NCBI GenBank assembly: GCA_013289165.1
Contig: JABDAL010000014.1
Span: 1 to 39,950, forward strand
Direction: 5' to 3'
Source of the DNA: Bacteroidota bacterium
Lineage (GTDB): Bacteria; Bacteroidota; Bacteroidia; JABEUT01
DNA length: 39,950 nt
In this document: in pieces, positions 1 through 39,950 of the stretch
How the letters are laid out: every line of letters starts with the position of its first letter
Position numbering within the stretch: position 1 is the stretch's first letter
Program-made: the position numbers and the translations under genes
Notes under the pieces: generated by a model
Seen by the model: the letters and a program-made list of their open reading frames with translations, nothing else
Told to the model about the DNA's origin: nothing
Databases searched by the model: none

Positions 1-568
1 TTTTAGAATATACCTCATCGAAGGTAAGCTTGTTATAACGAACGGCTGTTTTATCCTTTTCCGGGTCAGCAGAGTAGATGCCATCTACCCGTGTACCTTT
101 AATAATTATATCGGCTTCAATTTCTATCGCCCGCAGGCTGGCAGCTGTGTCGGTTGTAAAGTAAGGGTTGCCGGTTCCACCGCCAAAAATAACCACCCTG
201 CCTTTTTCCATGTGGCGCACGGCGCGGCGGCGGATAAATGGTTCGGATATGGCTTTCATTTCAATAGCGGAGAGCAAGCGTGTTGAGATATTCAAATTCT
301 CCAGGGCCGATTGCAGAGCCATGCCATTAATGATAGTAGCCAACATTCCCATATAGTCGCCCTGCACCCGGTCGAACCCTTGTGCACTGGCCTGTATTCC
401 CCTGAAAATATTTCCTCCACCTATTACTATCGCGACTTCGGCGCCCATATCGACGGCGCTTTTAATTTCTTCGGCATAATGTATCAGGGCGTTTTGTTCA
501 ATGCCATATTGTTGGCTTCCCATCAGGGATTCGCCACTTAATTTCAGAAGTATTCTTTTATATTTCAT
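1..568 (-). CDS. pyrH: UMP kinase (uridylate kinase), 3' part missing at window edge
   Basis: UMP kinase phosphorylates UMP to UDP with ATP in the cytosol, the committed step toward UTP and CTP. The minus-strand frame read down from ATG 566-568 starts [17 protein letters not shown], the typical N-terminus of the hexameric bacterial enzyme. It continues with the nucleotide-binding IGGGNIFRG loop, then [13 protein letters not shown] and [15 protein letters not shown], all family hallmarks. 189 codons are visible of the usual roughly 235, so about 45 C-terminal residues lie outside the window. It follows tsf in the same direction, as in the common rpsB-tsf-pyrH-frr order, but a terminator-like hairpin separates the two. 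The start lies only a few bases beyond that hairpin, and I see no convincing promoter of its own. Confidence 0.95.
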
Positions 569-580
569 TGGTGAAAGGTA

Positions 581-607
581 AAAAAAAATCCCGCAATTGC
601 GGGATTT
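581..607 (-). terminator. Rho-independent terminator after tsf
   Basis: Read on the minus strand, a perfect palindromic stem (AAATCCCGCAATTGCGGGAT) is followed by an unbroken run of T (A581-588 on the plus strand). It begins 5 bases after the tsf stop codon and ends 13 bases before the pyrH start. It should end the rplM-rpsI-rpsB-tsf transcript, or attenuate read-through into pyrH. Confidence 0.85.
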
Positions 608-612
608 AAATG

Positions 613-1449
613 TTATCCAATTACTATTCTTTTGAATCCGGTTACTTTTAATTCCTTGTCATTATCCTGAATGAATTGCAGTATTGTTTTCTTGCTGTCC
701 TTAATATAATCCTGGTTCAACAGGGTAGATTCTTTATAGAATTTATTCAGCTTGCCAAGTGCAATTTTTTCAAGCATAGCTTCGGGTTTACCTTCTTGTC
801 TTGCTTGTTCTTTGGCAATACTTATTTCGCGGTCAAGGGTATCCTGGGTAACGTCGCCTTTGTCAATAGCTATAGGAGCCATAGCAGCAATTTGCATGGC
901 AATTTCTCTCCCTACTTCATTCAGGTTGTTCGCATTGGCCTTGCTGAAGGATACAATACTTGCCAGCCTGTTCCCGGGATGGTTGTATGCAAATACCTTT
1001 TCGCCATGCAGTACTTCATAAGCGGCAAGCGCCATTTTTTCGCCTGTTTTACCAATGAAGTCAGTTATCTTTTTGTCAACCGTTAAGCCATCTTCGCCAT
1101 AATCGGCTGCCTTTAATTCATCTAATGTTTTATAGTCGCCGTTAAGGGCAATATTGGCTATCTTCTCAGCTACCTTTATAAATTCTTCATTGCGGGCTAC
1201 AAAATCTGTCTCGCAGTTAAGCAGGGTTAGAGTTCCTTTTTTTCCATCGGCTGAAATTTTTGCCAATACGCTGCCTTCCTTAGCCTGTCTGTCACTTCTG
1301 TTGGCTGCTACTTTTTGTCCCTTTTCCCTAAGTATATCAATTGCTTTTTCAAAATCGCCATTGGCTTCTTCCAACGCTTTTTTACAATCCATCATTCCGG
1401 CGCCTGTGCGCTTGCGTAACGTGTTTACATCAGCTGCTGTGATGTTCAT
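613..1449 (-). CDS. tsf: Translation elongation factor Ts
   Basis: EF-Ts is the guanine-nucleotide exchange factor that recycles EF-Tu after each round of aminoacyl-tRNA delivery. The 278-residue product opens with an N-terminal UBA-like domain containing [21 protein letters not shown]. It then has the core signature [18 protein letters not shown] at about residues 73-90, both highly diagnostic. The length is normal for the phylum. The gene starts 34 bases after rpsB, the conserved pairing of the two genes, and is followed by a strong hairpin terminator. The start chosen is the Met of [12 protein letters not shown], which lines up with the usual start of the family. Confidence 0.97.
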
Positions 1450-1483
1450 AGTAGTATCTTAAAAATGTTATTTACTCTTTTTA

Positions 1484-2365
1484 TTAGCGTCTTTGCGGAG
1501 CGCCCTTTTTGTGGGACCTGCCGCCGTCTTTAGGTCCCTTTGCTTTTTCCTCTTCTTCTGCCGGTATCTCCGCTTCGGTTGCTACCGGTTCAGACGAATT
1601 CTCTTCTGTCTCTTCTTCTTTTGTTTCTTCAGCTGCAAACTCCTTTCTATCCTGTGGTTTATTAGCAACCTGGGCTTCTTTTCTTTCTTCTAATCCTTCT
1701 TTTATGGCAGAAACAAGTGCATCCACAATAATCTTTATGGAAGTGGAAGAGTCGTCGTTAGCCGGTATAGCAAATTCAACCCGGTTAGGGTCGGAATTAG
1801 TATCTACAATAGCGAAGGTTGGAATGTTCAATTTATGTGCCTCGGCAATGGCAATATGTTCTTTTGAAATATCTACTACAAAAATGGCAGCAGGTAAGCG
1901 GGTCATATTGGCAATGCTTCCTAACTGGTGCTCCAATTTTTGGCGTTGGCGCGAAAGTTGGAGTTTTTCCTTCTTCGAGAGAGTATCTAATGTACCATCT
2001 GTTGCCATTTTGTTCATGTCAGCCATTTTACGAATGGAACGGCGAATGGTAGCAAAGTTGGTTAACATGCCGCCGGTCCATCTTTCGGTCACACTTGGCA
2101 TATTGGTATCTTTTAAAGCATCGCTGATGATTTTCTTGGCTTGCTTTTTGGTCGCAACAAACAGAATAGTTCTGCCTGACTTTGCAATTTGTTTCATTGC
2201 ATTGGCAGATTCATCAAGCTTAACAAGGGTCTTATTTAAATCGATGATATGGATACCGTTTTTTTCTCCGAAAACATAGGGAGCTATATTCGGGTTCCAT
2301 TTTCTTTTCAGGTGACCAAAGTGCGCTCCTGCTTCTAAAAGATTTTCAAACGAGGTTCTTGGCAT
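1484..2365 (-). CDS. rpsB: Small-subunit ribosomal protein uS2 with long acidic/basic C-terminal tail
   Basis: S2 is a late-assembling 30S protein that binds 16S rRNA near S1 and S3. The core (about residues 1-228) is recognisable by LLEAGAHFGHLKRKWNPNI, the TLFVATKKQAK-like segment, ERWTGGMLTNFATI and the late block PTFAIVDTNSDPN. The product has 293 residues against roughly 230-260 in many bacteria. The excess is a low-complexity tail, first very rich in Glu (about residues 230-275) and then basic and Gly/Lys-rich at the end (GPKDGGRSHKKGAPQRR). Such tails occur in Bacteroidota S2, but the two-part charge pattern is striking. The gene lies 45 bases after rpsI and 34 bases before tsf, on the same transcript. 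Confidence 0.97.
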   Translation of the reverse strand: MPRTSFENLLEAGAHFGHLKRKWNPNIAPYVFGEKNGIHIIDLNKTLVKLDESANAMKQIAKSGRTILFVATKKQAKKIISDALKDTNMPSVTERWTGGMLTNFATIRRSIRKMADMNKMATDGTLDTLSKKEKLQLSRQRQKLEHQLGSIANMTRLPAAIFVVDISKEHIAIAEAHKLNIPTFAIVDTNSDPNRVEFAIPANDDSSTSIKIIVDALVSAIKEGLEERKEAQVANKPQDRKEFAAEETKEEETEENSSEPVATEAEIPAEEEEKAKGPKDGGRSHKKGAPQRR

Positions 2366-2410
2366 GTATAGAAATTATGAATTATTAATTATGAATATTG
2401 GATTAAAATC

Positions 2411-2803
2411 TTAACGTTTGGTAAATTGGAATCTCTTACGGGCTTTCTTTTGTCCGGGCTTTTTACGTTCCACCATCCTGGGGTCACGGGTTAAAAGCTC
2501 TGCTGCACGAAGAAGAGGTTTGTTTTCTGGGTTTTCTTTTACTAATGCACGGGCAATGGCAAGACGCAATGCTTCTGCCTGTCCCTTAATTCCGCCGCCG
2601 CTAATAACAGCTTCCACATCGTGCACCTGGGCCTCCGGGGTAATTACTCCAAATGGTTGGCGAACAATGGTCCGTAATATTCCTGTAGCGAAGTATTCGT
2701 TATAATCTCTTTCGTTTACAGTAATTTTTCCTTTCCCTTTGGTAAGGTATATGCGTGCAACGCTGGTTTTCCTTCTTCCAATAGAGTGAATTATTTCGCT
2801 CAT
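2411..2803 (-). CDS. rpsI: Small-subunit ribosomal protein uS9
   Basis: S9 is a 30S head protein whose basic C-terminal tail reaches the P-site tRNA. The 130 residues contain the family start HSIGRRKTSVARIYL, the mid-protein GGGIKGQAEALRLAIARAL and the conserved end KKPGQKKARKRFQFTKR, where the terminal KR is the tRNA-contacting tail. The start ATG overlaps the rplM stop by four bases, so translation is probably coupled. The rplM-rpsI pairing is close to universal in bacteria. Confidence 0.98.
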   Translation of the reverse strand: MSEIIHSIGRRKTSVARIYLTKGKGKITVNERDYNEYFATGILRTIVRQPFGVITPEAQVHDVEAVISGGGIKGQAEALRLAIARALVKENPENKPLLRAAELLTRDPRMVERKKPGQKKARKRFQFTKR

Positions 2804-3261
2804 GCTTTATATTTTGAATTAAATTTTAGTTCTTTAGGTTGTTGTGCTTCGTGTGGGTGCTTAGTACCGGTGTATATAAATACATTGGTAAGTAGTTGAT
2901 CACCAAGCTTATTTTTCGGGAGCATACCTTTTATAGCATGCCTTAAAATACGGGTAGGGTCTTTTTCAGCCGTCTTTTCAGGTGTTGAAAAACGTTGTCC
3001 ACCTGGGAAACCCGTATAGCGGACATAGGTTTTATCTGTAAATTTTTTGCCTGTAAACTTCACATTTTCAGCATTAATAATGATTACCTGGTCGCCACAG
3101 TCAACATGTGGGGTAAAAGAAGGCTTATGTTTACCGCGGAGTATGTTTGCAACTTCCGAAGCGAGACGGCCAACAACCTGGTTATCGGCATCCACAATGA
3201 ACCATTCCTTTTTTACCGTTTGTTTATTGGCAGACAGTGTTTTATAGCTCGGTGTATTCAC
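2800..3261 (-). CDS. rplM: Large-subunit ribosomal protein uL13
   Basis: L13 is an early-assembling 50S protein that binds 23S rRNA. The 153-residue product shows the family signatures EWFIVDADNQVVGRLASEVA, LRGKHKPSFTPHVDCGDQVI and the later RILRHAIKGMLPKNKLG. It is the first gene of a run rplM-rpsI-rpsB-tsf. A TACCTTTG promoter element lies 57 bases upstream, and an 8-bp-arm hairpin lies in the predicted leader. This is the place where an autoregulatory ribosomal-protein leader could act. Confidence 0.98.
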   Translation of the reverse strand: MNTPSYKTLSANKQTVKKEWFIVDADNQVVGRLASEVANILRGKHKPSFTPHVDCGDQVIIINAENVKFTGKKFTDKTYVRYTGFPGGQRFSTPEKTAEKDPTRILRHAIKGMLPKNKLGDQLLTNVFIYTGTKHPHEAQQPKELKFNSKYKA

Positions 3262-3285
3262 AATAATTTAATTTATTTTATTCTT

Positions 3286-3315
3286 CCCCTTTTATCCTGT
3301 TTTCTTAAAAAGGGG
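3286..3315 (-). promoter_or_regulatory. Hairpin in the 5' leader of the rplM operon
   Basis: CCCCTTTT (3286-3293) and AAAAGGGG (3308-3315) form a perfect 8-bp inverted repeat around a 14-base loop. It lies between the predicted transcription start (about 3311, from the -7 element at 3318-3325) and the rplM start codon at 3261. On the minus-strand transcript it would be the first structured element of the leader. No T-run follows it, so it is not a simple terminator. A role in autoregulation is inference. Confidence 0.5.
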
Positions 3316-3317
3316 TG

Positions 3318-3325
3318 CAAAGGTA
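3318..3325 (-). promoter_or_regulatory. Bacteroidota-type -7 promoter element for the rplM operon
   Basis: The minus strand reads TACCTTTG here, an exact match to the Bacteroidota -7 consensus TAnnTTTG. A clear TTTG at -33 is not seen. It is the only such match close upstream of rplM. Confidence 0.6.
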
Positions 3326-3690
3326 AGAAAATTTTAAATCCTGAATGAGGAATAATGATTTTTTTGGTTAATTTCTAAAATCCATTGTGTGATGCCCATG
3401 CCTACCAAAAATAGATTCGGCAGGATTTTTCCCAAAATGGGTCCGTTTGGGAGTGAAAAAACGGATAGAATTCTATTGAATTGAAAAAGTTTTATGTCAC
3501 GGTTTTTTACGGAATGGCAACGTGACATAAAGATAGTAGGCTCACAAAACCAATTACTTAAGGTAGCTTTTTACCGTGACGTATTTTTTTGGACATCGTG
3601 ACATATCTTTTTGTGATATAAGTGTGTGGCAATTACGTAGCAAATAAATGGGGCTCTACTCTAAACAATGGTTGATGAGTGGGAGGAATT
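3326..3690. other. Gene-poor stretch between rplM promoter and the XRE regulator
   Basis: I see no credible gene here. A 64-codon minus-strand frame at 3334-3528 lacks any family signature and crosses the repeats. The stretch is AT-rich and contains a cluster of CGTGACAT-type motifs at 3492-3605, annotated separately. Confidence 0.6.
3492..3605. repeat. Cluster of CGTGACATA-type motifs (one inverted pair plus two direct copies)
   Basis: TTATGTCACG (3492-3501) and its exact inverse CGTGACATAA (3521-3530) flank a 19-bp spacer. CGTGACGTAT (3575-3584) and CGTGACATAT (3596-3605) follow in direct orientation, 21 bp apart. Four near-identical copies in about 110 bp look like binding sites for a dimeric or multimeric regulator. 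They lie 165-290 bp upstream of the rplM -7 element and downstream of the stop of the neighbouring XRE gene. Which promoter they serve is unknown. Confidence 0.55.
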
Positions 3691-3936
3691 TCAATTAAAT
3701 CCTTTAAAAAAGTCTTCAAGTGTGATGTTCAGGGCTTTACAAACTCTAACAAGGCTACTGAATCTCATATCCTCGCCTCTTTCCAGCCTGGAATAATAGC
3801 TCAGAGTATATTCATTATCATAGGCAAATGTTTCTTGGGAGGTATATCCTTTAGCCTGTCTTAATTCTTTAATACGTTTACCTAATTGGGTAACTTCTTT
3901 AGGTTTTGGCTTTGTTTTCTCTGATACCTTTTTCAT
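3691..3936 (-). CDS. Small XRE-family helix-turn-helix transcriptional regulator
   Basis: This 81-residue product is essentially a single Cro/CI-type HTH domain. After a basic leader (KKVSEKTKPKPKEV) comes TQLGKRIKELRQAKGYTSQE, a segment with the recognition helix around YTLSYYSRLERGED, and LVRVCKALNITLEDFF, the classic last helix of the family. The frame stays open upstream to 4119, but that part has no HTH features and crosses an inverted repeat. The internal ATG at 3934-3936 directly before the basic leader is therefore the better start. The gene is transcribed toward rplM and has a 9-bp-arm inverted repeat just upstream, suggesting autoregulation. Single-domain XRE proteins occur in phage, toxin-antitoxin and accessory loci; no partner gene is evident. 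Confidence 0.8.
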   Translation of the reverse strand: MKKVSEKTKPKPKEVTQLGKRIKELRQAKGYTSQETFAYDNEYTLSYYSRLERGEDMRFSSLVRVCKALNITLEDFFKGFN

Positions 3937-3976
3937 AAAAGACAGGATTTTAAAAGGGACTGTCAATTTTATGAGT

Positions 3977-4027
3977 TTAGCACCGTTTATATTAGCACTA
4001 TTAAATGCAGTACTTATAAGTGCTAAT
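3977..4027. promoter_or_regulatory. Putative operator: TTAGCAC repeats upstream of the XRE gene
   Basis: ATTAGCACT (3991-3999) and AGTGCTAAT (4019-4027) are perfect 9-bp inverted arms with a 19-bp spacer. A third TTAGCAC copy lies at 3977-3983. All are 40-90 bp upstream of the XRE start codon, a natural place for autoregulation. The 19-bp spacer equals that of the inverted pair at 3492-3530, although the motif differs. Confidence 0.45.
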
Positions 4028-4131
4028 TGGATAATTTTCTTTATTATTGCAGCATACATGAAAGATTTAGGCCTTAAAGACATTGTAATTACAAGAATTG
4101 CGTCTCCAGTAAATGACATCTTACAGTTATT

Positions 4132-4302
4132 ATGTTTTATAAATATTATTTCGGAATATCCAGATGGAAGATTAGCAAAAACTTTGAGTTAAATGTGTAT
4201 TTTGAAAAGGCGAAGTTTACTATTGACAAATTAAAAGGTACAGCGGTAGATCAGTATGCTGGAACAACATTTAATCTAGATCCGCAGAGTTTATTAGATT
4301 GA
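4132..4302 (+). pseudogene. Small open frame that may be the detached 5' part of the YadA-like gene
   Basis: This frame encodes 56 residues and ends FTIDKLKGTAVDQYAGTTF followed by NLDPQSLLD. It stops exactly where the repeat-protein frame becomes open (from 4298, in the next frame). Ignoring one base near 4297 would join the two as a continuous product through SLLIEALDGCSGSGNAIVGF, with no other change. The frame has no recognisable domain and no promoter. It may be the remains of the original N-terminus, separated by a frameshift, or a chance frame. Confidence 0.3.
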
Positions 4303-4354
4303 AGCATTAGATGGCTGTTCAGGTAGCGGTAATGCTATTGTCGGGTTTGCTGCT

Positions 4355-5491
4355 ATGTTTAATTCAAATAGTGCCGCCAGCTATAATGTCGCAGAAGGTT
4401 ATGAAGCTCTTTATAATAATACAGCCGATAATAATGTAGCTATCGGCGCAAGTGCACTTTATCGTAATACTATCGGTAGTTATAATGTAGCAGTAGGTTA
4501 TGATGCCCTTTATAGTAATGTAGAGGCAGGTCAGAATGTAGCAGTAGGTTATGAAGCATTATATACTCAGTCATACTCGGGATATACTGCTAATACTGCA
4601 ATAGGATATGCTGCTTTATATTCAAATCAACCGACTTCAGATGGTAATAGGATGAGTAATACTGCAGTAGGGGCAGCTGCACTTGTGGGAAATACTACTG
4701 GATACGATAATACTGCAGTAGGTCTTGCTGCAATGTATGAAAATCAGACAGGGATACAAAATACTGCAATGGGAGAATATGCATTGTATTTTAGCAATGC
4801 GAGTGGTTGTGTTGCCAACGGATTTAGTGCATTGGGAAGCAATATTACCGGTAACTATAACACAGCTAATGGTTACTCAGCTCTAGGTTATACTACTTCA
4901 GGAACTTTTAATGTGGCAGATGGAGCAAATGGTCTGTTAACCAATACAACAGGAAGTAGTAATAGTGCAATTGGAATGAACGCTTTAAGAAATATAAATG
5001 GGAGCCGGAATACTGCGTGCGGAGATTCAGCAGGATATAATGATAACGGGGGATACTATAATACTTATATAGGTTACCAGGCGAATACAGGAGCATCGTC
5101 ATCGCTTGCAAATGCAATTGCAATAGGTTATGGAGCAACAGTTTTATACAGTAACTCAGCTGTAGTGGGTAATAGTAACCTGACAACATTTGGTATAGGG
5201 GCAGGAGCCTATGCAGTTCCGGTACAAGTAAATTCTGCAATTTCAGGTACAGTAGTTTCAAACGGAAGCCAGATGTTACTCTTAACAGGTTCTGCTATAG
5301 GTGTATTAACTATTACAGATCCCTCATCTCCTAAAGATGGGCAACTTTGGGAAATAACAACCAACCAATCTTCTACACCTTTGGCATATACAAATCCCAG
5401 TAATTTTGTATCGGCACCGACGAGTGTAGGAGCAAATAATCCGGTTCGGTTTTTTTATTCTGCATCACTTTCCCTATGGGTTAATCAATAA
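4355..5491 (+). CDS. YadA-head-like repeat protein, 5' end probably missing
   Basis: The 378-residue product consists almost entirely of about 15 units of roughly 20-26 residues built on N(V/T)A(V/I)GYxALYxN. This is the left-handed beta-roll pattern of YadA-type trimeric heads. In Bacteroidota and phages such units occur in fibre-like proteins that often end in an S74 endosialidase chaperone. No S74 domain is visible here; the last roughly 100 residues are a non-repeat tail (ending NPVRFFYSASLSLWVNQ). The only available ATG (4355) lies inside a repeat unit, because SGNAIVGFAAMF upstream is already repeat sequence in frame and open back to 4298. There is no signal peptide. The gene is therefore probably truncated or frameshifted. 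A bidirectional terminator follows. Confidence 0.6.
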   Translation: MFNSNSAASYNVAEGYEALYNNTADNNVAIGASALYRNTIGSYNVAVGYDALYSNVEAGQNVAVGYEALYTQSYSGYTANTAIGYAALYSNQPTSDGNRMSNTAVGAAALVGNTTGYDNTAVGLAAMYENQTGIQNTAMGEYALYFSNASGCVANGFSALGSNITGNYNTANGYSALGYTTSGTFNVADGANGLLTNTTGSSNSAIGMNALRNINGSRNTACGDSAGYNDNGGYYNTYIGYQANTGASSSLANAIAIGYGATVLYSNSAVVGNSNLTTFGIGAGAYAVPVQVNSAISGTVVSNGSQMLLLTGSAIGVLTITDPSSPKDGQLWEITTNQSSTPLAYTNPSNFVSAPTSVGANNPVRFFYSASLSLWVNQ

Positions 5492-5507
5492 TCTGGTTGA
5501 TGAAAAC

Positions 5508-5545
5508 AAAAAGTCCCGTTCTGCGAAAGTGGAACGGGACTTTTT
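5508..5545. terminator. Bidirectional terminator between convergent genes
   Basis: AAAAAGTCCCGTTC (5508-5521) and GAACGGGACTTTTT (5532-5545) form a perfect 14-bp stem with a 10-base loop. It is flanked by A and T runs, so it can act on both strands. It lies 16 bases after the repeat-protein stop and 18 bases before the stop of the convergent gene at 5564. Confidence 0.9.
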
Positions 5546-5563
5546 ATAATAGAGCTATATAGC

Positions 5564-6538
5564 TTACTTAACTATACTGAATTTCCCTACATTCAATTGG
5601 GTTCCGTTATCATCTAACAACCTATAGAGATATAGGCCATTAGTATATGACTGGGTATTAATGCTAAGGAAGTTATTGCGAATAGCATAGGTTCCTATAG
5701 ACTTACCCGAAATGTCATAAACTTCTACCTTGCTTGCCTGGTATTGGCCTGTAACAGCAAGGTTGATTTGGGTATTTGCCGGGTTAGGATAGAGGTTCAC
5801 ATTGTCTTGCTCAGCAGTAATATTATCAATACCCAATATAGTATTTGAAGTGCCATCTAAATCCATCGTGTCATAAGGTTTTGGCTTAGATTTTAAGGAG
5901 CAGGCACTATATAAAATAAAGATAGAATCGGGTGCCGTTTGGGCAGTGTAGGTAACATTAACCGTGGCCGATGTCCATGAGGTTTGTTTGGTATTAGCAT
6001 ACCAGCTACCCGTCCCGATTACTTTACCTGCCGTAGATAAGGAAACAAGGCAGAAGCATGAATCTGTACCATTGGGAATATAGCGGTAATAAAATGAAAA
6101 TGATTTCATTTTATGAACAAAAGGATAACCTTTTCTAACTGTAAGGCCATTTCCGCTGGCACTTACATAGCCTGTAAAAAGGAGTCCATTAGTATCAGGG
6201 TATGGAAACCCATATTTTTGCATGAGAGCATATGAGCCATTATTTCCTTCTGTCATTACATTCGAAACAATCCTGGCATAGTACTTGCCCTGTTCCGGGA
6301 GAGGCTTTACACTGTCCCTAAATACAGTAATAGGAGTACCACCAAGCAAACTGAAGTTTAATACATTAAACTCCCACCACCCATTGTTTGAATTACCGGC
6401 ATTAGGGTCATAGGCTGCAACGAGAGGATTTGGTGTCCATTTTTCAAAGCCGGGGTTATAAATAGTATCAGCTTGGGCGCTTGCTGTTTGCATGGCCTGC
6501 AAGGAGATTACACCGAGTAAAAGGAATAGTTTTTTCAT
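5564..6538 (-). CDS. Secreted protein with T9SS type A sorting domain
   Basis: The product has 324 residues when started at the ATG 6536-6538. This start gives a clean signal peptide (MKKLFLLLGVISLQAMQTASAQ), whereas the 13-residue in-frame extension spoils it. The mature part begins with NPGFEKWTPNP and is beta-rich with many aromatic residues. It resembles jelly-roll carbohydrate-binding modules and the PCMD-type domains of Bacteroidota, but this match is tentative. The last roughly 80 residues are a type A T9SS sorting domain: LYPNPANTQINL, KVEVYDISGKSIG, then SYTNGLYLYRLLDDNG and a C-terminal GKFSIVK. The protein is thus expected to be exported by Sec, passed through the T9SS and cut by PorU, which is encoded in this window. 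A good promoter lies upstream. Confidence 0.85.
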   Translation of the reverse strand: MKKLFLLLGVISLQAMQTASAQADTIYNPGFEKWTPNPLVAAYDPNAGNSNNGWWEFNVLNFSLLGGTPITVFRDSVKPLPEQGKYYARIVSNVMTEGNNGSYALMQKYGFPYPDTNGLLFTGYVSASGNGLTVRKGYPFVHKMKSFSFYYRYIPNGTDSCFCLVSLSTAGKVIGTGSWYANTKQTSWTSATVNVTYTAQTAPDSIFILYSACSLKSKPKPYDTMDLDGTSNTILGIDNITAEQDNVNLYPNPANTQINLAVTGQYQASKVEVYDISGKSIGTYAIRNNFLSINTQSYTNGLYLYRLLDDNGTQLNVGKFSIVK

Positions 6539-6651
6539 ATTGTTTAGTTTTTGAATGTTAATATTGCCCATACGCAACCAGCCTGAAAAAGGTTGGGTAT
6601 AATGGGAAATAAAATTAGGTAATTTTTTGTAAAGGTTTGTTTTTTAAGGTG

Positions 6652-6686
6652 CAAAAGTAAAAAAATGTTTAAAATACATACAACAA
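6652..6686 (-). promoter_or_regulatory. Promoter for the T9SS type A protein gene
   Basis: On the minus strand TTGTTG (6686-6681) is followed after 21 bp by TACTTTTG (6659-6652). Both elements and the spacing fit the Bacteroidota -33/-7 promoter. The leader to the start at 6538 would be about 105 bases. Confidence 0.6.
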
Positions 6687-6772
6687 TGTTTTTAATCTGA
6701 TAGATTCCAAACAAAGTGAAGAATCTGTCCTTCCTGTATTATCCTTTGGGGCAAAAGGAAGCATAAAATAGT

Positions 6773-6780
6773 TAAGTTTG
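6773..6780 (+). promoter_or_regulatory. -7 promoter element for glyS
   Basis: TAAGTTTG matches TAnnTTTG and ends 28 bases before the glycyl-tRNA synthetase start. A TTTG at 6745-6748 could be the -33 element, but its 24-bp spacing is longer than usual. Confidence 0.5.
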
Positions 6781-6808
6781 TTGCCCAAACAGGAGCAGAG
6801 CCATTGAT

Positions 6809-8347
6809 ATGAATAATGAAGAGCACTTTAAAAATGTAATTTCCCACAGCAAGGAGTATGGGTTTATTTTTCCATCGAGCGAAATATATGACGGGCTTAG
6901 CGCTGTGTATGACTATGGTTCTTATGGGGTTGAGCTGAAGAATAATATCCGTTCCTATTGGTGGAAATCCATGGTGCAGCTACATGAAAACATTGTAGGC
7001 ATAGACTCTGCTATTTTTATGCATCCTACTATTTGGAAGGCATCCGGCCATGTGGATGCTTTTAATGACCCCCTGATTGATAACAAAGATTCTAAAAAGC
7101 GCTACCGGGCAGATAACCTGATAGAAGATTATCTCGCCAAGCAGGCTGATAAGATTGAAAAAGAAGTAGATAAAGCCAAAAAGAGGTTTGGAGAAAAATT
7201 TGATGAGGCTTTGTACCGCTCCACTAATCCAAGGATAAAAGAAATACAAAGTGGTATTGAGACAGTCTACTCCCGCTTTAAAAAGGCGATGGAAGACAGT
7301 GATTTGACGGAATTAAGGCAGTTAATAATTGATTGTGAGATTGTTTGCCCCATTTCGGGAACAAAAAACTGGACCGATGTAAGACAGTTCAACCTGATGT
7401 TTTCCACCAGTATGGGTGCTATGGAGGAAAGCTCAAACCTGCTATATCTGCGGCCGGAAACCGCACAGGGCATTTTTGTAAACTTTTTGAATGTGCAGAA
7501 AACTACGAGGATGAAAATTCCTTTTGGAATTGCACAAACGGGAAAGGCTTTCCGGAACGAGATAGTGGCCCGCCAGTTTATTTTCCGTATGCGGGAATTC
7601 GAACAAATGGAGATGCAGTTTTTTGTACAGCCCGGTGCCGAACTGGAGTGGTATGAATACTGGAAAAACAAGCGCCTTGCATGGCACCACAGCCTGGGAT
7701 TCCCTGCTGCAAAATACAGGTTTAAGGACCATACCAAGTTGGCACATTATGCCAATGCTGCCAGCGATATTGAATTTGAGTTTCCTTTTGGATTTAAGGA
7801 ACTGGAAGGCATACACTCCCGCACCGATTTTGACCTTAAAAGCCATGAAAAATATTCCGGTAAAAAGCTGCAATATTTCGACCCGGAATTAAATAGCAGC
7901 TATGTTCCTTATGTGGTAGAAACTTCCATTGGGCTCGACCGCACTGTATTGGCCATACTCTCACAGTCGCTTGTAACCGAAAAACTGGAAGACGGAACCG
8001 AAAGAGCTGTAATGAATATACCCCATTTCCTGGCTCCTGTAAAAGTGGGTGTACTTCCTTTAGTTAAGAAAGACGGGCTACCCGAAAAGGCAATGGAAAT
8101 ATTCAACAGCCTGAAATGGCATACGTATTGCCAATATGATGAAAAAGACTCTATCGGCAAGCGCTACCGCAGGCAGGATGCTATCGGAACACCCTATTGT
8201 ATCACCATTGACCACCAAACATTAGAAGATAATACCGTTACCATTCGCGATAGGGATACGATGAAGCAAGAGCGTGTAAATGTAGCTGAAATGGAAAATA
8301 TCGTGATGAAAAAAGTGGATGTAACGGAAGCACTGAAGAGACTCTAA
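6809..8347 (+). CDS. glyS: Glycine--tRNA ligase, dimeric (alpha2) type
   Basis: This class II enzyme charges tRNA-Gly with glycine in the cytosol. It is the single-chain, eukaryote/archaea-like homodimeric form, not the two-subunit glyQ/glyS form. Visible features of the 512 residues are the N-terminal SHSKEYGFIFPSSEIYDG and the glycine-site segment LYLRPETAQGIFVNF. Motif 2 is GKAFRNEIVARQFIFRMREF, motif 3 is ETSIGLDRTVLAIL, and the C-terminal anticodon-binding domain contains KRYRRQDAIGTPYCITID. The length is close to that of compact bacterial members. The gene converges on xth, and their stop codons overlap. Confidence 0.97.
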   Translation: MNNEEHFKNVISHSKEYGFIFPSSEIYDGLSAVYDYGSYGVELKNNIRSYWWKSMVQLHENIVGIDSAIFMHPTIWKASGHVDAFNDPLIDNKDSKKRYRADNLIEDYLAKQADKIEKEVDKAKKRFGEKFDEALYRSTNPRIKEIQSGIETVYSRFKKAMEDSDLTELRQLIIDCEIVCPISGTKNWTDVRQFNLMFSTSMGAMEESSNLLYLRPETAQGIFVNFLNVQKTTRMKIPFGIAQTGKAFRNEIVARQFIFRMREFEQMEMQFFVQPGAELEWYEYWKNKRLAWHHSLGFPAAKYRFKDHTKLAHYANAASDIEFEFPFGFKELEGIHSRTDFDLKSHEKYSGKKLQYFDPELNSSYVPYVVETSIGLDRTVLAILSQSLVTEKLEDGTERAVMNIPHFLAPVKVGVLPLVKKDGLPEKAMEIFNSLKWHTYCQYDEKDSIGKRYRRQDAIGTPYCITIDHQTLEDNTVTIRDRDTMKQERVNVAEMENIVMKKVDVTEALKRL

Positions 8348-9105
8348 AACTCCAGCTCCAGCATACAAGGACAGTGGTCTGAGTGCCTGGCTTCAGGTAA
8401 TATATAAGCCATTTTCATAGCCTTTTCCATAGGAGCGCTAACCAGGTTGTAATCAATTCTCCACCCTAAGTTCTTAGCTCTTGCATTCGACCTGAAACTC
8501 CACCAGGTATAGTTATGGGGCAGCTTATTGAAATAGCGGAATGAATCAATAAACCCTGAACTCATAAAACTGTCTATCCACTCCCTTTCTTCAGGCAAAA
8601 AACCGGATGAGTTTGCATTGCTTATAGGATTGTGAATATCTATCGCACGATGGCATATATTGTAATCTCCTGAAATAATAATGTTAGGGCGGTTCTTTTT
8701 TAATTGGTCAATATAGGCCTGGAATTGTGCCAGCCACTTCATTTTGAAAGCCTGCCTCTCATCACCGGATGTACCGGATGGCATGTATACACTTATTACA
8801 GAAACATCTCCAAAATCGGCTCTTAACACCCTCCCTTCTTCATCATTAAATCCGCAGCCATATTCTACATGGTCGGGCTTTTGTTTGGTGAATATGGCTA
8901 CCCCGCTATATCCTTTCTTTTCTGCCGGGTACCAGTAATTGTGATACCCTGCATCAGTAAAATCCTGCAAGTTTAGCTGGTCTGTTTGGGCTTTGATTTC
9001 CTGCACACATACAATGTCAGGATTTATGTTTTTTATCCACTCAAGCCAGCCCTTGGACATAGCAGAACGGATGCCATTCAGGTTATATGTAATAAGTCTT
9101 TTCAT
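8344..9105 (-). CDS. xth: Exodeoxyribonuclease III (AP endonuclease, ExoA/Xth family)
   Basis: The enzyme cuts DNA at abasic sites and has 3'-5' exonuclease and 3'-phosphatase activity in base excision repair. The 253 residues carry the EEP-nuclease motifs in order: ITYNLNGIRSA (metal-site Asn), VCVQEIKAQ (metal-binding Glu), ISGDYNICHRAIDIHNP (catalytic Asp/Asn), LGWRIDYNLVS and the terminal ARHSDHCPCML with the catalytic Asp-His pair. The 3' end overlaps the convergent glyS by four bases, with no room for a terminator between them. A TACATTTG element lies 13 bases upstream of the start, so the leader would be very short. Confidence 0.95.
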   Translation of the reverse strand: MKRLITYNLNGIRSAMSKGWLEWIKNINPDIVCVQEIKAQTDQLNLQDFTDAGYHNYWYPAEKKGYSGVAIFTKQKPDHVEYGCGFNDEEGRVLRADFGDVSVISVYMPSGTSGDERQAFKMKWLAQFQAYIDQLKKNRPNIIISGDYNICHRAIDIHNPISNANSSGFLPEEREWIDSFMSSGFIDSFRYFNKLPHNYTWWSFRSNARAKNLGWRIDYNLVSAPMEKAMKMAYILPEARHSDHCPCMLELEF

Positions 9106-9118
9106 ATCGTCAATCCAA

Positions 9119-9126
9119 CAAATGTA
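9119..9126 (-). promoter_or_regulatory. -7 promoter element for xth
   Basis: The minus strand reads TACATTTG, an exact TAnnTTTG match 13 bases before the xth ATG. No clear -33 TTTG is visible. Confidence 0.45.
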
Positions 9127-9166
9127 TAGTTTTTGCGTTAATTCACGATATTCGTAGTTTTCACGG

Positions 9167-12100
9167 GTGAGGAGATTCCTTTTTCTATTGTTCCTGTTCT
9201 GTTTTTTTCTGCCTGGTTGCGGAGATGCCCAGTCATTGTCGAACCAGCGCAGAAAGGCTGTTGCTGTTTCTGCTCAAACAGACACTATAAGGCTCGATAC
9301 ATTAAGTATAGTACCCGGTTCGCTGCATCTTTTACTACACAATGAAGTGGTAGATTCTAATGGCTACACCACCATACCCGAAGCCGGTGAAATTGTATTG
9401 AACACAGATAAGTTAAAAGGTATGGGAGTTCCAATAGATACTTTCGTTTGCACGTACCGGGTGTTTCCATACTTATTATCCAAGACTTGGCAACATAAAG
9501 ACAATTCTATTGTCCACCCAATTCTGTATAATAATCAATCGGGATATATTTACCAGGTAGGAGCTAATAGCGGCATCAATGACCCTTTTGATTTGGGTAC
9601 GTTAAGTAAAAGCGGTAGTATATCGAGAGGAATTTCATTTGGGAATAACCAAAACCTGAATGTAAACTCTAGCCTTAACTTACAATTGGCAGGTAAGCTA
9701 AGTAATAATGTGAACGTGCTGGTAGCTGCAACAGATGATAATCTCCCCATTCAACCGGAAGGGAATACTACACAATTACAGGATTTTGATAAGGTTTTTA
9801 TAAAGTTATATGACCAGCATACCAGTTTAATTGCGGGCGATTTCGAGATAGGAAACCCCAACGGATACTTTATGGGGTTTAATGAAAAAGCTGAAGGAGG
9901 ATTATTCACTACACGGTTTTTTACAAGGCCGAATAAAGACACTACTAAAGCCTGTGTAATGAGAATTACACTTGCGGCTGGTATTGCAAAAGGGAATTAT
10001 GCCGAAAACAATGTTGCAGCCATTGATGGAAATTTGGGCCCTTACAGGCTGACAGGAGCAAATGGGGAAACTTTTATTGTCATTCTTTCAGGAACTGAAA
10101 AAGTATATTTAGACGGACAGTTGCTGCAACGCGGGCAGAATAATGATTATACGATTGACTATAATGCAGCCCAACTTACGTTTACTCCTAAACATCTTAT
10201 TACTGCCTCATCGCAGATCATTGTAGATTTTCAATATAGCGACCTGACCTACGAGCGTTCAATTATTCATACAGCTATGGATTATCACGAGGATAAGCTC
10301 ACATTAGGATTTAATATGTATTCGGAACAGGATGCCAAGAACCAGCAGCTTACCCAATCACTGAACCCGGAACAGGAACAGTTTTTAGCATCATTGGGAA
10401 ACAACATCCAGAATGCATTGGTGCCGGGTGCTGTAAATTCCGCTTACAATAGTACACAGGTATTTTATAGGGAGGTAGATACTACGGTGGGTGTAATTAC
10501 AGATTCGGTATTTGTTTACTGCCCTGATTCAATTATAAACATTCCCAAATCTTCGCCTAATCATTTTAGTGTGAGTTTTTCACAGGTTCCGCAAGGGCAG
10601 GGCGATTATGCACAAATACAATCGGCTGCAAACGGGAATGTTTACCAGTGGAAAGCACCTGTTAATGGTGTTCGCCAGGGAAATTATATTGCACAAGTGC
10701 TGCTTATAACACCCAAGAAAAAACAAATGATAACAGCGGGGGGGAATTACCAATTTTCAAAAAACACCAGTATCAACCTGGAGGGAGCGCTTACCAATAG
10801 TGATGTAAACACGTTCTCCACATTTGATAAAAGCCAGGATGTAGGTTATGCGGGCAGGGTGTTGTTTCACAATATTACTTTTATGGCAGACAGTACTAAA
10901 GAAAATAAAGGCAATGTGTGGCGGTTGCAAACGAATTTAAGCTATGAAGCCGTACAAAAAGATTTTTCACCTATTGAAAGATACCGCTCTGTTGATTTTG
11001 CGCGGAGCTGGAACCTTACGAGCGACAGCATTGTGGACAACCAAAACCTGGCGGATGGTAATTTTCTTTTCGGTAATAAAAAAGACCAAATAAGTTACGA
11101 CTTCCAGGCATTTTTAGAAGGAGGTGCATACAATGCTACCAAACATACTGCTGCCCTGAAACTGGATGAAGCCGGTTTTATGACAAGCTTTAACGGCTCT
11201 TTGCTTCAAAGCAAATCAACAGAAAGTACCAGTAATTATTATAAAGAATCCGCTACCATTTCGCACAAGGTACTTTTTTGGGTAGCCGGGGTAGGTGAAT
11301 CGACAGAGAAAGATATTTTCCGTTCGCGCCTAACCGACAGTATTGTTGGCACATCTTCTTCGTTATTTGAGCAGGCAAGCAATTATCAATTTTACCAGTG
11401 GGATGCATTTTTCAAAACTCCCGATACGGCAAAAAGAAATTATGGCATAGATTATTCCGAACGTACAGACTATGGAGCAGACCTTCAACACAATGAAATG
11501 GTAAAGTCTCTTTTCACAAGGAATTTATCGGCCAGTGCATCTTTTCTTAAAAATCCCAAGAGCCGTTTTAAAGCCAATGTAACTTATCACATTATGCAGG
11601 TTTTGGCAGATTCGGCCATTGCAGAAGGGCAAACCCCTGTAAATGCTTTAGTTGGCCAGGCAGAATATGATGCAAACATTTTAAAGGGAGTAATCAATAC
11701 CAGCACATTTTACCAGGCAGGCTCGGGCTTGCAGCCCAAGGAAGAATATACCTACCTGCAGGTTGCACAAGGTACAGGTGTATATGCCTGGACAGATTTT
11801 AACCACGATGGCATTAAAGAATTAAACGAATTCTATGTAGCCCCTTTTCCCGATGAAGCCGATTACATAAGGGTATATACACCCACCACCAATTATGAGA
11901 AAGTGTATACAAGCGGTTTTACGGAGACGTTTAGTTTGCGCCCTGCTGCGGCTTGGTCCTCCAAAAAAGGGTTAAAGAAATTTTTTGCACTTTTTTCAGA
12001 ACAATTGGCTCTTCATACCGACCGGAAAACAACCTCTACTAACCCTTTGAATGCTTACAATCCTTTCATACAAAATACGAGTGATAGTACTGTAATCGGA

Positions 12101-12751
12101 TTAAACTCCTCGCTACGAAATACAGTCTATTTTAATCAACTAAATCCTCATTTCGGGATGGACTACACCTATAGTGATACCCGCAATAAAACTGTCCTGG
12201 AAGAAGATGGAGGGCAGTCAAGAGTAGCTACCTACCAAGATTTACATGCCCGTGTAGGCTTAACTACTAAATGGATTCTGGAAGGAGATGGTAAAGCAGG
12301 TGCGGATATAAGCAACTCGGCTTACTTTCCTTCCAATAACTTTGATATTAATTATTACCAGGTGGAGCCCAAATTAAATTTTCAGCCCACTACCAGCTTC
12401 CGTATAACTGCATCATTCACTTATTCGGACAAAGTAAATGCCCTGTCAGATGGAGGAGGATCCTCCACACAGGAAAATAGCGGACTGGAAATAAAGTATA
12501 ATGTGGTTACCAAAGGAAGTTTTACCGCCAATTTCAATTATGTGAAAATAGCCTTTAACGAGGATCCTTCCAGTCCACTCGGGCTTGAAATACTTCAAGG
12601 ATTGAATGCAGGAAATAATTATACATGGGGAATTAGTTATTTGCGTAACCTTTCGGGAAATATTCAGTTAAATCTATCGTATACAGGCCGCGCCGAACCC
12701 GGCTCCTCAATTGTAAATACCGGCAATGCTTCTATCCGGGCATTTTTCTAA
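9167..12751 (+). CDS. Large putative outer-membrane beta-barrel protein, SprA-like motifs
   Basis: This 1194-residue exported protein has a hydrophobic leader (MRRFLFLLFLFCFFLPGCGDAQ), read as a Sec signal and possibly a lipoprotein signal at the LPGC. The start is a GTG. After a roughly 120-residue N-terminal domain comes GSISRGISFGNNQNLNVNSS with NLPIQPEGNTTQLQDFDKVF, about residues 148-215. This pattern resembles segments of the T9SS translocon protein SprA/Sov as I recall them, though this protein is much shorter than SprA. The remainder is a long series of alternating beta-strands, and the chain ends in Phe (NTGNASIRAFF), typical of barrels assembled by BamA. No enzymatic motif is visible. 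It lies just upstream of a CBS protein and an Omp85-like barrel, so an envelope role is likely; the exact role is unknown. Confidence 0.65.
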   Translation: MRRFLFLLFLFCFFLPGCGDAQSLSNQRRKAVAVSAQTDTIRLDTLSIVPGSLHLLLHNEVVDSNGYTTIPEAGEIVLNTDKLKGMGVPIDTFVCTYRVFPYLLSKTWQHKDNSIVHPILYNNQSGYIYQVGANSGINDPFDLGTLSKSGSISRGISFGNNQNLNVNSSLNLQLAGKLSNNVNVLVAATDDNLPIQPEGNTTQLQDFDKVFIKLYDQHTSLIAGDFEIGNPNGYFMGFNEKAEGGLFTTRFFTRPNKDTTKACVMRITLAAGIAKGNYAENNVAAIDGNLGPYRLTGANGETFIVILSGTEKVYLDGQLLQRGQNNDYTIDYNAAQLTFTPKHLITASSQIIVDFQYSDLTYERSIIHTAMDYHEDKLTLGFNMYSEQDAKNQQLTQSLNPEQEQFLASLGNNIQNALVPGAVNSAYNSTQVFYREVDTTVGVITDSVFVYCPDSIINIPKSSPNHFSVSFSQVPQGQGDYAQIQSAANGNVYQWKAPVNGVRQGNYIAQVLLITPKKKQMITAGGNYQFSKNTSINLEGALTNSDVNTFSTFDKSQDVGYAGRVLFHNITFMADSTKENKGNVWRLQTNLSYEAVQKDFSPIERYRSVDFARSWNLTSDSIVDNQNLADGNFLFGNKKDQISYDFQAFLEGGAYNATKHTAALKLDEAGFMTSFNGSLLQSKSTESTSNYYKESATISHKVLFWVAGVGESTEKDIFRSRLTDSIVGTSSSLFEQASNYQFYQWDAFFKTPDTAKRNYGIDYSERTDYGADLQHNEMVKSLFTRNLSASASFLKNPKSRFKANVTYHIMQVLADSAIAEGQTPVNALVGQAEYDANILKGVINTSTFYQAGSGLQPKEEYTYLQVAQGTGVYAWTDFNHDGIKELNEFYVAPFPDEADYIRVYTPTTNYEKVYTSGFTETFSLRPAAAWSSKKGLKKFFALFSEQLALHTDRKTTSTNPLNAYNPFIQNTSDSTVIGLNSSLRNTVYFNQLNPHFGMDYTYSDTRNKTVLEEDGGQSRVATYQDLHARVGLTTKWILEGDGKAGADISNSAYFPSNNFDINYYQVEPKLNFQPTTSFRITASFTYSDKVNALSDGGGSSTQENSGLEIKYNVVTKGSFTANFNYVKIAFNEDPSSPLGLEILQGLNAGNNYTWGISYLRNLSGNIQLNLSYTGRAEPGSSIVNTGNASIRAFF

Positions 12752-12775
12752 TTAGGGAGTCTATTTAAAAAGTAG

Positions 12776-12783
12776 TAGTTTTG
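12776..12783 (+). promoter_or_regulatory. -7 promoter element for the CBS-domain gene
   Basis: TAGTTTTG matches TAnnTTTG and ends 23 bases before the start of the CBS protein gene, in the 55-bp gap after the large outer-membrane gene. Confidence 0.45.
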
Positions 12784-12806
12784 GATTTTATAAAATAGAA
12801 TAATAA

Positions 12807-13469
12807 ATGTTAGCCAGGGACCTCATAAGCATAGATATTCCCCCACTCACTATTCACGACGAAGGTAAAAAGGCACTTGAATGGATGGATGAATTCAAGG
12901 TTTCGCACTTGCCTATAATTGACAGAACCACTTATGTCGGCATTGTTTCAGATACTGAAATAATAGATTTTGTTACTCCCGATGAACAGGTGGGCAAACT
13001 TAGAAAAGCCTTGGCGAAACCTTTCGTTTTTGAATACCAGCATGCCTATGAAGCGCTGAAGGTTTATGATACACTCAAGATTACATTAATACCTGTGCTG
13101 GATGAACGGGAAAGATATATGGGTGTAATTACGCAACAAAAACTGCTTTCTTATTTTTCTGAAATAGTAGATGCCAGGGACCCCGGTAGCCTTATTGTTC
13201 TTGAATTGCATCAAATGGACTACTCGCTTTCCCAAATAGCACAAATAGCAGAGAGCAACGGAGCAAGAATACTAAGCCTTTTTTTGACCCCTCACAGAGA
13301 TTCTACCGAACTGGATGTCACTTTTAAAATAAATATGGAAGATCCCTCTCCCGTATTACAAACACTTGAACGCTATGGCTACAAGGTACAGGCATCATTT
13401 TCACAGGGCAATGCAGGCAAAAGTTTGAAGGACCGTTACGATTCGCTGATGCACTATTTAAATATCTGA
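12807..13469 (+). CDS. CBS-domain protein with C-terminal ACT-like region
   Basis: The 220-residue soluble product starts with two CBS motifs (about residues 1-60 and 70-125). Typical strand-turn elements are SHLPIIDRTTYVGIVSDTEI and TLIPVLDERERYMGVITQQ. CBS pairs bind adenine nucleotides and act as energy sensors. The region from about 135 on (GSLIVLELHQMDYSLSQIAQ, ending DVTFKINMEDPSPVLQTLER) resembles an ACT-like ligand-binding fold; this is a tentative assignment. It sits 12 bases before the POTRA/Omp85-like gene, so the two are probably co-transcribed. Such CBS proteins are common in Bacteroidota housekeeping clusters, but no specific role is established from the sequence. Confidence 0.8.
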   Translation: MLARDLISIDIPPLTIHDEGKKALEWMDEFKVSHLPIIDRTTYVGIVSDTEIIDFVTPDEQVGKLRKALAKPFVFEYQHAYEALKVYDTLKITLIPVLDERERYMGVITQQKLLSYFSEIVDARDPGSLIVLELHQMDYSLSQIAQIAESNGARILSLFLTPHRDSTELDVTFKINMEDPSPVLQTLERYGYKVQASFSQGNAGKSLKDRYDSLMHYLNI

Positions 13470-13481
13470 AAAAATCCGGTA

Positions 13482-14933
13482 ATGAAATTTTACCACCGCG
13501 TCAATTTTATCCTGTTTCTCGCGGTAGTAACGTGTACGTCCATGCGAGCTCAAAATACTCCCGATTCCCTGCGTGGAAAAAAAATCGTTATAACTTCTAT
13601 TACAGTTGAGGGTAATTCCATAACTAAAACCGCTATTATTCTTCGGGAGCTTACTTTTAAAAAAGATGATACTCTTCTTTTGTCAAATTGGAGTGAAGAT
13701 GCCCAGCGTTCCCGAAACAATATAATGAATGCAGGGCTTTTTAATTTTGCCAATATTGACACGATAAACAATGCAACCGGTGGAACGAAAGTTATTATAA
13801 GTGTAGTGGAACAATGGTATATATTCCCTATTCCGCTTTTTCAAATTGAAGAAAGAAATTTTAATGTTTGGTGGAGCCAGGACCACCGTAGCCTAAGTAA
13901 GGTTGACTATGGTTTTTTCTTAAACGATAATAATACGACAGGAAACAGAGAAATCCTCAGAATAAAACTGCAACTTGGCTATACTCAGCAGTGGGGTATA
14001 TCATACATTATACCTTACATAACTAAAAAACAGGATTTTGGATTGCAATTTAATTTTACTTCTTCCGAAAATAAAGAAATAGCCTATACTTCTGTAGGCA
14101 ATATTTTAACTTTTTTAAGTACCCCTAATTCTGCTCTCCAACAGCAATATACTTCAACCGTTGATCTTACGTATCGCCAGGGATTATATAATATGCATTA
14201 CTTTGAACTGAATTTTTCAGCGTGCTATCTAAACGATACCATTTTAAAGTTAACCAACGATTACCTGCCTTATAACCTTACCCATGCTGCATTTTTTGGT
14301 GCAAAATATTATTTCCGCCGTGACCTCCGTGATTATGGACCCTATCCGTTAAAGGGGTATTATTTCGATTTTAGCCTGAATGATTTTGGACTAGGCATTG
14401 CTATTCCCAAAGAGCAAGCATTCAATATGACCTACGTCCAGTCCTCCATACACAAGTATTGGGAGGTAACCGACAAGCTATTTTATGCTTCTTCGGCAGA
14501 AGGGAAGTTTTCCGGAAGTGCCAGCCAGCCCTATTATTTACAAAGGGGATTGGGCTATGGAAATGAATTTGTGCGGGGGTATGAAGACTATGTGATAGAT
14601 GGTAACAATTATGCACTGATAAAAAATGAAATAAAATACCAGCTAATTAATATACCCTATATAGAATTACCTGTTCAGCAGGTACCCTTTTTCCGGAGAA
14701 GTCAATTTAAAAAGGCCAATTTTGCTTTATACATTACAGCATATACCGATTGGGGGTATGTAAGTGCTGGAGACCCTAATGTCGAAAATAATTTTTTGAC
14801 AGATACCCCTCTTTGGGGCTATGGGTTTGGAGTCGATATAGTTGCCTACTATAGTATTGTAATGCGATTTGAATATTCATTTAACCAGCTTGGCCAAAAC
14901 GGATTCTTTCTCCACTTTTTGGCAGGAATGTAA
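13482..14933 (+). CDS. POTRA/Omp85-family (BamA/TamA-like) outer-membrane protein
   Basis: The 483-residue product has a signal peptide (MKFYHRVNFILFLAVVTCTSMRAQ). One POTRA-type domain follows (about residues 32-112: ITSITVEGNSITKTAIILREL, RSRNNIMNAGLFNFANID, KVIISVVEQW). The rest is a beta-barrel-like region rich in aromatic strands, including the Omp85-like RGLGYGNEFVRGYEDYVIDG, comparable to the conserved RGY loop 6 motif. One POTRA rather than five, and the small size, set it apart from BamA itself. Compact BamA/TamA-like proteins of this layout are widespread in Bacteroidota. It likely inserts or translocates envelope proteins or lipids. The client is unknown; the neighbouring 1194-residue barrel is a possible one. 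Confidence 0.8.
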   Translation: MKFYHRVNFILFLAVVTCTSMRAQNTPDSLRGKKIVITSITVEGNSITKTAIILRELTFKKDDTLLLSNWSEDAQRSRNNIMNAGLFNFANIDTINNATGGTKVIISVVEQWYIFPIPLFQIEERNFNVWWSQDHRSLSKVDYGFFLNDNNTTGNREILRIKLQLGYTQQWGISYIIPYITKKQDFGLQFNFTSSENKEIAYTSVGNILTFLSTPNSALQQQYTSTVDLTYRQGLYNMHYFELNFSACYLNDTILKLTNDYLPYNLTHAAFFGAKYYFRRDLRDYGPYPLKGYYFDFSLNDFGLGIAIPKEQAFNMTYVQSSIHKYWEVTDKLFYASSAEGKFSGSASQPYYLQRGLGYGNEFVRGYEDYVIDGNNYALIKNEIKYQLINIPYIELPVQQVPFFRRSQFKKANFALYITAYTDWGYVSAGDPNVENNFLTDTPLWGYGFGVDIVAYYSIVMRFEYSFNQLGQNGFFLHFLAGM

Positions 14934-14958
14934 AACCGGAATATCTTGCCTGTTTTAC

Positions 14959-14966
14959 TACTTTTG
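14959..14966 (+). promoter_or_regulatory. -7 promoter element for pdxH
   Basis: TACTTTTG matches TAnnTTTG and ends 18 bases before the pdxH start. A small inverted repeat, GTAAAAC (14931-14937) with GTTTTAC (14952-14958), abuts it and could be a weak terminator of the upstream gene or an operator. Confidence 0.5.
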
Positions 14967-14984
14967 CATTCCTTATGTTGATGT

Positions 14985-15635
14985 ATGAGTAAGTTAAAAA
15001 GGGATATATTAGAAATAAAATACACCTCAGACGATAAGCATTTGAATGAAGCAGAAGTTGCGGATAATCCATTTTCCCAATTTGAAAAATGGTTTTCCGA
15101 GGCCATCAAACACCAGCCAAAAGATGCAAATGCTTTTGTGCTGTCTACGGCTTCTAAAAATGCCAGGCCGTCTGCAAGAATAGTGTTATTGAAAGGATTG
15201 GAAAAAGAGGGCTTTGTATTTTTTACCAATTACGATAGCCGCAAGGGAAAAGAGTTGGAGGAAAATGCGTTTGCAGCCATGACTTTTTTTTGGGTGACTC
15301 TTGAAAAACAGGTAAGAGTAGAAGGACAAGTAAAAAAAATTAGTGAGGCAGATTCGGATGAATACTTTAAAACAAGGCCCGCGGGAAGCAAAGCAGGAGC
15401 CTGGGTATCGCCCCAAAGCCTGGCTATTTCAGGCAGGGAAGGGTTGGAGCAGGAGCATTCGGATTTCCTTAAAAAGCATGAAGGGAAAGAAATCCCCCGT
15501 CCTCCTTTTTGGGGTGGATATTGCATTGTTCCTCACAGAATAGAATTTTGGCAGGGAAGATTAAGCCGCTTACACGACAGGATTCTCTATACAAATGAGA
15601 ATGGGAATTGGAAAATAGAAAGATTAGCACCGTAA
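14985..15635 (+). CDS. pdxH: Pyridoxamine 5'-phosphate oxidase
   Basis: This FMN enzyme oxidises pyridoxamine- or pyridoxine-5'-phosphate to pyridoxal-5'-phosphate, the last step of B6 cofactor synthesis and salvage. Family signatures in the 216 residues are NAFVLSTASKNARPSARIVLLKG, GFVFFTNYDSRKGKELEENA, FFWVTLEKQVRVEGQV and YFKTRPAGSKAGAWVSPQS. The C-terminal signature is RIEFWQGRLSRLHDR followed by KIERLAP. These include the conserved FMN-binding Arg/Lys and the C-terminal substrate-binding Arg and His. The length is standard. It begins a tight run with the next gene 18 bases on. Confidence 0.97.
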   Translation: MSKLKRDILEIKYTSDDKHLNEAEVADNPFSQFEKWFSEAIKHQPKDANAFVLSTASKNARPSARIVLLKGLEKEGFVFFTNYDSRKGKELEENAFAAMTFFWVTLEKQVRVEGQVKKISEADSDEYFKTRPAGSKAGAWVSPQSLAISGREGLEQEHSDFLKKHEGKEIPRPPFWGGYCIVPHRIEFWQGRLSRLHDRILYTNENGNWKIERLAP

Positions 15636-15653
15636 CAATTAAAAACTATATTT

Positions 15654-15890
15654 ATGTGGCAGGAATCAAATAACAAATTGTATAAAAAATTTTTATTTAA
15701 AAATTTTGTGGAAGCCTTTGCATTTATGACTCATGTAGCATTAATTGCAGAAAAAATGGACCATCACCCCGAGTGGAAAAATACCTACAATACGCTTGAA
15801 ATATGGTTAAATACACATAGTGCAGGAGATATTGTAACAGAAAAGGACCATAAACTGGCGGCTGCTATTGACAAAATAAATCAGGCATAA
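15654..15890 (+). CDS. Pterin-4a-carbinolamine dehydratase, short form
   Basis: The enzyme dehydrates 4a-hydroxytetrahydropterin, normally regenerating the cofactor of aromatic amino-acid hydroxylases. The 78 residues contain the fold and active-site pattern: [24 protein letters not shown], Tyr45, WLNTH with His55, and Asp65 before [10 protein letters not shown]. His37-His38-Pro39 is the catalytic signature. The family is usually 95-105 residues, so the N-terminal helix and strand are shortened, as is common in Bacteroidota. The ATG at 15654 is the only reasonable start. No phenylalanine hydroxylase is in view; the gene is packed between pdxH and gatA (6 bases to gatA), suggesting co-transcription rather than a shared pathway. 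Confidence 0.9.
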
Positions 15891-15896
15891 GTTTGT

Positions 15897-17330
15897 ATGA
15901 ATGTACATAGTTCTTTTGGAGAAATAAGAAAAGAAATTAGTGCAGGGAGATTAGATTGCCATGCTCTCGTTTCATCCTATTTAAAGCGTATTGAAGAAAA
16001 CAGGCACTTAAATGCATTCCTGGAAGTATTTGCTGCTGAAGCTTTGCAGCGTGCTGAAGAAATAGATGGAAAAATAAAAAAGGGAAAAGGTGGCAGGCTT
16101 GCCGGGATGGTAATAGCCATAAAGGATAATATTTGCTATAAAGGACATCATGTTTCAGCTTCTTCCAAAATATTGGAAGGGTTTGTATCACTCTATCACT
16201 CTACTGTGGTGGAAAGATTGTTGGCGGAGGATGCCATAATTATCGGACGTTGTAATTGCGATGAATTTGCAATGGGTAGCTCCAACGAAAAATCGGCTTA
16301 TGGAAAAGTGCTAAATCCTCACGATAATAGTAGGGTTCCGGGGGGGTCGTCGGGAGGTTCTGCCACGGCAGTGGCAGCAGGCCTCTGTACGGCAGCTTTG
16401 GGAAGCGATACAGGAGGTTCTATACGCCAGCCTGCATCCTTTTGTGGGGTAATTGGCATGAAACCAAGCTATGGCAGGATATCCCGTTACGGGTTGTTGG
16501 CATATGCTTCCACATTTGACCAGATAGGTCCGCTTACCAATACTATTGATGATGCTGCTTTGTTGCTGGAAATAATGTCTGGTAAAGATGAGTATGACAG
16601 CACTCTTCTTCAAAAAGAATCGCCCAATTATGTGGAAGAATATAGAAAGGTTGATACAAGTAAACTCCGTATTGCTTATATTAAAGAGTGCATCGAACAC
16701 GATGGCCTTGACCCGGAAATAAAGGCACATTTAGAGAAAACCATCACCACACTTAAATCACAGGGGCATGCGGTAGAACCTGTTTCCTTCCCTTTTATTG
16801 ATTTTGCTGTGCCGACTTATTATGTGTTAACGACTGCCGAAGCTTCTTCCAATCTTTCACGGTATAGTGGAATTAACTATGGTTACAGAAGTTTGGAAGC
16901 TAAGGACCCTGATTCGGTTTATAAAAAATCCCGCTCTGCCGGATTTGGCAAAGAAGTGAAAAGGCGTATTATGCTTGGCACATTTGTATTAAGCACCGGA
17001 TATTATGACGCTTATTATGCCCGGGGGCAGAAAGTGCGGAGAATATTTGTTGAAAAAACCAATGAAATATTCAAGAATTACGACCTGGTACTATTGCCCA
17101 CTACACCGGGTACTGCTTTCCCCTTTGGGCAGAATGATTTGGACCCTATTAAAATGTATTTGGAAGATATTTTTACGGTACAGGCCCCTATTACAGGGCT
17201 GCCTGCTATATCATTACCGCTGGGCAAACACTCCAATGGCTTGCCTTTTGGGGTACAGCTTATGGCACGCAAGTACGATGAAATGACTTTGCTGGCCTTT
17301 TCGGAGAAGTTAATGAACAATGCCTCGTGA
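15897..17330 (+). CDS. gatA: Asp-tRNA(Asn)/Glu-tRNA(Gln) amidotransferase subunit A
   Basis: GatA is the glutaminase subunit of GatCAB, which converts misacylated Glu-tRNA-Gln or Asp-tRNA-Asn to the cognate amide. The 477-residue product is an amidase-signature protein. Lys76 lies in MVIAIKDNICY, Ser151 in PGGSSGGSATAVA and Ser175 in GSDTGGSIRQPA. Their spacing matches the known Lys-Ser-Ser triad of GatA. The full length and the C-terminal GLPAISLPLGKHSNGLPFGV support GatA rather than a generic amidase. gatB and gatC are not in the window. It lies 6 bases after the pterin dehydratase gene. Confidence 0.95.
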   Translation: MNVHSSFGEIRKEISAGRLDCHALVSSYLKRIEENRHLNAFLEVFAAEALQRAEEIDGKIKKGKGGRLAGMVIAIKDNICYKGHHVSASSKILEGFVSLYHSTVVERLLAEDAIIIGRCNCDEFAMGSSNEKSAYGKVLNPHDNSRVPGGSSGGSATAVAAGLCTAALGSDTGGSIRQPASFCGVIGMKPSYGRISRYGLLAYASTFDQIGPLTNTIDDAALLLEIMSGKDEYDSTLLQKESPNYVEEYRKVDTSKLRIAYIKECIEHDGLDPEIKAHLEKTITTLKSQGHAVEPVSFPFIDFAVPTYYVLTTAEASSNLSRYSGINYGYRSLEAKDPDSVYKKSRSAGFGKEVKRRIMLGTFVLSTGYYDAYYARGQKVRRIFVEKTNEIFKNYDLVLLPTTPGTAFPFGQNDLDPIKMYLEDIFTVQAPITGLPAISLPLGKHSNGLPFGVQLMARKYDEMTLLAFSEKLMNNAS

Positions 17331-17422
17331 ATATAATTAACTGAAATATTTTGTAATACAGGTATTTCTTTGTAAAATTGCAAATCCGGAACTTATTTAT
17401 TCTGTTTTCGTATACAACCCTT

Positions 17423-18886
17423 ATGCTCATAAAAAAAGCAAAATACCTTTTATTATTCGCCGCAATGCTGGTTGCAGTGACGAGCATAGCCATGCCGCAC
17501 GATACCCTTTCGAAGAAAGATTCAGCGCGCTTTGCCGACGACCCCATTGCAGCTAACCTCGATAGTCTTTCCCATCTTAACTTTTTTGAAAAAGGATATG
17601 ACTTTGTAAAATCCCCGGTATATCATTTTTCGTCCGACTCCATCCCCTGGTATAGCGATAAAGTATTCGAGGACCGTATGGAAAAGTTAGATGAACAATC
17701 CCCATTTGACTTGGTTTATAATGATGTTGTGAAGGGATATATTGAAATGTATGCAGTGAGGAAGAGGGCGTTAACTTCCCGTATGCTGGCTCTCTCAAAA
17801 CTGTATTTCCCTTTAATGGAACAAACATTGGACCGCTATAAGATGCCATTAGAACTTAAATATCTTGCCGTGGTAGAATCTGCTTTGAACCCGGAGGCAT
17901 GCTCCAGGGCAGGTGCACGTGGCTTATGGCAATTCATGTATACTACGGGAAAACTATATAATTTGCAAGTAACATCGTACATAGATGAGCGGAATGATGT
18001 GGTAAAATCAACTATTGCAGCATGCCAGTACCTAAACTATTTGCATGGTATGTTTAATGATTGGCAACTGGCGCTTGCAGCATATAATTGCGGGCCTGTG
18101 GAGGTAAGCAAAGCTATTCGCCGTTCAGGGGGCAAGATGAATTTTTGGCAAATCCGTCCTTATTTGCCGAAGGAAACCCAGGGCTATGTTCCCGCATTTA
18201 TTGCAGTAAACTATGTAATGAATTATGCTACTTCGCACAATATATATCCCGGCATTCCCAATGCTACTTTCTTTGACCTTGATACGGTTTGCGTACATTC
18301 TGAATTATCATTTACACAAATATCCAAGTACCTGAATATACCGTATAACCAAATTACTTATTTGAATCCTGAATATAAACTCGGTGTAATACCCTATTCA
18401 AACGATGGCTGCTATACAGTATGCCTTCCTGTTTCAAAAGTGGGCCTTTTTGTAACGAACGAAAAAGCTATTTATGATCTTGCTAAAAGAGATACTCTCA
18501 CCAGCCAACAAATGCTGGCAATGCAACAAAATATGCCGGAGGTGGAATATCACAGGGTGCGCAGGGGAGAGCATCTGAGCACCGTAGCGAACCGCTACCA
18601 CTGCACCGTGCGCGAACTAAAGGAATGGAATGGATTGGCAAGTGCCGATATCCATCCCGGGCAGCATTTGATGGTGTATGTAGGCAGAAAATATAAAGGC
18701 AGTACAGTTGCAACTAAGAAAGGTAAGTCGGCTTCAAAAGATTACTATATCGTGCAGAAAGGAGATACCTTGTGGCATATTTCGCAAAGTACCGGAGTGT
18801 CGGTAGCCACTATTAAGAAGCTCAATAATCTGGGTACAACTGCAAAGCTTTCTCCCGGCACCAAGATAAAGCTGGCTTCTAACTAA
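17423..18886 (+). CDS. Lytic murein transglycosylase (MltD-like) with two LysM domains
   Basis: The enzyme cleaves peptidoglycan glycan strands non-hydrolytically in the periplasm. From the ATG at 17423 the product has 487 residues and a good signal peptide (MLIKKAKYLLLFAAMLVAVT). The frame also extends to a TTG at 17378, which adds a poor leader, so I prefer the ATG. The SLT domain (about residues 125-245) shows PLELKYLAVVESALNPEACS with catalytic Glu152, GARGLWQFMYTTGKLYNL and ALAAYNCGPVEVSKAI. Two LysM peptidoglycan-binding domains end the chain (YHRVRRGEHLSTVANRYHCT and YIVQKGDTLWHISQSTGVS). It follows gatA by 92 bases. Confidence 0.93.
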   Translation: MLIKKAKYLLLFAAMLVAVTSIAMPHDTLSKKDSARFADDPIAANLDSLSHLNFFEKGYDFVKSPVYHFSSDSIPWYSDKVFEDRMEKLDEQSPFDLVYNDVVKGYIEMYAVRKRALTSRMLALSKLYFPLMEQTLDRYKMPLELKYLAVVESALNPEACSRAGARGLWQFMYTTGKLYNLQVTSYIDERNDVVKSTIAACQYLNYLHGMFNDWQLALAAYNCGPVEVSKAIRRSGGKMNFWQIRPYLPKETQGYVPAFIAVNYVMNYATSHNIYPGIPNATFFDLDTVCVHSELSFTQISKYLNIPYNQITYLNPEYKLGVIPYSNDGCYTVCLPVSKVGLFVTNEKAIYDLAKRDTLTSQQMLAMQQNMPEVEYHRVRRGEHLSTVANRYHCTVRELKEWNGLASADIHPGQHLMVYVGRKYKGSTVATKKGKSASKDYYIVQKGDTLWHISQSTGVSVATIKKLNNLGTTAKLSPGTKIKLASN

Positions 18887-18921
18887 TTCCCCTAGAGATA
18901 AATCATAAAGCAAACTTTGCG

Positions 18922-18929
18922 TAAGTTTG
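18922..18929 (+). promoter_or_regulatory. -7 promoter element for the T9SS type B protein gene
   Basis: TAAGTTTG matches TAnnTTTG and ends 18 bases before the start codon at 18948, implying a leader of about a dozen bases. No clear -33 element is seen. Confidence 0.45.
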
Positions 18930-18947
18930 TAATACACAGTAGAAACC

Positions 18948-21900
18948 ATGGGGAAGGTTTACTTTTTTCTTATTCTCGGTATATCGTTAGGTAGTTATTC
19001 CTCATTTTCACAGGGAAGCAAATCGGCTGTTAAATGGAAAGCAAACCCGTTTGACCAGCATGTATTTATTGAGAATAAAGGACAGTTTTCTAAGCAGGAA
19101 CAAAAAGAAGCTGGGGGTAAAATTGCCTATTTCACCCGGAAGGGGGCCGTAAACATTTACTTCACAAATAATTCAATTACCTATCGCTTTGATAGTATTT
19201 ACAGGGATAAAAGCACAAAAGATAAGGAAGATGATGGCGATGAAAAAGAGGCCGGCTTAAAAATAAAGCATGAGTTTATACAAATGCAGTGGGAAGGAGC
19301 AAATGCTAATCCTTTTATTGAAGTACAGGAGCCTGCTACCAACTATTTTACGTATAGCAACCCAAATGACAAGACAGGGAAATCGGGTATTAAAGCTAAT
19401 GCCTGGAAAAAGTTGATTTATCATAATCTTTACAATGGAATAGACGTGGAGTTTTTTTATCCGGATAAGGGTGGAATAGAGTATACCATTATTGCTAAGC
19501 CCGGCGCTGATATCAGTAAATTTGAAATGCATTATTCCGGTAATACCCAGATCAAGCTAACCAGTCAAAATATTACAATAACTGCTCCATTTACCAAGTT
19601 GATAGATCATGCGCCCGGTGCATTTACAGACAACGATGGGAAGAAAGAATCGCTATCGGTTGCGTTTAAAACGTTGGGCAATACTATTTCATTTGATGTG
19701 GGCTCCTATGATAGAAGCAAAATACTAACTATTGACCCCTGGATTTCAGCTCCCGATTTTGTAAAAGGCAATAAAGCATACGACCTGAATATTGATTCCC
19801 ATGGAAATATTTATGTGTATGGAAGTAGGTTTCCCTATATGCTTGATAAGTTTGACAGCTCAGGTGCTTTGCTGTGGTCATATACTACCAGCTTTGTTTA
19901 CATATTTCTGGACACCACAAATTTTAGTTTTTATGGAGGCATGTGTGTGGATGGACATTCAGGCTCTACTTTTATTGGTGAGGGATGCGACCCACAATAT
20001 GGCGCCGAAGTGTTAAAGATTAATACAAATGGTATACAGGTTGCTACTAACAGTGGAAATCACAACTTCACGGAAATATGGAAAATGGCATACAATAATT
20101 GCGAACAAGAAGGTATGATGATAGGTGGAGGGATTACCGGGTTTTCATACCAGATTGCTATGCTTGATACAACGCTAGCAACACTTGTTCCCAAACAAGT
20201 ACTAAATACATTTCATATCGATTTTTCGATGCTTGCCCTTGATAATTATGGGAACTGCTATGCCTTTGATGATACAAATGGTATTATTAAGGCTCCGCTT
20301 CCTTCTTTTGCGCCTGTTTTATTTAATGTGCCCAGCGGGTATTCCTTTTATGAGCTTTCGCAGCCGACCTATATCCCCGGATACCTTGGTTCAACAGGTG
20401 GCAATGGATATAACGGCCTTGCAGCGAGTTTAAACTTCTTATATAGTTTTGATGGTTCCGTGCTTAATAAGTGGAACTTTACTACAGGTGCCAACCTGGG
20501 CAGTATTAAAATCTATAAAACACCTGCAATTGCAGGAGGGCTTACCGTTGGTACCTGTGATGATATTTTTCTTGGGGTTCTCGACTCGGCTTACCGGTAT
20601 GATGTAAACCTCCACAAAACAAATTCCTATTTGCTGCCCGATTCTGTATATGATATGAAATTAGGAGCTTCCAATAATATGTTATACGCATGTGGCAAGG
20701 GTTTTCTATGTGCAGTCAGCACACCACCACCGGTTACCATTACATACACTGTTCCTTCCTCCTGTATACGATGTAATGGCAGGGCAACAGCCAACGTTAA
20801 TTGCGGAGTAGCACCATACACTTTTTTATGGAACAATGGCGATACTAACCAGACAGATACCGGCCTATGCGCAGGTGTTTATAGTGTTAAAGTAACGGAT
20901 GGAGCCTGTCCCCCGCTCAACTACACTGCTAGAACAATAATTAATAGCAAGCTGGGATATACGGCTTCGGTAAAAGATACGAACCCCGGCTGTATTTTGC
21001 GCAAGGGCAATGTTACTGCTTACCCGGTTGGCGGAGTTTCTCCTTATACTTATAACTGGAGTAATGGCTCAACTAACCAAAAAGATACCGGGCTTGCTGC
21101 AGGCAGCTATACATGTACAATAACTGATGATGCAGGGTGTAAGGCCTTTGTTGTAGCTACACTTGTAAACCCTTCTCCTCCAGTTATCAGTATTGTTCCG
21201 CGTGAGGATAGTATGTGCATAGGAGGTAATCTAGCATTGAAGGCATCCGGTGGAAGTACTTACAGCTGGTCACCGAATACAGGATTAAGTTGTTACAATT
21301 GTCCTTCACCTATCGCCAATCCTTCGGTAACTACAACTTACACAGTTATAGGAACCGATACCAATGGATGCACAGGGAGCGAGATTACTACCATAAAAGT
21401 TCTTACTACGCCCAAGCCGGTAATTAGTGGTAAAGATTCTGTTTGTACAGGATATGCAGATACTTTAATAGTAACAGGCGGCACGAGATATTTGTGGTCC
21501 AACTCCGGGACTACGTCCACTATCACCGTGGTGCCACAGGCAACAGAAACCATATCTGTAAATGTGAGTAACGGCCTCTGTTCACATGATACTTCTTTTG
21601 TAATCCATACTATTGTTCCGAACGTGAAGGTGGCTATTACAAAAGATTCTGTATGCCCGGGAGATGCAGATACTTTAACAGCCAGTGGGGGGCTTAGTTA
21701 CAGGTGGAACAACCAAAGTACTTCCAATAGCATAATTGTAAATCCGGTTGCTCCAACCACATATACGCTTTATGCAGAAACAAAAAATTGTCCGGATTCT
21801 ATAACAGTTACTATTGGAACTATTAAGGAAATAAATCTTTCATTGCATGGGAAAGATTCCATCTGCCCGGGAGACAGTACTACACTAAATGCAATTGCAA

Positions 21901-23009
21901 CAGGCGCACCTGCTAGGGCCTATATATGGAATACGGGAGCCACCACTTCTTCTATTTCAGTCAGTCCGGCTGTGACTACTACTTATACTTCAACCGTTGT
22001 CGGGAAATGTAATAGTGCTCCCAAAACGATTACGGTTACAGTAGTTCCCCTTCCTAAACCAATAATTACCGGAGACACGCAAAGGTGCCTCAACTCCCAG
22101 GACACTCTTGTAATAAGTGGCGGATCTACTTACATATGGACCGGGGGACAAAAAGGCTCTATTTATATAACCGGAAAAATGAAAGCCGATTCAACTATCT
22201 ATGTGATTGTTGAAAATAGTTTGGGCTGCGCTGTTAAAGACAGTTTTTCAATTACTGTAGAACCTTTTCCCGCAGATAGTATTATTCCTCCAAAGGTTGC
22301 CTGCGAAGGTAGTTATGTAGTTATAAAAGCAATAGGCAAGGGGGCAGGCCCGTTTTCGTATTTGTGGTCTCCCGGTGGACAGACAAGTGACAGCATAACT
22401 GTAAAAGATACTAATTCAAAATATATAATTAGCATTTCCAATGGATGCGTTATATCTAAATCAATTCCGGTAATGCCCGATAATCCCTTATTGGTAGCTT
22501 GTTGCAATACGGTAATTTATGCTGGGGACGATACCATAATTGTAGCACATGGAACAGGTATATTAAAATATAAGTGGAAAGATTCAAGTGCTGTGATTTG
22601 CCTTAATCTGCCATGTGATTCTATAAAAGTTAATCCCAAAGTAACTACAACTTATACAGTTATAGGAACCGATACATTGGGATGCGAAATAGAACAGATA
22701 GTGACTATAATAGTTGAAGAGCCTTGTAATAACTTGCTTGTCCCAAATGTATTTACACCCGACTATGCCGGCCCTTATGGAACAGATAATTTATTTTACA
22801 TCAAAACGGAGGATATAACTACATGGTCCCTTGTAATCTACGACCGATGGGGGAAAGAAATGTATAAATCAACCAATCCTGCACAATATTGGGATGGCAT
22901 TACGGAGAGTGGAGGCAAAGCTCCTGATGGAGTTTACTATTACATAATCAACACTACCTGCCAGGGAAATAATTATAAGCGGGATGGGTTTGTGCAACTA
23001 ATAAGATAA
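18948..23009 (+). CDS. Large surface protein with SprB-like and Ig-like repeats and T9SS type B sorting domain
   Basis: The 1353-residue exported protein has a signal peptide (MGKVYFFLILGISLGSYSSFS). The N-terminal domain (about residues 38-265) with HVFIENKGQFSKQ, a KIAYFTRKGAVNIYF segment and YNGIDVEFFYPD resembles the N-terminus of Bacteroidota SBBP-type surface proteins (DUF7948-like, tentative). A beta-propeller-like part follows to about 590. Two SprB-type repeats lie at about 600-745 (VAPYTFLWNNGDTNQTDTGL, VSPYTYNWSNGSTNQKDTGL). Several Ig/PKD-like units from about 745 to 1260 carry a recurring DSVCxGxxDTL motif. The last 90 residues are the gliding-associated type B C-terminal domain (VPNVFTPDYAG, LVIYDRWGKEMYKS, GKAPDGVYYYII, RDGFVQLIR). 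It is probably a T9SS-secreted adhesin or surface-layer protein. Confidence 0.85.
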   Translation: MGKVYFFLILGISLGSYSSFSQGSKSAVKWKANPFDQHVFIENKGQFSKQEQKEAGGKIAYFTRKGAVNIYFTNNSITYRFDSIYRDKSTKDKEDDGDEKEAGLKIKHEFIQMQWEGANANPFIEVQEPATNYFTYSNPNDKTGKSGIKANAWKKLIYHNLYNGIDVEFFYPDKGGIEYTIIAKPGADISKFEMHYSGNTQIKLTSQNITITAPFTKLIDHAPGAFTDNDGKKESLSVAFKTLGNTISFDVGSYDRSKILTIDPWISAPDFVKGNKAYDLNIDSHGNIYVYGSRFPYMLDKFDSSGALLWSYTTSFVYIFLDTTNFSFYGGMCVDGHSGSTFIGEGCDPQYGAEVLKINTNGIQVATNSGNHNFTEIWKMAYNNCEQEGMMIGGGITGFSYQIAMLDTTLATLVPKQVLNTFHIDFSMLALDNYGNCYAFDDTNGIIKAPLPSFAPVLFNVPSGYSFYELSQPTYIPGYLGSTGGNGYNGLAASLNFLYSFDGSVLNKWNFTTGANLGSIKIYKTPAIAGGLTVGTCDDIFLGVLDSAYRYDVNLHKTNSYLLPDSVYDMKLGASNNMLYACGKGFLCAVSTPPPVTITYTVPSSCIRCNGRATANVNCGVAPYTFLWNNGDTNQTDTGLCAGVYSVKVTDGACPPLNYTARTIINSKLGYTASVKDTNPGCILRKGNVTAYPVGGVSPYTYNWSNGSTNQKDTGLAAGSYTCTITDDAGCKAFVVATLVNPSPPVISIVPREDSMCIGGNLALKASGGSTYSWSPNTGLSCYNCPSPIANPSVTTTYTVIGTDTNGCTGSEITTIKVLTTPKPVISGKDSVCTGYADTLIVTGGTRYLWSNSGTTSTITVVPQATETISVNVSNGLCSHDTSFVIHTIVPNVKVAITKDSVCPGDADTLTASGGLSYRWNNQSTSNSIIVNPVAPTTYTLYAETKNCPDSITVTIGTIKEINLSLHGKDSICPGDSTTLNAIATGAPARAYIWNTGATTSSISVSPAVTTTYTSTVVGKCNSAPKTITVTVVPLPKPIITGDTQRCLNSQDTLVISGGSTYIWTGGQKGSIYITGKMKADSTIYVIVENSLGCAVKDSFSITVEPFPADSIIPPKVACEGSYVVIKAIGKGAGPFSYLWSPGGQTSDSITVKDTNSKYIISISNGCVISKSIPVMPDNPLLVACCNTVIYAGDDTIIVAHGTGILKYKWKDSSAVICLNLPCDSIKVNPKVTTTYTVIGTDTLGCEIEQIVTIIVEEPCNNLLVPNVFTPDYAGPYGTDNLFYIKTEDITTWSLVIYDRWGKEMYKSTNPAQYWDGITESGGKAPDGVYYYIINTTCQGNNYKRDGFVQLIR
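21327..21361 (+). repeat. 35-bp near-exact duplicate, copy 1 (partner 22641-22675)
   Basis: This 35-bp segment within the Ig-like repeat region encodes VTTTYTVIGTDT. It recurs at 22641-22675 with 34 of 35 bases identical, while the flanking repeat units are much more diverged. The copies are 1314 bp apart, a multiple of three. Confidence 0.85.
22641..22675 (+). repeat. 35-bp near-exact duplicate, copy 2 (partner 21327-21361)
   Basis: This is the second copy of the 35-bp segment, differing by one silent C/T change in a Tyr codon. It occurs in the last Ig-like unit before the type B sorting domain. Confidence 0.85.
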
Positions 23010-23018
23010 GGAAGCTTT

Positions 23019-24200
23019 TTATTCTTCCAGTTCTTTAATAGCAATCCATGCCATTAAACCTATGGATGTTTCCAGTGCTTTTTCATCTACATTGAATGTA
23101 GGGGTATGCAGTCCGTCGGTGGTTCCTTTTAAAATATTACCTGTACCCAACCTATAAAAGCAACAGGGTTTTAAGCGGGAATAATAAGCAAAATCTTCCG
23201 ATGTCATTCGCGGTTCAAGGGTGACAACATTTTGCTTGCCCATATATTCCTCGGCAGAGGTCCTTGCTCTTTTAGTTAGTTCTTCATCATTTAGCAATAC
23301 GGGATAACCCTTCTCAATTCTCAGGTCGTAATCGCCACCCCATTTTTGGGCAGTAGAAGAAATAATCTCTGTTATAGTTTTTTGTCCCTCCTTACGGATG
23401 TCTTCATCCATGGTGCGGAAAGTTCCTTCAAGTATTACTTCACCAGGGATAATATTGGTGGCCCCATTGGCATTCATTTTGCCAAATGCAAGTACAAGGG
23501 GAGAAGCAGTAGTTGAATTATCCATGAAAGTACTCTGGAGTTTCAATAATATCTCCGATGTAATTAATAACGGATTAATAGTAGATTTGGTAAGGGCAGC
23601 ATGGCCGCCTTTGCCTTTTACGGTCAGGTAGATTTCATCGCAGGCTGCCATATAGTTTCCCGCTGCAAATCCAACTTTGCCTGTTTCGAGAGAGGGGAAT
23701 ACATGTTGTGCAAAAATAGAGGATGGAGCAGGATTTTCCATTACCCCTTCCTTAATAAGAATAGATGCACCACCCGGCAGTTTTTCTTCACCGGGTTGAA
23801 ATATGAGCTTTATGGTTCCGTTCCATTCGGTAGAAAGTTCTTTCAGTATTTTCGCAGTTCCCAATAAAGAAGAGGCATGTACATCATGTCCGCAGGCATG
23901 CATTACTCCCTTGTTTTTTGATTTGTATGGGATATCATTCTTTTCTTCAATTGGGAGCGCATCTATATCAGCTCTCAGGGCAATAGTTTTACCGGGCTTA
24001 TTTCCATTTATAATGCCAATAACACCGGTGTTTGCCATACGTGTGTATGGAATATCAAATTGTTCAAGAATAGTAGAAATATAGTTGGCTGTATTATTTT
24101 CCTGGTACGATAATTCCGGGCGCTCATGAATATATCGTCTGTATGTAAGTACAGTTTCAAAATTCTTTGCAGCAAGCGATTTTACTCTATCAAGAAGCAT
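23019..24200 (-). CDS. M20 family amidohydrolase (N-acyl-amino-acid / hippurate hydrolase type)
   Basis: This zinc-dependent enzyme removes the acyl group from N-acylated amino acids; the exact substrate cannot be read from the sequence. The 393 residues show the M20D signatures: RYIHERPELSYQE, IALRADIDALPIEE and MHACGHDVHASSLLG with metal-binding Cys/His/His. Then come KLIFQPGEEKLPGGA with the catalytic Glu pair, the dimerisation domain around GKGGHAALTKSTINPL, and MTSEDFAYYSRLKPCCFYRL. There is no signal peptide, so it is cytosolic. It converges on the T9SS type B gene, with only 9 bases between the stop codons and no terminator visible. A TACTTTTG element lies 16 bases upstream of the start. 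Confidence 0.92.
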   Translation of the reverse strand: MLLDRVKSLAAKNFETVLTYRRYIHERPELSYQENNTANYISTILEQFDIPYTRMANTGVIGIINGNKPGKTIALRADIDALPIEEKNDIPYKSKNKGVMHACGHDVHASSLLGTAKILKELSTEWNGTIKLIFQPGEEKLPGGASILIKEGVMENPAPSSIFAQHVFPSLETGKVGFAAGNYMAACDEIYLTVKGKGGHAALTKSTINPLLITSEILLKLQSTFMDNSTTASPLVLAFGKMNANGATNIIPGEVILEGTFRTMDEDIRKEGQKTITEIISSTAQKWGGDYDLRIEKGYPVLLNDEELTKRARTSAEEYMGKQNVVTLEPRMTSEDFAYYSRLKPCCFYRLGTGNILKGTTDGLHTPTFNVDEKALETSIGLMAWIAIKELEE

Positions 24201-24216
24201 CCAGTTGAATTTTTGT

Positions 24217-24224
24217 CAAAAGTA
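24217..24224 (-). promoter_or_regulatory. -7 promoter element for the M20 amidohydrolase
   Basis: The minus strand reads TACTTTTG, an exact TAnnTTTG match, 16 bases before the start codon at 24200. Confidence 0.5.
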
Positions 24225-24250
24225 AAGTATTTATCGGGAGCATATAAATA

Positions 24251-24281
24251 AAAAATCCCCGGCTGCAAGGCCGGAGATTTT
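24251..24281 (-). terminator. Rho-independent terminator after gldJ
   Basis: The 9-bp stem 24255-24263 / 24270-24278 has a 6-base loop. The one imperfect position is a G-U pair only in the minus-strand RNA. Read on the minus strand the stem is followed by a T run (A24250-24254 on plus). It lies 20 bases after the gldJ stop. Confidence 0.85.
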
Positions 24282-24300
24282 CAACTAAAGCTGTTTTTTA

Positions 24301-25842
24301 TTAGTATTTTCCGGCAGGCTTGGCAACCCCGATTGGGCTCCCCAATCTTGACATGGCACAACGGAATCCAATATAGTCGGTTGCCTGGTGCTGGTCTAAA
24401 AATCTTCTTGTTCCCGGGCTCATCCAAAAGGCACGGTCTCTCCATGAACCGCCCTTATAAACACGGGCTTCATCACTGATGAGAGTTGTGCTTCCGGTTT
24501 CATACATCAATTTTTTACCATGAGATTGCCTTGCGGCTTCCCCCTCATTAAAATACATGCTTGAATTAGGATCTCCATCAAGATAATCTGTTTCATCTGA
24601 TTCATGGTAATTTCTTCTGAATGCAAGATTATCTTCTTTATGTTGGTTATCCACCGCCCTGTATTTAACCTGTCCGGGAATACTTACAATATCACTGTCC
24701 GCGTTATATTGAACGGAGTCCTGAATTACAATACCATCCTGGTCTTTAACCTGGGTACCATAAATGTTGCCCCTGAAAGAGCCTAAGTCATTGCCGTCAT
24801 AAGGCATCATAGGCCTGTACACGTCCATAACCCATTCACTTACGTTACCTGCCATGCCATACAGGCCATAGTCATTAGGCCAATATGAAAACACAGGTGC
24901 AGTATAATCAGCAGCATCATTCAAGTCTCCGGCAACACCCATATAGTCACCGGCACCTTTTTGGAAGTTAGCAAGCTCCGAACCAATGTATTTTTCATCG
25001 GGGTTACGGGTTGCGTGACCGTTCCATGGGTATATTCTGCGTTGAGAAATAAGCTCATTGTGAGTATTTCCAATTAATCCAAATGCTGCAAATTCCCATT
25101 CTGCTTCGGTTGGGAGTCGATAATCAGGCAAGAATATACCATCTTCCATTTTTACGTTACGGCCTGCACTTTTTCCGTTGCTGATATTTGAAGGATTGTA
25201 GTCAGGCAGTGGAACTTTTACTTTTCCAGCCCATTTTCCGGTAAGGTATTCATCCGTATTAAAGTAGTCGGCATCGCTGGGTTGAGGACTCCAATCAATT
25301 ACCCCTTCACGTACAAGAATATATTCATTTACCCTGTCAGTACGCCATTTGCAATAGTCAGTAGCCTGGAGCCAATTTATGCCCACAACCGGATAGTTTT
25401 GATAAGCAGGATGGCGGAAATAATATTTCACCCTATCGTCTGTATAAGCAAGTTTGCTTCTCCACACAAGGGTATCAGGCAAAGCTTTGGTATATACCTG
25501 TGGATAGTTTGGGCCAAATACCCTGGCTGTCCAGTATAAGTACTCCCTGTAATTGGTATTTGTAACCTCCGTTTCATCCATGTAAAAAGAAGATACTGTT
25601 ACACGCCGCGGAACATTATTCCAGTCTCCCATTACGTCATCCTGAACCCGTCCCATGGTAAAAGTACCGCCTTCAATAAAAACAAGGCCTGGACCGGTTT
25701 CCTGCTCCTGGTAAGGATTTACTTCGAATCCTCCGTTGTGAGGATCATTATAATTCCACCCGGTAGTGGATGACCTCTCATGTCCGCAGGCTCCCAAAAT
25801 AAATAGTCCTGCAATTCCCAGGATTTTTACGCTTTTATTCAT
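24301..25842 (-). CDS. gldJ: Gliding motility / T9SS lipoprotein GldJ (formylglycine-generating-enzyme fold)
   Basis: GldJ is an outer-membrane lipoprotein needed for gliding and for stability of the T9SS core protein GldK in Flavobacterium. From ATG 25840-25842 the product has 513 residues and a lipoprotein signal (MNKSVKILGIAGLFILGAC, Cys19 lipidated). The upstream in-frame extension to 25950 lacks such features. The body is a sulfatase-modifying-factor (FGE-like) domain: GLVFIEGGTFTMGRVQDDVM, SFYMDETEVTNTNYREYL, NYPVVGINWLQATDYCKWR, YRLPTEAEWEFAAFG, YGLYGMAGNVSEWVMDVY and a C-terminal YKGGSWRDRAFW with IGFRCAMSRLG. VQDDVM and the length favour GldJ over the shorter GldK/PorK. It is 28 bases downstream of the porP/sprF-like gene and near porU and porV, an association known from Flavobacterium johnsoniae. 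Confidence 0.87.
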   Translation of the reverse strand: MNKSVKILGIAGLFILGACGHERSSTTGWNYNDPHNGGFEVNPYQEQETGPGLVFIEGGTFTMGRVQDDVMGDWNNVPRRVTVSSFYMDETEVTNTNYREYLYWTARVFGPNYPQVYTKALPDTLVWRSKLAYTDDRVKYYFRHPAYQNYPVVGINWLQATDYCKWRTDRVNEYILVREGVIDWSPQPSDADYFNTDEYLTGKWAGKVKVPLPDYNPSNISNGKSAGRNVKMEDGIFLPDYRLPTEAEWEFAAFGLIGNTHNELISQRRIYPWNGHATRNPDEKYIGSELANFQKGAGDYMGVAGDLNDAADYTAPVFSYWPNDYGLYGMAGNVSEWVMDVYRPMMPYDGNDLGSFRGNIYGTQVKDQDGIVIQDSVQYNADSDIVSIPGQVKYRAVDNQHKEDNLAFRRNYHESDETDYLDGDPNSSMYFNEGEAARQSHGKKLMYETGSTTLISDEARVYKGGSWRDRAFWMSPGTRRFLDQHQATDYIGFRCAMSRLGSPIGVAKPAGKY

Positions 25843-25870
25843 GATACAATGGTTAAATATAATAAAATGG

Positions 25871-26842
25871 TTAGAAGGAAGGACAGTTAACAACCCTATA
25901 ACTATGATGTTTTGGACGGCATTGGAACTGGAATATGAGCGACAGTTCATGAGACCCTCCTGTTGCTAATGTCAGTTTCGAAATGGTTATATCGTAGCTG
26001 TATCCAAACTTAACGGTGCCCTTGTCTAACCCAATTAATAATATAATTGCGTCATCAGTTCTGTACCAAAAGCCACCAATTACGGAGCCTTTAATAGCAT
26101 AAAAGCCAAGATCAATTTGTTGAAAGCTGCCTTGTTGTTGGAAAAGTATATTTGGGGAGAGATTAAGTTCGTCCTCAGAAAAAGAAGAACCGGTATTAAC
26201 AGGAATCATAGCCCCCGCGTGAACAGTGTATTTGATTGGTAAAGGACTGCTACCTTGAACCAACGATTCATCAGGTTGTGTAAGGTGATCAACGGCAAAG
26301 CCGAAAAACACATTTTTTCCATATCCTAACATGCCAACCGAGAAATCGGGAACAGCTACAGAAGTACGGGTTAATTGCTCGGCGGTCGGATAAATAAATC
26401 CATAAATAGGGTCAATTTGGTCGCCAAAACTAAGTTTGCTTTCGTTAATGCTTAGCTGGTGATAAGTTGCCTGGAAACCTGTATTGATGGTAAAGTTTCT
26501 GGTAACATTTAACTGGTAAGCATATATGGCACTCAGGTTGGTATTAGTAAGCACTCCACCTGCTTTATCTTGTTCCATAAGCAAACCAATTCCACCTGAT
26601 ATTGCATCTATGTATCTGTCGAAGGAAGCACTATACGTTACATAATTACCGGGAATAGCCGGCCATTGGTCGCGGAAATCCAGGCAAATACGGGGACACC
26701 GCTCACTTCCTGCAAAAGCCGGATTAAGATACAACGGATTAGCATAAAATTGCGTAAACTGTGCATCTTGAGCGGTTGTATTATATATTATTCCTCCCGT
26801 CATAGCCAATGAAAGTGAAGCGATAAGTAATAATTTTCTCAT
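25871..26842 (-). CDS. PorP/SprF family type IX secretion membrane protein
   Basis: Members of this family are outer-membrane barrels. PorP belongs to the T9SS core locus, and SprF-like paralogues assist export of large partners such as SprB. From ATG 26840-26842 the product has 323 residues with a signal peptide (MRKLLLIASLSLAMTGGI, cleavage near TTAQ). The mature start DAQFTQFYANPLYLNPAFAG is the strongest family signature. VTYSASFDRYIDAISGGIGL and the rest of the repeated beta-strand pattern agree. It precedes gldJ by 28 bases and is divergent from porU. The porKLMN genes that usually accompany porP are absent here, and the usual large partner of an SprF is not adjacent, so paralogue identity is left open. 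Confidence 0.88.
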   Translation of the reverse strand: MRKLLLIASLSLAMTGGIIYNTTAQDAQFTQFYANPLYLNPAFAGSERCPRICLDFRDQWPAIPGNYVTYSASFDRYIDAISGGIGLLMEQDKAGGVLTNTNLSAIYAYQLNVTRNFTINTGFQATYHQLSINESKLSFGDQIDPIYGFIYPTAEQLTRTSVAVPDFSVGMLGYGKNVFFGFAVDHLTQPDESLVQGSSPLPIKYTVHAGAMIPVNTGSSFSEDELNLSPNILFQQQGSFQQIDLGFYAIKGSVIGGFWYRTDDAIILLIGLDKGTVKFGYSYDITISKLTLATGGSHELSLIFQFQCRPKHHSYRVVNCPSF

Positions 26843-26864
26843 AAAACAAAATGGCGTTAGGGGA

Positions 26865-26872
26865 CAAATGTA
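26865..26872 (-). promoter_or_regulatory. -7 promoter element for the porP/sprF-like - gldJ operon
   Basis: The minus strand reads TACATTTG, an exact TAnnTTTG match 22 bases upstream of the start codon. A TTTTG at 26900-26896 is a possible -33 element with about 23 bp spacing. Confidence 0.5.
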
Positions 26873-26905
26873 CGAAAAAAACATATGAAAGGTTACAAAA
26901 TCTGC

Positions 26906-26913
26906 TATTTTTG
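26906..26913 (+). promoter_or_regulatory. Possible -7 promoter element for porU
   Basis: TATTTTTG matches TAnnTTTG in the divergent intergenic region, about 110 bases before the porU start at 27023. A weaker TACCTTTA-like site lies nearer, around 26980. A start upstream of 26906 is unlikely for the protein. Confidence 0.3.
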
Positions 26914-27022
26914 GGTATATACAATAATTTTACCTCTTTATAGTTTCTTTTCGTGCAACAAGTTTAACCAACTAAAATTACCTTTATTTTGCAGCAGGAA
27001 TACAGAACCCCATTTATTAAAC

Positions 27023-30000
27023 ATGAAATTATCGACCCTGGTTTCTTCCCTGCTGTTTTTAGTATTGCCTTTTTATGGATGGTCGCAAGTAGTTCCTAAA
27101 AAGGTTTCTACAGCACCTGTACAAGCAAATACCACACCATCTCCGCTGGCATTAATCCCTTTGTCTTCGCGCCATGCTGCGTTTAACAGAAAGAATACAG
27201 GCAATAATGGCCAAATTAATTTAGTTTGGGGGAAACCTTATAAAGACAGGGTGGATGAAAATAGCCCGGAGGTAGAGTTTTTAAATTGCAAAGGTGCACT
27301 GTACACGCATAAAAATCATAATCTCCCCCAGATTTTTAGGCATATTAAACTAAATATAGGTTCTACCGGGGCCACAGCCACTATTGTAAATAGCAAATAT
27401 GTGCTATTGACGCCTGATGAGATTAAGGTTTTGTCTCCCAATCAGGCACTTATATCGCCAGATGTTATCCCCAGTATAAAGGTCGTATCGGAGTATAAGG
27501 AATTATATGCCAATGTTTCCTTTATTCCCATCAGGAAGAACGCAGTTACCGGCTCCTTTGAAAAATTGGTTTCTTTTTCGATTGAACTTCATCCCACTAA
27601 GGAAATTACCAAAGCTCCCAGTTCCCCTATCAATTTTGCCTCTAGTTCGGTATTGAATTCGGGAAGCACCTGGTTTAGGATTGGTGTTACAAAAGATGGA
27701 ATTTATAGGTTAAATTACTCGATGTTTAAAAAGGCAGGGATAGATATGTCAAGCCTAGTTCCTGCTAACATTCGCATATATGGTAATGGAGGGGCTATGT
27801 TACCGATATCAAATAAGGCTTATCGCCCGGATGACCTTATTGAAAATGCTATTTATGTAAGTGGGCAGAGCCACCCGGTGTTCGAGTCAAAAGATTATGT
27901 ATTATTTTATGGCCAAGGCCCTACAATATGGGCATATACTAATTCTGATGGTCGCTTTCATCATACGGTGAACCTGTATTCAGACACTACTTTTTATTTT
28001 GTAAATGTTGATTTGGGTTCCGGCAAAAGAATTTCGAATGAGTCATCATTAGTTGCAAAACCTACTGATACAGTAACCACATTTGACGATTATGCCTATC
28101 ATGAATTGGATGCAGTAAATCTAATTCAGTCGGGGAATGAATGGATGGGAGAAGAGTTTGAAGCCACTACCCAGTATACTTTTTCGTTTAATTTCCCGAA
28201 TATTTCCGGCTCAAGCCCATATTATGTTAATGCGGCAATTGCATCGCTCAATTGTAATCTACCAAGTAGTTATGCAGTGGGCCCTGCGGCTACAATATGT
28301 ACGATACCGGGCGTTCCTTGTCAGTTTGACGAAACTTATGCGGCTATGAATACGTGTAATTATACCGCCGTGCCTTCCGGCTCAAATATCTCTGTTACAG
28401 TTACAAAAATTACTCCTTCGGCGGTTGGATGGTTGTATTATTTGGAAGCCAATGCAAGAAGACAGCTAATAATGGGAAGCCAAACTCAAATGGAGTTTAG
28501 AGACAGTAAATCAGTAGGAAATGGGAACATATCACTTTTTAGTATTTCTTCTGTTAGCTCCATCCAAGTTTGGGATATAACAAATCCTCAAAATGTTTCA
28601 AATGTGGCTCTTTCAAATGCTAATGGCAACTATCAATTTATATTGCCATCGGATACTCTAAAACAATACCTGGCTTTTAATACAAAAACATTTGATAGTA
28701 ACGTTACTTATTTCGGGCGGGTAGGTAACCAAAATCTTCACGGCCTGCCACAGGCTGACATGATTATAGTTACCAATCTACTTTACTTACCGCAGGCGGA
28801 ACAATTGGCAAAGTTTCACACCACGCATGATAAGTTGCATGTAGATGTAGTCACTACCCAGCAGGTATACAATGAATATTCTTCCGGGCGCCAGGACCCT
28901 ACGGCCATGCGCGATTTTGCCATGATGCTATATAACCGGGCAACTAACTATGCAACCTCTCCCAAATATCTTTTATTGTTTGGCGATGGCTCTTTCGATC
29001 CCAAACACCGCATATCGGGAAACACCAATTTTGTTGTTTCGTATGAATCCAATGACTCTTTTGACCCCGTCGGGTCGTATGTATCGGATGATTATTTTGC
29101 CTTGCTGGATACTTCTGTAACCACTGTACCTGAAGAAGGGGAGTATAATGTTAATCTTGCTGTGGGCAGGATTACCGCGGATAATGTAACAGAAGCTCAG
29201 ACTTGCGTGAATAAAGTAATATCATACGAAACGCCCTCCGGCGAGGCTCTCAGTGCTACAAATTCGTGTTGCAATACACAGCAGTATAACCTGGGCAGTT
29301 GGAGAAACACAGTGTGCTTTATAGCTCACGATGGGGATGATGACCAATTTCAGGATGCGTCGGAAGGAATGGCTGCCGAAATAGATTCGAATTATAGAAA
29401 TTTGAATGTCAATAAAATCTACTTAGATGCTTACCAAATGGTTCAAACTCCGGGAGGACCACGTTACCCATCGGTTAATATAGCTATTGATAATCAAATG
29501 AATCAGGGCTTGTTGATATATAACTACGAGGGCCATGGCGGGCCAACAGGTTTGGCTGTTGAAAGGGTGCTTGATTTATCTGACATTAGTTCCTGGACCA
29601 ATATAAATGCATTACCGCTCTTCTTCAATGGTTCATGCGCTTTTGGAGAATGGGATAATCCTTTGCAGGTGTCAGGAGGTGAGTTATCTGTTACATTGCC
29701 TACAGGAGGTGTAATTGGTATGATGACTGCAACCCGTGCTGTTTATCTTTCCTTTAACGTTACACTCAATGACGCGTTTGTTGATTTGTTCTATAGTCCT
29801 TTACCTGATGGTAGTCTGCCTCGTATGGGAGATCTGCTGGCAGAATCGAAAAATATTTCCGGTGGAACCAATGTAAATAACCTCTCCTTCTCTTTAATTG
29901 GCGATCCTGCGGTGAGGCTAAATTATCCTAAATACAATGTAGTAACTACTTCCATCAATTCCCAGCCTGTTACTAAAATAGATACATTAAAAGCTCTTGC

Positions 30001-31012
30001 AAAAGTTACTGTTTCAGGATATGTGGCCGACAGTTCAAAACAGATAATGACCTCTTTTAATGGGTTGCTCACTCCCACTGTGTATGATAAATATGCCGAC
30101 ATCACTACGCTGTCGAACCTGGGTGCTGATCAAAGCCCTTCCGATACTTTTGCCTTACAGAACAACATTTTATACAAGGGATTGGTTTCGGTCAACAATG
30201 GTAAATTTAGTTTCACGTTCGTAATGCCCAAGGATATTCTCTATTACTATGGATTCGGGAAAATCAGCTACTATGCCGAAAATCAAGTAACTGATGCCAC
30301 AGGTAATTATGAAAATATTGTGGTAGGAGGCACTTCACCCACGGCACATAATAATGGGCTGGGCCCGAAAATCAGGCTTTACATAAATGACAGTAATTTT
30401 GTTTATGGCGGACTTACGAACCAAAATCCTTCCCTATATGCAATTGTATTTGATAGTAATGGAATAAACACCTCAGCCACTTCTATCGGGCATAATATTA
30501 CGGCTGTGCTTGATAACAATACTGCGAATACTTATGATTTAACTAACTACTATCAACCTTCGCTGAATAGTTATCAAAAAGGAACCATCACTTTCCCTTT
30601 GAGTTCATTGAGCAGCGGAACACACATAGTATCTTTACGTGTATGGAATGTATATGATAATACCTCTGTGGCCTCAACAGAATTTAATGTTGAGCCACAA
30701 TCAAACCTGCAACTGCAACATGTTCTCAACTATCCCAACCCATTTACTACCCACACGCAGTTTTACTTTGAAATTAACCAGGTATGTGACCAACTTGATG
30801 TTCAAATTCAGATATTTTCAGTTTCGGGTAAGTTAGTGAAGAATATTCTGACTTTTGTCAAAACAGATAGTTTCCGTTCCGAACCAATTGATTGGGATGG
30901 TAGGGACGAGTATGGTGATAAAATAGGCAAAGGTGTATACATATATCATATCAGGGTGAGAACCAGTAATGGTAGCATGGCGGATACATACCAGAAACTC
31001 GTCATATTATAA
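27023..31012 (+). CDS. porU: Type IX secretion system sortase PorU (C25 gingipain family)
   Basis: PorU is the cell-surface cysteine protease that removes the C-terminal sorting domain of T9SS cargo and attaches cargo to anionic lipopolysaccharide. The product has 1329 residues from ATG 27023, which gives a signal peptide (MKLSTLVSSLLFLVLPFYGW); the longer in-frame extension to 26885 does not. The C25 protease core (about residues 570-980) shows YLLLFGDGSFDPKHR and LAVGRITADNVTEAQ. His838 lies in NYEGHGGPTGL and Cys872 in FFNGSCAFGEWDN; this spacing fits the catalytic pair of known PorU. The C-terminus is a retained CTD-like domain (NYPNPFTTHTQFYFEI, IQIFSVSGKLVKN, WDGRDEYGDKIGKGVYIYHI). porV follows 84 bases later. 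Confidence 0.93.
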   Translation: MKLSTLVSSLLFLVLPFYGWSQVVPKKVSTAPVQANTTPSPLALIPLSSRHAAFNRKNTGNNGQINLVWGKPYKDRVDENSPEVEFLNCKGALYTHKNHNLPQIFRHIKLNIGSTGATATIVNSKYVLLTPDEIKVLSPNQALISPDVIPSIKVVSEYKELYANVSFIPIRKNAVTGSFEKLVSFSIELHPTKEITKAPSSPINFASSSVLNSGSTWFRIGVTKDGIYRLNYSMFKKAGIDMSSLVPANIRIYGNGGAMLPISNKAYRPDDLIENAIYVSGQSHPVFESKDYVLFYGQGPTIWAYTNSDGRFHHTVNLYSDTTFYFVNVDLGSGKRISNESSLVAKPTDTVTTFDDYAYHELDAVNLIQSGNEWMGEEFEATTQYTFSFNFPNISGSSPYYVNAAIASLNCNLPSSYAVGPAATICTIPGVPCQFDETYAAMNTCNYTAVPSGSNISVTVTKITPSAVGWLYYLEANARRQLIMGSQTQMEFRDSKSVGNGNISLFSISSVSSIQVWDITNPQNVSNVALSNANGNYQFILPSDTLKQYLAFNTKTFDSNVTYFGRVGNQNLHGLPQADMIIVTNLLYLPQAEQLAKFHTTHDKLHVDVVTTQQVYNEYSSGRQDPTAMRDFAMMLYNRATNYATSPKYLLLFGDGSFDPKHRISGNTNFVVSYESNDSFDPVGSYVSDDYFALLDTSVTTVPEEGEYNVNLAVGRITADNVTEAQTCVNKVISYETPSGEALSATNSCCNTQQYNLGSWRNTVCFIAHDGDDDQFQDASEGMAAEIDSNYRNLNVNKIYLDAYQMVQTPGGPRYPSVNIAIDNQMNQGLLIYNYEGHGGPTGLAVERVLDLSDISSWTNINALPLFFNGSCAFGEWDNPLQVSGGELSVTLPTGGVIGMMTATRAVYLSFNVTLNDAFVDLFYSPLPDGSLPRMGDLLAESKNISGGTNVNNLSFSLIGDPAVRLNYPKYNVVTTSINSQPVTKIDTLKALAKVTVSGYVADSSKQIMTSFNGLLTPTVYDKYADITTLSNLGADQSPSDTFALQNNILYKGLVSVNNGKFSFTFVMPKDILYYYGFGKISYYAENQVTDATGNYENIVVGGTSPTAHNNGLGPKIRLYINDSNFVYGGLTNQNPSLYAIVFDSNGINTSATSIGHNITAVLDNNTANTYDLTNYYQPSLNSYQKGTITFPLSSLSSGTHIVSLRVWNVYDNTSVASTEFNVEPQSNLQLQHVLNYPNPFTTHTQFYFEINQVCDQLDVQIQIFSVSGKLVKNILTFVKTDSFRSEPIDWDGRDEYGDKIGKGVYIYHIRVRTSNGSMADTYQKLVIL

Positions 31013-31019
31013 GCTTTTC

Positions 31020-31027
31020 TATATTTG
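31020..31027 (+). promoter_or_regulatory. Possible -7 promoter element for porV
   Basis: TATATTTG matches TAnnTTTG and starts 8 bases after the porU stop, 69 bases before the porV start. It may allow porV-ispF expression independent of porU. Confidence 0.4.
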
Positions 31028-31096
31028 TACCCCTTTTGTTAAATCTAATATACTATTTGATGATTTAAAGCGTTACTAAATTCTCTTATATCATAT

Positions 31097-32347
31097 ATGA
31101 AGCTTAGTACTCCCTGTAAACTCGTTCTGGCGTTGGGGTTATTTCCATTTGCCGGCTCTTCTTTATTTGCCCAAAGTAACGTATTGGGTCAAAATCTGGC
31201 AAATAATGTTAATGTGGTAACTACAGCTGTACCATTTTTGTTGATAAGCCCTGATGCGCGGGCTGGTGGAATGGGTGATGCAGGAGTGGCTTCAACCCCT
31301 GATGCAAATTCTATGGGTTGGAATCCTTCCAAGTATGGCTTTATTGAAGATGATATGGGTTTTTCAGTTTCTTACACCCCCTGGTTGCGTCAATTAGTAC
31401 CTGATATAAATTTGGGGTATCTTTCTTTTTATAAGAAAATGAAACCTAACCAGACCTTGGCTGTTGCTATGCGTTATTTTTCTTTAGGAAATATTGACTT
31501 TACCGATGCTAATGGGCAAAGTATAGGAAGTTTTACCCCGGAAGAATATTCCCTTGATGTGGCGTATGCACTCAAGTTGAATGATAATTGGGGAGTAGGT
31601 ATGGCAGCCAGGTACATATATTCCAATCTCACCGGTGGTGTTTCAGTAGGTGGAGAATATACTTCAGCCGGAAGATCATTGGGTGTGGATATATCTTCCT
31701 ACTATAGGTCGAAAGAATTGGAATGGGGAGGGAAAAAAACCACCATTGCTGCCGGAATTTGCATTTCAAACATTGGCCCTAAAATCAGTTATACGAATAG
31801 TGGCAACCCTGATTTTTTACCGACTAATCTTCGCCTGGGTCCCAGCATAACTATTAATTTGGACGAGTATAATAAAATAACCTGGTTACTTGATATTACC
31901 AAGTTGTTGGTGCCCACTCCGCCGGTATATAAAACAGATTCGTCCGGAGTAGTGACAGGTCCTAATGGATTAAAAGAAGTTTTAGCAGGTCAAAATCCAA
32001 ATGTATCCGTGCCCCAGGGTATGATTCAGTCATTTTATGATGCACCGGGTGGAGGCTTGGAAGAATTTCATGAAATTGACTATGCCACCGGATTTGAATA
32101 CTGGTACGATAATCAATTTGCAGCCCGTGCCGGATTTTTTTATGAAAACCCTACCAAAGGAGACCGGCAATATATAACGATGGGTGCAGGTTTCAGGCTT
32201 AAGGTGATGAGCGTTGACCTTTCCTACCTTATTCCTATTACCACGCAAAACCCATTGCAAAACACCTTGAGAATAACACTTGGATTTAACCTTAATAAAT
32301 CTAAGAAAACAGATTCTGATAACCCTAGTCCCGACCCGGCCAACTAA
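31097..32347 (+). CDS. porV: Type IX secretion system outer-membrane protein PorV (LptO)
   Basis: PorV is a FadL-like 14-strand barrel that binds cargo at the SprA/Sov translocon and carries it to PorU. The 416 residues begin with a signal peptide (MKLSTPCKLVLALGLFPFAG, then FAQ) and the defining PFLLISPDARAGGMGDAGVA with the following DANSMGWNPSKYGF. The barrel strands and the late segment FEYWYDNQFAARAGFFYENP with DRQYITMGAGFRLKVMSVDL complete the family pattern. The short hydrophilic C-terminal end (DSDNPSPDPAN) lies beyond the last strand. It directly follows porU, as in Flavobacterium, and is 13 bases upstream of ispF. Confidence 0.95.
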   Translation: MKLSTPCKLVLALGLFPFAGSSLFAQSNVLGQNLANNVNVVTTAVPFLLISPDARAGGMGDAGVASTPDANSMGWNPSKYGFIEDDMGFSVSYTPWLRQLVPDINLGYLSFYKKMKPNQTLAVAMRYFSLGNIDFTDANGQSIGSFTPEEYSLDVAYALKLNDNWGVGMAARYIYSNLTGGVSVGGEYTSAGRSLGVDISSYYRSKELEWGGKKTTIAAGICISNIGPKISYTNSGNPDFLPTNLRLGPSITINLDEYNKITWLLDITKLLVPTPPVYKTDSSGVVTGPNGLKEVLAGQNPNVSVPQGMIQSFYDAPGGGLEEFHEIDYATGFEYWYDNQFAARAGFFYENPTKGDRQYITMGAGFRLKVMSVDLSYLIPITTQNPLQNTLRITLGFNLNKSKKTDSDNPSPDPAN

Positions 32348-32360
32348 TTTCTGAAGGCTT

Positions 32361-32840
32361 TTGAAATTCCGCGTTGGATACGGCTTTGATGTACATGCTT
32401 TGCAGGAAGGAAGGCCTTTTATGTTGGGTGGTGTTCAGATACCTTCCTCATTTGGCCCTGTGGGACATTCAGATGCCGATGTGCTTATACATGCCATTTG
32501 CGATGCCTTGCTGGGTGCTGCAGCACTGGGAGACATTGGCAAACATTTTCCTGATAGCTCCAGCGAATTTAAAAATATCGACAGCAAAATACTATTGCAA
32601 AGAGTAGTGGCAACTTTAAAAGAGAAGAACTATTCTATTGTAAATATTGATTCGACCGTTATTTTGGAGAAACCCAAAATAGCCCCTCATATAAACGACA
32701 TGCGGGAAACCCTTTCCCGGGTTATGGGAATATCTATAGATGACATTTCTATTAAAGCCACTACAAACGAAAAGATGGGGTATGTTGGCAGGCAGGAAGG
32801 TGTTTGTGCCCATGCTGTAGCATTGATAGAAAAGGCGTAA
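32361..32840 (+). CDS. ispF: 2-C-methyl-D-erythritol 2,4-cyclodiphosphate synthase
   Basis: IspF catalyses ring closure to MEcPP in the non-mevalonate isoprenoid pathway. The 159-residue product has all family marks. Zinc ligands Asp10 and His12 lie in VGYGFDVHAL and His44 in GHSDADVLIHAICDALLGA. GDIGKHFPDSS, ILEKPKIAPHI and the C-terminal KATTNEKMGYVGRQEGVCAHA also fit. The start is a TTG at 32361; it gives the standard N-terminus, and no ATG is better placed. The gene lies 13 bases after porV, so it is probably carried on the porV transcript. Confidence 0.96.
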   Translation: MKFRVGYGFDVHALQEGRPFMLGGVQIPSSFGPVGHSDADVLIHAICDALLGAAALGDIGKHFPDSSSEFKNIDSKILLQRVVATLKEKNYSIVNIDSTVILEKPKIAPHINDMRETLSRVMGISIDDISIKATTNEKMGYVGRQEGVCAHAVALIEKA

Positions 32841-32871
32841 AATAGCCCCCGATATTTTTATTTGATTCAAT

Positions 32872-32980
32872 ATGGGAGAAGTCCCATTTATTATTGCATA
32901 AAATCCCGTTTTGGGTTGCATAAAGTCCCATTTTGATACGTATAAAATATTATTATATTTGCATAAAATATCCTTGCAAA
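32872..32980 (+). repeat. Degenerate tandem repeats of about 22 bp in front of an unknown two-gene unit
   Basis: The best units are TTGCATAAAATCCCGTTTTG (32894) and TTGCATAAAGTCCCATTTTG (32916). A core AARTCCCRTT starts at 32879, 32901 and 32923, exactly 22 bp apart. Degenerate units continue at 32938 (GTATAAAATATT) and 32959 (TTGCATAAAATATCC). The first core also closes an inverted repeat ATGGGA-GAAG-TCCCAT (32872-32887). The third core overlaps the -33 element of the putative promoter. Two-helical-turn spacing on one face of the DNA suggests a cooperative regulator-binding array. There are no spacers of CRISPR type. Confidence 0.65.
32932..32961 (+). promoter_or_regulatory. Promoter for the 33123-36388 gene pair
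   Basis: TTTG (32932-32935), an 18-bp spacer and TATATTTG (32954-32961) form one of the best -33/-7 matches in the window. Transcription would start near 32968, leaving a leader of about 155 bases. Confidence 0.6.
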
Positions 32981-32987
32981 AGGATAT
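32968..32987 (+). promoter_or_regulatory. Hairpin at the predicted transcript start of the unknown unit
   Basis: ATATCCTT (32968-32975) and AAGGATAT (32980-32987) are perfect 8-bp arms around the tetraloop GCAA, a GNRA-type loop. The hairpin would sit at the very 5' end of the RNA and could protect it, or it could be a DNA operator over the start site. No T run follows, so it is not a terminator. Confidence 0.45.
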
Positions 32988-33122
32988 CCTTCAGCAGTAC
33001 CTTTGGAAGCAATTATTTTCTTTTAGATTACTCTCAAGCGTAACATAGATAAATAAATTTATTAAAACGGGGAAGCCGAAAACCGGAAAGAGCAACTGAG
33101 AAAATAAACTTGATAATATTAA

Positions 33123-35408
33123 ATGAAACGGAGTTTTAATTTTTTTCTGTGTTTCTTTACTTTCATTAGTGGGGTTTTTATGTGTCAGGCCCAAAAAAGT
33201 TATACTATTCAATTTGACCAAACGGGTAAAATAATAGATGGATTACCTGAAAATTTAAAACCCGGCGATTCTATATATTTTCGGGTCCTGGGTGATGTTC
33301 CCACTTCCCTCGCTGAAACTCTAAAATTAAAAATTCAAGATGTTAAGAATTATGGAGAAAGAATTAAGGACAATACTTTTTTGAAAAATACTTATACTGA
33401 TTTTTTGGGAATTGATAATTCTGCTTTCATGGATTATCAGTTACCTTTAAGCAGAGATGGATATCCTTCTCCTATTGATACTACTGGTAAAGTAACGGCA
33501 TATAAAATAAAGATTTTTGACTTAACTTGTACAACCTGTGGGTCTGCTGTAAATGCTTCATACGATATATGTACAACCAGGTTGTTTGTAAAAAAGAATG
33601 GACTGGAAGTTGATGTAAAAGACAATACCGGTAAATATTCGCCTAGTGGGAAGGGGATTCCTTTAGGTCCCAATAATAAAATAGAGTTTTCATTGCTTAA
33701 AGATGATAGGTATAAAGAGTTTGTTTTTAAGTATTTTTCATTATGTATAAAGGATACTGCTGACATAAATAAATTGAATGCAACAAAAAATATAATAAAG
33801 GTTTTAAATAAACAAGCTATTAAATTAGTGGGCAATATTGACAGTGTAAAAAAACTACTAGTGGATACAGAAAGTAATTTATTATTGAAAGATACAGTTC
33901 GGTTCGCTAAAGATATAAACGTAGCCTTACAATTAATAATTTCAGCAGAGAATATTGATAATGAATACCATTTATTACTTCCTATAGCACATCAGTGGGT
34001 CTATGATTGGTTGTGGTATACAGGGGGTATACCAAAATTTAATCCTTTCCCCTTTATTTCTCCGGGCGATTTTAAAGAACCTGATACATCAGATTTGCCT
34101 GCCCTGCGTTTTTTATTAGCAAAATACCAGGAGGAATTTACAGCGCCTCATAAATATAACAACATATTCGATTCTATAAATAAAATAACCAAAAGAATAA
34201 ATCGTATCAAAAATTCCTTTCTACGGTATAAGCAGGATATAAAGAAGAATGATTCAATAATGAAAGATTTCTCTGTGACGGAGTATATTTTAAATAATTT
34301 TTTCTTTTATGACTCTTCTTCATTTTGGATGCGAAACCACGATGCTTCAAATAAAGAAAAATGGCTTAATCCGGCGGGAAAGCAAGAATATGATGAAAGC
34401 AATAGAATAATGATACTTAGCCATAATTTAAAGAAAAACCAAACAGTAAATATTACAATTTCTGTTACTCCATTTGTTGAATACTCTTCAATAGATGAGG
34501 GGCCTAACGGATTACCAAATCCACTTGGACAAGTAGCATTCCTAAAATCCACCAATGGAAAATCAAGTTGGGAGAGTAAACAATCTTCAAAGGAAACAAA
34601 ATCAAGTTTGTTAAAAAAACAGGAAGAACAATTGGCTAAACTGCGACAAGCTATATTAGATAATATAAATAATTTATCAAAAGAGAGACGACAGTTATCA
34701 GATACAATAAAAGAGGCGGATTATATTCTGGATTCTAATAATCATGGCTTTTATAAACCCAATCTTAATATTAAAAGTACTAAGGATAATACCCCTCTTT
34801 ATCATACCGAGGTTGCAAATGATGGGGGTAATTTAAAAGGCCCTAATAAAGTAACCTATACCTTTGATACAACAAGTGTACCTACTGCAAAAGTTTCGCT
34901 AAAGGATACAACAAAAATAAAAAATGGAAGCCCAACCGGTGGGGTCACTTTTACATATCAGGTTAATAAGCTATACCGCATATTACCTTTTATTGGATAT
35001 GCATTTGTGCCAAGCCAAATTTATACTCTTCAATTAAACAGTACCGGCACAGCACCTGCAAACTTAACTATAAGCCGTACTTCTATAGCTTACGCAGGAC
35101 TAAAAATAGAGCTTGGAAAAAGAGGAGAAAATATTAGAAGTGACAAAGCCATTTGGAAATTTAGTCTTGATGGTGGTTTTTCTATTCCCATTTCTGCAAA
35201 AGAATACTTTTTAGGGGTAGGATGTGATATCGTGCCTGGCGTATGCGTTAATGCCGGTGTAATGATTTATCCCTATCAATGGTATGATTTTCTTAATTCC
35301 CAATACGTTGTAGACTATAATACATATCGCCCGGGATTTTATTTTGGAGTTTCAACTGACCCCGCATTTGTTGCTGAGGTAGCAAAACTTTTAAACCTTA
35401 CAAAATGA
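33123..35408 (+). CDS. Exported protein of unknown function (761 aa)
   Basis: I do not recognise a family. The start gives a signal peptide (MKRSFNFFLCFFTFISGVFMCQAQ). The mature protein begins with a beta-strand region (KSYTIQFDQTGKIIDGLPEN) with a Cys-containing segment LTCTTCGSAVNASYDICTTR near residue 140. A largely helical middle follows (about 200-480), then a predicted coiled coil at about 485-545 (SSLLKKQEEQLAKLRQAILD and on to RRQLSDTIKEADY). The C-terminal roughly 150 residues are beta-rich (KLYRILPFIGYAFVPSQIYT, WKFSLDGGFSIPISAKEYFL, YRPGFYFGVS) and look like membrane-barrel strands. The TGA stop overlaps the ATG of the next gene (ATGA), so both are probably translated together. 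The DNA is more AT-rich than the flanking core genes. A repeat array and promoter lie upstream. Confidence 0.75.
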   Translation: MKRSFNFFLCFFTFISGVFMCQAQKSYTIQFDQTGKIIDGLPENLKPGDSIYFRVLGDVPTSLAETLKLKIQDVKNYGERIKDNTFLKNTYTDFLGIDNSAFMDYQLPLSRDGYPSPIDTTGKVTAYKIKIFDLTCTTCGSAVNASYDICTTRLFVKKNGLEVDVKDNTGKYSPSGKGIPLGPNNKIEFSLLKDDRYKEFVFKYFSLCIKDTADINKLNATKNIIKVLNKQAIKLVGNIDSVKKLLVDTESNLLLKDTVRFAKDINVALQLIISAENIDNEYHLLLPIAHQWVYDWLWYTGGIPKFNPFPFISPGDFKEPDTSDLPALRFLLAKYQEEFTAPHKYNNIFDSINKITKRINRIKNSFLRYKQDIKKNDSIMKDFSVTEYILNNFFFYDSSSFWMRNHDASNKEKWLNPAGKQEYDESNRIMILSHNLKKNQTVNITISVTPFVEYSSIDEGPNGLPNPLGQVAFLKSTNGKSSWESKQSSKETKSSLLKKQEEQLAKLRQAILDNINNLSKERRQLSDTIKEADYILDSNNHGFYKPNLNIKSTKDNTPLYHTEVANDGGNLKGPNKVTYTFDTTSVPTAKVSLKDTTKIKNGSPTGGVTFTYQVNKLYRILPFIGYAFVPSQIYTLQLNSTGTAPANLTISRTSIAYAGLKIELGKRGENIRSDKAIWKFSLDGGFSIPISAKEYFLGVGCDIVPGVCVNAGVMIYPYQWYDFLNSQYVVDYNTYRPGFYFGVSTDPAFVAEVAKLLNLTK

Positions 35409-36388
35409 AAATAAATTTGATTTATAAAATTTATTTTGCTTTGTTCAGTATCGTATTGCTTATTGTATCATGCAAAAAGCAACCGGATTTTAATAGTAAC
35501 GGAATGCTCCAAGGTCATGCCTTTTATTACGACTCTTCTACCAGCTTTCTGCCAATGCCGCTGAGAAAACAAACAATTTACATTAACAGAGGAATTACTA
35601 TAGATAGTAGTTTCTATTCAACAGTAACAGATACTGGAGGATATTTTAGCATACCATATCTTGATAATGGTCAATATACTTTATATGCTACTTACTTTAA
35701 CGGAAAAAAAATGTTTATTGGAAAACTGACTACATGGCTGCTCTATAATGGAGGAAATGATATTATATCCTTCAAACTTTCTTCTATTCAGGCAGGTAAT
35801 GGTGTAATACAGGGTCATGCCTATTATATAGATTCAACATTGAGTACCATACCTAAATCACTCAAAAAGGCAACCCTATACCTAAAAGACAGTAATGCAA
35901 CTATTGATTATGTTTATCCGGTTACAACCGATAGTACAGGATATTATATTATATCATATTTACCTATTGGATCCTATAATCTATATGGAACTTATTATAA
36001 TGGGGCAGAGCAATTCACGGGAGAAATCAAGAATATTACAATCACTGCTACTAATCAAAATATAATAGACTCTTCATTTTATTTGACCCCGCCAAAACCT
36101 AATAGCATAATGAACTTAATTTTTCAGATTAAGTCGGGTGGTTATCTGTCAAGACTCCCATTTAGTATATTCACGAGCAGGTCTTTGGCTAAAGTTGATT
36201 CAATACAGTATGCTTTACTAACCGCAAAATCAGATTCAATTGGATTGTATTTTATTCATAATTTACCAACAGATTCATTTTATATTGTTTCAAAAATAAC
36301 TCTCGATACAGTATACACAGTTGATACTGGGATAAGATTTAATTCGCCCGGCATCACTACATATAAAATTACTTTATATAAGCACTAA
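35405..36388 (+). CDS. Lipoprotein with repeated carboxypeptidase-regulatory-like (beta-sandwich) domains
   Basis: The 327-residue product has a lipoprotein signal (MKINLIYKIYFALFSIVLLI then VSC, Cys23 lipidated). Two clear repeats of about 99 residues follow. The first runs from LQGHAFYYDSSTSFLPMPLR to DTGGYFSIPYLDNGQYTLYA. The second runs from IQGHAYYIDSTLSTIPKSLK to DSTGYYIISYLPIGSYNLYG. A third, diverged copy from about residue 235 ends in SDSIGLYFIHNLPTDSFYIV. The G-x-Y-x-I/F-x-x-L-x-x-G-x-Y pattern is typical of CarboxypepD_reg-like or SusD-associated beta-sandwiches. No enzyme motif is present. It overlaps the upstream unknown gene by four bases, implying a shared complex or pathway at the cell envelope. 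Confidence 0.75.
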   Translation: MKINLIYKIYFALFSIVLLIVSCKKQPDFNSNGMLQGHAFYYDSSTSFLPMPLRKQTIYINRGITIDSSFYSTVTDTGGYFSIPYLDNGQYTLYATYFNGKKMFIGKLTTWLLYNGGNDIISFKLSSIQAGNGVIQGHAYYIDSTLSTIPKSLKKATLYLKDSNATIDYVYPVTTDSTGYYIISYLPIGSYNLYGTYYNGAEQFTGEIKNITITATNQNIIDSSFYLTPPKPNSIMNLIFQIKSGGYLSRLPFSIFTSRSLAKVDSIQYALLTAKSDSIGLYFIHNLPTDSFYIVSKITLDTVYTVDTGIRFNSPGITTYKITLYKH

Positions 36389-36470
36389 AGGTAATACCAT
36401 AATTATCCCCCCTTCACCCTATCTTCATGTAATATCCCTTATTTAACCCCGTCATTGAAGGACGGAGGTT
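36389..36470 (+). promoter_or_regulatory. Leader of the sigma-factor gene with hairpin over a GGAGG
   Basis: No TAnnTTTG is present here, unlike most promoters in the window. CCGTC (36449-36453) and GACGG (36461-36465) can pair around a 7-base loop. The stem covers the start of GGAGG (36464-36468), which lies only 2 bases from the ATG. An SD-like motif is rare in this window, and this one sits closer than the usual 5-9 bases. Confidence 0.35.
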
Positions 36471-37022
36471 ATGAGTGAGGAGATAAGTGACAGTGATTTG
36501 TTAGAGCAATTCCGTGTGGAAAGCACCCGGAACTATGCTTTTCATATCCTTGTAAATAAGTACCAAAAGCGGGTTTACTGGCAGGTGCGCCGCATTATTG
36601 TAGACCATGACGATGCTAACGATGTAGTACAAAATGTATTTCTGAAAGTGTGGAAAAACCTCGAAAACTTTAAGGAAGCTTCCAGCCTTTATACTTGGCT
36701 CTACCGTATTGCCACCAATGAATCGCTTACGTTTTTGAAGCAGAAAAGAGCCAATATGTATGTCCCGTTTGAGAGTGTTTCACGTTCCCTATCCCGCAAA
36801 CTGGAGGATGATACCTATTTCAGCGGTGATGCCATACAGAAAAAGCTCCAAAATGCTATCCTCACGCTGCCCGACAAGCAGCGTATAGTGTTCAATATGA
36901 AATACTACGATAATGTAAAATATGAGCAAATGTCCCAGGTTTTAGATACATCGGTGGGTGCATTAAAAGCTTCTTATCACCACGCAGTAAAGAAAATTGA
37001 AGCCTTTTTAAAAAATAATTAA
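36471..37022 (+). CDS. ECF-type RNA polymerase sigma factor
   Basis: The 183-residue product has the two domains of an extracytoplasmic-function sigma factor. Region 2 (about residues 25-90) contains RVYWQVRRIIVDHDDANDVV followed by QNVFLKVWKNLENF and SSLYTWLYRIATNESLTFLK, which bind core polymerase and the -10 element. Region 4 (about 125-180) contains LPDKQRIVFNMKYYDNVKYE and SVGALKASYHHAVKKIEAFL, the -35 binding helix-turn-helix. There is no sigma region 1 or 3. It is followed after 33 bases by a one-pass membrane protein and then a periplasmic Spy-like protein, an arrangement that suggests envelope signalling. Its target promoters are unknown. Confidence 0.93.
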   Translation: MSEEISDSDLLEQFRVESTRNYAFHILVNKYQKRVYWQVRRIIVDHDDANDVVQNVFLKVWKNLENFKEASSLYTWLYRIATNESLTFLKQKRANMYVPFESVSRSLSRKLEDDTYFSGDAIQKKLQNAILTLPDKQRIVFNMKYYDNVKYEQMSQVLDTSVGALKASYHHAVKKIEAFLKNN

Positions 37023-37055
37023 ACTTCGCTACCTTAGAGCCGTCAAAAGAACGTT

Positions 37056-37565
37056 ATGGACAAAAAGCAGGACATATTAGAGGATGACAAATCACTGGAA
37101 AAGGAATTCCCTTTGCTGCATTCTATTGCAAAGGAAAATCCCTTTTCGGTACCCGAAGGCTATTTTGATGGGCTCTCTTCTCAAATTATCGAAAAATGCA
37201 GGAGAGAGCAGGTTGCCAAGAGTCGGTGGTCGGTAGCTATAGAAGATATTAAGCTTTATCTTTTGGGGTATAAATGGAGGGTTCTGACCATTGCCGGATG
37301 TATGGCTGTACTATGTGTTTTAGCTATACGTAGCAATAACCGGGCTGTATCCTACGAAGCAATGGCTCAAAGTATTCCCGACAGCCTGATTGTTCAAAGC
37401 CTGGATAAAAACATTTCAGACATCAGTATATCGAGCCTCGAAGACCAATGGCCCGAAACCAATGCATCTACTATGAAGAGTCCCGCCGATTCTACCAACC
37501 AGGACATTATTGCATACCTGATTGACCATAATGTTAATGTATCCGATATTGAAAATGAACCATAA
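37056..37565 (+). CDS. One-pass membrane protein, putative anti-sigma factor
   Basis: The 169-residue product has a cytosolic N-terminal part with ENPFSVPEGYFDGLSSQIIE, a motif common in Bacteroidota proteins that follow ECF sigma genes. A single transmembrane segment (about residues 73-92, WRVLTIAGCMAVLCVLAI) comes next, then an acidic Ser/Asp-rich periplasmic tail. No zinc-binding HxxxCxxC anti-sigma motif is visible, so an anti-sigma role rests on position and topology only. It starts 33 bases after the sigma gene and ends 4 bases before the next gene, so the three form a tight operon. Confidence 0.7.
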   Translation: MDKKQDILEDDKSLEKEFPLLHSIAKENPFSVPEGYFDGLSSQIIEKCRREQVAKSRWSVAIEDIKLYLLGYKWRVLTIAGCMAVLCVLAIRSNNRAVSYEAMAQSIPDSLIVQSLDKNISDISISSLEDQWPETNASTMKSPADSTNQDIIAYLIDHNVNVSDIENEP

Positions 37566-37569
37566 AATC

Positions 37570-38091
37570 ATGAAAACGAAACAAAAAGTAAAGTTGTTCC
37601 TGTTAATATTAGCATTCACTCCTCTTGCCTTGTTTTCGCAGGATAATACGCAGCAAGATAATAAGCAAGATAGAAGGGATAGGGTTGAAACCATGCATAT
37701 AGCCTATCTTTCCCAACGCCTGAACCTGACATCGGGAGAGGCACAAAAGTTCTGGCCAATATATAACCAATATAAGGCAGACCAGGATGAGTTGAGAAAA
37801 CAGCGTCAGCAAAATGTACAGGCTGTTAAGAATGCCGGCGGGGTTGATAATATGAGTGATGCAGATGTAAAAAAACTGATTGCTACTGAAACCGATCTCG
37901 AAACACGTGAGTTGGAATTGCGCAAACAGTACGTTATAAAGTTTCAACAAGCTATTCCTATACAAAAAGTAGCGAAGTTCTTCATAGCACAAGACGAATT
38001 TAAGCGTTTCCTGTTGAACCAGCTTAGTAAGCGCCGTGGCGAACACGGAGGCAGAGGCATGGACGATGACCAGGGTCCGGGACAACAATAA
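37570..38091 (+). CDS. Small periplasmic Spy/CpxP-like protein
   Basis: The 173-residue product has a signal peptide (MKTKQKVKLFLLILAFTPLA, ending near LFSQ) when started at ATG 37570. Longer in-frame starts overlap the upstream gene and add no signal features. The mature helical part contains AYLSQRLNLTSGEAQKFWPI, the LTxxEAxxFxPxY pattern common in Bacteroidota Spy/CpxP/LTXXQ-type proteins. Long charged helices follow (about 75-145). The C-terminal tail is Gly/Asp-rich (GEHGGRGMDDDQGPGQQ). Proteins of this type bind misfolded proteins or metal in the periplasm and can sense envelope stress. Its place directly behind the sigma/membrane pair suggests it is a sensor or target of that system. 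Confidence 0.75.
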   Translation: MKTKQKVKLFLLILAFTPLALFSQDNTQQDNKQDRRDRVETMHIAYLSQRLNLTSGEAQKFWPIYNQYKADQDELRKQRQQNVQAVKNAGGVDNMSDADVKKLIATETDLETRELELRKQYVIKFQQAIPIQKVAKFFIAQDEFKRFLLNQLSKRRGEHGGRGMDDDQGPGQQ

Positions 38092-38109
38092 TAGTCAAGC
38101 TTAAAAAAT

Positions 38110-38117
38110 TATCTTTG
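38110..38117 (+). promoter_or_regulatory. -7 promoter element for the MacB-type permease
   Basis: TATCTTTG matches TAnnTTTG and ends 19 bases before the permease start, in the 45-bp gap after the Spy-like gene. This separates the permease from the sigma operon. Confidence 0.5.
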
Positions 38118-38136
38118 CAGGAAATAAAAACCCTGC

Positions 38137-39390
38137 ATGGCTACCCGTCTTTTCAGAGTAAACCTTGGTATTGCTTTTTCTTCCATTGCAGGACAACTCT
38201 TACGCACCATCCTCACCATAATTATTATCGCCATTGGGATAACGGCATTGGTAGGTATACTTACTTCAATTGAGGCCATGAAACAGGCTATCAATAGTAA
38301 CTTCTCCAATATGGGAGCCAATACGTTTGCCATACGGAACCGGGATGCTGATATACGAATAGGTAATAAAGGCAAGCGCCCGAAAGTATATAGAAATATT
38401 ACATACGACGAAGCTGTCGCTTTCTCACAACAATATAATTTCCCCTCGGTAGTGTCTATTACTGTGGACGCTTCCGATATTGCTACCTTAAAATATGATA
38501 ACGAAAAAACCGACCCTAATATTCAAGTGGATGGTACCAATGAAAACTTTGTACTTACTTCGGGATATGCACTAAGCTCGGGCCGAAACTTTTCTCCCCA
38601 GGAAATTGCAGCCGGCAGAAGGGTAATCATTATAGGGCAGGATATTGTCCATAGCTTATTCAAAAAACAGGAAAACCCTATTGATAAAGTAATAAATATT
38701 GGCAATGCCGGAGCTTTTAGAGTTATCGGCGTGCTTCAGTCAAAAGGAAATAGTTTTGGTTTTGGGGGCGACAGGATAGCTTTAGTGCCGGTGACAGTGG
38801 TAAGGTCTTATGCTAATTTACTCGGTGGCGATTGGACATATACTATCAGTGTATTGGTTCATAATCCAAATCTTATTGATATGGCTACAAGCGAAGCCAA
38901 AGGAACATTTCGTATCATCCGCAAAGATAAAATTGGTGACGACGAAGATTTTGGTATCGTAAAGAGTGACGATCTTTCCAATATACTTATTAGTAAAATG
39001 TCAACACTCACTATAGGTGCCACCGTAATAGGAATAATAACCTTGCTTGGGGCAGCTATAGGATTGATGAATATAATGCTAGTTTCTGTTACGGAACGTA
39101 CTATGGAAATAGGTATTCGTAAATCTATGGGAGCCACTAAACAAATCATTCGAAACCAGTTTTTAATAGAAGCTATTGTAATTTCCCAATTGGGTGGCTT
39201 ACTCGGAATACTGCTCGGTTTAATCATTGGGAACATAATGGCTTTCTTTTTTGGGATTGGATTTATCGTTCCCTGGATGTGGATTATTACGGCAGTTATT
39301 ATATGTCTTATTGTAGGGGTTGTTTCAGGAATATATCCTGCTATAAAAGCCTCGAACCTTGACCCGATTGACGCATTAAGATACGAGTAA
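38137..39390 (+). CDS. ABC transporter permease, MacB/FtsX type
   Basis: The 417-residue inner-membrane protein has one N-terminal transmembrane helix ([20 protein letters not shown]). A large periplasmic MacB core domain (about residues 50-280) follows, including [20 protein letters not shown] and [20 protein letters not shown]. Three C-terminal helices form the FtsX domain (about 285-410) with [40 protein letters not shown] and a final [20 protein letters not shown] with ALRYE. This is the layout of mechanotransmission-type exporters such as MacB, which couple cytosolic ATP hydrolysis to periplasmic work. No ATPase gene lies next to it in the window, so the partner must be encoded elsewhere. 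The substrate is unknown. Confidence 0.92.
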
Positions 39391-39517
39391 GCAATACAAA
39401 CCATTATAACAGAAAGGGATACATGTTATAAGATGTCGGTTGTTTAAAATATTTTTGCCTCGTACCTTTTACGCACGTATTCCCGTATACTTTTGCAAAA
39501 AGAATTTTCCTGCTGGC
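39391..39517 (+). other. Intergenic stretch with several -7-like elements
   Basis: This gap contains TATTTTTG (39450-39457), the near match TACCTTTT around 39463 and TACTTTTG (39488-39495). It also has a loose inverted repeat TTATAAC (39404-39410) / GTTATAA (39425-39431). The inverted repeat is not followed by a T run and is unlikely to be an efficient terminator. Confidence 0.4.
39488..39495 (+). promoter_or_regulatory. -7 promoter element for the MORN-repeat gene
   Basis: TACTTTTG matches TAnnTTTG and ends 22 bases before the ATG at 39518. It is the best placed of the -7-like sites in this gap. Confidence 0.5.
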
Positions 39518-39950
39518 ATGTTTAAGCATAATTTGATAGTTTGCTTATTTTTTATTTCGTTTTCATCTGTTGCCCAACCCGTAATAGATTACTGGGATAG
39601 TACCGCAGGGATAAAGAAGAGCGAAGTGACATATTTAAACGGGATGCAAAATGGGTCCTTTAAATTGTGGTATAAAAACGGGCACCTGGACCAGGCAGGT
39701 TTTTTTAAACGGGGAGAGCAGGATAGCGTTTGGAAGTATTATTATGAAGACGGCAAATTAAAAGCTATTCGTAATTACCATCGTAATAAGCCCAATGGGC
39801 TATTTATATTTTTCTATTCCAATGGAGACACGGACATGATAAATTCATTTGCTGATGGAATGAAAGATGGAGTATGGAAATCATGGAGCAAGGATGGGAA
39901 ACTCACTAGTTCAACCTTTTATCAAAAAGATAAAAAGCAAGGCGTATGGA
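39518..39950 (+). CDS. Exported MORN-repeat protein, 3' part missing at window edge
   Basis: The frame is open from ATG 39518 to the window end (144 codons). It encodes a signal peptide (MFKHNLIVCLFFISFSSVAQ) and then MORN-type repeats of about 23 residues: YLNGMQNGSFKLWYKNGHLD, FKRGEQDSVWKYYYEDGKLK, HRNKPNGLFIFFYSNGDTDM and FADGMKDGVWKSWSKDGKLT. The G-x-x-x-G-x-W-x-x-Y/W-x-x-x-G pattern is that of the YwqK-like MORN-repeat proteins often annotated as antitoxin-like, though an exported member is more likely an envelope or surface protein. The remaining C-terminus lies outside the window. Confidence 0.85.
   Translation, partial: MFKHNLIVCLFFISFSSVAQPVIDYWDSTAGIKKSEVTYLNGMQNGSFKLWYKNGHLDQAGFFKRGEQDSVWKYYYEDGKLKAIRNYHRNKPNGLFIFFYSNGDTDMINSFADGMKDGVWKSWSKDGKLTSSTFYQKDKKQGVW

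Follow-up and report, generated by a model that had tools for sequence, protein, structure and literature searches.

Phased palindromic units before an orphan gene pair of a Bacteroidota bacterium, and their recurrence at NarL/LuxR-type two-component operons

The array, its promoter and the neighbouring genes

We analysed a window of 39,950 nt (contig JABDAL010000014.1 of GCA_013289165.1, a 70%-complete draft genome), in which five repeat units at steps of 22, 22, 22 and 21 bp occupy the intergenic region between ispF and a gene for a 761-aa protein (Table 1). The protein has no homologue in the genus and none in GTDB contigs by peptide scan, and a class-level search returned a single marginal match (74 residues, E=3.7e-4). 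In the relatives with enough sequence past ispF other genes follow, most often one starting MNLTLKVWRQ on the opposite strand. The locus itself encodes no GerE regulator and no partner kinase. Two genes of type IX secretion lie elsewhere in the window (region 25871-32347), a PorP/SprF-like one (25871-26884, -) and PorV (31097-32347); they are separated by a 1375-aa gene.

Table 1. Positions of the features at the array locus and of the two-component modules compared with it
Feature	Position	Strand	Sequence or remark
ispF (YgbB)	32361-32840	+	conserved upstream neighbour
Unit P	32872-32887	-	ATGGGAGAAGTCCCAT, 6-4-6 palindrome ATGGGA-GAAG-TCCCAT
Unit 2	32894-32913	-	TTGCATAAAATCCCGTTTTG; operator sense on - strand CGGGATTTTATGCAA; 22 bp from unit P
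Unit 3	32916-32935	-	TTGCATAAAGTCCCATTTTG; operator sense TGGGACTTTATGCAA; 22 bp from unit 2
-33 box	32932-32935	+	TTTG
Weak unit 4	32938-32957	.	ACGTATAAAATATTATTATA; 22-bp step; pair score 26.7; without TCCC; over promoter core
-7 box	32954-32961	+	TATATTTG (TAnnTTTG); start expected near 32966
Weak unit 5	32959-32978	.	TTGCATAAAATATCCTTGCA; 21-bp step; TTGCATAAA exact, TCCC lost; over start site
GCAA-loop hairpin	32968-32987	+	perfect 8-bp stem; about +3 to +22 of expected transcript
761-aa protein gene	33123-35408	+	apparent signal peptide; no family match; orphan
327-aa gene	35405-36388	+	probable lipoprotein, two carboxypeptidase-regulatory-like domains; 4-bp overlap with preceding stop
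Membrane protein/HisKA_3 kinase/GerE regulator module, C24	L117: 11152-14333		
Same, C50	L198 (G000:C50): 3931-7196		
Same, C70	L234: 6306-8393		
Same, G010	L196: 445-3628		

An earlier sequence-only reading had described an AARTCCCRTT core at 32879, 32901 and 32923, with degenerate units beyond, and our recount in the sequence agrees on both points: the core recurs at steps of exactly 22 bp and two weak units continue the series, although these may be coincidental. Units 2 and 3 are near-identical (TTGCATAAARTCCCRTTTTG, at 32894 and 32916), and conservation within the array is concentrated in the core, where 12 of 13 positions are invariant against 3 of 9 in the spacer (p 0.007). We found no literature on the exact string GCATAAAGTCCC, and Rfam gave no match.

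The predicted promoter, TTTG-N18-TATATTTG at 32932-32961, is likewise present and of Bacteroidota type; we take TTTG to be the -33 box, as is generally assumed for sigma-A promoters of this phylum. The pattern TTTG-N17-20-TAnnTTTG is 7.7-fold enriched per base in the intergenic DNA of this genome over its coding DNA (28 versus 26 sites), which makes the window promoter credible, and this promoter fits both boxes with no notable difference from the sigma-A pattern. The -7 element of Bacteroidota sigma-A promoters is the box at -12 to -5 (PMC9723704), and the window start should therefore lie near the position given in Table 1. The proposed overlap between array and promoter stands for the two weak units, which cover the promoter core, but not for the strong units, which lie just upstream of the -33 box.

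A hairpin had also been proposed at the start site, and ATATCCTT-GCAA-AAGGATAT indeed forms one. Among 28 intergenic promoter-like sites this is the only one with a perfect stem of at least 7 bp at the start. The GNRA cap, by contrast, is meaningless in itself, since GNRA loops occur on 5 of 152 perfect 8-bp/4-nt hairpins, equal to the 1-in-32 chance rate. Folded alone, the hairpin stands out as stable (z -5.3, 31 nt); with longer flanks it no longer does (z -1.4 to -1.6). It may be read most simply as a separate feature, a 5' stabiliser of the long leader.

The sequence-only reading went too far in holding that nothing like the interlocked repeats occurs elsewhere in the window, as another 22-bp-phased pair, belonging to a dispersed element, lies at 3572-3613. 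This intergenic element (window 3511-3651, -) occurs at about 28-34 places genome-wide, for example L099:15700-16010, and is built of TTATGTCACGGT motifs in a short form of about 125-135 bp and a long form of about 250 bp. It holds the direct pair CACCRTGACGTATTTTTTTGAC/CACCGTGACATATCTTTTTG and palindromes, is found in both orientations and in divergent, convergent and tandem gene settings, and is genome-specific, being absent from ten genus relatives; we regard this GTCACGG element as mobile or MITE-like. Kinship between it and the array was considered and rejected, there being no BLAST-level similarity. Two further repeats may be mentioned here. Convergent genes meet at window 5508-5546 in a bidirectional terminator hairpin, AAAAAGTCCCGTT...AACGGGACTTTTT, whose two strands both carry the AARTCCCRTT core by chance, and at L089:19567-19630 an exact 18-bp repeat in two copies (ATATTAATAAACAGAAAT) is directly followed by the inverted pair AAGTCCCGTT...AACAGGACTT. 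The 22-bp period also raised the idea of iterons of a replication origin, which we set aside, as the contig looks chromosomal (ispF, L13).

Recurrence of the array before two-component operons

A whole-genome search showed that the array motif is not scattered. BLAST gave one other place, C24:11034-11099, which is 77% identical over 66 bp (E 1e-7) and lies 69 bp before an apparent operon encoding a 326-aa lipoprotein, a 219-aa membrane protein, a HisKA_3 kinase and a GerE (LuxR-type) response regulator. A 14-mer of unit 3, TTGCATAAAGTCCC, is identical in the C24 array (0/300 shuffles). An orthologous operon with the array exists in another species (G010, on a contig also bearing etfB), where identity amounts to 26% for the first gene, 51% for the membrane protein, 65% for the kinase and 66% for the regulator; the upstream regions at C24 and G010 have in common the exact 17-mer ACGGGAGTTTTCCCGTA (0/300 shuffles) and the three-unit layout, so that the site is conserved at an orthologous promoter. 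In this genome the array also precedes a paralogous operon at C50, whose regulator is 58% identical. At G010 and C50 it consists of a GAnTTTATG-like unit followed by GGGAnTTTTCCCGT palindromes or their derivatives at steps of 22-24 bp. Domain matches above cut-off identify the regulators of C24, C50 and G010 as Response_reg+GerE proteins and the kinases of C24 and C50 as HisKA_3. A third paralogue, C70, is an operon of membrane protein, kinase and regulator (the latter 36% identical) and is directly preceded by the perfect palindrome TGGGGA-TTTT-TCCCCA. A fast-evolving secreted or lipoprotein gene precedes three of these four modules. In G009 kinase and regulator are kept with no array upstream, the preceding genes being lost or truncated there.

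The units are variations on one theme: ATGGGA-GAAG-TCCCAT in the window, ACGGGA-N4-TCCCGT at C24 and G010, and TGGGGA-N4-TCCCCA at C70. Common to the operons of the two species and the window pair are the ACGGGA-N4-TCCCGT palindrome and a half-degenerate form, GGGAnTTTATGC. Within 2.0 Mb, GGGA-N4-TCCC has 22 sites, and only those of the window, C24 and C50 are classed intergenic; the C70 palindrome is classed coding only because a doubtful opposite-strand ORF overlaps it.

We also built a site model from the operon sites alone, with no window site, and scanned 2.0 Mb (90.5% of the genome) for three units at 21-24-bp spacing. Three loci rose above random in this 90% of the genome, C24 (52.8), the window (41.0) and C50 (36.4), while five Markov random genomes peaked at 21.5-25.2. 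The C24 and C50 scores are partly built in, because both gave sites to the model, but the window score is not. C70, where the match lies directly before the operon, scored weaker, within the random range. With a model built solely from the two-component operons, unit 2 by itself reached 19.1, the fourth best score in 1.56 Mb.

Further afield the array fades out. Motif matches in the genus relatives are single, without neighbouring units. The 395 genomes of the class contain six matches beyond this genome, never more than one in any of them, where the reversed control gives two. None of the six looks like an extended array; with so few matches relative to the control and no extended arrays, we treat this wider spread as chance. 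Plasmids yielded nothing meaningful and viral contigs one match that is not an extended array. The 20 matches to the array pattern across all GTDB contigs belong to unrelated phyla, and many are tandem arrays of another kind, with GCATAAARTCC in them. Such 20-bp arrays occur in L043, L052 (Fictibacillus nanhaiensis), L036 (Phycisphaerales), L037 (Clostridiales) and L044 (Moorena), with long ones at two places in Fictibacillus, and are probably independent tandem repeats.

These comparisons bear on three other accounts of the array. That it is a dispersed or decaying tandem repeat of no regulatory role, comparable to the GTCACGG element, gains some plausibility from that element itself, a family of 28-34 copies with a 22-bp-phased pair that ten relatives lack, and from the existence of short two-copy tandem repeats of this period. 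However, the array motif is not dispersed, it persists in another species at an orthologous promoter where the first gene is only 26% identical, its promoter phase is kept and its core is conserved where its spacer is not; we therefore consider this account unlikely.

A LytTR-type regulator was a second candidate, since a typical LytTR site consists of 9-bp direct repeats separated by 12-13 bp, a period of 21-22 bp (PMC11347149, PMC6193735), and the CoxC operator comprises three direct repeats overlapping -35 (PMC11347149). The array resembles such operators (CoxC/RcoM) in its direct repeats at two helical turns, its three units and its position near or over -35; its steps of 22, 22, 22 and 21 bp and its promoter overlap agree, and this genome encodes five LytTR proteins (on C6, C77, C22, C10 and C29). 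None of these genes lies in the C24, C50 or C70 operons, however, and the array-bearing operons, from two species and two paralogues, all encode a GerE-type regulator and no LytTR protein, while the best units are 6-4-6 palindromes rather than simple direct repeats. The finding of the array at GerE-regulator operons led us to demote the LytTR reading, which we judge quite improbable.

Lastly, unit P can be read on the + strand as a terminator-like hairpin for ispF, and ATGGGAGAAGTCCCAT-TTATTATT obtains a terminator score. Unit P may act as an ispF terminator in addition, but that it is simply this terminator, the remainder being promoter DNA with chance repeats, is extremely improbable: its equivalents at C24, C50 and G010 precede operons, not gene ends, and the whole-array scores are far above those of random genomes.

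Geometry of the units relative to the promoter

Measured from the last G of the -7 box, the unit centres lie at -83.5/-60.5/-38.5 at C24 and -81.5/-59.5/-37.5 in the window, and at -93.5/-70.5/-47.5 at G010 and -94.5/-71.5/-49.5 at C50. Two arrays are thus shifted by about one helical turn from the other two, and all four are in phase within 2 bp (p 0.028, for four arrays only), the proximal unit sitting 37-50 bp upstream of the -7 box on one helical face. With respect to its promoter the window array runs opposite to those of C24, G010 and C50; the palindromic nature of the sites makes this tolerable, although it remains a real difference. Counting from a start five bases past the last G, the centre of the proximal window unit falls near -42, where an activator that touches the polymerase usually binds. 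Strong units just upstream of the -33 box are activator geometry.

The array had been proposed as a same-face cooperative operator of the two-gene unit, a proposal that was expected to fall if the repeats were absent at orthologues or scattered through the genome away from promoters. Neither outcome is seen. The motif is not scattered, and while the 761-aa gene offers no orthologues for comparison, the same three-unit array, in the same helical phase, is conserved at orthologous and paralogous operons, including orthologues of another putative target, the C24-type operon. The proposal of an operator is thereby supported, cooperativity being a plausible addition to it.

Repression is a variant of the same regulator reading, with which its probability overlaps: bound through weak units 4 and 5, the regulator would cover the -7 box and the start site. 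The units at 32938 and 32959 do continue the 21-22 bp spacing across the core promoter, but they are without TCCC, and at C24, G010 and C50 clear units are found solely upstream of the promoter. We regard repression as rather unlikely, with an appreciable residual chance.

A candidate regulator family and its targets

We propose, with good confidence, that the array serves as operator for a response regulator of NarL/LuxR type (GerE domain) from a paralogous family of sensor modules. The assignment to this regulator family follows from the match between the window units and those before its two-component operons, one in a related species included, and the site is probably an activator site for regulators of this family.

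The closest characterised parallel is ComA of Bacillus subtilis. Within the same promoters this GerE-type regulator recognises both 6-4-6 inverted repeats and direct repeats, which it uses for different modes of activation (PMC4797271). Both systems pair a GerE-type regulator with a partner histidine kinase, use a 6-4-6 inverted repeat (TTGCGG-N4-CCGCAA for ComA, ACGGGA-N4-TCCCGT here) and mix it with less symmetric sites at one promoter, upstream of the promoter. They differ in half-site sequence, in the Bacteroidota promoter used here, in the arrangement of sites (three units at 22-23-bp steps here, an inverted repeat accompanied by a 6-5-6 direct repeat for ComA) and in that the regulators described here are paralogues in one genome.

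A model based on these data would start from a module made up of a fast-evolving lipoprotein, a multi-span membrane protein, a HisKA_3 histidine kinase and a response regulator. Dimers of the phosphorylated regulator would bind the three units side by side, and the bound regulator could touch RNA polymerase at a -42-like position, or one turn further, and so activate transcription. In this way the C24 and C50 modules would be self-activating, and the envelope pair of 761 and 327 aa would be switched on as a further target of the C24-type regulator. More speculatively, the modules may constitute a hitherto undescribed group of paralogous two-component systems that sense the envelope in this lineage of Bacteroidota. 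All would read one tandem palindromic operator at fixed helical phase, and several sensors could then converge on orphan surface genes that they share, the window pair among them.

The kind of regulation proposed here is itself ordinary; what is new is the identification of a likely regulator. Where the gene behind a suspected operator lacks homologues, the other targets of the operator can serve to validate it, and the comparison offers a concrete candidate regulator and DNA site both for an orphan envelope pair and for a two-component family in a little-studied lineage of Bacteroidota.
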